The position numbers were made by a program, and so were the translations under genes. From NCBI GenBank assembly GCA_034687125.1, contig JAQGBZ010000072.1, positions 62,001 to 126,000 of the forward strand: a stretch of DNA of 64,000 nt. Direction: 5' to 3'. Within the stretch, counting starts at the first letter, position 1. The number at the start of each line of letters is the position of its first letter. Source of the DNA: Neelides folsomi. Taxonomy: Eukaryota > Arthropoda > Collembola > Neelipleona > Neelidae. Under the pieces are notes generated by a model, which worked only from the letters and a program-made list of their open reading frames with translations, was not told the origin of the DNA and made no database searches. Shown piece after piece: positions 1 through 64,000 of the stretch.

Positions 1-10
1 GCAAGCACTT

Positions 11-136
11 TTAACAATCTTTGAGATTGCGTGAGCCCTTGAAGGAGTATTGTGCCGACTGCATGTTTTTGGAAGTGCCACAACAGTCGCAAAGTTCAGA
101 TAAAGTGGACATGAATCCGTAGGTGAAGGATGAAGA
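11..136 (-). CDS. Terminal coding exon of an unidentified minus-strand gene
   Basis: On the minus strand a pyrimidine-rich tract (CTTTTTTCTTCTGC) and a GAG acceptor at 137-139 lead into an open frame of 41 codons ending in TAA at 11-13. The peptide starts SSSFTYGFMSTLSELCDCC and ends SRNLKDC. It enters in phase 0, which matches the phase-0 exit of the exon at 277-479 across a 140-bp intron. I do not recognise the protein family. The visible oddity is a cysteine cluster (CDCC) and a C-terminal cysteine. The polyadenylation site would lie to the left of the window. The splice pair, the phase match and the protein-like composition make this a likely real C-terminus. A GAG acceptor is uncommon, so the exact boundary is less certain. 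Confidence 0.6.
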   Translation of the reverse strand, partial: SSSFTYGFMSTLSELCDCCGTSKNMQSAQYSFKGSRNLKDC

Positions 137-276
137 CTCACGATAGCAGAAGAAAAAAGCTAAGCCAATCAAACGTTAATAAGATCATATTACCTATATT
201 GTAATATTATAAGTCCGAAATAAATTTGTACTGACGTGAGACAAATTATTCGTATATATGTATAATCATATCATAC

Positions 277-479
277 CTCTTCGGTTACACGAGGTTCAAG
301 CTTCGTTTTGATGATTGCAAATGGAAGAAATTTCAGATAATCCAATTGACCGATAATAGTTACAGGAAAGTTTTGAGGGTCTGATGGCTCAAGACACCCA
401 GAAAACTTCAAGTCACATGCCATCTCGACTCTTTTTCCTCGTGACAGCAGAGAGTAATCACGGACGCTTACGACAGCTA
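277..479 (-). CDS. Penultimate coding exon of the same unidentified minus-strand gene
   Basis: On the minus strand a good acceptor (ATTAATTTTACAG) sits before position 479 and a good donor (GAG|GTATGA) follows position 277. The 203-nt exon enters in phase 1 (its first two bases, TA, complete a codon) and leaves in phase 0. It encodes 67 residues running from AVVSVRDYSLLSRGKRVEM to AIIKTKLEPRVTEE. The composition is mixed and globular, with no low complexity and no membrane segment. It joins in frame to the exon at 11-136. I cannot name the family. The previous exon must end in phase 1. A very short exon around 712-743 (donor AAAG|GTTAGG, acceptor CTGGTAG) leaves in that phase and would regenerate a Val codon, but this link is inference. 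Confidence 0.7.
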
Positions 480-711
480 CTGTAAAATTAATAATAAATT
501 GACATTGAGCGTATGAATGAATAAAATTGAAATGATTATTCGCAGAATTTTTAGTCATTTTCACTCGACACATAATTTTTATCAAACTAAACCTATATTA
601 GCAATTAAAGCCTCTCTAATGATCGAGATTTTTATAGTAATTGTGTTAATCATAATTTTAGTAAGGAATAAGATAATCTAATCTTTAAAAAAATTATATT
701 ATATACCTAAC

Positions 712-743
712 CTTTATTGAAAAATGGCGAGCACTTGATTCGT
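712..743 (-). CDS. Possible microexon of the minus-strand gene
   Basis: On the minus strand a pyrimidine tract and acceptor (TTTTTCTGGTAG) precede position 743, and a donor (AAAG|GTTAGG) follows position 712. This gives 32 nt, or 22 nt if the AG ten bases downstream is used. In the frame that leaves in phase 1 it reads RIKCSPFFNK and joins the exon at 277-479. The 22-nt version also accepts a phase-0 entry from 1110-1211. An exon this short cannot be secured without transcript data. Confidence 0.22.
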
Positions 744-1109
744 CTACCAGAAAAATTAACAATACATAGCGAACAGCGAATCATATTAGAAATCATATTA
801 AATTCATTTTAGGAATAAACTCGAACATTCAAGCTTATTTGTAATCAAACTTGGAAGCAAATTAAAAGTAAAATTATATAATTTTTCCTAAAAATGTTAG
901 TTCGAGTGACGGAGTGTCTACTTATTGTTTAACTAAACGTATTAAAGGTTAATAGTAAATAGTTTGTATGAAAGTTATTGGCTAATGTTTGTTAATTACT
1001 CTTACCACAATATTATGAATTTAATAGCTATTAAATTGTAAATTGTATGTCAGAGGTGAGCATGAAATGAAGTTGACAACTCAACTCGACCTCTTCATCA
1101 AGACTTCAC

Positions 1110-1211
1110 TTGATCGAGAGATTGAGAGATTAGACAATTGAGAGGATGACGATGACGGGCTATTTGAATAGAGAAATTGTTTAGAATCAGTTCAACAGAT
1201 GGCACAGGCTC
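1110..1211 (-). CDS. Possible upstream coding exon of the minus-strand gene
   Basis: On the minus strand a pyrimidine-bearing tract ending TTTGAATGTCAG precedes position 1211, and a donor CAA|GTGAAG follows position 1110. The 102-nt segment is open in phase 0 throughout: 34 residues starting EPVPSVELILNNFSIQIA and ending SQSLDQ. The frame closes with TGA three codons past the donor, as expected if the donor is used. Phase 0 cannot join directly to the exon at 277-479, so an intervening exon such as the 22-nt form near 712-733 is needed. A competing + strand reading overlaps here, so this is only a candidate. No family is recognised. Confidence 0.3.
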
Positions 1212-1535
1212 CTGACATTCAAACTCAAGCCAAGAAAGCTCAAACTTTGCTTTGTTTTGTCTTTAGTTGCTTTTCCCTGCTTTCTTTGTCCTTTGTCTTG
1301 CTTTTTAACTTTTCGTTAAGGTGCATGACATGTTTGATTAATATGATGATATCGATTACTAAAAATTTAATTAAGTGTCGCAGATTACATTCAGTAAATT
1401 AATAATTTGTAGTATCCGTCTAGCATATTATTAACAAATCGTCTTTTATATGAATTAACTCATTTTTTTAATTTTAGATGCGGAACATCATGTATCTTAT
1501 TCGGGATTTTCTTCATCAACTTTCACCAAAGGACA

Positions 1536-1547
1536 GCCGCCATCTTG
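1536..1547 (-). promoter_or_regulatory. YY1-type box CAAGATGGCGGC
   Basis: The minus strand reads CAAGATGGCGGC, a full match to the YY1 consensus (AAnATGGCGGC) often found at or just after the start of housekeeping genes. It lies upstream of the minus-strand exons above. The ATG inside it (1541-1543) is followed by TGG TGA after five codons. It could code only if the donor TTTG|GTGAAA is used, and that phase does not fit the next candidate exon. The box may mark a promoter without being the start codon. Confidence 0.35.
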
Positions 1548-1566
1548 AAAAATTCGGATTAAAAGG

Positions 1567-4102
1567 TTAATGATTCTTTATCCCAAAATATTTCATAAAA
1601 ACGCAAAAGACCCTATAGGCTTTAACTACTCATACTCATTTATTTAGATGTTACATATTTACAAATATACAGGGATTGGGGATTGAGCAGGTTGGTTGGA
1701 GTTGAATCTCATTTTCGCATAATATTTTGAGCATACAAATGCAACAAGGTTAGAATCAGATCAGCTTCCCTCATACTTGAATCTCATAAAGAAAAGGGCC
1801 ATACGATTTCATGGACAATAAGTTCCCCCAACAAATTGAGACCACCCATAAAAATAAATGTCAATCAAAGGGACCTCAAAATTGGATAAAGGGAGTCGAG
1901 GGCAGAACGAAGCCCCGAAAATTAGCCAAATGTCACTTTATTGTCTTAAGCATACATTCACAGCTGCTCTTCATGCCAATTGCCTCAGAGTGTCATAGAT
2001 CATCCGTAGATAAATACTTAAATTTATTCTTTTCGGGCTTGGGTTTTGTGCATTTCATGCTAAAAGAGGAACACAAAATCCAAAATCTGATTTAACATTT
2101 CAATTCAGCGTGCATGTGTAGTGGTAATTCAGTACTTCAGATAAAACTTGTTTAAATATCAATTATAGGTATAAAATCTATACGAGTTTTAGTAACGTAA
2201 TAACGCGTTGAATTTAGTTACATATTGATGCTGATCTTTGAATGTATAATTTTCATAGGCTTATCTTCATGTGATCTTTCAAAGTATCTACGTAGTAGGT
2301 ATCTGTACATATATTAAGTACAAATGTATCTATCATACAGACTATATTGACTATCTTACATATTATATGCAATAGAGCTTGTGTGCGAATTGAGGAACAT
2401 CGCAAATCGTTTCATCTGCAAGCCTTTCACCATGAATCTATCAGAGTGATGAATGGCCATATTATTATAATGGGAGAGGAGGAATTAAAAGATAATGAAT
2501 TCAAATTCTAGCTTCATTTGATGGAAATGTAATCAGAAGTACATGGATTAACTATGCATTAAATTATTTGGCTATTTCATGTGAGCACCAAACAACCTCT
2601 ATGGAATTTACTAACTTACTCCCCACATACAGTTTCTCTTCCCACATCTCTAGCACTTCTTACTTTGTAATTAATAATGATGAAGCTTCTGAAGATGAAG
2701 GGATCAAAATGTTCATTTAAATATAAAATTAATGAGCCATTGAATTCTCGATAAGAATAAAAGTAGGTCTATAAGTTTGTCCATGAAATTGGACGTTAAT
2801 TTTGGTGTTAGTATGTATTACAAATATTTGTGCATAGAGCAAAGTTAGTCAGTGCCTCAGAGTGATGTATGTACTAGGATAGAAATCATTTTTCTATTGT
2901 TTTTATCAAGTGCTTTTATTTTGCTTGTCGGATGAACCCTTGATGTTAGGCAGATGGATTAAGCGGCTCATTGTTTATGATCTCGATGTCATTTGATTCT
3001 GTTGAGATTTATAGATTCGTTGACTTCGCCCATTGTTTTTACCCCTTCCTGGGAAAAAGAAGAATGAAGGTGGAGAGACACATTTATTTATGTATTTGCA
3101 AGATCCAAGATTGCCCGTCACTCAAGTGTGAGGTCTGTTCGTGGATTCGTTGCCCTCTTGGCTATGAGATGAAGCGATAGGATTGGTGTATTTTATCCCT
3201 CGCCCTCCCCACCACTTCTCACTATTTCACTATTCATGGAGGCAATTACTTGAGAAGGATTTCACGCAGAGACACACGAAGGCGGACGCTTTGTTACCCA
3301 CCTCATTTCCAGTCCTTTCAATCCTCCTCGCACAATTGCCTAATGAACAGAGAGTTCATTAGTCTAATTAATTCTCATTAATTGAGCAGCATCTTGCCGA
3401 GTCTCACTGTGCCGCAAAGGCATTAAGCTCTATCGTCCTCACAACCAGAGTTTAAAGCTCGTAATCGGCCTTTTTCTCGCCTAATACTGGCCCATTAGGA
3501 TTGAGACACACATCGCACCTGCTGGTGTCCCCGCATCAACATTCTTCCTCCGCCCTCTCAACACTCCTCCTATAGACTCTAATTGCTCCTAATTGCTCGC
3601 TATCTGGTAAACTCGAATCTCTAACTGAGATGGCAATCTCTCTCTAATCATATCTTACCTCTTCTAGGACCAATTTCTAATGACTCGCCTAAATTTTTAA
3701 TATCAATGTCCATCAATCACAACTTCTCAATTAGGTCATTTACATATTTCATTAATTGCAACTCCATTTAATATTTCCGTTCATGATGAGTCGAAAATTT
3801 TTATATACTTAATTGAGCATGTATTTTTTTATTTCTTTATTAGGCAAGGCTAATATTGACATTTAGATTAATGATTGGATTGAATAGTAACCATATTTTT
3901 TATTCAAATTCATATTCTCCAACTTTTACGGTTTTGTTCGATGTCTTATACGCGATTAATGACCATTAAATGACAATCATGTGAATACTTGTAATATGGA
4001 TATAATAACTAATAACGTAATAACTCTTAATTACAATTACATACGATTGATGACACATGCCATGTTTAAAAGCATTAAGGGCCCTTGATCCACATTTAGA
4101 GG
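1567..4102. other. AT-rich spacer with no recognised gene
   Basis: Only short open frames (under 100 codons) without recognisable domains, on both strands. The composition is AT-rich with alternating purine-rich and pyrimidine-rich stretches. I see no transposase, RNA gene or convincing splice-bounded coding exon. Confidence 0.6.
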
Positions 4103-4131
4103 AATCTTAATTAATAACATTAATTAAGATT
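4103..4131. repeat. Perfect 13-nt inverted repeat with 3-nt loop
   Basis: The arms AATCTTAATTAAT and ATTAATTAAGATT are exact reverse complements separated by AAC. Each arm contains TTAATTA, the core recognised by many homeodomain proteins, so the element could be a paired homeodomain site as well as a hairpin. The function is inferred. Confidence 0.8.
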
Positions 4132-7100
4132 GATAGAAAATAGATGTTAGAAATAACGGAAATGCATTAATATACTACTTATAAACACAGATTTCATTCT
4201 TATATTTAAAAGCATTAATTACGGATAGTTTGGAAATTATCGAAAAAAATAAACTTCGGAGGTAAAAAATGATGTTTTGATGTATCTCTCTCGTTTCTTC
4301 GTGTTGTGTGTGGTCGAGGTCAAACTTGAACCGACCTTTCGTCTAAGCAATCGCATTTCTTTTCATCTCATTCATTGAAATTAAGGAACAAAAGTTTTTC
4401 TCCTTCTCCAAACTATTCTTACTGTCATTTCTTTCTTTCTCGTGATCTAAAAGATACACACCTTTTTTGTTCAGAGAACAAAAGTTATCCTTGTGGTCTC
4501 TCTCGTAAATTTAATTGGGTGGGATTAAATAATGAAATAGAAGTCTTTCTTCTGTATTCATATAATATTGTAATATAAACTCCAAAGCTCAATGTCATAT
4601 AAAATCATTGGTTTATTTATTACATTTTTTATATGATACTTTATCTTCAATGCTCACTGTGAGTCCAATGAGAAGCCTTTGATTTACGTGCAATATGAGT
4701 ATTATGTGATTTATAAAGGTATAATATTTCGTATTGTTTGGACCATTGGGAGCTATTATTCTCTATGAAGCTGAAGAGTGTATCGTTTTCAAATCGGAAT
4801 CTATTGTAAGAGATTCAGTTGGAGATTTGAAGTCTGTTGAAGTTGGTTGAAAGTAAAAGTCCAATTATTTCCTGGTATATTTCCTTTGAGAGCTCTTCCG
4901 AACGACTGTCGTGGCTCATGGAGTGAAGGCACATAAACCTCCAGCAGCTCTTCATAGAATGAAAGAGTTGAAATGAACCGACGAGTCTTCATAATGAACC
5001 TAAAGAGCTTTTTTAATTGTTCGAGTGGGCCCTTCTCTTAGAAGGGAGTCGGATAAATAACCCTGGACTCTCGATGTTATCCTCAATTTAAAAATATACT
5101 ATTATTACTACTGGCTCTACTACAAAAGCTCCTGTTCTCCCTCAGCGTCACTTTGATTTACATCTAAATATTTTGAGCCCCCTTGAAGTATGGTATAACT
5201 ACATAAGTTAAGACTGAAACTTCTTAAGCATTACCCTGAAATATGGATTCTAATAGATTATAGTTTAAAGTGCACTTCATTGATTAAGATATTGTAACTC
5301 GTTTAATTGTTTTGAGAGAATTTTAAAAATATTATTTTAAAGAACCGGTTGTACTTATTTTTCCGACTAAAACAGGATTAAAGGGATTTATGAGAATCGA
5401 CCGAAAATTTACTTGTTAGTTGGGTGAAAGTTTGGATGGTTAAAGTTGAGGGGAAGAACGGAATCGGTTGGCCCTTTCGGTGATGGGTTCTAATTGGAGT
5501 CTCGCCTGAAGGGTTCTTCTAATCAATCCGAAGAACCACGATGAAGAATATTATAGCGTAGTTTTCATACGAACGTGGTGATATAATGGAAGATTCGAAC
5601 CCTTTTACTTCCCAACAAACTTGGGTTGGAGGAATCCTAACTAACATTTATCGTTCATTTCACCTTCTTCCTCTCTCCTCTTCAGATAAACTTTATTCTC
5701 GAGAATCGGAATTTATCTCTCTCGTTATGACTCATTTGAACCAGGAGGATGCGACCCATAATTAAGAACCGACTATAAATATAAATAACAAATAAGGAAC
5801 TACTGCTAGTTCCACTACAAGGGTTCAACCCCTAGTCGAATTCTCCTTCCTCACCATTCTACGATTAGACTCCTTCGGTGTGGGAAAGACCGGTAAAGGC
5901 TTTTAATTGTTATTTATTATCCTGAGTTTGTTTAAGGTTCAGAATGAGCTAAAAAAGAAAAAAAACAGTTACAGGCATATCGAAGGGATAGCTATATTAT
6001 TGAAAATAGGAAAACCGTCGCCGCCGTTTTTTGTCTGATTTAAAATATGTCTAATGAAAAAAACGAAAAAAAATTTAATGATTTCAAAGATGAGTAAATA
6101 CTAGGTAATTTACAAATTGGAAAAATAAGGACAAAAGTGAGAGACGCCGAAAGAAAGTGAAAAGATATTCCAATTGATAAAATGTTGTAGAAAGAGTCAT
6201 TAATCACTTGGGATGTAGCGGCAATTCCCTCCTCATTGACAAGTAAAGGAGCAAAGTAATGAGATGGGCAAAGTGTTTAAGAGATGTGTAGAAATCCTCA
6301 CTTTTGTCCAGACAGTGACTCAGATAGTAGTTGTATATGGAACTCGTAAAGAGATGAGAGGGAAAAAATATTTTACGGATCGGCAAGGCTGAAAGGAGGA
6401 GAGAAGAATAGGAGAGAAACGGAATGGATGGCCAGTTAATTGAGTGCAGGTTTATTTCTGGTTGATTAGTAATTGTAATTAGTGTTCCGTATGTATTTGT
6501 AAGAGAATGCATTAGTCTCCGAAGGATATTAGGTGTCAATCTCACCTTCAGACACAGAGTGATGAGGGAGATGAAGAGAAATGAATTGATCATATAACTT
6601 ACCATCATACTTTTATGTAAGTTCTTACACTCTCTGATTTAAGTACGTGATCCTATACATATTTGTAGGTATACTTGTATTATTGTAAATATGTAGTAGT
6701 GTCTTTGGTCTTAACAATTGTAAGAGAACAAGATACACACAATGACTTTTTAAAGTTATGTAGTATAGGTACCCACGTAACATGCATATGCTCGCTTTGA
6801 GACCATAATAAAGGAGGAATTAATTTTTCTCAAAATCTTCTTGGACATATTCTCCCTTATGCATATAAGTAGTATTTATACTACCTATGTTGTTTGATGT
6901 ATGGTATATGGTATACATTTTGTATGTATGTTAAACAACACAATGTGACTTATGCGTAGTTGTCTACATCGTATGGACATCTCTTGATTCTTATAGTTGA
7001 AATGTAAATCCTTTAATGTATGGAAAAGCGGAGAGAGCAACTTGAAACTTTGATGATTGGGCGGACACGAGAGATTACATTTAACCATCAACCATCTCAA

Positions 7101-10100
7101 GTTGACATGTGCTTGCGCTCACACAGATGACCGAGAAATAGCGCATTATGGGGGAACATATAATTGGAAAAACCACTGAGATCTCTTCATAACGAAAAGT
7201 AGAGAGTAATTGAGAATATGTGGTTTTCAGGATTTGACACTTCTATCTTATTTTCGAGATCATTGTGCTCAGCTCTAAAGAACTCATAGACCATAATAAG
7301 AAATTCTGAGGAGGCGAAGCGACTTTATACTCAATTCATTTATGACGTGTTCATAAGTGTACTAAAGCGACTGACTCTTGCCGAATTCATTACTCAATTT
7401 CTGTCTTACAACTTTAGCTTATTAGAATTCAGGGTTTGAAGGATCGTAAAGACTTGAAGTCTCATAAACAAAGTATTTACTCTTAAAAATGAGATTATGG
7501 CTATTTGACAAGAAGAATGAATGAGCTTATTAAAGGAGTGAAATTGCTGGCAAAGTTGCTTTTAAACATGTAAGAACTAACATGTTGAATTAAAACTTGT
7601 CTTTTACTCCACGAATCTCATCGAAAGTTAATTCGACAGAAGAAGGCGAGCTCCTTTCCTTGAGTGGTTGAATGGCAATGAGCCTAGTGTTAAAGAAACT
7701 GCTATGAACTTATATAGGCGCTCCCGTCTACTCTCAGTAGACTGTAATTTACAATCGTTTAAGTAATAGCCTTTGAAATTTGCATGCGCGGTTCAGCGAG
7801 CCTCGTATTAAATCTCGATTCAAGATCGAAAAAACAGAATCAATAAGAAGGATTCATCAAGAGACGAGAAATGGAATTTGGAATCTAATCGATTTTCTCC
7901 CCAATTATGAGCAACCTTTTTCATTTCATATCAAATGGAACTTCACGATTAAATTTATAGTTAACAAGTATAGGATGAGAGACATTAAGATTGCCAGATA
8001 TGTTTTTTTATTCATAAACATTTGAGATATGAAGTACGATAAGTATGTATGAAAGTGCTTCTATGTATTTATCATCTTTACGTATTAATTCTATATTGCC
8101 CTCCACATGCATAATGAATAAGTGGTGGTCCATAGATGTGTAAATTGTAATAAGCATATCTGTGTTGAGAGTGAAGAGAGGAATGTTAAAGGAAGAAAGG
8201 GAATCGAGGAATTGTAGAGGTATAAAAACATGTTGTCAGTCTAAATGCTTCCTACGTATGTAATTAGAGACTCGGAATGAGGTTCTCTCTTTTTTCCTCA
8301 TCGGCGGTGAGACCTACCCGAGTTTCGTTGCATTTTTCCTCATCGGTCACCATGTTCGTGAGGATCCCGAGATATTGTAAGTAAGTAGGTATGATGCATT
8401 CACATTTTATTGTGGTAGTGGGCCTCCTGAATAGTAATGCGTGGAGATTGAGAACTTTCCGGTTTCTCCAGATGATCTGGTTTTGGGGAGTGGCTCACCA
8501 TCAGCTCCGAGAGTGGAACTGAGAACCATTTTTTCCGCTTGTAATAGAGCCGCAGGTGGGATGTGAGCGAGTGGTGCTGGCAGACGGTCTTGCACGCGAC
8601 ACCCATGACCTTTTCATATTCAACCGTGGGTCATCATCATGAAAAATTATCCTCTACTTCCACCTGCTCCTTCCTTTTCTTCCCTCCACATTCTTCGGAG
8701 ATGGGAATTAGTTAATAGTTTTCTCTTTCTCCGTCCCACAAAGGACTCCCGATCGGAATCGATTAATCTATAACTAATTCAAATTACAGGGGAGCCCCCT
8801 TCACCTCCGCTATTTAATCATTGTGATTAGAGGGTCAGAGAGTAATGGGACCAGAAAGGGAATACTAGATAGATGTACAAGAACTCTTATAATAAATTCC
8901 TTCATTCCTCACGCAGATAGAGAAATCTGGAGTTATTTAGCTCCCAGTCATTTATGTCCTATTAATCTATACCAAACATATGTGCATTTCACTGAAATTA
9001 AACATGAATTCATCCTTTAAAGATTAAAATCATATACTTGGATAGTATATTTGTATGTGAGTAAGAATATCTTATGCATCACTACCATAAATGCTCAATA
9101 TTTTCCTTATAAGGGTTGACCAAAATATTATAACTTATAACCATGTAATGAGATAGCATTGAATGCATTGACTCATTTGTATTTATAAATGGTAATTCGA
9201 AGTCGTTTCCTTTTCCAAAGTGAGGTTGTGATGTTGTAATAAGCACCGTATAATTGTTTGAGATTTGGAGCTATGAATGCCAGAATATTTAAGGCAGGAA
9301 TTTGATGGCGATCTTGAAATTGCTTGCAATTAGGGCTCCTTCTTGTTAAATCATAGGGAAAACTCATTTATGGAATATTTCCCTCAACTGATTTTTAATG
9401 GAGGAATGCGGGTTCGAATACCTGTCTTCAAAACATTTCATATGGAGGAATGAGGGAGCGGATGAGCTGCAGCTCTCAATGATTTACCCTACCCTTAATC
9501 TTCTTGAAGTATGTGAGAGGGAAAAAGGGTTATAATTTTGATACGTTTTGATTCTTGAAATCTCGACACCTGTGCATATAAGTGATCTCCCTTTCCTCAT
9601 CATCTTCCGCCTGATAGTGATGATCATGATGAACCTCATCGTGGGAGCATTCAGGAGGCGGGAGCTCACTTCAGCTCTTCACTTCAGCTCTTTCTCCCTC
9701 ACTCTTCGTCATCATCAGCTGGTGATGGGTACTTCAACCTCCACACACGACTACAACTATTCATTTCCATATATGACGGCTCGTCGTCTCTCAACAATTA
9801 AACAATTAAGATCACGTACTAGTCTAGATTCCAAAATTTTGTTCCATTATAAAGCTCGAGGGCCGAATAAGTGGAGTAGAAAGATCTTTCCTATAACCTT
9901 TGATCTGTTAGTTGAACCCAAGATTTTTACCCAATTTTCCGATCTCAAATGGATCTTTTCTCAGAGATTCGGAAAGTTCTTTTCCAATATCTGGAATTAT
10001 GAAAAGGCTCAATTTCGGTTTAAATTTAATAGGCCTGTTTCCTCAAAGGACTTCATTGTGGTGGTAAATTATAGATTTGGAGGCTAATCGTTATTGTTCT

Positions 10101-12808
10101 GGATCCTTTGAAAAAATGGTTTGGTTGGAATTAGAAATTGAGGATGAGAGAAGGCCTTCCATCATCCATCATTCGGTTGAATGTCGATAAATAGAGATTG
10201 GATGTAATAATCTGGCTCTTCACCTTCAACATTCTTTGCAATAAATCATGGGACGAATCCATCCCCACCTGCTATCCCATGAGAAAGAATCTTCCTTTTC
10301 TCCTCATTCCATCAGCTCTTATTAAATCTGTCGGGGGAATGAAGCTATAAAAGAACCATTGCGGAGTTTTATCTCTCGATCAGTGATCGAGGGAAATGGT
10401 AGGTTCCTGGCCCTCATTATGTTATTATATCCCAACCCGTTGAAGCCTCTGAGGGATGCTTTGGCACTTCAACCAATTCAGAAATGATGAACCTTGTTAG
10501 GGACACAAGACACGTGTTTCGACTCATCTTGATGAAACAAAGGAATTATATATGATAACAAGGCTTAGAAAATTGAATAGTAGGGCGCATCATTTTGTAC
10601 ACAATATAATGGAAAGCACCATTGAGTCACATTGTAATGTTGGTTATGTTTCCGCTCATCAATATTTGAATTTTTGAAATTCACAAGGTGAAAGACTTAG
10701 GTTTGTGGTAGTTGAATTTAAGTACGTTGTTACCATTCAAAACACTAGACCTACTCGAGGATGATTGAAAGGACCTGAGTCCGTGCTTTTTGAGGGCTAT
10801 TGAAGCACATTTCATGGGGAGATGATGAGGTTCTTTTCAATGCTTAGCAGGACTGACTGTGAGTAACCTTTTCATTACATTGATAAATCACGGTAAATGA
10901 TGACAGGAGTTCATCGATCGTAACATTGATTAACAGTAAACAAAATGTTGAAACTTTATATTTCATCTATTCTTTCCATTTCGCCAGTAAGGTATATTTG
11001 CATTGTTCATAACCCAATACTTAAGTATGGTACTTGATTATCAGTTTTCCTTCACATCAATACTGATATAATCATGGGGATATAATCATCTCCTATTGTT
11101 GACCATTCTGATGAAGCTGAGATTTGCATTCATGGCTTTAGATTGTTGAGTATATTAGGAGAATTCTTTTATTTATTACTAGTACATTAGTATGGTGGTG
11201 CTTATGTAATTTAGTACCTGTTCATATTTTAATTTAAGCTATTGAGTGGATATGAACACACCTTTACAATTAATTTAACAATGATGATATTGGATTATAT
11301 TTTAATAAGTTCACGCCGAACAAACAGTAATCATGAAGAGTGGTGAAAAAGATTAGTGATATCTTCTTATGTGATGTAGTGTGAAGAAGAGGTCATTGTT
11401 GCTTTGTCGGGAGTTCCGTATGAAAGGGGTTTTCTTCTTACGACGTACGATGACGTCCAGAAGGCATTAGCATTATCGAGCCAGACGTAATGGAGACTCT
11501 TGAAGAAGCGCTAATAAATCATGATGTGTTTATAAATGGTTGTTGAGGGTAATTCCACTTCATTTGCTCTGGATTCTGTAAGTGAGCCATGGCGGCAGCT
11601 TATTTCCCCTCTCAAAAGAGGGAAAAGAATGGGAGAGTAACAAGATTGTAAAGTTTTCAAACAATGCCATTGAGAGAGAAGTTCCTCTTGTAAATTCTCT
11701 TTATCTTTCACCATCACTCCCTATTTCATGAATCGTATTCAAATTACCTACCACTCGATACACTTCCTATATTATACTCTCTTCCATTGTTCAAAAATGG
11801 GATGTACCAGAGAGAGTGGATGGGTGAGCGTGTGTTTGTATGTGTGTTGGAAATATCCTGACAGCTTTTCTCATCTCGACCGACCATTCGAGAGTTTAAA
11901 ATGGCAATTGGATTCGATGAGAGTTGAAAGGCAAGCGACCGAATCCTTTTCGTCCCCCATGGCGAATAAAAACAAAAATCTTTGATCCAAATCTCAGGGA
12001 AAATAAGGCAAGGGAGAGATTGAAGGAAGCAATTATACGACGACGAGTTGATTGAAGACTGTAAAATTTCTAAATGTAAATTCTGGGCTTAAAAGGTAAT
12101 CTAAGTAATTGAGAGACCTTAATCCGATTTTTTGGACGAGTGATTAGACTGCAATTTCCTACCCGTTTGTTTAAATCTATAAACATCAAAGAACTTTTCA
12201 TTTTCAAGTTTCATTTGGTTATTCAGATCGTTCTTTTGATTAGTCTCGAATAAATCTCAAAATTATTACTTGTTTTGGCAAAATTATTTAATACTCGGGT
12301 ATCTTGTATACAGGATGTACTGTAGAATGTAAAGCGGCACTGTAAAATTTAAAATTACCATACGTGCCTTGACTTTACTCGTATTATTAAAAGGGAAATC
12401 TGTAAGTGAGGCATGATCCTTGTGCGAGTTGAATGCTTTGCGTGGTTAAAGAAAAATGTTTTGGTTCGCAAAGACAAATAAACAAATTTTCTCTTATGTT
12501 AAGATTAAAGGGTTGAGAAGCCGACCTTTCCATAAACATTGAAGGAAAGGATGAAAAATACAAGAAAATAATAAACTGATAATGTAGGTAATATTTAGAT
12601 AATGCTATTAGAAGAGGATTTTTTAGATGAATGAATAAAAAACTTATTCTGCCCATTTTGAAGGATTCTACCAATTGGCTAGAATTCCATCATGAATTAG
12701 CCTTTTAAACCACTTTATTCCTAGCAAATTATTCCGATGTAAAGTAAAGTTTCTGTATTGGAGCCGGCGCTTTTGTTCTCTTGCCCAAAATTTCAGGAAA
12801 TCTCTTAT
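4132..12808. other. Gene-poor spacer
   Basis: No supported gene. The longest open frame (9548-10087, + strand) shows no domain or convincing coding character. Minor features are a 7-nt-arm hairpin at 5030-5046 (CCCTTCT/AGAAGGG), an inverted repeat around TCTCAGT at 7725-7741 preceded by TATATA at 7711, and a palindrome at 10375-10391 described separately. Confidence 0.55.
10346..10391 (+). promoter_or_regulatory. TATA-like box followed by an initiator-centred palindrome
   Basis: TATAAAAG at 10346-10353 is followed by the perfect 17-bp palindrome CTCGATCAGTGATCGAG at 10375-10391, whose centre contains an arthropod-type initiator core, TCAGT. Spacing from the first T of the TATA to the A of TCAGT is 36 nt, longer than the usual 30 or so. 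No DPE match is seen at +28. No coding exon follows that I can support. Confidence 0.25.
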
Positions 12809-12826
12809 TATTAGAACGTTCTAATA
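12809..12826. repeat. 18-bp perfect palindrome with a heat-shock-element core
   Basis: TATTAGAACGTTCTAATA is a perfect palindrome. Its centre, AGAACGTTCT, fits nGAAnnTTCn, the head-to-head unit bound by heat shock factor. A third unit needed for a strong element is not obvious, so any regulatory role is inferred. Confidence 0.6.
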
Positions 12827-12907
12827 CAACAACGTAAAGTGCCTTTCTCCTTCTGAGGATTCTTTTATCCCGAATATCAGTGGATATATTTTATACTCAT
12901 ATAAAAG

Positions 12908-12967
12908 ATGCGCGTCGTCTGAAATTGATTGGAGCTCGGGGCGTGTAGTCTCCGAGCTCCAGCGCAT
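12908..12967. repeat. GC-rich nested stem-loop
   Basis: The inner arms TGGAGCTCGG (12930-12939) and CCGAGCTCCA (12952-12961) are perfectly complementary around a 12-nt loop. The outer arms ATGCGC (12908-12913) and GCGCAT (12962-12967) also pair, leaving a 16-nt bulge on the left side. A TATAAAAG lies just upstream (12900-12907). In this AT-rich DNA such a stable stem stands out. It may be a structured RNA, a protein-binding palindrome or a remnant of an element. No family is recognised. Confidence 0.6.
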
Positions 12968-14188
12968 GGTTGTATAAATATAGAAGAGTTGTAATAAGGA
13001 ATATAAATATACGTGAAGAGTATAAGTACTTATATCTTTCCTTCCTTGAGGTAGGTTTAAGAGCCAAATTCTTAATGGGAGAGTTCAAAGAGGAAAATAT
13101 CTTGTAATTAATTAAGTATTATGATAAGAAGGAGTTTGGCTTAGCTATCCTTTACAGCACAAGTCTATTGAAAGGCTATTACCTAATCCAATTTGCTTCT
13201 TCCTTCATCTTATATTTAAATGTGTAATGTTCTCAGTTCAAAATAATTTTCACGTTTATGCGCAAGATTATGATAAATGATCGAACATTTTTCCATTTTA
13301 TGGCATCAATATTTGAAAAAATACTAATTAAAAGAATCCAATAAGAATAAGAAGATTAGGCAAATAGAATATTGTACAATGGTATTGGTCACGAGAATTG
13401 AATGGAAAGTAATATAATAGGTGATTAATTTAAAAAAACGCGTATGTTCCTTTAATGTTTGCGATAAGGATCCAAGCTGCGTCTATGAACTCTCAATTTA
13501 TCTTCTATTCCATCTCTTCTCCACACAATCGTAATTATCAAAAGTTTTTTTTATATCAGCTTAAAGAATGGCACAATTTGATGGAACGTGCCAGCAATGA
13601 GGTTTATCTTTCGACGTGGACCCTAATCCTGACTTATTCAAATCAAGGACCCAACTCAGCTTTTTCACACTTAAATGGATTAAAAATGTTTTAAGCTTTT
13701 GTTTTCGACCTCCTTCAAGTTCCCTTCCCCAACCAAAACTCGTACATAGAGACAAAGCTCGCACTAACCCCCTTCACTGCAAAGACTTCATTTAAATCAA
13801 CTCATCAGTCGATCAAATATAAATTATCTTGACAGGACTATCTTGAGTACTACTTCGGCATTACTATATGGAGCATTATAAAAATCTAAATTGAGTCATG
13901 TTGTTATTTATGCTGAATATACCATTTACATTGTATACATTCACTTTCTGTTTACAAATGTACTTATAGTAGTATACAAATAAATTAAGCTTATTGTATT
14001 TTTATAAATATCCAAGTAAGAAGTGGCTTTGAACTATCAAGTAATACATATTAGGAAGTTAGGTGCTAAAATACTAATACCATAAATATAAATAGTTTAA
14101 TTGTGCCGATTGTATGATTAGTAAAATAAGTCCCCAATGCCGAATCTTGAATCAGTTAAAAGATTCTTCTGTAGTTATCTCGTATAAG
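12968..14188. other. Gene-poor spacer
   Basis: AT-rich DNA with only short overlapping open frames on both strands (for example 13455-13764). No recognisable gene, RNA or mobile element. Confidence 0.55.
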
Positions 14189-15165
14189 TCATGTCATAAG
14201 TAACTTATTCTGTGCTTGATTTTGAAGGGGAGGGGGAAGAAGAGGCGAAATTGGAATGTTTAATGAAGATCTGAGAGTCGGTCGGTATATTCGGAAGAAG
14301 AAAGGGAGTTGGTTGAGGAAGATTTGATTGTTTGGTAAGCCATTTTCATTTCTCTGTTGTTGGAGTCTGCGGGCAATTTCCATTCTTCCTCGGTCATCAC
14401 TGAGAGAAAGGGAGGGTTCTGGGTGAAAGTTTCCCGGGGAAAGTTTCTCCTTGGGTAGGCCTGCCCGGGCAGCTCTCGGGGGTTTACCTCTTTGCCTTAT
14501 TTCCAACCTCCGGGGGGTGTCGGGAGAAATGGGAAATGGCCCGGCTCTCTCCGCCCGCCTCTCAAAGTGATAAAAGCCTCCGAGAATTTCGCCTATAGCT
14601 ATTTGTCCTAATACACTCTCGGGAACCTCATCACCTCTCAACCCACTAGTACTAACTAATCACTCTCGGCCATTACGCTCTCCTTTGTCCAAAGGGGAGT
14701 TTTATCTTACTTCCGGCAACGTGTCACTGTCACATAGCTTACAACCACTTTCCGCTCAAAACCACAAGGATCACCAGCAAAAAAGACTCAAATAATCTTC
14801 AACGTTTTTCGTCTAATCTATCTTACACAATTTTGAACACTTTTGTGTCACTTTGTTCATTCAAAACATTGGGCTACAAAACTATACACTGCTATATACC
14901 ACAATTTGTTTACAAACAACTCTTTAAAAAATTATCCTCCAATGACAATTTGAGTGTAACGTGAGAGGAAGTTCCCAAGAAGGCTCTTACGCTGGATTGG
15001 TTTGGGAGTAGTGTGGAAAGGAAACCGGTCGTGTCGGCAACTTCTTGCAGAAAAACGGCGGGTTGCAACCATCAAGGTGGCGGAGTTCTGCCGTATGCGT
15101 CGGCAACTCCACGCTGTTGGCCACATGACATGTCCTTCTTGGCTTTGGAGTCAAATGCATGGCAG
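14189..15165. other. GC-richer island with a possible untranslated exon
   Basis: This kilobase is distinctly more GC-rich and CpG-bearing than its surroundings. It includes a perfect 12-bp palindrome, CTGCCCGGGCAG, near 14460 and two copies of GTCGGCAACT near 15033 and 15098. It contains long open frames on both strands (minus 14189-14641, 150 codons), as expected where stop codons are rare. None looks like a known protein. A strong donor CAG|GTCAGT at 15165/15166 on the + strand could end a 5' untranslated or coding exon. Because AP-2 lies downstream on the same strand, a distant alternative first exon is possible but unproven. Confidence 0.35.
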
Positions 15166-18100
15166 GTCAGTTAATTTCAACTTTTTCATTCACATTTCCT
15201 AGTTTCACAACAAGGTTTATCATCTGGGTGGTAAATAAAGCAAGTTTTACAAAAGAGAGATATTTACTTTTAGACGAAAGAAGTCGTTAGAAAGTTGGGT
15301 GTTTAAAGTCAAAGCTGAAATTCCACTTCGGGCTCATTTGTTAAATATTTTTGTGCAAACTCTCAAAATCTTTGACGCTACAATTTTTAACATTTTATTT
15401 AAATATTGCATTTTAAATGTTTGCTATTTGAACTTCGGCATATGATATATGTGGAAGTTTTATACACGGTGAATTGAAAAATAGTAAATCAACCAAAGCT
15501 GTAGAACTGTATATTTGGATTGTTCTTCAAGTTCAATCATAGATTCGAGATTGAGTTTGTTCCAATCTTCCATTTCTCATCCAAAAAGAGTAAAAATGAA
15601 GGAAAGAGTGAATGAGAAAGGGTGAAGGGTTTTCCAATTTCAATAGAGGATTAACCTCAGCCTGAGGAGTTTTGATTTAGAACCATCCACCTTATCACCC
15701 TTCTGTCCCTGACATTTCAATCAATGTAAAGAAACGAAGCGGACAGGAAAAGACTATCGCCAGATTTCCCCTTTACACAACCTCAGTTAAGTTCAGTACA
15801 AAGAGCAACTCCCCGAGTTTTTGAGTATCTCATGTTTACGATTAGCTCATGTCGTTCCGAGTCGTTACAAAAGTCCGGCTCGTTCCCGTTTCTCATGGAC
15901 CATTAGACCTCAAAGGTGTTTGTCCTCTCCACCCTCCGCTCAATCTCTATAAACCGAGTGACATTTTTCCCCGCAATATTGCAACGAAACCAAACACTCG
16001 GCTTTGATCGCTTGCCCTCAGCCGACGTGTGCCTCTGCAAAATAATACGCCATTAATTTACTCCCTTCACCCTTCCAATTAAAATTATAAAAAAGTTCAT
16101 ATCGGAACCATTATAAGATCATATCCTTGTTAATTTTTTTCTACTCATAGAATATATACAATCAGTGTTTTTATTTATTAAGACAATTAACGTTTATATA
16201 TTGTAAGCTCTTCATTCAAGATAGAAATTTGATTTAATTAAGCATTATATTTTCTATATTTGGAAGCACTTTGAATTATTTAAATGCTCTTAACAAACAT
16301 GCAAGAGCATAATTTGATCTTTTTTGGAGAGCCGTCTATGAAATGAGTGTATAAAAATGTCGAGTGCTACCATATTCATCCATATGAACATATGGTTTTA
16401 GGACATTATTACTATTTACTTTAAATGTTTAATGAATTTTGGCTGAGCAGAGTTGGGCGTATTGGTAAGGGGGAATGAGTGATTAGGAAAGTCCCTTAGG
16501 TGATAATAAGGGAGATGAGGAAGGGAAGAGAGATGTCATATCATTTAAGAGAAATGGAATAAATTCTCTCTAGTTGGACTGTCTCTTTTGTGGGGAAAGA
16601 AAATAAAGAGGGAGAGTCAAGTGGAAAACTCACCCTACTCCTAACTTCCCCGCTCTACAAATAATCACTGTGAGACTCTCTTTATTAAACGGAGTCAATG
16701 GATGAAGAGCGGGGAGCAGGAGAGGTCGAGTCGTGTGACCGCTACAGGCATTCTTCATTAAAAACCAAGTTTAAAATAACAAAAGAGAAGGGGGAGGTCT
16801 CCTTTAATTCTCGGCCTTCCTTCTCGGGAGGAACCCATTATAGAATTTGTCACCGCGGTGAGCCCCCCGCTTATCTAAACACAAAACGCTTGGCCACGAG
16901 GACAATAATGACACCCTTCGCTCCCATAGAACTGATAGCGTAGGAGATTTTCATCTTATTTGTTACGGTTATAAAAGTGGAATCATGATTCCCGCAAATA
17001 ATCCAATCGGAACTAATTTAATAGACTCATCCCCTCGGATCACGCAAAATTCAAGCTCATATTTCCTTTGTTACGTTGGTGCTTTTATTTTCCAAATCTT
17101 ATGACACTCTATGAGTTTCTTGAACCAGGGACCATTGGAAAATTCCAATTTATTCGCAAATTGACATTTTGTGTACAAGATATGCTTTAATATTGCATTG
17201 AGTGAAGGAAAATATGAGATTTTTATACATTTTAAATGAACAATGAGACGTGCGAGAGATAAAGCAAAGGAGATGATAATTTTTCCAGCCGGCTCTCCCT
17301 CATTTCCGCCTCATTTCATGTTAGACGGGGCAATAATGAGAATGTCATATTTTCTGAATGATGTGAAGAGGATTGGTGTAAAGGAAGGGATGCGGAAGCT
17401 CCTAAGGTCATATCAACATCCCATTCTCTCGCAAAAAGCTCCTATTGTGAAGACATTTTCGTTTCGGACTCCAGACTCGTGTCGAGGTACCTTGTTGGGG
17501 ATTAACGAGAGAGACAAACTAAATGAATAGGATGGACAAAAAATGATGAGAGAGGAGATTTGAGGACGAAGAATATTTGTATATAATATATGTTTGAATC
17601 CCGAGAGTTCATAAAGATCCGTGCAGGAGACGATGCTGAAAATTTGTGTATTTGTGAAAGGGATTCATCTCATGAGGATTTGTTGAGTCTCCCCCTGTTC
17701 TCCTGAATAAAGTAGGCCTTCAAGGCATGGGCATATCCTTTCCTATTTCCGATTCCTATCAAGCCAAGGCTCAACCAATGTTCCATTCACCCCATATATG
17801 AAACACGTAACCCTATTTAAATTAAGCATAGTACCCATATCCCACATTAAATCGCTCATTTACAATTTAAGAGATCTCCACAATGTTGAACTTTCTTGGG
17901 ACCTATAATTCACTTTAAATGCATTTATCAAGTATTAAACAATGACTCATTTTTCAAAATGAGTAGGTATTATTATTGGTATTAGTATAAACAATGAATT
18001 TTGAACACTTAAAATTGTTAATTACATATTACAAACTGAGGTTTATCCATTAATTTAATCAAATTAATTTAGCATGTTTGTTTAAATTATTTAGCTCTTG

Positions 18101-21100
18101 CTCATTATTATTTTATTATAAGTTCCTTTGTCTTTACATGCATTGAATGCCATGAAATTGCTTGGCAAATATCTCAGAATTTTATACTATATTGTATGGA
18201 TGTTTAGCAGGGGGAATTAAATTGGGTTCATCATCGTGGTCATGAAGAGTCCTTATACTACGATGTTCAACTAGGAAATCCTTTTTCGGTTGTGGAAAAG
18301 GCTGGGAATCGAGGGGTTCGGAATGAAAATGAAATGATAGTGATCCATATGATGAACTGAGGACAGAGAAAGCCTATCCACAAATAAAGAGAGACAGAAG
18401 GATTAAAACTGCTTTTTTCTCCTATTTCGCCCAAAGCACCACATCTGCTTACATCTTTATTGCATTACTTTCCTCTCCTTCTTATTCCGGGTCCCTTTCA
18501 AATCCCATTCCGTTTCACCCTCCACTCTCATCATTGCACTGCTCGTTACGCCTCTTTACATTTAAATGACACGCTCTTGGTTTGAAATTCACATTCATTT
18601 CATTAGTAATACACAATCAGTTTCCCACATTGATTTTAACGAAAATTATTTAAAGTACGGTAAGTATTTTTCAGAAAAAAACATTGTGGTTTTTTTTTCA
18701 ATTTAATCACCGCATATTTAAAGTTCTTATAAAATTGCACCAAATTTTTCCTTACATTGAGATAAAAATGAAGATTAATAGAAATGTCTCATTTTAAATT
18801 CTTACATAAAGAACGTGTTTTACTTCTTACTCTCCCAATAATAAAAAGTGAATGGACTTCGTTGACTGGTGGTAAAAGTAAAGAGGGAAAAAAGAGATAA
18901 ATGGAATTTTTTCTACTTTTGAATCTCTATTTAGGAGACGTTTGTTGGGAGAAGAATGAAGGATAAGGAGAGGTCTTCATTCTCCCTCCTCCTTAGAGGA
19001 CTCCCTTTTCATCTAATAACATCCTTCATTCATATTTACTCTTTGTCTCTTTCTTTGCAAATGGGTTTAGTCCGACGAGGCTTTTAAAACTACCATCGGT
19101 TCCTTTCCTCGACATTTGAGTCATTCAACATGCAGCTAGCGACGGTTTTTGTGATAGTGTCCAGAAGAGAAAGGATTCGTCCTTTTTTAGATTCGAAAGA
19201 GGCCGGCTATTTAACGAAAGTCTTAATTTGTCAATGTGTCTCACACAATTTGTCACACCACATGCGAAGCGAGGGAGAGAAAACTTGTCGTCCACACGAA
19301 TCTTTTATTCATCTCTCCTTCTCTCCGGCTCTCTCTCAGCGGACCGTAAAAGGTTTAATTGAATTACCTCGAATGGTATCTTGCTATTTGGACTGACGGC
19401 CGGTGAGTGGAGTTGAGAAATTCCCTTCTTGTTTCTCCATTTCATCCAAATCAGAATGATAGTATCAGTAGTAGGGATATTATTCAAGGAATTAAAATTC
19501 CAATTTTTATGAAAATTGAACAGTAATTTATTCATTTGTATTCATACATTCATAGAGGAGGTTGATGTGTCTGTGTTGAAGAGGGTGAAAAAATAATTTC
19601 GGGTCTCGCATTTGTTTTTTCGAGAGGATGGGGTAAAAGGGCTGAAAAGGAGATGGGGAAGGGAGATGGGAGGCTGAACAAAGTAAATTAAGCTAACCGT
19701 ATACTTATGCATATCCATCCTCGAATGGATTCATCATAATCATAACATGACTGCTTCCTTTCGTTTCGTCGGACTCCTTTTCCTTCCGGCACTTTCGGCC
19801 CCGAATTTGCAATTTTCATCATCTCCTATCCTACTACTGCATCAATCCATATACCCGCTTTGACAGCCTCCCTATTTGCTAATGTGAATAGGATGAGGGT
19901 CTCTCCACACTTTCCACGCTAACAATCCAAACTTTGCCATAAGCTTTCTACTTTCCTAAAACACCATACATATAATGATGATTTACTTATATTATGATAT
20001 ATTAATATTACTAGGTATCTACTTTTCAATTAAACAGTATAATTATACCATAGTGTATATTCTTTAAATAATATAGTCTATTAACATCTTTGCGCTCATC
20101 TCATATACATAAATATTGTTATACTTGTAATACCTACCTCAATATAAGGACTTGCCAATATAACAAACGGTAAGATGTTAATTATGTAGGTATTGAATAA
20201 TGAATTGGCGAAAACTTCATTAAAAAAACATGGTAATTTACTCTCGTTTAGAATCATAAAGATGAATCTGCATTTTGTATACTATTTTGAGACCATAATA
20301 TTGGAAATGAATCGTCTTCAATATCATATCATGATCAATTCAGTTTAAATATATTGTATAAATATTTACAAACTCCTTTGAAATTTTGAAAACGAAAAAG
20401 TATCAATATCCCATTAACTAAATTGATCCAAATTTAGTTTGTGAACCTGGTAGGTACATTTTGAATTACCCTGATAGAAGTGTATTGAGGTTCGATAATC
20501 TTTCATCGTATTATCTATACTATGGTATTATTTCAGTTACTTTTGATATTAACTATTAAAGTATCTAGGTATATCCATGTATTTATCCATTGAAATGGAT
20601 CCATCAAATTGAATGAGGACGGATTACCTTACGAGTTTAAAGAACTGTTTCTCTTTGATAAAAAGCTGCTATTTATTGTGTATTATTGGAGTGGTGTGTG
20701 TATAGATCCAAAAGTGATTTGAAGATGAGACATGATCCCTGCCCCCGTCCATTTTCCCTATAATCTCTCTTCACATAAAAATGAAGGCAAAAGTGATTTT
20801 TACATTCGAGAAATTGATCCTTTCAAATCTCAAAGAGCTCAGCTCACATTTCATTAATTTTAAAAGGGTGTTCCTCAAAACTCAGGGGGGTTCAAGTATG
20901 ATATGGGCTTAAAGATTTTCTTAAGGATTCCCTTTTCTCCAAAATAAACAAATTAATGTTATGATATAAAAACTTTGTAAAAGATTCTCAAAAGTGAAAT
21001 TTGAGGCATCATATTAACTTGTCAATATTACAAATACAGTTTTAAACTTATTTCATATCCCAGATGTTTCACTGCTCTATGATTCTTCGGAACTTTTATT

Positions 21101-24100
21101 CAGAAAAAACAAGACCGCTGTCAAATCAGCTTTGCCTACCACACTTTACATGACGTATCAATCATCGTATGTAGGTTATCGTCGATCTTTAGGCACATCC
21201 AGTGATTTTCGGAGATAATAATGAGAGGTTAAAGCAAGGATTTGTAAAATGGTGAGCTTTCGTTACTCCTGTCATGTCATGTCATCTTAGAACAAAAATA
21301 GAAGAAGGGAAGAATGCGTCGAATTGATCCTTTTCTCGGGAGGCGTTTTTACTTGTGCTTAATAAGCAATCTATGTATTATGGAGAGTAAATTGTTATAT
21401 AGGCCGGAGTCTTTCTGCTTTGACTAGAGAGTATATCGGATAAAAATTCCTCTCACGAGGAGAGGATAAGTAGTAATTAAGAGTGAGCCCAAGAATAATC
21501 CGCTGGTCAAGGTGTTACGGACAGAGTGAACATTACTTATTAAGTCTCAGGGATGATATGTATTCATTCTTTACAATTGACTCCTTATTCCTCACGATGA
21601 AGGCGAAACGAATGAGCTGATTCAACTTGTATGCCTCATCGACTCGAACGTCTCCTTTATAATTTCATTCTCTCATTTTTTTTATTCTTTAGCCTCTGAA
21701 TAGTTTATTAGGGAGGTTCTCCAGCAATTTTCTTCAAAGAGCGAGCTTACAGATGTGGAGCATTTTCGCAATAAGACGGATCAATTGCTCTTATGGCTCC
21801 AGAGTTGAAATTGGGCGAATGGAGTTGCCAATTTATTCGCGGCGAGATGGTTTTGAAGGGAATGTTGAAATCTTATTAATTATTAATTCGAACCACGTCT
21901 TTCGCATAATGGATGGCATTCCGTATTCAAATGATAATAGTAAGTAGTAATAACGATAATTTTGGGTATGAGTCCACTCTAAAATAATAAGCTTTCTCAG
22001 TAACTAACTAACTAGCAAGATATTAAGAAAGAGTTTGGAATTTATAAATACTTGGTTCTCTCTTTCTCAGACGGACAACGGAGGAGATAATAACAAAGTG
22101 TGAGAAGGAAAAAAGGATGTAAAAGATGTTTTAAAAAAGAGATTCTAACTACTAGAATCCCATCTATTCATAACGTCGAACATTTCGGCTTGAGTCATGT
22201 CGTGTAGGCTGGGAATCTCTTCTGTGTTTACTGCTTGCCTTTGACTCCGAACCAACTTTACTCTGAGACTCGCCCGAGATTTATTTCCATCTCAAGCCTA
22301 GTAATTATCACAAAGGAGAAGGAGACCGTCCATTAGGTGCTAAATAAATGGGCCATCACCCTCTTGGGCGATGTCTGTTCATTCTGCACCCCCCTTATTC
22401 AACTTTGGTGTTAGTTTATACATATTCCTCCTATCTCCCTACCTAAATAGCGAGATGAACCTGGAGGTCTCGAGTATTTAATTCTTAATGGAATCCTCAT
22501 CTCATACGTAAATGATTTCGTCTCCATACGCTCATGTTATTTCAACTGCGGCAGACTTATTCCACTTTCTCTGTTTGAAGTGTCAAAGCAAAAGTCGGAG
22601 GGCCCATTTTCTGCTTCAACTGATGAGCAAATTGAAATGGTCTCTTGAGTGAAATTACAGGCTTGGTTGCCCACTTCAATAGCTCACACAACCTCCCCTA
22701 TTACCTAGTATTAGATGTCCTTTAGGTCGTGTGGGGCATAGGAAGGACGAACCGTTCCCCAATGTGATGTGATCATCTCTTCCCGAATTCAATTGTAAAA
22801 ACCCAATTTGGGCTTTTCGATTAACAACTCACCGAAATTTAATTTCTCAACCTCATTCCCCTATGACTCAAAGCAGAGCTGAAGTGAGAAATGGAGGGAA
22901 AGTAACTAAATGATTTCGGCCCTTCAACTCTGAATTTTACCAAGTTTTGAGTCATTCTAATTTCATTTTATACTTCTGCTTCACTTCCATATATTTTGAC
23001 TTGCATCCTTGCTTGTAACTCGTATCACACGCCATTTGTATTTTATATTATTAACGTTAACTTCAAGTGAAGCATAAAAAATGTTTTCGTACTTCATGTC
23101 TTGAATCCCTCATACTTTTCATGTTCTTCTCTCTTTTAGCCTTAGGAGGAAGCACGTAGGATAAATCTCACTCTCGATACCAGATTAAGGCACATTGAAG
23201 AGAGAATTTGAGTAAAATCCTTAATACCCTCCTAAGCTTGTAATTCTGAACATGTCCTCCAAATTGTGTCTTGTACTTGTGAAGTATGGTTTGCCTCTTT
23301 TGTACCTTATGTAAAATTTTTAGTTTCTCCTCTTTTATTCTTAAAAATGTAAGGAAAAAATGAGGGTGAGAAGGTGGAGTGTTTGCAAATGTCTTCATTG
23401 TACAAGCAAAAGGGTAATTAAGAGAAAAATGAAACGAAATGTTTTCTAACTAATTGCGCCGAGTAATGAATAGAACCGTGCCCATTTACCTTTTTATACA
23501 CACTTTGTAAATGAGACAGAATGGAAATGGTTTGAATTGCAAGAGTTCGGAGTCTTCTGAGCAGTCAGCTACATATTTTTTGGATTAAATTCCCCTCCAT
23601 TACTCCTAGTGTAATGCTTCGTGTTTTTCCTCCTAGACTACAACTTCCGAAAGTTACGATGTGGGTAAAATCTACTTTTTGTGGATTTTATAGACCCTCG
23701 TTCCTCCAATGACTCTAGAGCCATTTAACTCTCTTTAGCCCTTGACTTCTCGTGTGTTGGAGTTGGAAGTGAAGGAAAAGTATGGGTCGCCGTTTTTACA
23801 AAGCCTCGCTTTTACACACCTCATCAAATAAATTCGTAGGGTGGCTGTTTACACAGACATTTATAGTAATGGGGATTCATGTGGCGAGAATCGTAAATAG
23901 AAATTATAGTTAAATATAGAGACGAATGATCTCAAGTGGGATATTTGGAACGAATGTTTGCGTGAGCGGTTTGGGGGGAATTTAAAAACTATTAATTTTA
24001 ATTTTCACATTTGAAAAACTTCTCATTTTTTAGAATTATGGATTATTAAATGGCGATTACTTACTTCAAAAGACCCTTAAAAATAAAGGTTTTTATAGAG

Positions 24101-27100
24101 AGAATTAAATTGGTGCCCTCTGACTATGAGAAGCCCTGAGATTTAACCCAATCATTTTGATACTTCAAAATTGTATTTTCAATTGAATTCTTAGAGCTCT
24201 GAGCACGTTTTTCTTTCTCAGTCCCTTGTTTGGTTAAGTGATTGGAAGTCAAAAGGGTCGAGGATTTCAATGCATAAAGAACGGTCATCCCTTTCACCCC
24301 TCTCATTGGAGTATTGATGTTTGAGATTTGAGCGACGGATTCGATGCCACAAATTCAATGAAGGGGAATCACTCAATTCGCTTCGGTTGCTCTCCTTCCC
24401 TATTTCTCCTCAACTCTTCATCAAAAGCTTCATTGAGGAATCTCATTATGTTTTCTTTCAATTCTTTCTCTTCACAAGAACCTTCTCGGGTCCATATACT
24501 TATGTAATAGGGTTTTCCTTGGGTTCATTGACAGTCAATTGGAATTGGAAGCAGAAAAAAGGAAGAGTTTAGAAATTTTAATTGCTTCAAAAGAGGAGGT
24601 TCAATTTATTGGGTCTTGAGCACAGGTTGAGTATTCTAGTTTTTACGAGGAATTCCAATCAATTTGATAATCAAATAATTTTCAAGGAATGATATTGTTG
24701 AGTCAACACGAGACTGCGGGAGGTCATAAGGGCACCCATCAGGCGGTCTACATCTTTCATGTTAAATAGACAAGGAGGAAATTTATTTGTGTCGTTCTCT
24801 CTAACCATTCGGGATTGGCAAGGGAGGGATAGAAAAGAAAAGTAGGAATTAAACCATTTCTACTTCTTTTTCCACGATATTAAGACTATATGGTAAACTT
24901 CCCTTCAATCTTGACTGCTTAACATCCGACTTTGTTCATTTTTCATATTTTTATTCCTCGACCTCCAGCCTTGCGTCTCCTCTAGTGGCCTCTTTACCTT
25001 CATTCAATTTATACTAACGAGTCTGAGCCTCACACCACATTCCACTTCTTAGCACGGCGGGATCTAATTTGACTAAATTCCTGTGGAATTCTAAATTCGA
25101 TTTTTTCCCTTCAAACCCTTTGTATAAAAAGGAAGATGATGTGAAATTAAAAATTATATAGGGACTCATGCTTTTCATCTCCGATCCCAAGGTAGTAGTT
25201 GAAGAAGGCCGGGACGGATGAGGAAGATAAAGAGTTTAGTAGGAGTGGATTGAAGAGTATCTTTATCGATGTTCATATATCACGAAGCGGAGGTCGGGGC
25301 GTGACGGTAACCTGGAGGCCCTTGACAAAATGCACACCTCTTCCGTAGAAGCCGAAGTCTCTCGGTCAATTATTCATCCGCCACGTGTGGGCGTGGGGGC
25401 AGAGGTATCTCGGAGATGATTATAGGCCCTTCACATACTCACAGATATCAAAATATTCCATGAGTCAAAGTCAAAAGGCCTGATAAGCCTCGCCGTTCTA
25501 AATGGCTCCTTAGACAGAGGCTTTTCCACCCACCAGCTACATACACGCACTTTGAGGCTTCTAATTCAAATTCCTCCTCCAGTTCCAGAAAAACTAGGGC
25601 ACGCAAGTAGGATACATAAAAAGAACTTTTCAGTACACACATAACTTAATGCTTTTCCACTAATAATGGACTAGAAGATACATTTGAGGGAACATCCCAA
25701 TAAGCATATATGGACTCCTCGTCATCACGATAATGAACTGAAGGATTCTGATTTGGAATATTGTGGGAATCGAGGAAAGGGTCGCTTCTTTCTCCGGCCT
25801 AATAGTAGCTAGGTAATCTATTAGTAAAGGAAAAGGGGTGAAGTTGGAAGTATTAGTCAAAGTAACATTTTTCATTCTGTTTTTTATAAAGGAAAATGGG
25901 ATATTTTGGGGAGAGAATGCACACCTGTTTATAAAATCAAAAGGTGAAAAGTAGTAGATCCTCAAATGGTCTCAAAACCGGAGCAATTTCATCATCTCAA
26001 CTCGACATCCTATCATGTTCAGGAGAGAGAATGATTAATATTTAACTAAGGCGGATTTGAAGTGAAAGTTTCATCTATCAGTGGCTTCAGCGGTACTCTT
26101 GACAGACGCAATTTCTGAAAGTGATCCATGATAAAAGGAAAAGTAAATCCGCTTTATTTGGTCCCTTTGGCTCTGCATAATACAGTTTTTGGAATTTAAC
26201 ATTGTACACCTACTAGCATAAACTATAATGCATACATTTATTAGAACAATTATGGATTTCTTTAACATTATTGCGTCGTTTGATATTTTTTGATAACGAC
26301 TATTGTCAATTCTTCAGAAAATGGAATGATATTAAAGTTTAAAGGTAGTTATAAAGGTAGTTAGTTATAATTTATAGGTAGTTACATACTATCCATTTTA
26401 ATTAGGAAGAACAATAACCTCAAGTATAATCTAGGAAAAATGATATAACTATTCAAAGTACTACTACTATATGTAATATGTACATAGAGATAATTCAATT
26501 GAAGGGAAGAAAGGTGAGAATAAAATGAAATGGGGATCATTTTGAGGGACGGCTAGAATTGTTGGGGTTCTCTTTGATTTCTATTCATTCACCCTCCACA
26601 ATTATCTAATTGAATAGGGGATGTTTGGGCGATAAGAAGAACGACTCCCGGCTCTTTCTCTCGCTGAACTGGAAATGTAATACAGAGTTGGAAACAAGTC
26701 TCCATTTCGATAGCTAATTATTTCACTCTTATATAATATATTGGAGAATGGACAGTGGGTTACTCGGCTTACCCCGAGGTTCGTGTATCATTTAGTGGAA
26801 GGCCATTTCTACATTAGATTTCTACAATACTAATTACACACAAACGCACATTAAAGCCAGAGCCACAAAGTTTGAATGAGAATTTTTAAGCCTCACCGCT
26901 TGCATCCACCGTATGAAAGTTGATATACAATTTCATAAGAACGTGTCCAGAGGGTAATTAGATTCCTTCCAAGTTGCCGACGTTTGCAGTAGGCGTGTAT
27001 ATCAAATTCTCCTGTGGCTCATCCGCAAAAGTTAAAAGAGTCTCCTATGACCGAAAGATCTTATATTGTAAGCTGTTAATAATAAAGGATGGAAAAAGTG

Positions 27101-27199
27101 CGGACCAGAATTGGCAATGGTTTATTAGAACATGAAAATAAATATAAAGCATACTATTCCATTTCCCCCGATCTTCTATAGATATTAAAATGATCGAAC
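15166..27199. other. Gene-poor spacer
   Basis: About 12 kb of AT-rich DNA without a recognisable gene on either strand. Visible minor repeats are three tandem GTCAT units near 21271-21285 and three spaced copies of GGTAGTTA at 26344-26385. No RNA gene or mobile-element protein was found. Confidence 0.55.
26344..26385. repeat. Imperfect tandem repeat of GGTAGTTA
   Basis: Three copies of GGTAGTTA lie within 42 bp, two of them followed by ATAAA or a related AT stretch. The array is short and imperfect, probably from local slippage. Confidence 0.6.
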
Positions 27200-29240
27200 T
27201 TGCTCGGAATTGCTGAGTCGGGGGTAATTTCGACCATAATCTTAAAGGGATTGGGACGGGAGCCTCGAGCTACTCATGTGTGTAATAAGGTTCCGAGTTT
27301 TATATTCTTCCCTCAACTTCCGACCGCATTCTTCTCGGAGAAGGTGAATTATGCCGTTGTTCGAGTCGGATTAAAAGCGGATTCTGTGAAGGAAGTCATG
27401 GCGTAATTGGGATCGGCCTTTACTGGTCTAATTGACGTGATGGAGGGCGGACTCCGCCGGTGCGTCTCGCGGAGGGAGAGGTGACTCCGATGGTCAGGGA
27501 GGTCAAAGGGGTCGGAGACGTGATTAGAAGGGCTGGCCCACGCGTGCGAGGCACCACGTCGCCCCCGATAAAAAATCCGAAGGCGAAGGAATCTCGCCGA
27601 CGAGCTCCGCATCCCATTATAAATCACAGAAAGGCGAGCATCACGTTTTGGGGCCGCGCGTTCAGCGATCATCTTAATGATAGGTACAGAAGACGAGTTC
27701 TCGCTGCCTCTGCAAAAAGAAAGGGAACCCTCCTCCACATGATGAAGATGAGGTCCGCTCACTGATGATGCTCCGAGGCCCTTTTGATATAATTATAGAG
27801 GAGATGCCCCTAGAGATTCTGAAGGAATCCGAGAGACGAGGAGGCTCCACTTTTACATCCTTCATTACACTCACTGCTCCCATGTCTCCACTCCCACCCA
27901 CCCCAACACATTGAGCTTATGAGTCTCGGATGGGATGGATCGGCGGGCCGGTCGTCATAGCCCATAACTCGAGAGATGGATGTGAGTCCATCCAGCCGGC
28001 CCATTCCGTCTCTTCCCACATTTTCTCTTCGGAAAGTGAGACATTTGGCCGGTCGAGAAGTGCAGGAGGGATCGTCCCATTGCCAATCTCATATTTCATT
28101 TCAAATCATAATTTATCCAGCTCGGAATCCCACATGCTTTTTACGACTCGTCTTATTCTCTGGTTCATTAAGGAATCTCTTCTGGTTCTTCAGTCCGTTT
28201 CAAACGCATTTCGCCTCACCTTCTTCTAATATTCCTCGTCGCATGTGAAGGTCCAATCTGTCACTTTATAATTTCTCAATATGTGACTTTCCTAATGTAA
28301 TAGGTGTAATAAGTTTGGGAGGGTCAAATACTTCAATACAAATGAGGAACTTGCCGTCGACTCAGATCTCGAATCTCAATCCCTTATCGTGCGGGTTGGA
28401 AAAAATTCATTGAATTGGATTAGTAAGCTCGAGTCTGTTCTTAAATCAAACCTCACCCTCTAAATGAGCTCTTTGTAATTTAGAGTGAAGCGTGTTCGTA
28501 TGAACGTTACTTTATGTAGATATTTAAGTAATAGGAGAGCGAAGGAGAAATTTATGCAGTAGACGAGTTTGGGAATAATGAAAATGAATTCCCGATCCTT
28601 ACGTGCCTCCTCATTATGTGGTCGACGAAGAAACCCTATTACCTTCCTGTTAATAAGGTTAAGGTAGGTTTTGTAACAATCAATTGAGTCTTCGTCATCT
28701 GTTGTTTAGAATCTAGAGTTGTGTATCTCCTGTAATACTACTATTCCCTAATGGCCAGCCTTCAACCTTCCACACCAAATTGCTGTGGGGTGAGGATGAG
28801 GAATGCTTGCATAATTTCAATTTGTATCGAGCATAAAGTATTGACGCGAGACATGCATCCATTTTATATCTTCATATTCCTCCTCCAGAGCACCGGCGTG
28901 TTGGGTGAAAAATCGATGGAGAGAAACCCGAGAGAACTGCGGCGGCATTTTTATCTCTGAGATGGATTCGCTTGTGACGCGGGTGATCTGGTGAAACGAA
29001 AGTTTTGGAATCCCAAAGTAGCTCGGGGCTATGGGAGATCCTCAGATGGGGAGGATGAATGGGGAAGGCGGAGTGTGTGTGTGTCTCGTATAGGAAGCTG
29101 GGTTGGTGGTGGAAGGACGGCGGAGTACACGGGACCCCAATTTGATTCGGATGGCAGAGGAGGGCCAAGTTTCCTTATTGGCCGCAGGCGAGTCCTGAGT
29201 CTCGGTTAGAAGGAAGGCGGGACCGAGGGGAATCATCTCC
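27200..29240. other. GC-rich, CpG-bearing island without a recognised gene
   Basis: The most GC-rich 2 kb of the window, with frequent CpG (for example around 27450-27700 and 28900-29220). Open frames of 60-140 codons overlap on both strands and in several frames, the expected by-product of low stop-codon density. Their translations are rich in Arg, Ser and Pro and match no family I know. A short GT run lies near 29070. The island could be a promoter or enhancer block or an ancient exon cluster. The sequence alone does not decide. Confidence 0.4.
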
Positions 29241-32200
29241 TCCCCGACACACAATTTTCGCACAGCCTCATTTGCATATGATATGAAACTCGTAAGAGAC
29301 GAGGAGCAACTTGACTCCTCTCATTTATTATCCTCCTGCTTCTCTCGAACGTTGAATCTCTCCTTCGTTCTTTATGAGCCTCGTCGAGAACGCCTCTTCG
29401 ATAGCCATTGATAAAATCTCCCTTCATGATCTGGCTACACTCTCTTTTAGCCTATTACTTCTTATAGACTTCCCAGCTCCCATTCATCTCATTCCTCCTC
29501 TCATTATCGCCTCTCCTAGGAAAAGTATATAAATTTAAGGATCGCCTCTCCCACTCCTCGATTGGGGCGGACTTCTGGGCCAGGCTCTCTATAAAATATT
29601 TATTATCGGGTGAAGATGGGGGAAACCTCCTCGGATTGCATGCAGAAGAAGAAATCATTAAAATCGCCCTAACTTACATACCTTCATATTCAGTCACGAA
29701 ACGAGATTTAATAAACAGAATGAAGCACCCTTCGATTTCGATTGATTATAGGGAAGGAGAGGGACAAACAGAGAGTGAGCATTCCTCAAACTTACCACTA
29801 ATCTTTTACCTACTTTATCTAACTGAGAAATCGACGAAGCTTTCAAACATCTGCTATCCCATTTTAATAGATCTTCAACGCCCTAATACTAAATATATAT
29901 ATTCTTATCATTACTTCTCTGAACATGGAATAGTCCCTTTTAATCTTATACCGTTGAATTTACTCTGATTTCTCTTATGCTTCTTTATTCAACTACAGAT
30001 ATTTCTGACTTCATTGAGTCATATTGAGATATAACTACATGTATAAATAGATCTAGTAAATATATTACCTCATTATATCGTTAGAAGAAGCTCAGGTGGG
30101 TAAACCGAGGAAATTGCTACGGATCATAATTCTATAATTGGCTCTAAACCATAAATTACTGGCTTTATTTTCTTTTTTAGTTCTCTTACTGACATTTGAG
30201 AAGCTTTCGTTCAAAATTTTCATTGACCTTTCATGATTATACAGATAATTTATAAGCTGTTCATCATAGAAAGCATTCATCATAATTTATTTTGGGATCG
30301 TCAAGTTATAATATTTTTATTAAGATTATGTTAAACGTAAAATTGTTAAAAGCAATGTAATTGGTTAAGCTAGAGTTTAAATTGAACCCGTGCCAATTAG
30401 GTAATATTAAATAAGCCAGGCTTTTAGTTTTCATCTTTTATATTTACAAGCAAATAAACAATAAACTGAAGCAAGATTTTTCATATAAATTCTTAACTAT
30501 TTAAATGATAAAATGGGAAAAAACTAATGATGGTCAGTTAAGATGAACTATATGATAACGAAAGTTTAATGAGCAACCTCTTCTTAAAATCCTCTTGGGC
30601 ATCTTCATTTTATTAAGGTTACTCAAATAGAATTTAAATCCATTTCAGGGCCCTCGAGCTCTCACTTGTTATTGCAAATGGGATATGAAGAAATCCCGTT
30701 GGTCTTTTAGAATACGTCGCCTTTTCCTTAATGGTCTTATCACTGTCTTTCTTTTCTTAATGAATGAGCGGTCAGAAGAGTTGGTTTGAAAAGTTAAAGT
30801 AGCCGATGAGCTAAATTCCTTGTTTCATTCAGCCTTTTAACATTTGAAATGTATCTTAAATTTTGGCAATTAGGATGTTATACTTTTGGTTGCATATGAG
30901 TATTGGAGGAATCAAAAGCAGTTAACGTCTGTTATGTTAAAGGTATCATTTACATTTGATGAGGAAGCCAATCAATTATGAGTTAAAGAGAATAGCGATC
31001 TAATGCATTCAGCCGAAATAATTGGGGAGGAAAGATGTGAGTAGTAGATGGATTTGAAAGGAGCTTCGAGGCTCTTCTGTGTGGTTGATGTGTAGACTCC
31101 ATAATCCATAATAGGCCTGCGAGTCATGGCGTAAGTGGTGTAATTAGAGATTAAGATTAACATGAATAGTTAGGGGGAGTAATTAAAAGTGGGGGAGTTT
31201 AAAGAGCGAAGGTAAGACGAACGCGCTCCCACCGCTGTGAGTGATCTACTGGCCGGGTGGAAGAGTGAAGATAGTGGGAGAGCCTCCGAGTGGCTGAGGA
31301 AGGATGGCCCGTAGGCTCTATCAACACACTACCACCACCGCTGTGGAAAGAGAACGGGGGAAGAGAAATTAGCCAGAAGGGTCCTTCATTATTAAAAGAA
31401 AACCCCGGCTCGAAGAAAAGGTAACATTTCATTTCGCTGGGGCACAAAAGTTAAGAGGGATTTGCCCAAAGCAGACTCACTTTTTTGGCTCTCCCGGCCA
31501 CTCTCAGACCACAATAGAAGAGACACATAATATACACACGAGTGTGTGCTCGCCCTTTTTCCTTCCTTAAGGGATTCAGTTCCTCATTGAGGAAATCAGC
31601 TGGAGGAGGTGAAGGATTCGAAAAACATACAAACGTCAGATTCAACTTTTGGAACTCTGTCTGGGGATAGAATTAAACCACTAGTTCACACAAATTTGAC
31701 AATTTGAACATTTCTGTTTAATCAGGCCCTTCATTGATTTACTGTACGTCTGATTAATGTCTGAATGATATTAAGCTATTCGGATTTATCAAGAAACTAA
31801 ACAAACAGTGTTATTCTCATTTATGAGGATCAACCCTTTAACTGACATTATCTATTTTGCTCTTAATTGAGCTGATTATTTTTGAAAAGAGACATTATAA
31901 GTTTTCTGAATGGTACTCAACTGGGATTCTGAGCGGGCTGACGTGAAGTTTCACATCACGCCAAACTTTTTCCAACAAGATCATCCAAACTCCTACAAAA
32001 TGATGGTGAGAACATGTTTATCAAGCTTTTCAACTCTATTGCATTCATATAAAATTAACTATCTGCTTTGAACATTTTATTATATAGAACTGTCAAAATT
32101 TTTTACAAAAAGTTAGATATTCTCATGTTTAGAAATATTGATGCAGTTTCGTGGAGTAGGTATATTTCCGTATTAGACATTTACATTTTTGCGCAACTAT

Positions 32201-32337
32201 TCGATGTAGTAAATACTGTAAGGCACATAAATGAGTCAGGCGCTTTGATTTGTCATTTTATTTTAAAATCAATGACCATTCAAAATCAGTTTACTCTAAT
32301 TCTAACTGTTTTGATTGATTTCTATATCCCTTATTTG
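29241..32337. other. Gene-poor spacer
   Basis: Short open frames only. A moderately GC-richer patch at about 31200-31650 has overlapping frames on the minus strand but no recognisable protein. Confidence 0.5.
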
Positions 32338-32365
32338 TAAATACATAAATGCATTTATGTATTTA
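32338..32365. repeat. 28-bp perfect palindrome centred on ATGCAT
   Basis: The 14-nt half TAAATACATAAATG is followed directly by its exact reverse complement, with no spacer. Perfect palindromes of this length are rare by chance. It could be a dimeric protein site or a cruciform-forming sequence. No flanking duplication typical of an insertion was noticed. Confidence 0.85.
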
Positions 32366-35300
32366 TGCCGCTTACGTACATTACTCATATGTAATTGAAA
32401 TTCTTCTGTTCGGCTAACTTCAAATTATCGAAAATGAATTATTGTCGTGTATCGGATGTATTACAGTAAGAGCCGACTAATTTGTTTATGTGTACTGTGT
32501 TTATAAATAATAACCTGTCCTTTGACCATTCATCAACAAAACTTGAGGATGAATTTCATATCACTATAAGGTATGAAAAAGTCAAATTGAGTAAGGGTAC
32601 GTGTTAAGATGAGGTAGAGCGGTCATTTAAGCCACAAGAAGGCTCCGTAATTCGAGCATCAATTTGGTCCTCAAAGAAGCCGCCGGTCACTTCGCCGGTC
32701 TCTTCAAATGTCGTAAACGGAGCATTTTTCTCGCCTCTCTCATTCATTGTTATTGTGTCCTGTCACAAAACCTTTCTTCCTTCAAATAACCACACACTAC
32801 GTTCACCAATATAATATAGACTTATTCATTTCAGGACCCACAAAAATTTACTATAATTGTTGGGCTACATAAAAATAAAACATAATGCAGAGCTGCATTC
32901 GGTACATCCATTTCCTGAACAAGTGTCAAGAACATTCCTCACGTAAAAGAGTTTCGAAAAGAGAGTTTTCATCTTGTTTGAGTCCAACCTGGTTTAAGGG
33001 TCAGTTTTTGAAAGAATGGTTTAATTAAAATGGGTTGTTTGGAATTTCTTTCTTGGACAGCTGAGAATTTGAAAAATGATTGTGAGGAAGATGAATGGTT
33101 GATATTTGAAGTAGAATGATGATTAAGAGTTGGATGGCTTCCTTCGTAGGGTATTTAAAATTAGGCACACTATTAAGACGGAAAGTTCAATGTTCTCATT
33201 TAAGAAGTGAGAAATGAGAAGTTTGAAAGAGTTCGAAGAGCTTCTTTGGGGTCTTTGTATAAATATCATCACAATATGATTATGGGAAAACCAACGGAAT
33301 TCTAATGAAATTCTTTACAACAATTTTTATCCAATTTAAGAAATATTTAAATGAAGTGTGACGGACAAGACGTGATTACACATTTGTAGCTGAAACATTG
33401 GAAGCAAGAAGGATACACTGGAAGGCAGTGAGTTTTGAAAAAAAGGGTAGTAAAAGTCAACTGGACGTCTCTCCCTCTTTTGTTATAATTCTTTAAATGG
33501 GTCTGTGGTAATAAGATGAAATGCTAAGGAGCTGGTGAGACGTTCACAAAAGGTGATCTAATAATCAGCCTTCACCATAATCACTCCAACTGGCACTGGA
33601 ATGAAATGATGTTTCATGGAGAATAGATCATTTGAAAGAAAGCATAATAGCATTTACCTTTATGGTCCTCGCACTTTATAAGAAATGGCTGTCCTTTACT
33701 TTCTATTGTCGTCGTTGAGGCCGGCGGCCAGTAGGGATAAGTTCAAATGGAAATCCATCATATCGTGGCGAGAGACGAAAGAGCGTCTCTGACAAATGAG
33801 AATCTTTTTTTCCCTCCGACCTCCTCAGAAGCTCCCTCAGAAATTTGGATCCAGCTGAAGAATAAAATCAAATGTTTCTAATGGCTTGGGATTGAGGTGC
33901 TCTGACTACCTCATTAGTCAAATGAGCTTCTCTCGCTCCTTCTCATCTCAGAGGGACGGTGTTCGAATCTTAAACTTCTTTGAATCTTCACACTAATTCA
34001 TTACCGTAGGGGGTCTCGGAATCAGTCCCGAAAATCGGTCCATAATTTTCCAACAAAAAACATTACTTCTTATTCCATATTACTTTTTTAAAAAAATTTC
34101 AATTTTTGCCTTAATTTTTGGTCTTTAAATATCTTGGCCATTTCGATATCTTTAAAATGTGAATCACATATCTTTATGGGTATATTGAACGAAAATACAA
34201 AATAGAAGAATTATTTAAAAACGAAGATTAGAATTTTCAATGTAATGACTACATAATATCTACCAGCCACCTTTTCAATTTAATAATGACAGTTCTCGGT
34301 GCTTGCCGACACATTATAAAGTTCCATGGTGGAGTTAATAAGATAGTCAGGAATCAGTCCCTTGTTTGAAATCTGAGGATACAATTTGAGTTAGGGTAAT
34401 GCTCCATCATAATGTTGAGAGAATAAAGAGAGTTTAATGGGGCCGAAGGATAATAGGTAAGTAGAGTCGTGGTGGAGGCGGCCGGAGTTTAACACAAGGG
34501 AACGAAAGGATAACGCCAAATTGTTGTATTTTCATCTTGGTAAAAAATTTAATTTGGCTACGTGGAGTTATGCAGGGATGCGGCAGGGTTTCGGTGAGAG
34601 TGAGGGAATTAAGAAATGAAGGGAGAAAGGTTCCTCCGTATTTAATGCACCGCTCAAATGAATACCTTTGCGATTTAAAGATTCATTTACACCTTTGAGT
34701 CCATACAGATTCCTTGTACGCATATTAATCATTTTAGAGTCGACCGTTGTGCGTGCAGAAAGTAAGGCTTTAATTGGTAATTAACAGATGGTTTGAGCCG
34801 TATAAACACTTTTGGTCCATCGTGTTCTCCTTTCTATATAATACTTATTTTCATTTTTTTGGAGACCTCGAATCGTTGAAATTGTTTTTGTTCACGAACG
34901 ACTTTTGATCTCCTTTCCTTTTATAAGCGAGAATCGTATTTATTATTTAGATAGATTACAAGGGCTCTGGTGAGACTCCATGGTCAATAAAGAGGAAACT
35001 GAAGGGATAATAGGAATGTAACTCGTTTATTCCATTTCGAGATATGTGCATTTAAAGTGATGAGTGAAGAGAAAATGGGTTTCTGTTTCATCAGGAAGGA
35101 AATAAATCAAAGTCTCAGTGGTGGAAATCAGCATTTAGGAAAGCGGAGTTAAATGCGTCTACCTCCTCGTAATCTTCCGAAGGGTGAAGGCAGAAGAACC
35201 ATAAGGTTTCTTCACCATGAGATCCACTATAAATAAAGGCTCCCTTAAAACTCTAGAGTTGTAATAAAGAAAGGGAGGATGTATTTAGCAGCAGGGCAGC

Positions 35301-38300
35301 TGTTTGGAGATTGAATTGAGGGGAAAAACCTGCTATGAATTTCAGTAGAGAAGAATAAAATTCTATGAGAGAATTTTTGATTTGGAGTCCCTGCTGAGGA
35401 GTGATAGCACATTTCTCAGTGTCATATACTTAACATTGTTCTCTCACTGCTTCACTACTCGCTCACTTTCCGTATTTCACTGGCGTCCACTTAATTCTTC
35501 ACGATTCCTACACAATTCAGTTCAACCCCGTCTCTCTGCACGAATAGGCGACTGAGCCTTCCTCGAATTCCCGTTTATAAATATTTCCTTAATTTACTTA
35601 TGAACAAAACTTCATTTTCTTCCCATCTCCAATTGATTTAGATGTCCAGGAAAATGAGAGAATTACGAGGAACATGCTTCCCACATTTTGATCACGAGCC
35701 GCGACGTAGGTACTTTATGGAATTAACTCTCCGCTTTCTATAAATTACAAGGAAATGAAGATATTCTTTTTCTCTTGAAAATTTATAGTGGAAGTGGAAT
35801 TTTTCTATACTACATATATATTTGCTAATCATGGAATGAAGGAAGACAAGAATACAATTTCCTGTCAATATTTTTCATATCTGCATAATGAGATGGAAAG
35901 CATTATTATAACATCATCATCGGTCTATCAACAATAAAATTATCTCATCATTCAAAGCTTTAAGAAAATAAAGGCTTAGGTTATGTTCCATTCATGCAGA
36001 ACTCTATTTAAGGATAAAGTTTTCTTACTTTGGATATACCAAAGTAAACTCCAATAGTAGCATTCATGAACTAAAAGATGTTCCATAAAAAGTAATTGGG
36101 CACAAATCTGTCTAATTACGACAAAAAGAGTTTTTGAATTGTATACAAATAGGTATATAACATTTCATATATTTGAATATGATTATAACATGACTTAATA
36201 AGTTCTCAATTTAGCTATGCTCGAACGCGTAAAAAGTAAATATAGGTCCTGCAAGGTGCATGATGTCTAAAATATATTAGTTCAGTTTCTGTATCACAAA
36301 AGCTAGCCCTGTGTTGTAATAATAAGAGATGATTATAAATATAAGAATGACTTTTGTGGTCTTCATAGCAGTGTTTTTATTTACGTTTTGTAAAGGGTGA
36401 CTCTCTTTGCCTATATCTTGAGGTTATAAGGGAGAGGTTCAGCTCCTTTTGACTAATATGGGAATAATAACAGAGGAAGCGAAGGAAAGGGTAAAATATC
36501 TTCCCTTAATTACCTACGCCTCGAATCTTAAATCGAAGGTAAACAATGTGTAATAGTAAACAAACGAACCGACCTTCCTTGCATACAGAGCAGTTCATTT
36601 TCATCCTCAAATTATTCACATTTTTGACAATCAATTCTTTTGATTGCGAAGGATTCATTGTTACTGAATTCCACATTGTCAGAGAATTCTCCATTATTAG
36701 CATAAAGTAAATACTTTTATACATTGTTCCACGTTTTAAATATTTTTTCAAGACATTGACAATTTTATTAGTGGGAAAAATTCTATTTGTATTGTTCTCA
36801 ATGAACCGTCGGAAGAATAAAGTCGACCGGAGAACAAATCAAGGAATTGATAGCTATAGGCTAAAGATAGTGCATGCCAAATCCATGGAGTAAAATTGAA
36901 AGTCTCATCTTTCCCAAATCCTCTTGTTCATTTTGGTTGGAGCGGAGGGAGACGCGGAGTTTGTCAGTGCACATTCAATCGAGTAGGATGAATTGAGTGA
37001 GTGAGGAGATGAGAAAAGCTTTAAGTACGCGACTACGCGAGTCGTAAAGGGTGAGTTTGGCTCCGAGGGTTGGTTTTCCTTTGGTAAAGATTTCCTTTTG
37101 GCGGCACAGATGGGAGCGGAGTCTTTTATCATTGAATCCGGAGTATGGAGAAAGTCTCCTCTCTCCACCACCATCCTTGCCAAACGAGTTAGAACAAAAG
37201 TTACGAGAGAATAAGCCCATAAAGTTCACTTCCTTCACCCACCCAGAATTTATTAAACTTGAGTAATTAATTGTTGGTTTTGTAATTTGATGAAGGAACC
37301 TTTTAAAGTATAATTTTTGATCCAAAGATAGCATTAGGAAGAGATGTTAATGAGATTTCTTCTCATTTGACAAATAGGTAAAGTCTCTGTTGTAATATTT
37401 CCACGCTTCGTTAAGAATCTCAAGTTTAATCGGCGTGGTGGAAAATGGTAATTGTGTAATTGGCATATGTGATGGAATTGGTAAGGATTAATGGTGGATG
37501 AGCCTATGTGATAACAAAAATTTCTCCTTTGAATTTGCCAAGTTAATGGAGTGGATAGAGTGTAACGTAAAGTATACTTCTTGAATTATTTATAAGAGAG
37601 CTTAATTTCTGAGGAGAAGTTAATGAAATAATGAAAGCCTAATGAAAATTACGAGACGGGTTCCAGAGTTTCTCAAACTATTTTCCCTGTCAGAGTGATT
37701 GGGGAGAGGCATGGAAGGTATGGGGAGAAGAGATGATTCGTCCGAGACTCTGATTTACATATGATTTAAAAGAATTAATTCCAATCTCCAGAGATGAACC
37801 ACAAATTATTCTAAATTCCTCTACACCGCACATTTACTACACTCGAACTTGACATTGAATTTGAAATTGTAACCACACGGAGAAACGGGGATAACCATGT
37901 TGAGGAAATTTCTTATTACAACTATCACTAGAAATTTACAATTCCATTTCTTTGCATACAAATCCCTAACTTTCAAACGGACCTATAATTGAAGTTGGAT
38001 ATAAAGACATTGTCATAAGGATACAACCAGCTATTGGTGTAAGAAGATGCGAGAATAGAAGATGCAATGGTATTCATATTGATCGCTATAGTGGTTGTTC
38101 AAATACGAAATTCTCATAATATCATCTTCAACTTGAGTTTTTTCTTCTCCACAGGCTCAAGTGAGAAGGGAAAGAAAGGAAAAAACATAGGCATGGAAGT
38201 TCTAATGAAAGCTAATTATATGGTTTAATTGCCAAGGTATGCCTTCACCGACTCCTTTCAATTTGATTGCACACCACCAACCCTAGCGCCCATTCTTCTC

Positions 38301-41300
38301 CCTAATAATCCGTAATGACTTACGAGTCTAGTCTTTTATATTTTACATCCTTTCAACAATGGACTACTCAATTATACAGATATTGAAATTTTTAATAAAT
38401 GTGACTACCTCCATATTTTGACAAAATGTTTAACGAGACTATCACTCAAGAAAATTGGTTTTGTGGAATGCAAATATGAACAAAGTCCACATGAATTTTT
38501 TGTTTTTCACTATTTGCTCAATTCTTTCCTATTCGAAGCTACATTTAAATGGCTGTATCATTCCTCTGACCATGTTGGAATCTTATCTGAAGGGAAAATG
38601 CCGGACAGTTGAGTATGAAATGAAGAGACGTGTGACAGGAGCTGGTCGCTTGCTCACTTCACTAAATTCAATTCTTTCATCCTTCCTTGGTGGCTTCTCC
38701 TCGAGATCTTTTCATCTTCCACTTTTCTTATCTATCATTCACATCAGACCATATAGCCCAGGAGTTCTTGGAATGATTCATTATCCCCTTTTCTCATTAC
38801 TCCTTCAAGATTAACTAGGTATTAAGAGACGAATATCAATATTCACATTTTTAATATTATATTATGTATGTATGTCTACATTTCAACATACGCGAATTTA
38901 TATAAAGACGCCGAGGATGCTTACTTATATCGAAAAACTCATTCACCTGTCTACAATGTGTACCTATTATGAAAAACTGTAAATCTCCGACATTAATTTA
39001 ATAGAAATAGAATTGTGGTTGATTTATGCTCCTCTCCTGCCGTTTCAGAGATATTTATTCTCATTGTAGATTTAGCAAGTGGAATATCTTAACATTGGAC
39101 ATTAGGCTCGAATGACACTTGACAAGTTTTTGACATTAACTGGATAAGGAAGGAGAATTTTATCAAATTAATCTTCTTGCATATCACATTCGGTATTTTA
39201 AGAAAGACAAAGGAAAATGCTTACCATGCCATATTAATGAAGATCAATTAGGCAAGGATAAAAAACACTTATTCCATCACCATATGATAAACTTACATGA
39301 ATGTATAGTAATAAAGTAGGTAGGTATGTTCATACAATTATTTGTATACCTAAGCTAAGTAAAATAGCTTGTAGGCTTGTACCATACATATGCACAGTAT
39401 GTACATCCTCTTGAAGACAGAATAAGGACTCGGTTGAGTCGGTATGAGTTACAAGTTTAATGATAAAAGTATGTATAATTCCATCGTCTCTTTCTTGCTT
39501 CGTTGAATTTTCAAACACTCAATTCCAACATCGTCTTATATCAATTAAGTTGTTAATCAACTTTGTAATCAAATACAAAGAAACCATTTATTCGCGGAGA
39601 TACTCATCGCATTTTAATATTTTTATTACAATTTTAATAACTCAACTTGAAGAAGTGAACTCAAAATGGCCAAAAATTAAATTGTATGTAGCATCTAGAA
39701 TTCTCTTTTATCGGTTTTCCAAACGAGTAAAGGGTTTTCCTAAGGAATCTTTTAATGGTCCCAAAGAAAGACAACATATAATTGAGAGAGAGGGAGAAAA
39801 TGTATATCTCATAATAACGCGTTCTCTTCTTCCCCCTCGTTACTTCAAAACCACACGACGGTACTAAAAGAGAACTTCCTCTCAAACTCATTCGGGTCTT
39901 GAGATAGAAAGTCTGGTGATGGTACATAGGATATATGAAATAAACTTATGTGTTTTCAATGCCTTTGTCTCTGAACCATATAAGGAGCATATCATACATA
40001 TAGAAAGATTTGTGCCCTAACTCTAGTAAATTGCTCCTCTACTTTCTATCTCTTCACGGAGAAGATTCCCTTACTATTTTAAAGGTTAGGCCGGCGTTGT
40101 AAAGTTTGTAGTTAGTATTTACGCTCACTCAAACCCTCGTTTCTTCCCCGCTCATTTCTTGGGTAATAGGTGATGTATTGAACCTGTAGGAGATAGTTAG
40201 AGATTTCAAATTCTCCGTCAGTTGCTCGAATTGAAATGGATCATTGAAAGAAGGGGGGAATAAGAGTTATTAAAATATATTATTTGAAGGTGTAATTGAA
40301 AATTCTTGTTTTTGACAATGAGTAATCGCTTGATTATAACATAGGAACCGTATGTACTCTATGTGTACATGAGTAACATTCTTCTTCATAGTTATTATAA
40401 TCAGCATAGCGTCATACTTTATCATCTCCGACTAATTTACACTCGCTGGTCGCATCTTTAGAAATATTTTCCACTGCTCCGCTTGAAATTCCTTTTTAAA
40501 ACATTAATGAAGGTAGCTTAATGCCTGTAATTACTCCGGATATTTATTACGAGTTTTATTTGGGAAATTTCTCCAAGATGCATATGGTACATGGAGAAAT
40601 TTAATACTACCTAATCCAGTCGAATGCTACTTACATGGGTTAAAATCCTCAAAAATTAATACTGTGTATTATAAAACATTTCATTTACTACCTATATTGC
40701 TAAATATAAAAGTTAAACTGAAAATGGGAAGCTTTCAATTTGTACTGAAATGCTAATTACATTTTGAATTGATTCTGTTAAATGCACATTTCCTTGAGTT
40801 TAATTCACATATTTATATCCGCATAATAATGTAACACCTTACACAGAATAGATAAATTTAACTATCATCGTTATCGTAAGATTGTCAATAGTCACGTGTA
40901 AAATCCAAACTAGATAAATGTAAGAGAAAAGTTTGTTAGACTCCTAAAAGACAACATGGAACATGTTCTTTGTTCAGATAAGATTTACCAGATGTAAAGG
41001 TCCGTTAGCGCTTGTGGCGTGTGCGTACGTACGTATTTAAAGGAGTCCCGAGGGAGTTATTCTACTTGTTCTTTCTTCCTCATTCCTATTTTGTCGCTCT
41101 CGACAGACTGAGATAGTTTGATTAAGAGTAATTTAACTCTCACAATCCTTTATCAATATTTAATAAAGCGAATTTAATAAATTTTTTAATGCAAAAATGT
41201 AATTGCGTAAATATTTTAATATAGATTAATTTGCCAAAACATGAAACTATCTATGAATGTTAGAAGATGATTGTTCAAGAGGATATTAGTGGATACAATT

Positions 41301-43559
41301 ATTGTAGTTATGCGGAGAAAGCAATATCCAATCCAATAAGTAATGCGTTAAGATCAGAACGGCGATTCAATACTCGTTCCTTTTTTATTTGAACTGGTAA
41401 TTTTCTTCACATGATAATAAAGATAAACTTCTTTGAAATAATACTTTTATGTTTCTGTAAAGCGGTATTGGGTTACAGAAGTTACTGGATTTACTCACTT
41501 GGAGTATGAAAGTTTAAGTATTGTTATTAGTTGATCAAGAGGAAGGTTGGTTTGGTCTCCTGTCTGGGGTCTGAGAGATGAGATTTGTGGAATCCATGAA
41601 AAACAAATGATGGACTCTCGTTGCACATTAAGAGATGGGGTCAGAATAGGGTCAAGACGTGACAGAGACATCGAAGCATTCGAGGGAAAAAGACACACGG
41701 ACATGATCATCCAACTCCTGTTCTTCCACCTTTAACTCGGGTGACTCTCTCGACCACTTCCATCCAACTTCACTCCATCCGTTTTCAAATGACAAACTAT
41801 CGTTTGTTATTATAAGATTTGCCTTGTAATTTTTTGACTTTATGTAATTTATAGAGGAGTGGAAGCTGGACAAGAAGCGAGAAACATATTTATTAAAGTC
41901 GGACGGGACATTGTTATAAGGAGAATGTCTGGGCTCTTCGTCACATGAGATATATTGAGGCTGAGGTATAATTGTTCTTTTGAGCATAAAGAAAGGAAAA
42001 TAGACCGAGTGAATTACTTTAAATCTCATTTCATGTTGGACTCGTAGGGTGAGTTGACTCAAAATTCAATGGATCATAAATTTCCTTTCTAACAGAAGAA
42101 TCGGTCGGTGCGAGTTTTCTTTAGGAGAAATGAGCCTTCATCCCTAATGTTCATTCAACCCTTGGGTATACGTTCATTATACCAATATCTCTTGGAACTT
42201 CTCTATATCCACTTTACTTGTAATCTATTAATTATTCCATATAATAAAAATTAACTAACAAACACTGAATTGTAATTATATTTTGAAATTGGAAATGAAT
42301 TAATTTGCTGTGTTATACTATAAATCTTTTAATTACCGCTAAGACTTCCCTAGTACTTGCAAACTTGGTTTCTGTATTTACATACATTACTCAGGACATG
42401 TTTTCAATGTTCTTCGCATTAGGAAAGGATCGTTTTAAGTTTTTGCTTGCTAATTGCGATATTTAAGGATGGATAGTTTATTGGATTCAATCTCATAGAA
42501 CTTGCTCTGAGGATTTTGCCAACTTTTTCACCCTTAACAAGCAACCAGTAAATTGAAGAGCAAATGAGAAGAATATTGTTAAGTGTAGAACTCGCAATAA
42601 TAATAAGTTAACTGTAATTCCTTTCTCATATAACTAAATATAATAATGTAGATTGTAGAATAAAATAAGACAAATGAGATGAGGGAGGGAAGCTCATCAT
42701 AACAATATATACGTACATTTATTTTTTAATTGGGCCTTCGCACGAAGTGACCATTATTTTTGCCAGGTTTCCATTAGCGAACCCAACTGAACAAAAGTTA
42801 TGAACCAGCAAGGGCTCATTTATTATAATCTATGAATCTTAAGTAAAAGTATTTCTTTTTTGAAAAAAACTAAAGATTATTATTGAACAACTTATGACTT
42901 TTCCCTCCATGCGGCAGTGGAGTATTAAAGCATCTTTCAATTCCTCTGCTCAGGACTCAGGTGGTCCGAATCTCATTAACGTTGATTGATGCAATCTCTT
43001 GCTACGATTATTCTCCATTAATACACAAGTGCTGTAGAAGTGAGACAACGGAAAAAAATGAATCTTTCCCAGTCCAGTCATTCTCAATAAAGGAGTTGAG
43101 AGCGAGGATAATAATGACTCATGTGTCTTAAATTAAAATTTCTCTCATTGAATGCATCAACATTTTAAAATATTTCAAGATTATTGAAACAGTGCTCTTT
43201 AAGTGGTATTATCATAATTTAAATAATCCAATTGTAAAGTCCAGTTGAATGGATATAAAATATCTGATATACAGATATACATAGATAAAAGGTCGTTTGT
43301 ATTATATTCATATAAGGCATTACTTTTTACCTCCATGCCTTTTGACGCTATTCTAATCATGAACCTGCACAGTTCTCTATATATGGCTCCCTTACGTAAG
43401 CTGTCTACCCATATAGTTAAATTTTCCCATAGGAGATATATTTATCCAGGGATAGGGTGAGTAGCAGGTAGTCGTGTCTTTGAAATAGCGTTTTATTCCT
43501 GTTCGGGTTCCTTTGAGAGGAAAGGAGTTTGAAGTCTCTTTGAGTAATAAATGATAGAA
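32366..43559. other. Gene-poor spacer
   Basis: About 11 kb of AT-rich DNA with no supported gene. A GCCGGCGGC sequence at 33720-33728 fits the AP-2 binding consensus GCCN3GGC. CGTACGTACGTA-like alternation occurs near 41020. The longest frames (36975-37334 minus, 39460-39867 plus, 41652-42062 minus) have no recognisable domain. Confidence 0.5.
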
Positions 43560-44860
43560 ATTGATTTGGAGGGAGAGTGTCGCGGTAGACATAGGTAATA
43601 CGAGAGCAGAGCGAGCTGCGCTCATTGGGACGGGAATGAATGATCTGGTGATGATGAGAGGAGGGTTGAATGCGAGAAGGGAAGAACAGGTGGGTTGTTC
43701 ATCATGGGATGTTTTTCCTCCGAGTCAAGGTTATCGGGGTAAAAAATGGTAGATAGGAGTGATAGAAGAACGTGAGGTGGCTGGTCCCTGTTCCTCTCCT
43801 ACCTGGGCAATTTCTCTTCCCCGTCGACGTGTCCAGCAGAGCTTGGTACCCCCAACTAACCCATCCCTGGCGCCCCTACTCGATCTCTTTTGCCTTCAAG
43901 GTTTGAAAATCCTAAAATTCTCAAGGGCTTTTCGCCCAAAGCATCGCCTAGAATATTTTGCCTCAATCCTCCCCTTAAGCTTTTCTTCTTTTGTACCTTT
44001 AAGCTGAAGGCCTTTCCACGAGAGATAATAAAAGAGTCCGGGCCATATGGGAAGGAGTCAATGTGTCGTCTAGGTCCTATGCATGCGGGACTCATGTGCC
44101 CAACTCCGCTTTTATGTCTTTGTATGGAGTATCTCAAAGCCGGTGGTTCATATCTATTTATGCCTTTACCATCGAAGAAAAATGAAGGGATTGAATGGAG
44201 AGGAACCGGCGGTATCATCATGAGTGGCATTTGCATTTGCTTTCATTCCCTATCCATTTATCATTCCATCTTGTGATTTCTGGCAGGGTTGAATAGTGGA
44301 GCTTAGGGAGGATGTGATTCCGAAGGTAGGGAACTTCGGTTGTGGCGGAGGGAGGTGGCGGGAGGGGAAACCGCGATCTCTTCTGCAAGGGGCTGGAAAA
44401 GAGTTATGATCAGGTGTGCTGGACAGGTACCTGTTTCATACCTGAGAGGGGTTGCCTCCAATCCCATCCCTGCCAGCAGAGTCAGCGATAAAAGCAAACC
44501 ACCCTCCAGACCCACTACCTTTTTTCTTGTCTTTACATTTTAGAAGAATAGAATAATACCCACGCGAAAAAAAATTCCTCCGAGGTTCTCGAAGCCATCT
44601 TGCCTCTTTTTTCGTATTTCTTCCAGTCTCCACTTCGTGAGAAGGAGAAGTGCTGAGATATTTGTCTCTTCCTCGAGCTCAAAGACCCTCCCGTGCCCGG
44701 GTACTCCAAATGGGTGTTGTTGTGAGGTAGGGGGGATATTCTACGCACCTGTGATTCCAATTCAAGAGCTGTTCCTCCGAATGACAGTTCTACAAACTCT
44801 TTTCCCTCCTCGACACTGTTTATAAAATTCCGGTGCTCCGAGCGATTTTCTCCCAATACT
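43560..44860. other. GC-richer region upstream of AP-2 exon 1
   Basis: This stretch, 0.6-1.9 kb before the first AP-2 coding exon, is GC-richer than its flanks and carries overlapping open frames on both strands without recognisable domains. It includes the palindrome ACAGGTACCTGT near 44424. Position and composition suggest promoter-proximal regulatory DNA for the AP-2 gene, which is inference. Confidence 0.4.
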
Positions 44861-45396
44861 CAAGTTTTATCCCCTTAAATTTAGCGAGTCTCCTCATGTG
44901 AGACGAAAACGTGTGGATCTCCCCTTCCATTCATACTTTCATCTTATTTCATTTTTATTTGTTTTTCCTTCGTTTTCAACTTTGTTATCTCCTTTGTTTA
45001 ATTGCATTTAACTTGAATTCAACCTTCAACTAGCGTGTTTATTCCATTTTTACAAGTGAATTAATTCAGTTATCCACCAACCCGCTACCAATTTTATATT
45101 TTAAGAGCTCAAACGTTTTGAAATATTTGGTCACAAACTTTAATTCTCATTTCTGAATATTTTATTCTTTCCTATCAGCACTATCAAGTCTATTTATTTG
45201 AAAAAATATTGAATTAATTATATTGAATATTGAACCTGAATCAACGAACAATATAAATCACAATGAAACGACTTTCTGAAACAGAAACATTAAACAAAAG
45301 CCCAAGTAAATCCATATATTTATAAACTGTGATTAGGATTTTCCTTAAATTTGACTTTGAAATTATAAAACCTTCTCGACCAAATTGTGCTTCAAG

Positions 45397-45436
45397 TATA
45401 AAAAACTAGAATCTCTTGCAAAAGAGAGTCTAGTTT
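45397..45436 (+). promoter_or_regulatory. TATA-like box and hairpin upstream of the AP-2 start
   Basis: TATAAAAAA at 45397-45405 is followed by a stem-loop with 15-nt arms at 45403-45417 and 45422-45436 (AAACTAGA... and ...TCTAGTTT, one mismatch, 4-nt loop). It lies about 50 nt before the first in-frame ATG. If the TATA is used, transcription would start near the 3' arm of the hairpin, giving a very short leader. Alternatively, TAATAATTAG at 45447-45456 may be a splice acceptor and this DNA the end of an upstream intron. Confidence 0.4.
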
Positions 45437-45484
45437 AAGAAGATTTTAATAATTAGGGAGTTGGCGAGCACTTGTATAGTTAGA

Positions 45485-45916
45485 ATGAAATGTGACATGG
45501 CGTCCGTGGCGACGATGAGCCCATTAGACTCCAATGGTGGCGGAATGATGGACGAAGACAATACTCCAATCCACTCTGGAGAAGAAAATGATCCTGGAGA
45601 TGGCGAAATGTCAGACTCCCAAATGGACCAAAGGACTATCACAATGACGAACGGAGTCGGAAGCATCGTCACTGCAACGTCGGCCATCATGACAACGACG
45701 GCTACCACTACCACCGAGAATGGAACTGTGATCCCTGAAGGAACCGTCGTACTTATGTCCATAGTACCAAAAAGGGAAATCGATGACGTGGACACGGACG
45801 GTGAAGCTCTCTTACCTCGAAAACAACTCGCGACAGTCGTCCAGACGAATGGAGATACGGCTCAAAATGTCACATTCCTCATTCAACAAGCGACTGCCGA
45901 CGACGATGACGGAGAT
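45485..45916 (+). CDS. TFAP2: AP-2 transcription factor, coding exon 1 (acidic N-terminus)
   Basis: Open frame of 144 codons from ATG at 45485 to donor GAT|GTAAAT, leaving in phase 0. A second ATG at 45497 (GACATGG) has the better start context, so the N-terminus may be four residues shorter. The peptide is acidic and Met/Thr-rich: MMDEDNTPIHSGEENDPGDG, a Thr run (TTTATTTTENGT) and a DDDDGD end. It carries no motif I can name. The assignment to AP-2 rests on strand, position, the matching phase 0 of exon 2 and the usual variability of AP-2 N-termini. In this family the N-terminal half is a transactivation domain in the nucleus. The link to exon 2 across a 7.35-kb intron is inferred, not seen. 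It could belong to another nuclear protein. Confidence 0.6.
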
Positions 45917-47794
45917 GTAAATTATAATTTCATTTTATCATTTCTTATTATTTTTATAAAACACTTTTAATTTTATCTTTACAATTTCATAATTATCTTT
46001 AAACCAATTGCTCTAAATGCAAAAATACGAACATATAAGTACACAAATATTTATAATTGTAAGATTTTCCAAAATAGGATTTTTAACAATTTGAGACAAT
46101 GTTTCAAGACAAGGTAGATCATTCAATTTGAACAGAACTAAACACATTTTAAAAAATTTAAGGTTATATGAAATTATTTTTGAGAAAGGTTAGGATGATT
46201 TTATTGCTCTTGGTCTTTTATGCCGCCAAAGAGCGAGCATGAGGGTTGGAGCATGCCATCGGAATATTTCGCCTATAGGGATCTCGTGGTTCTTCACAAT
46301 TCTTCCTTGCCTCCATTTCGCCTCAAACCACCAATTTTCTCACACAACCTCACCCGATACTTCGCGGGAGTTGTAACAATACCTCTCATATTTTCCTCAT
46401 GTCACCTTTTCAACTTCTTGAGATATTTGATCTTATTGGTTCCTAGTCTTTCTACTCATTAGGCAAGCATAGGGAATTTCCATGTTTCTTCCGGACATAT
46501 GCCATTGTACGTCTGCCCCTTTCTTAATGAGCATTATGTGCAAAAGCATTTGCTTTACAATTTTTTTAACAAATGATTTACATACTGACAAGTCTTATAA
46601 TCCTAAAAGCATTTCGTTTACATAACTACCACAATGATACGATTGCAAATGATATTTCCAATTTGCTTCACATACTACACAATTTCAATTAAATAGCTGT
46701 GATGTGGCCAGTAAGACAAATTCGAATTGAATTTCACGAATTGCTTTGTGCTAAAAGTTAAAAAAAATTGTTACTTACGGAGATATAGGATCTTTGAGTT
46801 TTAAGAGCCTCCAACCTCGAGGAATCAGGTGTCCAATTAGTCTCGAATGAGAATTTATTTTCAATTTGAATTTGGTATTATCGACGACTATTTAGAGGAA
46901 GTTTTTGGCAATCAAGATATAGAGCAGAAGAGAAAAGTTCATATATAAATACACCTTAATATATTTACATTACTTTCATCCGTATGGAGATGAGATGAGG
47001 TAATACTTGTTTCCTCCATTTCATTAGCCATGCATTCGGAGGGGATTGTCTTATTAATTTTCTGATCAGCTCTTCCCTATTATTGTACTCGTGTTTTTCT
47101 ACTTTTTTTTATCTCACTTTGTATCTTTGCAAAATCATTTACATGTGGTGAATATCATTGATGAATGAAGAGTGAAGGAATGGGGTGGGGTGGGCATCGA
47201 TGAAATAAGAGCGGTCTTTGCCTTCTTCGTTTTCTTATAACAGTTTGAATAAGTACACATACTATTTAGTTAGACCATCATGAATCCTCATTGAAAGTTA
47301 GTTTTCACAAATTGAGGAAAATTCTCAAAAAATTCTTTCCATAAAAGTAGACGGCATGAGCTAAGGCTTTATATGGAATTTACTCCATGAGTATTTTACA
47401 AGTTCAGTAGCTATGAAGTTTTTTAGGGATGTTATCTTTTACCAAACTCATTTTAGCCATTTTCGACTTCAGATATTTATAAAAATGAGATATAACTCTT
47501 GAATTGCTCTGTAATATCCTCTTTATGATTATTTATAAAATGTATGCAAAACTAATAAGTATCAAAGGCATGTAGGAAGCACAATTTACTTTATTATATG
47601 TTTTATATGTATGTACTCCCTCACGTATTTAAATATTTATTTCTTAATATTCTTAAATACGATGGGTATATATCCGTGCGACACGAATAGATAAGGTTAT
47701 CTTGGACGGGTGAAGAGTAAAGTGTGTAAACGAGTGTCGAGCATAAAAGGGTCTCCCAATCTGATATCCAAAGGACCTTAGGTAGTATATGGGG

Positions 47795-47856
47795 TATATA
47801 AAAGCATTTGAGCGAGGTCTGTCATTCAGAACTGACTCGTCACGAGTTTGAGACGT
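47795..47856 (+). promoter_or_regulatory. Complete TATA-Inr-DPE core promoter inside AP-2 intron 1
   Basis: TATATAAAAG begins at 47795. The initiator TCATTC at 47822-47827 matches arthropod TCAKTY exactly, putting +1 at 47824. AGACGT at 47851-47856 occupies +28 to +33 and matches the DPE consensus RGWYVT at every position. The TATA sits at -29. An inverted repeat ACTCGT-C-ACGAGT (47835-47847) lies between Inr and DPE. A consensus donor GCA|GTAAGT follows at 47867/47868, defining a possible 44-nt first exon. All three elements at correct spacing are unlikely by chance. Confidence 0.6.
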
Positions 47857-47867
47857 GTATAGAAGCA
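47824..47867 (+). ncRNA. Predicted untranslated first exon of an internal transcript
   Basis: This 44-nt segment runs from the predicted +1 to a consensus GTAAGT donor. It has no ATG. If spliced to AP-2 exon 2 at 53270, the first in-frame ATG would be 53366, just before the PY motif (MTPTSDFQPPYF). An out-of-frame ATG at 53284 would come first. If unspliced, the first ATG (47952) opens a 38-codon frame ending at 48068. Either fate is inference. Confidence 0.35.
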
Positions 47868-50329
47868 GTAAGTAAAAGGGTTAAAAGGAGACTCTTCTGT
47901 CGGCACAAACTCCACTGACTTCTCTTCATTCTCCCCTAAATTTCTCGTTTTATGACTCTGACCACGGATTATATTTCTCAAGTTTATATGGCTATCTTTA
48001 CCTCACGGTTCCCCATCCTCGCTCTTCATAATCCAACTTTTGTTCTCTCTGGCCAAGTCTCTGGCTAAGAGGATAATTAAACTGGAGGGGATTGAGGGAA
48101 GGATGAAGACGGGATTCTTGGATTGGAATCTCGAAAAGGTTCGAGTCGCCTCCATGAGACATGACATTTATTGCTACTTTTGCACCTCAAAAAGCCCATT
48201 GAACTCTCTCGTCCTCTTCAAAATGAAGAAGTCAATCTCACTCCTGATGAAAAAATTCTTAGCGAACTCACGAGGGCCTATTATAGGATATATTAATTAT
48301 ATAACAATTAGTTAGTCTATAAGAAAATGGCGATTCTTTGTCTTTTCGCCTCATTAGCATGGGAAGGTGTGGACTGGAGAATTGTTATTTTTTCCTATTT
48401 AAGTTCATTTGTCAATACAGTGTTCATTCCCTCAAAATTATAGATATTACCTAATATTGTTAGATCTTTTGTTTTGCAAAGGTATAGTTTTTGGGATATA
48501 TTTATTACAATACGTTGGTATACCTAAATATCTAATATTTATATTTAAACTGTAACTATTATTTTTTACCGTTTTTTCTATCGAATTTGAATATTTTTTT
48601 AACATGAAATGCCATGCAGAATGACAAAGATTTTAAAGTGATTTACCAAACGAATATTATTGTCACTTTTTGTTCAATAACATGTCTGGTTTATGAATGA
48701 GTCTATTTGGAAATTGTTTACATTCCCTAGAGCTCAAATGAAATAGATGAATGGATGGTTACAATCAGACTTATTTTACGTTCCCTATAAATGGGGCTCG
48801 GATTGTAAGTACCTAAGTGCATGCATTATTGGTACTTTTTGTGAACAAAATATAAGTCAGTAGTATGCACGAGGGGACAAAATTCTTTTGCCCTATAAAT
48901 ACACAGATGTTAGCCTAAGGGGCTCCGGAGGTCACGCTTCATAAGAAATGTGTTATCATTGTTGAGGTTCGTAATGGTTCCGAGTCATAATAACCAGATA
49001 GGGAGAAAACCTCGAGGGGAGAAGTTAAGGTATAATCTTTCTTATTTCTCCTGTTGGAGAAACGCTTTTCTTCTTATTTCCTTATTCCTTCTCGGAACGA
49101 GGTTTCATACGACTTCTTGCACATTGTCCCTACGGCATTGCTGGCAATCATACTGTTTTTTAACTTGCAAACTCACCAAGTGGAACAACAACAATAAATA
49201 GAAAAGTACAGAAAGTCCCTTTATTTCTTTCGCTTTTTAACTAATTTGTTCTTTCTTCCTTTTATTATTTCATTCTTTTAGACAAAATGCTTTATTATGA
49301 AACTCAAATACCTAATATGAACATAGAAATGAAGTATCAGGGAATTTTTTTAATATAATATAATATATGGTATATAATACATAATACCCCGTTATTGGAA
49401 TATTGTACTATACATACCGTATACAAATTACGAGATAGATAGCCTTTTATTTTTTATTCATAAAGTTAGGAATGCGCATCTTTAAAAATTCGAGAGTCAA
49501 TAACGAATAGAAATAATTAGAAAATAAATGTAAGGGAATGTAAAGGAGCTTATTTAAATACGAACAGGAGCCAAGTGGCAGATTGATTTAAATGCCATGA
49601 AGAGGCGAGATGAGAAGAAGATATAAAAGAATGCTTTAAAGATGGAAACTTGTTCAATTAATCCTTTCTTCCATTTCATTCATTAAAGATGTTGTGAATC
49701 TCTTAAAGAGAAGTCAGGAGATGGAGGCTCCATCATTGGCGATTGGAGGTGGCTATAGCAGAACAACTTTTTATTTCCATCCAAGAGAGGATCTGCATAT
49801 GGGAGAGGAAGAGTTTGATCTTAATCTTGATATCAGGAATGGCATATTATACAGGGGAGGGATTTAAAAACACTGTCGTTACTTTCAAGAGAGATAATAG
49901 ACGCGGAATGAGAGAGACTAGAGATGGAATGAACTTCATGAGAGTGATGACTGAGCAGGTCCTCAGCTCATTACGATTATGATTATCATTCAGGTGTTGA
50001 GGATGAGATTTACATCCTTGCCTCCGACATGAATCCTTTTCGGGTTCATCTTATTTTATTTTTCATTCAAATACACCGCTTTACTCCAACATTTTTGTAT
50101 TCTCTTAATCGACCCATTCGAAATGGAGCTCAAAAGACTGCATTTTCCATCTTTGCCCTTTGTTCAACTCACTGCACTTACACTGCGAACAATCGTAGTT
50201 AGGTACTTCATTCTTGATGAGTTGATTCACTTTTTCTTTCCAATAATCAACACGCGTTTCACGGTTTTTAACTATTTCTTTTAAAACATACATAATATGC
50301 ATTGATAGGAATATATGAGATATTACAGA

Positions 50330-50363
50330 TCAGTATAGGTATTATTTATAATACCTATACTGA
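50330..50363. repeat. Near-perfect 34-bp palindrome in AP-2 intron 1
   Basis: The 16-nt arms TCAGTATAGGTATTAT and ATAATACCTATACTGA are exact reverse complements separated only by TT. It contains TAGGTA/TACCTA, a word that recurs in spacer DNA across the window. It is too short for a microRNA precursor. A cruciform, a protein-binding site or the remnant of a small inverted-repeat element are the options. Confidence 0.8.
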
Positions 50364-52570
50364 CGATGAAAATATATAACATATGAAAAGATATGACCAT
50401 TTACATAAATGGAAATATTATAGAAAATTGTATTACCAATACATATTTTCTTATAATTCCTAACTTTTATTGTTCTGAAAGTTCAGATCTAGTTCTTCCC
50501 GATAAAAATTTGTAGTAAGGGAGAAGGTGTGTATTGTGGTATGTATAGTTATGTAAGATAGGTATGTTTGTATATAGAATTTTTGTATGGGTGGGGGAGG
50601 AAAGCGAGGATTGGGACTTTGAGTTCCTTCCCAATTCTCCAACTGCGAGTTCTGGTTGGTAGGAAGGGCAGAAGTCTCCCTTCCATTACCTCCTTTCCAG
50701 ACTTTGATTGAATCCTCCTTCACAACCTCACAGATGGTCGATGGAAGGACTATATATGAATCTATGAGGCATAGCTTATTCGTTATTCGAATGAATGTAA
50801 CTTTTTCTGGACGATTAATGGAATTTGTTAATTGCACCTGTTTTATATGAGTGACTGGAGATACGCCCCGAACTCATCCTCAGAGGGGTATTAGAACTTT
50901 AACACTCCTTTCCCCTTGCTTGAGTCATTTACAATTAATGCTAAATAAACATCAGATGAGAGGAGGTCGGACGTGTGGTGCCGTCATTTTTACATTAACC
51001 TCTTGAAACTATCTAGAAATTCTCTTTACATTGTTCTCAAGAAAAATGCGAACACCTGTATAAGCATAATACATAATCCCTCCCTTCCACTAACATGTAA
51101 AAAGAGGAGATAATGTACATGAGATTCCAATTTTTTTTGGTAAATATCATGGTAAAAATCTCGACAGTCTTAATACATATTACGTAAAAGTATGGATTAT
51201 TACGTTTTGTGTATGGAAAAGGATGAGCCATTCTTCATTACTTGTTCTCCTTAGAGGGTTTAAAAGTGGACACCTCCTCCGCATTTGATAACAATCTCAA
51301 GTGTCTCTTTTATTTATCGTTTCAGCCCCGGTCGAAGGGGGCTTTTTTAATTCATTATTGTTCTTTTAATGTGGCGCACTGTCGAGAAATAATATGAGAA
51401 CATATTTGCATATTTTCGTGCTCATCGGGGTTCCTTCCCGTCCGAGTCCTCACAACACAAATGATTGTTAAATCCCCTAATAACTTTCGATTAAGTAATA
51501 GTAATTCCTCAATTGTGATTCGACGGCCCTAGGGTCATTTCATAATGTGCATGAGGCTTTCTCGGAAAATTAAATTAAAGAAGTGAAGCCGTCTATGAAA
51601 GTTAAAATCATACTCATCTCGTTTTATTTGCATTTTGAATGCAATTAAGCCCTCATAAAAACTATTAAAAAAACACTGCAATTTTGTTAATTGTGAGTAA
51701 ATTACCATCTAGCAGAGACTAACTAAAAACTATCATTAATTTCATTATGTATACTTTTCAATGTTCGTTGAATCTTATTAGATTATTAGTTAGTTAGAAG
51801 GAAATAGTGTAATATTAGGAAATGAATTCGTTTTTCCGGTATGCTGATGAGTATGAAGTTGCTTAAGTTCTTCAATGGTTTGTTAGTTAGCTCCCTTCAA
51901 TTTCAAAAGGAAATGAGGTGAAAATTGGTTTAGTCACTAAATTCCTATTAATTTCTCGGTTTATTGTTTGTGTTGAGTTGGGATCGACTCGTTTGATCTT
52001 CCTCTGTGTGGGTCCTCGCGTGCGAGAAGGGGCGAACCGACTTTGGGGCAATAAAGGGGGATGTGAGATGCGGAGATAGGGCTGACTTACAATGTAAATG
52101 GGCCGGAGTAGTGAAGATGCAGCGTGTAGTGTAGTAGGGAAGGGGGAATGTTTTTCGGGGCATGAAAGGCCCGAAGCAACAGTTCGGGAGGGAGTGAGGC
52201 TCGTAATATAATATAGCTTCGAGGTCTCCCTCAAAAAAATCTCAGTTCCCTCTTACCTTTCCGACACGCGACTACTACTAAATACTAGTATGTCCAATCA
52301 ACCATCCACGCTCTCACCCAATTTCAATCCCACAGCTCTTTTACCTTCCTCAAACTAATAACGAGTGGAATTTCATTGTCAATTTCATTGAATTATTTTT
52401 ACAAGTCAATTTAGTCATAAATGATAAACTTTAATAGATTTAGAAAAACTTGGATTTTAAAATGAATTAGTGTTGGATTTCACAGTTGATGTGATAGTGG
52501 TTTTAATAATTAGGTGCTTAGTACATTTGTTTACATTTTGTGAATTCCACTTTTTGGTGATTGTAGTTAA

Positions 52571-52643
52571 GGGATAAATGTATTCCTTTTTATCCCGCGG
52601 TGAAGGGAGAAGAATGAGATTTCTTCTCATCCTATTACACCGC
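52571..52643. repeat. Two directly abutting hairpins upstream of AP-2 exon 2
   Basis: Hairpin A (52571-52596) has 8-nt arms GGGATAAA/TTTATCCC. Hairpin B begins at the very next base (52597-52643): outer arms GCGGTG/CACCGC, then AGG/CCT, then perfect inner arms GAGAAGAA/TTCTTCTC around the loop TGAGAT. The stacked design resembles a structured RNA or a compound regulatory site. It lies about 0.63 kb before exon 2 in the presumed transcript strand. Confidence 0.6.
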
Positions 52644-53269
52644 TGTACCCAATCATGCTAATACTTTTGTACGATTCGAAGAAAGCGTTAGAGTTACGAT
52701 ACTCAATTCTTTCACTCAACGTGATAGTGTGATTTTCTTCGTGAGGTTTCTTTTCCCATGAAAAGATGAAGTGCTTAGATGACTGTTACAACTCTCCACA
52801 TCTTATGGTGAAAGAACAATTCTTGCACATCAATTCTTTAAAATAATTCATCATTCATATTTATTATCTGTTTAAATTAATGGACTAAACGAGCTTAAAT
52901 AATTAAGTTTGCATTGTTTTGAATCGTTTCTTCATGAAACACATTGATCGCTCTCTAGAGAGAAACAGTTACTTATTAGAATGACTCTTGTGACCGTCGA
53001 CATTTTGTTATAAAGAAAAATTGAGAATGTGAGGAAAAATTCTTTCTGGATTCGAAACACTTAAAATCCGGTAAAGCGAGGGAATGGGCCACAACTAATA
53101 TTACGAATAAAAGGCTCAAGCCAAGTCAAAAGTGGCGGAAAGAAAAGAAAAGGCATTATAAGTTTCAAAAAGTGTTGAAAGGAGAGAACAGGGAATTGTT
53201 GTTGTGAGGGTCCGTGGAGAATGAAGTAACATTACGAGTCTAATATATTGTCTTATTTTGTAAATGAAG

Positions 53270-53515
53270 GAGAGGGTGTCGAGCCATGGGGGTTCTTTGG
53301 GTGCCATAACGACGATCGGGACCGGTGGGTCAGGTGGGAGCGGAAGTTTTTCTTCTGGCCCGCGGATGACACCGACGTCCGACTTCCAACCTCCTTACTT
53401 TCCGCCGCCTTTCCCGACCACTCAGCAACAGATCGACTTCCATGCCGCTGCTCATCTCACTGCTGGGGGTGACCCTTACTCGCAGCTCAACTCCCTTCAT
53501 CAGCAACACTACCAG
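53270..53515 (+). CDS. TFAP2: AP-2 transcription factor, exon 2 (PY-motif activation domain)
   Basis: Encodes 82 residues in phase 0 to 0, ending HQQHY-Gln at donor CAG|GTATGA. After a Gly/Ser-rich lead (GTGGSGGSGSFSSG) comes SDFQPPYFPPPFP, the AP-2 family signature containing the PPxY-type PY motif (PPY at about residues 185-187). DPYSQLNSLHQQ follows, matching the DPYSxxN block of AP-2 proteins. In known AP-2 factors this region activates transcription and binds WW-domain partners. The acceptor is either 53269/53270 or three bases later (both phase 0), and its pyrimidine tract is weak. An in-frame ATG at 53264 lies just upstream of the acceptor and might start an unspliced form. Identification as AP-2 is firm. 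Confidence 0.93.
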
Positions 53516-53593
53516 GTATGAACCAAGCCCAGTTACCCCCTTCACCTCCGTGATGAGTGATTGAGTGATGGAGAATGTAAATATTGTTTACAG

Positions 53594-53875
53594 GGTCATC
53601 AGTTGGGAGCTCAGCGATCGCCGCATGACATCCGTCGGTCGGACGGAGATGGAATCCACGTGTCTGCTGCGACGAACATGCATGCCGCGGCCACTGCCGC
53701 TGGATTCTATGAGAGCAACCGTCGGGAGTATACAATTAGACGAGGAGATGTCCTGGTCCCTGCCGGCCACGTCTCAATCGATGGGCAAGATGGGCTCGTC
53801 ATTCACAACGCCATAGCGATGGACGATGGACAGGTTGGTGCCGCTACCTCTCCGTTTTTCATGCCACAGATGATG
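53594..53875 (+). CDS. TFAP2: AP-2 transcription factor, exon 3
   Basis: Follows a 78-bp intron with acceptor TTGTTTACAG. It encodes 94 residues in phase 0, starting GHQLGAQRSPHDIRRSDGDG. The segment YESNRREYTIRRGDVLVPAG lines up with the conserved RRDY...RRxDxLL block of AP-2 proteins, and the later IDGQDGLVIHNAIAMDDGQ with the region after it. The exon may end at ATG|GTGAGG (53875) or at CAG|GTTGGT (53833). Both leave in phase 0, so the 14 residues VGAATSPFFMPQMM may be optional. This part links the activation domain to the DNA-binding domain. Confidence 0.9.
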
Positions 53876-56138
53876 GTGAGGGCATCAGGAGGGTTTAACC
53901 TTTTCATCTCCATCAGTTAAAATTAATAATTTATTTAGAATTTTTTACCCTTTGCCCCCCTTCATCTTTGGTTTTTATTATATATAAAATAAAGATATTT
54001 ATTTTATTTTTATAATGAATTTACCTAAACTGCTTTTGCTTAGATAAATTGCTTTTATCTCCTATTGTTTGCAATATCATTTACGCCTCTTTGGTTATCC
54101 TTTGCATGATCAATTGAAGTTATGAAACCATTTTTGATTCTTAACTATTTTCATTTGTTAGGGTTCTAAAATTTAAAAAAAAATTATATGCCTAGGTCAG
54201 GTACGACAGAGGTCCTGAGAAAATAAATGGTATCTAATTGGATCAATTTGTCTCAGAGATGCAGGTGAAGGTATCTTTGTTAAATTACTGTGAGAGGAAC
54301 TGTTATTTGAGCTCTTGGTTCTTTTTAATCCCATACTTCATCCATTTCTCCAGATTTAAGCTATTAGAGCTATCTCTTTTTTTATTAATTTAATTGAGAT
54401 TGAATAAGGTAGATTTGCTCTCTTTGTTATTTAGGATATGATGATATGAAGAATTGGGCATTGAATTAAGTGAATGAGTATGGGATGAGAAGCATATATT
54501 GAAGGATCTATTCTCTGATTTCATTTTGTCACGTATTAAGAAAATCGTTTTTCCCTTCTCCAAGAAAATTACATATTGTGGTGCCGGAGTGATTTGGATC
54601 TCTTTTTAGAGAACCATCTTATTTGTTAAACCTAAGTATGAGAGACTCGGATGAGAAAAAAGTCGTAATAGAAGGAAGCGGAATTGTAAATTACTCCCGA
54701 TCCTAGGGTTAGGTTAGGGGAAGAAATGAATTTCCGATGAGGATAATAAAGAACAAAACGTGATATTTTGGCTTCTCCACTCTCCCAACCTCATTCCAGA
54801 TGAGGTTTCACTCAGACAGACTTGAATCAAGTGGAATGATGAAATCTCTCCATCTCATACCATTAGTTTGCCTCATTTGTTAAAAAAGGAGAGCGGCGGT
54901 CATGGAGCCGAGAAATGTTCATGAGACACACATTCCATTAAATTGTTATAAGTTCCTCTCGTCTCTCAAACACTTACGAAGATGATAAAATACACAATGG
55001 AGAATTAAGTGAAGAATACGAGTTGAGAAGAGAATATATCACAATTTTTTTGTTTTAAATCCTTAATAAAGGACGAGAGACGATTAGACCATTAGGAGCT
55101 GGGTGCTAAAATCTATGTAGTTTTTCCACATTTCAATGTCTTTTTTCCCATCCCTTTGTAAAGTTGAAAGATTTCCTCGCGCCTCATCCCCCCATGTTTC
55201 GAGACAATTTAAGTTAAACCCAAAGTTAATTTATTCTGCTCCCTTTTAGGCAGAATTTTTGGATATTCAAAAGGGAATAAATAATTAAGGAGATATTTTT
55301 AATCGATTGACCTCATGTAAGTTATTGTGTTATATCTCTTCGAGCGAATATTTGAAATGAGGGATGAAGGGGTTGAATGAAGAGAATATTATCTAGGAAT
55401 CACCCTCCGCAACCCTTGAAAATGTCAAATAAAATTCATTCGAGGGGATTGAGTCATTATTGATCTCGATATGCGTTATGCTATAATGCTGTTGAAATTT
55501 ATAGCATGATCTCTTTTAGAGGAATTCCCGAGTCTAGGGGTGAAATCCTGGGAGAGATTTAGAGATGAGTTGATATAGAGGCATAAATGCCTTTCTCGTA
55601 ACTCTATTGTACACTTGTACAGATATGAAATTATTATTACAAGAGGTTCTCATATCTTGTTATCAAATGTGCATGAACCCTTGACTGTTCTCTAATAATA
55701 TAAACTTGGGGATGTAATGAGAATTATTTATGGTTCAATTCACATTTCAAAATGTATTTATTGGGGGGTGAATCGTAAAATATTATGACGAGAGAATTTG
55801 AGAACTTTTCTCTGTCTTCTCCTTCTTACACATAGTAAATAGGGGATGAAGGGGGTGAGTCTTAATTGGAACATTGGTTGTGTGAGATTACTAAAAAGAG
55901 GGCTTACTTAATTTGTTAAGATGTCGTTTATGAAGGGAACATGATTTTATGACACTTTTTAATGTTTATTTTGACTTAAGCACGAAGTAATTCATTCATC
56001 CACGCATTTCTCCTCTTTATTAAAAAAAAGCTTCAATGTTGTGAATAATTGCTTGCTTGCCTATTATTGGGAGCCTTAAAATGTTTTTTGTTATGAATCA
56101 TGTCAAATTCTAAATCTTTTCTTTTCTTCAATTTATAG
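53876..56138 (+). other. Intron 3 of the AP-2 gene
   Basis: Begins GTGAGG and ends at the good acceptor TTCTTCAATTTATAG. AT-rich, with no further coding exon or recognisable repeat. Confidence 0.75.
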
Positions 56139-56196
56139 AACAATGTGGAGGAGAATGCAACTACGTACATCACTGCAGACATTCCGCTCCTCAAAA
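56139..56196 (+). CDS. TFAP2: AP-2 transcription factor, exon 4 (58 nt)
   Basis: A small exon with a strong acceptor (CTTTTCTTCAATTTATAG) and donor (AAAA|GTAAGC). It reads NNVEENATTYITADIPLLK plus one base, leaving in phase 1. That base (A) joins the GT at the start of exon 5 to make Ser, giving ...[13 protein letters not shown]. The sequence corresponds to the acidic, Asn-bearing linker before the DNA-binding domain of AP-2 proteins (compare the VEDANNSG-type stretch ending in a Lys-rich turn). Phase agreement on both sides makes this assignment secure despite the short length. Confidence 0.85.
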
Positions 56197-59100
56197 GTAA
56201 GCAAATTTTAAAAATTTCGCATGTATGAACTTGCAATAAATAAGTATAATCTTGCTATAAGAAGTCATAGAGGAAGAAAAATGAGGAAAGAAACGAAACG
56301 AAAGCAATAATCATATTACTTATTCTTCGTGGTATATTACACGACACAATTTGAGATTCCTTGTTTGGGAACGTTTTGTCAAGAAAGCGTGTTGGGATGA
56401 GGAAAGGTCGGAGATGGGATAAGTGGCTTTCATTGTCACACTCTGACAAAAAATGTCTTCCTTGACCTTTTGACGTCCACGACAATGGGTTGAATGGAGG
56501 TAGAATGAAATACTCCGACTTTTACATATAAACGAATGGAGGAAATTACTCATTTCCTCACAAAGGATTTGTAATGGAATTGATACGGGGGTAAAAGTGT
56601 CTGGAGTTGAAATGTTAACCATTCTTTTATAATGTGTGTGAGATACAATTGAGAGGATCATTTCTTGGTGTGTAAACTATCGAAAAACGGACACAAGTTG
56701 GTTTCCCTATCAAATCCTTTATCATTTTCATTCTTCATCCCTACAACAAGACATTTGAGAGACTTTTGACTCTCCAATAATCAAGGAATAGGTTAAAGCT
56801 CTTATACACAGACTGCATGTTGAAAATGGGGGAATTTTAACAAAGAATTTCCTTAAATTCTTTATTAACCTCCACAGCCTTTTGAGCCCTCTTTCTTCAT
56901 TATAAGCTGGAGTGAGGTCATAATAATATGAAAAGAGAATTTGAGAAAGCTTTTGAAAACTTCCCTTAGTTTTATTAGCATTTCTGAGATGCCAACTCTC
57001 AAACTTCTCATTTAATCCGAATATAAGAAGGGACGAAAATTAATATACATTTTCAAGATGCTACTAAAGCTATGTTTTTAATGTGTTCATACTCATCTCG
57101 TATGTTTTCAACAACATGCAATAAAATGCTTACTTATTTCAAGAACTTAACTCGAATCTTTGGTTTATTCATTATATATTATTTAGTAACTATTATAATA
57201 ATTAGCCAAGAAATGCTGAAATTTTTTAATTTTCTAACACTTCCATTAGTAGTTTAATTTGCAGAGAAAACAATTTAATTTTTTTAGCGAAGCGAAATAC
57301 TAATAGGATAAACTCATTGTTGTTCTCTCTTTGGAATTCTTTTGGAACATTTTTCTTCGTCGTATATTTAATATTGAAAATTTAATTGGAGTTGGATGGG
57401 ATTCAAATAAGATTCCTTTATACAGATAGTAATACATAATATGCATGCTTTATAATAAGATACCTAACTCATTGTTTCAAGATTCGTAGATGAGGGGAAT
57501 TTAAGGCTCATAGGGAAGGGAAAGAGGGAAGTAAAAGCCTTGTCATTCCGTTGATGATTCTCAGGTGAGGGATTTGTGATAAGAAGAGATTCATCTGGTG
57601 ATGAGATGCACGTGGGGGAATGAGATTCCTCTGTACACGATGTCATCTAGATTACGAAGACCATTAAGAATTCAAGTAGCGTGGTCAAATTCACCTCTTC
57701 ATACCGCCCGGCTTTTCATCCTCATTTAACGGATTGTGGGACTCCTGTCGCTCTGGTCTTAACTAACATTAATATCATCTCTATTCACAAGAATTAACTA
57801 TGGACATTCGTGCACCTACTATATCACATTCACACTTCATCCCATATTTTATTCTCTCATTTCCAAAGGAGTCCAAATTGAACAAGTATTCCAACATGTG
57901 CATGGGGTGGTTAAAGAGAGTTGCATAGCTCGAGCGCATTATCATTGATTCGTGGATGTCATATTTCATTTTGAGCTAGGTCTTATAGTAAATTGATTGA
58001 ACTTGAATTGAAGAACTAGTTACGAAGTAGACAGAATGCTCATTCTCTGATGTGTTGGTGAACTTTTAAGCTCATTAAATCTAAATTTGAGAGTTGTTAC
58101 AAATTGGCATTGCGGATTAGATTCCTTCTCCTATGTTTTCATGGGTCATTGGAAAGTCCGTCGACGGAGGTTATCCCTCACACACCCTTTTTTATTACTC
58201 AAAAATGAATTTGCATTTATAGATAAGGTGGGGAAGGCGATGAAGAATTCATATTAAAAGTAATGGGAGGAAAAATAATAAGAGAAATAACCATCGTTTG
58301 AGTTCCGCATATGAAATGATGGTTCTTTACTCATGTGCATTACGAGTTCCCGGCTGGGACTATTCCTCGGGTATATTCAACTAGAGTCATTGAGTAAAGG
58401 AAAGACTTGATTTGACGATAAACTCGTTTCGGATCAACTTTATATAATGCACATTACATTAAGCTCGCACATTTACACTCCATGTTATCGTTGTATAATG
58501 AAACATTCTGTGGTCATTAATCCTCCATGGCCTTTTTGTATAATCTGGATTTAAAATGCGGCGGAGTGAATTTTGAGAAGGTAAAGAACTCCTACGGATG
58601 AATACCGAGATGTCTAAGATGTGCACTGCACTTGTAAGTTATGCATAAAATATTGTGGAAATTCTAAAAGCTGACGTTCTAAATATGATGGTTCTGACGT
58701 ATTTACCCTACAAGACCAAATAGAGTTTTTAAAAGAAAGAATTTGAGAGGAATTCAAGTAATTAGTGAGATTGATGAACATCTCGCACCCTTACGACTCC
58801 CTCCGTTGTTATTTGTTATAAAAGGAGATTGAGTTGTGAGCAAGTTTATTAGCGGACCTTCATGAGGTTTCCCCGTAGAAGCCATGTAAATGTAAACATG
58901 TTAATTTCTTCTCTTCTACGGAGAGTCTATTAAGAAGAGCTTATGATGTGTCAACGAGGGGGAGGTTCATCATATTTAGGAATAAAGATTTGGAGAGAGA
59001 GGAAAAGAGGTTCTCTCGAGGTTCGGATAGATTATCCCATCATGTTCAAACTCGAATTTGGTTATAAAAAAGATGTTTGGAGAAAAATACTGTTTGCGAT

Positions 59101-61526
59101 AAATAGGGAGTTTGGGGAACTATCTGCATAGCAGTCCCTCTCCTTTCGTCCTCGGTGTTTATCTCTGTCGTCGAACTGCCAAACTCGGTTGAAGTGAGAT
59201 GCCTCTTCGGAGCGGGACAATGGGAGAGGAAATTGAATCGGGGAGTTGTCTATCCAAAGGACTATTATTCAATGGGACGTATCCCAACCTCCGCTCTTCA
59301 TATTCATATCAGAGGCCCGGGCTCTCATCTACTTCCCATTATGACTCCCGCTAACACCAACGCAAGTGAAAATCATTCAAATTTTCCTTCACCTCACAAA
59401 TGTATTCAAATTTTGGAACTCATACACGCACTGATCTTCATCGGGAACTTAAAACTTATGGAAGGATTTCTATGAAGATCGAACAATTTTCAATGAACAT
59501 ACTGGCTAAGAGATGAGGAATGATAATGATCTCTATTGGGGAATATGGGTTTTTAGATTAAAATTTCATAACTATTGAATTCCAATTCTTAATCTTTCCC
59601 ATCTTTCATTGAGTCGTTCTTTCGGAATAATGGAGAAAAAGATTTATTCATTTTACACTTGATATTTTTACTTTAAATGTTTACCCTTTGAATTTATATT
59701 TCCATTTTTCCATTTTATAATGATAAAGCATTGACATTTTTTAGACTTATAAAACTTCATATTTATTTTATATTTGATTTGACTTTGCAAATCCAAGCAA
59801 ATCATATTTACTACCTATAAATGTCCCTGTACTAACAGTATGTTGTCAATGTTTGAGTGTTGGGTGATCATCCCCATATGCAGTGAAGTAGGTACATTCA
59901 GAGGAAGATATTTAGAATGGATCAATGGATAATATTTATTGAGTTTATATCAAGTGTTTGTATGTGAGAGAAGAGGTAGGTTGGGTCTGTGTCCATCATT
60001 GAAAAATGTCCATGTAATAGAGCGAGATGGGGATAAAGGGGAAGCCGAGGTATTTGCATTCGATAGAGGAGAATGACTCCGAATTGATGGTAAGGATGAA
60101 TCGTCGGAATGAGGAGGGTTTGGAAGGGAGGATGAAACCTCGGCTTCTTAATTGAAATCGCCTTTTGATACCGATCAGCTCATCGTGAAGGCGTTGAAGT
60201 CTCAAAGGGTCTTTTCAATTATCGACTATTAAGAGCTTCTTCATATTTACTTCTACATGGAAAATGTCACTCACTCCCTTTGAGACGGTTGTAAGTAGGA
60301 ATGTAAGTTTCGGGCTCTCCTTTTTCATCCCTCTCTTGCACTTGTGGAGTCTCGGGAAAAGGAGAAACATCCCCGTCGTTCCTCCTATTATACGTTGTAA
60401 AGACCAAGAGTTATCGCCCATCATCCCCCACGTAAGAACTACGAGGATGAGAAACTTGAACCTTACCATTTATGAGGGAAAAGGAATAAAAGGAATTATT
60501 ATTGGGAGAGTGATTTAAGAGGAGGAGGAGAAGATGACTCCAAGACACACGGGGTTTGCCTATCCAAACTCCAGGTTGGATTTACATTTAGCGAAAATGC
60601 CACTTGGCTAATCCGACTCCTTTACGACATGGTTCACCGTGGCTTATACGACGTAGACATTGGGAGAAGTGTATAATGTTCATTTGAGAGGGCCATGAAC
60701 CATTGGTATTATTTACCGTGCAGACGTATCATCTCCTCTCTTCGCCGTTTTTTTCCTAGTAAAACAAATGAGGGTTCTACCTGAACTCTCCTCTCTCCAC
60801 TCACATTCTGAGAGTGAGGGAGAGAGACGCGTAAATTTGTTTTCTTTCAATCTCTTTTTTTACTTTTCCTCAGCCCTTGTGTATCTAACGAACTGGCCAT
60901 CCTATATGCAAATGAAAGACCAGCTGAATGGACCAGTGAATATAATAATAATAATAGTGAGATTCGAGATTCGGATCCTCAATTGTCTTGGAATCTATTA
61001 GGGAGGTAGTGGAGATAAGACATGAGAATTCCTTTTATCCCTTACGACCGCTACTGCGTTCCTGACTTCCTAATTATTACCTTCGAGTTGCAATTAGATC
61101 CTATGAGTCTCCCAGTCTCCGACACTCCAAACTCTTTCCATATACATCAAATGCACATTTTGGTCTTTATAGATTTAAATAAAGATACATTATACATGCT
61201 ACTTTGTTCAATTTCAATCCTGTATATAATAATTAATAGTAATTTACCAAGATAGCCTATGATTTGTATTATGCAGCCTTTGTGCCAACGATGCCTTAAA
61301 TAATATTTTTCCTTATTAGCTTTAAATATTAGGAAAGATTTTGAAAAGCTCGCAAGTTTTTATTTAGCAATTTCAATTGAATTGATCTTGGAGAAATGGG
61401 AATGGATATAAAATTCCTATTTAATGAGTTAGAGCATGGTGGGGTTGATAGTGTTCACATGTTATTGTGTATTTTATTGTTCTTTGATTCGCGTTAGGAT
61501 CGTTTGTCTGGAGTCAAGATAACTTC

Positions 61527-61543
61527 ATCTCTCAGTGAGAGAT
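61527..61543. repeat. 17-bp palindrome centred on TCA-G-TGA
   Basis: ATCTCTCA-G-TGAGAGAT is perfectly symmetric. It shares its centre with the palindrome at 10375-10391 (CTCGATCA-G-TGATCGAG). No TATA box lies at the expected distance upstream. Confidence 0.6.
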
Positions 61544-62229
61544 ATTTATTAACGATACGATGTAAAAAAACTGAAGAGAGATGAGGGAGTTATTCTGCAG
61601 ACTTAACTTTGATAAAGAAAGACGGCGACATTTACGACTGACGCTTACGAGCTCGATTAGTAATTATTATTTGAGACGGGGCTCTTACCCCTTTCGCCGC
61701 CATTTGATCATTATTGATATGACAGGGAATACCTTTGCTCACTCTGTGAGAGTCCCGACGAGACCCGGTCGGCTCTCCAACAACGACCGGTTTCATTCCA
61801 CGTATTTAATTATTCTCTCTTTTCTTAATTCCTAATTACTTGATTACACACATGGTCTTACATTGTTCTACGACGAGGTAACAAGGGACGAGTTTATTCT
61901 TTCACATTCTGTTGTCTGTTATTTTATTATTCACAAAAAAGTATTATGACCGTAAATGTGAATTATGATTTTCTTCATTGGAATAACTCTGAATGGTGAT
62001 CAGATTCATCACGCAAAGAAGTACCTTTTGTTCTTTGTGTACTTTTAGCATCTCCTCTCTCATGCAAATTAAAAAGTCCCGAACAACTATGCCAAGTTTT
62101 TATAAATTAAATGGAAAGGGAAAGAAAAATTCCATTGTTGGCAACACTATTGGGCTCCATGGGTAAAGTGAGTGAAAGAGGGAGGGTGGGTTTGATTACA
62201 ATCTGAATGCTGAGCTCCCGTCCCGGGCT

Positions 62230-62263
62230 TATTTAAAACATTCCCCCAAATCCTCCATTCATC
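62230..62263 (+). promoter_or_regulatory. Possible promoter of the acidic alternative exon
   Basis: TATTTAAA at 62230-62237 lies 27 nt before CCATTC (62255-62260), which resembles an initiator, and the ATG follows at 62288. No DPE is seen. The CT-rich stretch 62251-62281 could instead be a splice-acceptor tract ending in GAG at 62285. Confidence 0.35.
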
Positions 62264-62287
62264 CCCCCTTTTTCCTCTTTTGGAGCG

Positions 62288-62477
62288 ATGAGTGAGAGCG
62301 AAGGAAGTGACGCTCCCGAATCAATCGGGAACGATGACACCGAGACAGAGGAAGAGAATTTAGACATGAAACCAAATATTATTATTGAGTGGACTACCAA
62401 CGATATTCTTGGTGAAGGGAGAAATAGAGGTGACGACGATCCCGATGACAATTTAATAGAAGACGATGAAAACGAAG
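62288..62477 (+). CDS. TFAP2: Acidic alternative (first or cassette) exon of the AP-2 gene
   Basis: ATG in a fair context (GCGATGA) opens 63 codons plus one base, ending at donor GAAG|GTTCGT in phase 1. The peptide (MSESEGSDAPESIGNDD..., PNIIIEWTTNDIL, ...NLIEDDENE) has 24 Asp/Glu and only 3 Lys/Arg, with Trp, Ile and Leu embedded, the style of an acidic activation domain. Its G plus the GT of exon 5 makes Gly, so it reads ...[14 protein letters not shown] into the DNA-binding domain. Used as a first exon it would replace exons 1-4. Read as a cassette from a GAG acceptor at 62285 it is also in frame (phase 1 to 1, with a Thr at the junction). I know no such exon in other AP-2 genes. Confidence 0.55.
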
Positions 62478-62912
62478 GTTCGTTTTAGCGACAACACTTT
62501 AAAATGGTTTCAAGTTGAAATTTAAAACTCTTATTTCATAGATATTGATCTCATTGTTCTCAAAGCTCATTACATATTTTAATTAATTTTAGCTGGACTC
62601 ATGGATCTTTGTAAGACAACCTTTTTACTTATTTTTTAACAGTTATCATTGAGGGTTAATTTTACTAATAATAGGTTCTTCACTAATAGTAGTTTAATTA
62701 ATATAGATGTGTGGTTTAAAGAAGGTATATTATTTAAATGAATCTCGTCAGTTTAACCTCAATGCCATTGCTTTCGTTTCGTTTCGAATGTCATCATTTA
62801 TAATCCATTATGTGAGTTTGGAAATGTTTCTCGACAGATGTGCTTTTACAAAAAATGTCAATTCAATTATTTTAAAATTTAAACTAATTAGGTTCGTACG
62901 GAATTATTTTAG

Positions 62913-63108
62913 GTATGAAGCCAAGAGAAGGCAAAGATATCGTGTTGGGTGGAATGGCAGCTCCAGCCGATGTGTTCTGCAGTGTTCCCGGTCGACTCTC
63001 CCTCCTCTCCTCCACGTCGAAATACAAAGTGACAGTGGGAGAAGTTCAACGAAGGCTTTCGCCACCGGAGTGCCTCAACGCTTCCCTCCTCGGCGGAGTC
63101 CTCAGAAG
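62913..63108 (+). CDS. TFAP2: AP-2 transcription factor, exon 5 (start of DNA-binding domain)
   Basis: Acceptor GAATTATTTTAG and donor AAG|GTACAG bound a 196-nt exon (phase 1 in, phase 2 out). After [19 protein letters not shown] it encodes [20 protein letters not shown], then [20 protein letters not shown] and GGVLRR. This is nearly identical to the opening of the conserved AP-2 C-terminal domain, which carries the basic DNA-contacting region and, further on, the helix-span-helix dimerisation region. The boundary after GGVLRR corresponds to the exon end known in vertebrate AP-2 genes. The rest of the domain (expected to begin AKSKNGGRSLREKL) is not in the window. Identification is certain at family level. 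The paralogue cannot be told. Confidence 0.97.
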
Positions 63109-64000
63109 GTACAGTTTTTATTAAAATTACTTATCTTACCACCTCCAGGAGTCCGTAATAAGTAGAGTTTCTCCTGCCAAGAGATTATTTACGGGCTCCT
63201 TTTTTAGATTCCTTTTGTTTCGTGCTTAATTGACGGGAGGAGTATGTGTGCCCATTAATTTCATTTTGAGCTACAGAAGGCAGAATTTTAATTACTTAAG
63301 TTTGATTAATTAAATTTTATCATTTATCATTTTACACCCAAAGTCCATCCAAGCAATTGACACGACAAGACAAGGGGAAATAAATAGCTACTTTCACACT
63401 AGTCTTCCTTTGTATGCGAAGAGAATGACAAGGTCTTATACGAATACAAATGAAAGAGGATTATGTACTTAGGAACATTATGAACCGTCAATAATCTTCG
63501 TCTCATAATAGTTATTACTGGTTAGATGTATTTTTGAGAAACATTAAGGAATGAAGGTAAAATGAGTAGAAAAGATAATTTATCAATTCTTAAGTAGGAT
63601 GAAAAAAAGGAGTTTGAGTGATTTTCCAACATTTGTTGGTTCATGTGTGAGAAATGTCAATGAGTTTTATGAACAGCGGCGGTTCTTTCCAATGACTCTT
63701 TCCAAGATGAGGGTGAGAGAGGAAATTGTATACCAAATGGAGAAGGAACCTATGATTAGACCCAAGCTCAACCAAAATCCACCCATCATTACAATCAAAT
63801 CCTCTCCATCATCATTAACATCAATATAGGCGAGGTTTGTCTATGAATATACCTAATCACTCTCATCTCACATCCTCTCAATTAAGTCCCAAACAACAAC
63901 GGTCTTTTGATCATTAATACAAAATATCCTCTTTCTATAAGAGCATTTAAAGGGAAGATGTTTATAAAGAAATTAAGAATGAGGAAAATTAGAGGAGAAA
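63109..64000 (+). other. Intron 5 of the AP-2 gene, incomplete
   Basis: Starts with GTACAG and continues past the window edge. The open frame at 63599-63829 does not resemble the next AP-2 exon and is most likely chance. Confidence 0.8.

Follow-up and report, generated by a model that had tools for sequence, protein, structure and literature searches.

A predicted acidic internal exon directly before the DNA-binding exon of an AP-2 gene

Transcription factors of the AP-2 family are conserved and regulate animal development. In the AP-2 gene considered here, a strongly acidic open reading frame lies directly upstream of the exon that opens the DNA-binding domain, and the question is whether this frame is a part of the gene. 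The frame could be an internal exon of AP-2, an alternative first exon of the same gene, a separate small gene nested in the intron, or a non-coding stretch that is open by accident. The window, that is, the whole stretch of DNA that was analysed, comprises 64,000 nt (G000:C72:62001-126000) of a genome of 75.1 Mb in 840 contigs. Contig C742 of this genome carries COI, and the frames beside it, read as ND2, COII and ATP6, give a gene order resembling that of arthropods, so that the DNA is likely from an arthropod-like animal.

A profile search of the genome with the TF_AP-2 family (PF03299) yielded four matches, all on contig C72 and in order, so that no PF03299 gene other than AP-2 was found. 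The match in the exon adjoining the acidic frame, at 62913-63108, is over the Pfam cut-off (E 8.5e-21), and the same exon matches the human AP-2 alpha and beta chains among the PDB sequences (8j0k, 8j0q), so that it is a clear member of the family, in contrast to the acidic frame, which has no match there. One of the four profile matches holds three stops, since it spans two frames, each of them open over the matched stretch; the later AP-2 stretches matched by PF03299 are open when read in frame. With the AP-2 exon as the query, no AP-2 relative was found in viral and prokaryote contigs, which was a long shot for an animal gene. No RNA family reached its gathering score within the window, and a scan for tRNAs with the bacterial code found none. 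The exons to which the acidic frame has to be related are the following.

53270-53515, plus strand: AP-2 exon with the PY motif DFQPPYFPPPF; its 5' limit is uncertain (ATG at 53264 or a weak acceptor before 53270)
53594-53833, plus strand: AP-2 exon GHQLGAQR...AMDDGQ, phase 0/0
56139-56196, plus strand: upstream AP-2 exon (NNVEENATTYITADIPLLK), 58 nt, phase 0 in and phase 1 out, assigned by position and phase
62913-63108, plus strand: AP-2 exon opening the DNA-binding domain, phase 1 in and phase 2 out, assigned by PF03299 and the human structures

The motif DFQPPYFPPPF, spotted by eye inside the open frame 53264-53521, is presumably the AP-2 PY motif of the upstream activation region, and the 56139-56196 exon bears what we take to be a resemblance to vertebrate AP-2. 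The acceptor of the 62913 exon reads TTTTAG/GT, with the AG at 62911-62912, and is in phase 1.

The acidic frame starts with the ATG at 62288 on the plus strand and runs for 63 complete codons through 62476, followed by a G at 62477 and the donor GTTCGT in phase 1; it is free of stops from 62237 up to the TAG at 62486-62488. Its 63 residues (62288-62477) comprise 24 Asp/Glu and three Lys/Arg, with a pI of 4.05. The acidic residues are spread unevenly, with 11 of them at residues 1-26, three at residues 27-47 and 10 at residues 48-63, and in the 64-residue insert discussed below two acidic clusters flank the more hydrophobic NIIIEWTTNDIL stretch. The distance from the frame to the DNA-binding exon is 435 nt. 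Thus, the initial annotation was right in describing a strongly acidic 63-codon ATG frame situated 0.44 kb 5' of the conserved exon, and its claim that the phase-1 donor suits that exon also holds, as both sites are in phase 1. The peptide MKP is common to the acidic frame (DMKPNIIIEW, 62363-62392) and the start of the DNA-binding exon (62915-62944), probably by chance.

A frame of this kind might be non-coding or decayed sequence, such as the remnant of an exon or a degenerate tract rich in purines. Its acidity argues against this. By net acidity, taken as the excess of D/E over K/R in the most acidic 63-residue segment, it ranks first among the 769 stop-to-stop frames of at least 63 codons on both strands of 264 kb. 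In 2 Mb of random sequence generated by a Markov model, none of the 3971 frames of that minimum length has more than 15 Asp/Glu. The Asp/Glu codons are mixed (GAA 7, GAG 5, GAC 7, GAT 5), and no tandem repeat was found at the frame, so that the acidity does not stem from a simple GAN repeat; no notable longer repeats were found in 52000-64000 either. The base-by-codon-position chi-square also speaks against an accidental frame, being 38.1, while the highest value among 943 overlapping windows taken from AP-2 introns is 17.6. However, since the three known AP-2 exons score within the intron range in the same test (9.7, 11.5 and 11.4), this periodicity flags the frame as unusual rather than exon-like.

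The codon score of the acidic frame is 23.0 bits, a value reached by one of the 639 other frames that were not used for training. The training set consisted of hand-picked open reading frames, without the acidic frame and with the AP-2 exon 53594-53917. The synonymous part of this score is -1.7 bits, the whole coding score hence being amino-acid composition; for five other AP-2 stretches the synonymous parts are 6.6, 1.7, 6.2, 1.7 and -0.4, the stretch with 6.2 having been in the training set. Such neutral synonymous usage speaks for a non-coding stretch, and so does the lack of a homologue: the acidic frame has no match in Pfam, no chain among the PDB sequences at E up to 10, and no second copy in its own genome, by DNA or by protein. 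On balance, we regard the frame as likely protein-coding and an accidental origin as very unlikely.

The reverse strand is also open at 62233-62484 (minus strand), for 83 serine-rich codons, with a total codon score of -3.6 and a best stretch of 16.6 when the training set held the acidic frame. With training that leaves the acidic frame out, the best 63-codon stretch of this open reverse frame has a codon total of 1.1 and a synonymous part of -2.5, and another reverse frame, which is not open, has a codon total of 1.9 and a synonymous part of +12.6, above the -1.7 of the sense strand.

If the frame is spliced into AP-2 as an internal exon, its boundaries should carry splice signals in phases that agree with both neighbouring exons. 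The stretch 62286-62477 has an acceptor, an open frame, a donor and phases suiting both neighbours, the features being as follows.

62258-62262, plus strand: branch-point-like TTCAT, with the A at 62261, which precedes the final acceptor base by 24 nt; the sole yTnAy match in 62235-62275, a short motif and hence weak evidence
62270-62285, plus strand: polypyrimidine tract and AG acceptor-like site TTTTCCTCTTTTGGAG, by trained and generic splice matrices
62286-62477, plus strand: predicted internal AP-2 exon, 192 nt, phase 1/1, (T)MSESEG...DENE(G), from the frame, splice-site scores and phases
62430-62435, plus strand: a further phase-1 donor in the same frame, GTGACG, 48 nt 5' of the one at 62478 (donor score 2.8 versus 2.7)
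62478-62483, plus strand: donor AAG/GTTCGT, phase 1, by trained and generic splice matrices

With the trained matrix the acceptor at 62285 scores 5.39, and nine of the 3785 AGs on the plus strand of the window, itself included, score at least equally (28 of 3785 with the generic matrix); its position -3 is occupied by G, a disfavoured base. The donor at 62478 is more ordinary: its score of 2.73 is reached by 117 of the 3139 GTs in the window, itself included (210 of 3139 with the generic matrix), and falls at the 53rd percentile of 34 model introns, or the 50th with the generic matrix. Use of the donor after 62429 would cut the insert by 16 residues. The splice matrices were built on these 34 introns, themselves predicted by a simple gene finder that got back one AP-2 intron (53516-53593) and missed the known DNA-binding exon. 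All these scores are rough, since the known AP-2 acceptor at 62913 itself scores weakly (6th percentile with the trained matrix and 0th with the generic one).

We then consider the site and coding scores together, with codon training that leaves out the AP-2 exon 53594-53917. Scored as an internal exon, 62286-62477 obtains 31.2 bits, the best of the 17 phase-1/1 candidates and of the 146 candidates of any phase in the 6716-nt AP-2 intron, while 300 introns simulated by an order-3 Markov model of this intron without the acidic region stay at or below 15.1 in phase 1/1 and at or below 18.5 in any phase. Among non-overlapping internal-exon candidates in 264 kb it takes rank 27; judged by look, most of the best 60 seem to be pieces of ordinary genes, and at least one ranked above it (L024:2339-2529) looks repetitive. 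Simple arithmetic leaves a total of approximately 6.4 after removal of the composition part, below 8.6, the 95% point of the null for the full score. As a value of approximately 6.4 is not exceptional, the case for the exon joins its composition with a strong acceptor in the right phase.

Since the exon 56139-56196 ends in phase 1 and the length of 62286-62477 is 192 nt, both inclusion and skipping preserve the frame, and the translated joins of AP-2 with and without this stretch read free of stops. As far as sequence can tell, 62286-62477 is probably a real AP-2 coding exon, spliced internally between 56196 and 62913, constitutively or as a cassette. The earlier suggestion that the frame codes for protein and fits AP-2 by phase is supported. 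As a fallback, the initial annotation had proposed an internal exon entered through the 62285 acceptor, with the PY motif kept; this part fits better than the reading it preferred (31.2 versus at most 18.5 in simulated introns), although inclusion may be constitutive rather than alternative.

The preferred proposal had been an alternative first exon replacing the PY domain: transcription would begin near 62261 from a promoter inside the gene (TATTTAAA at 62230), and the ATG at 62288 would open a PY-less AP-2 isoform with an acidic N-terminus. The promoter would consist of the following elements.

62230-62264, plus strand: TATA-like TATTTAAA and Inr-like TCATCC, the first T and the A being 31 nt apart; a possible promoter

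The ATG does sit at the beginning of the acidic stretch, the reading is open onward into the DNA-binding exon, and the spacing of the TATA-like and Inr-like elements (31 nt) agrees with this view. There is also a precedent, as vertebrate TFAP2A isoforms arise via alternative first exons 1a, 1b, 1c and a doubtful 1d (PMC3219183). These isoforms differ at the extreme N-terminus alone and differ in activity, which is linked to the sumoylation site of exon 1a. The sequences encoded by exons 1a, 1b and 1c are very short, whereas exon 1d, which would give a 60-residue N-terminus, is primate-only and known from one EST (PMC3219183). However, TATA/Inr-like pairs at least as good as the present one number 499 in 528000 strand-bases; as an equal score comes once per 1058 strand-bases, which is the background frequency, the pair adds little to the first-exon reading. 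Moreover, the acceptor-like site 2 nt 5' of the ATG, one of the best nine among 3785, would have to be a coincidence. With an ordinary promoter pair and this strong acceptor left unexplained, the first exon is the weaker of the two proposals, and we consider it unlikely.

The acidic frame also has its own ATG and stop, and could represent a nested small gene unrelated to AP-2: either one for an acidic protein of 66 residues, with the TAG at 62486-62488 as its stop, or one whose first exon is this frame, spliced elsewhere. The simple gene finder did call the frame a separate single-exon gene, 62288-62488. On the other hand, AATAAA, ATTAAA, AGTAAA and TATAAA are all absent from 62489-62912, the frame has no relative elsewhere in its own genome, and the phase match with both adjoining AP-2 exons would be due to chance. 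A nested gene is hence quite improbable.

For the internal AP-2 exon, the predicted splicing would be from 56196 to 62286-62477 and further to 62913, in phase 1/1. This would insert 64 residues between ...IPLLK and MKPREG..., the PY region being kept. The alignment with the human AP-2 structures starts approximately 11 residues past the insertion point, hence the insert is placed in the linker before the DNA-binding domain. The insert may be disordered and would bring an acidic patch near the DNA-binding domain, where it could act as an additional acidic patch for activation or regulation, could weaken DNA binding by its charge when included and so repress by competition with DNA, or could do neither. 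Among these roles we favour the acidic activation patch, as a guess.

A more specific and tentative possibility, which we hold to be rather less probable than its opposite, is a regulated phase-1/1 cassette, perhaps able to use either of two in-frame donors (after 62429 and 62477), that toggles the acidic patch beside the DNA-binding domain and so tunes DNA affinity or activation with the PY region unchanged. This would be an isoform route unlike the vertebrate first-exon scheme. If the acidic exon is used, the two systems would be alike in that isoform diversity arises 5' of an unchanged AP-2 DNA-binding region; they differ in that the TFAP2A exons are located at the 5' end of the gene (PMC3219183), whereas the present, strongly acidic exon sits directly 5' of the DNA-binding exon. 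Thus the exon, if real, differs from the vertebrate case in both position and composition. Among the literature matches listed, no acidic internal AP-2 exon was recognised. Should the exon be both used and regulated, functionally distinct proteins could arise, via a linker change, from the single AP-2 gene found in this compact genome; if the exon is only constitutive, it would be a lineage-specific insertion of modest interest.

Two further observations concern other open frames. At positions 2-9068 of L020, a run of long same-strand open frames with short gaps looks like one large gene, perhaps, as we would guess, of the large lipid-transfer protein kind. Within the window, a second acidic open frame, MKCDMASVATMSPLDSNGG...ADDDDGD, occupies 45485-45916 on the plus strand and is followed, after 45916, by a phase-0 donor (score 0.7). 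This frame may be a first coding exon of AP-2, joined to the weak phase-0 acceptor before 53270 (score 0.8).
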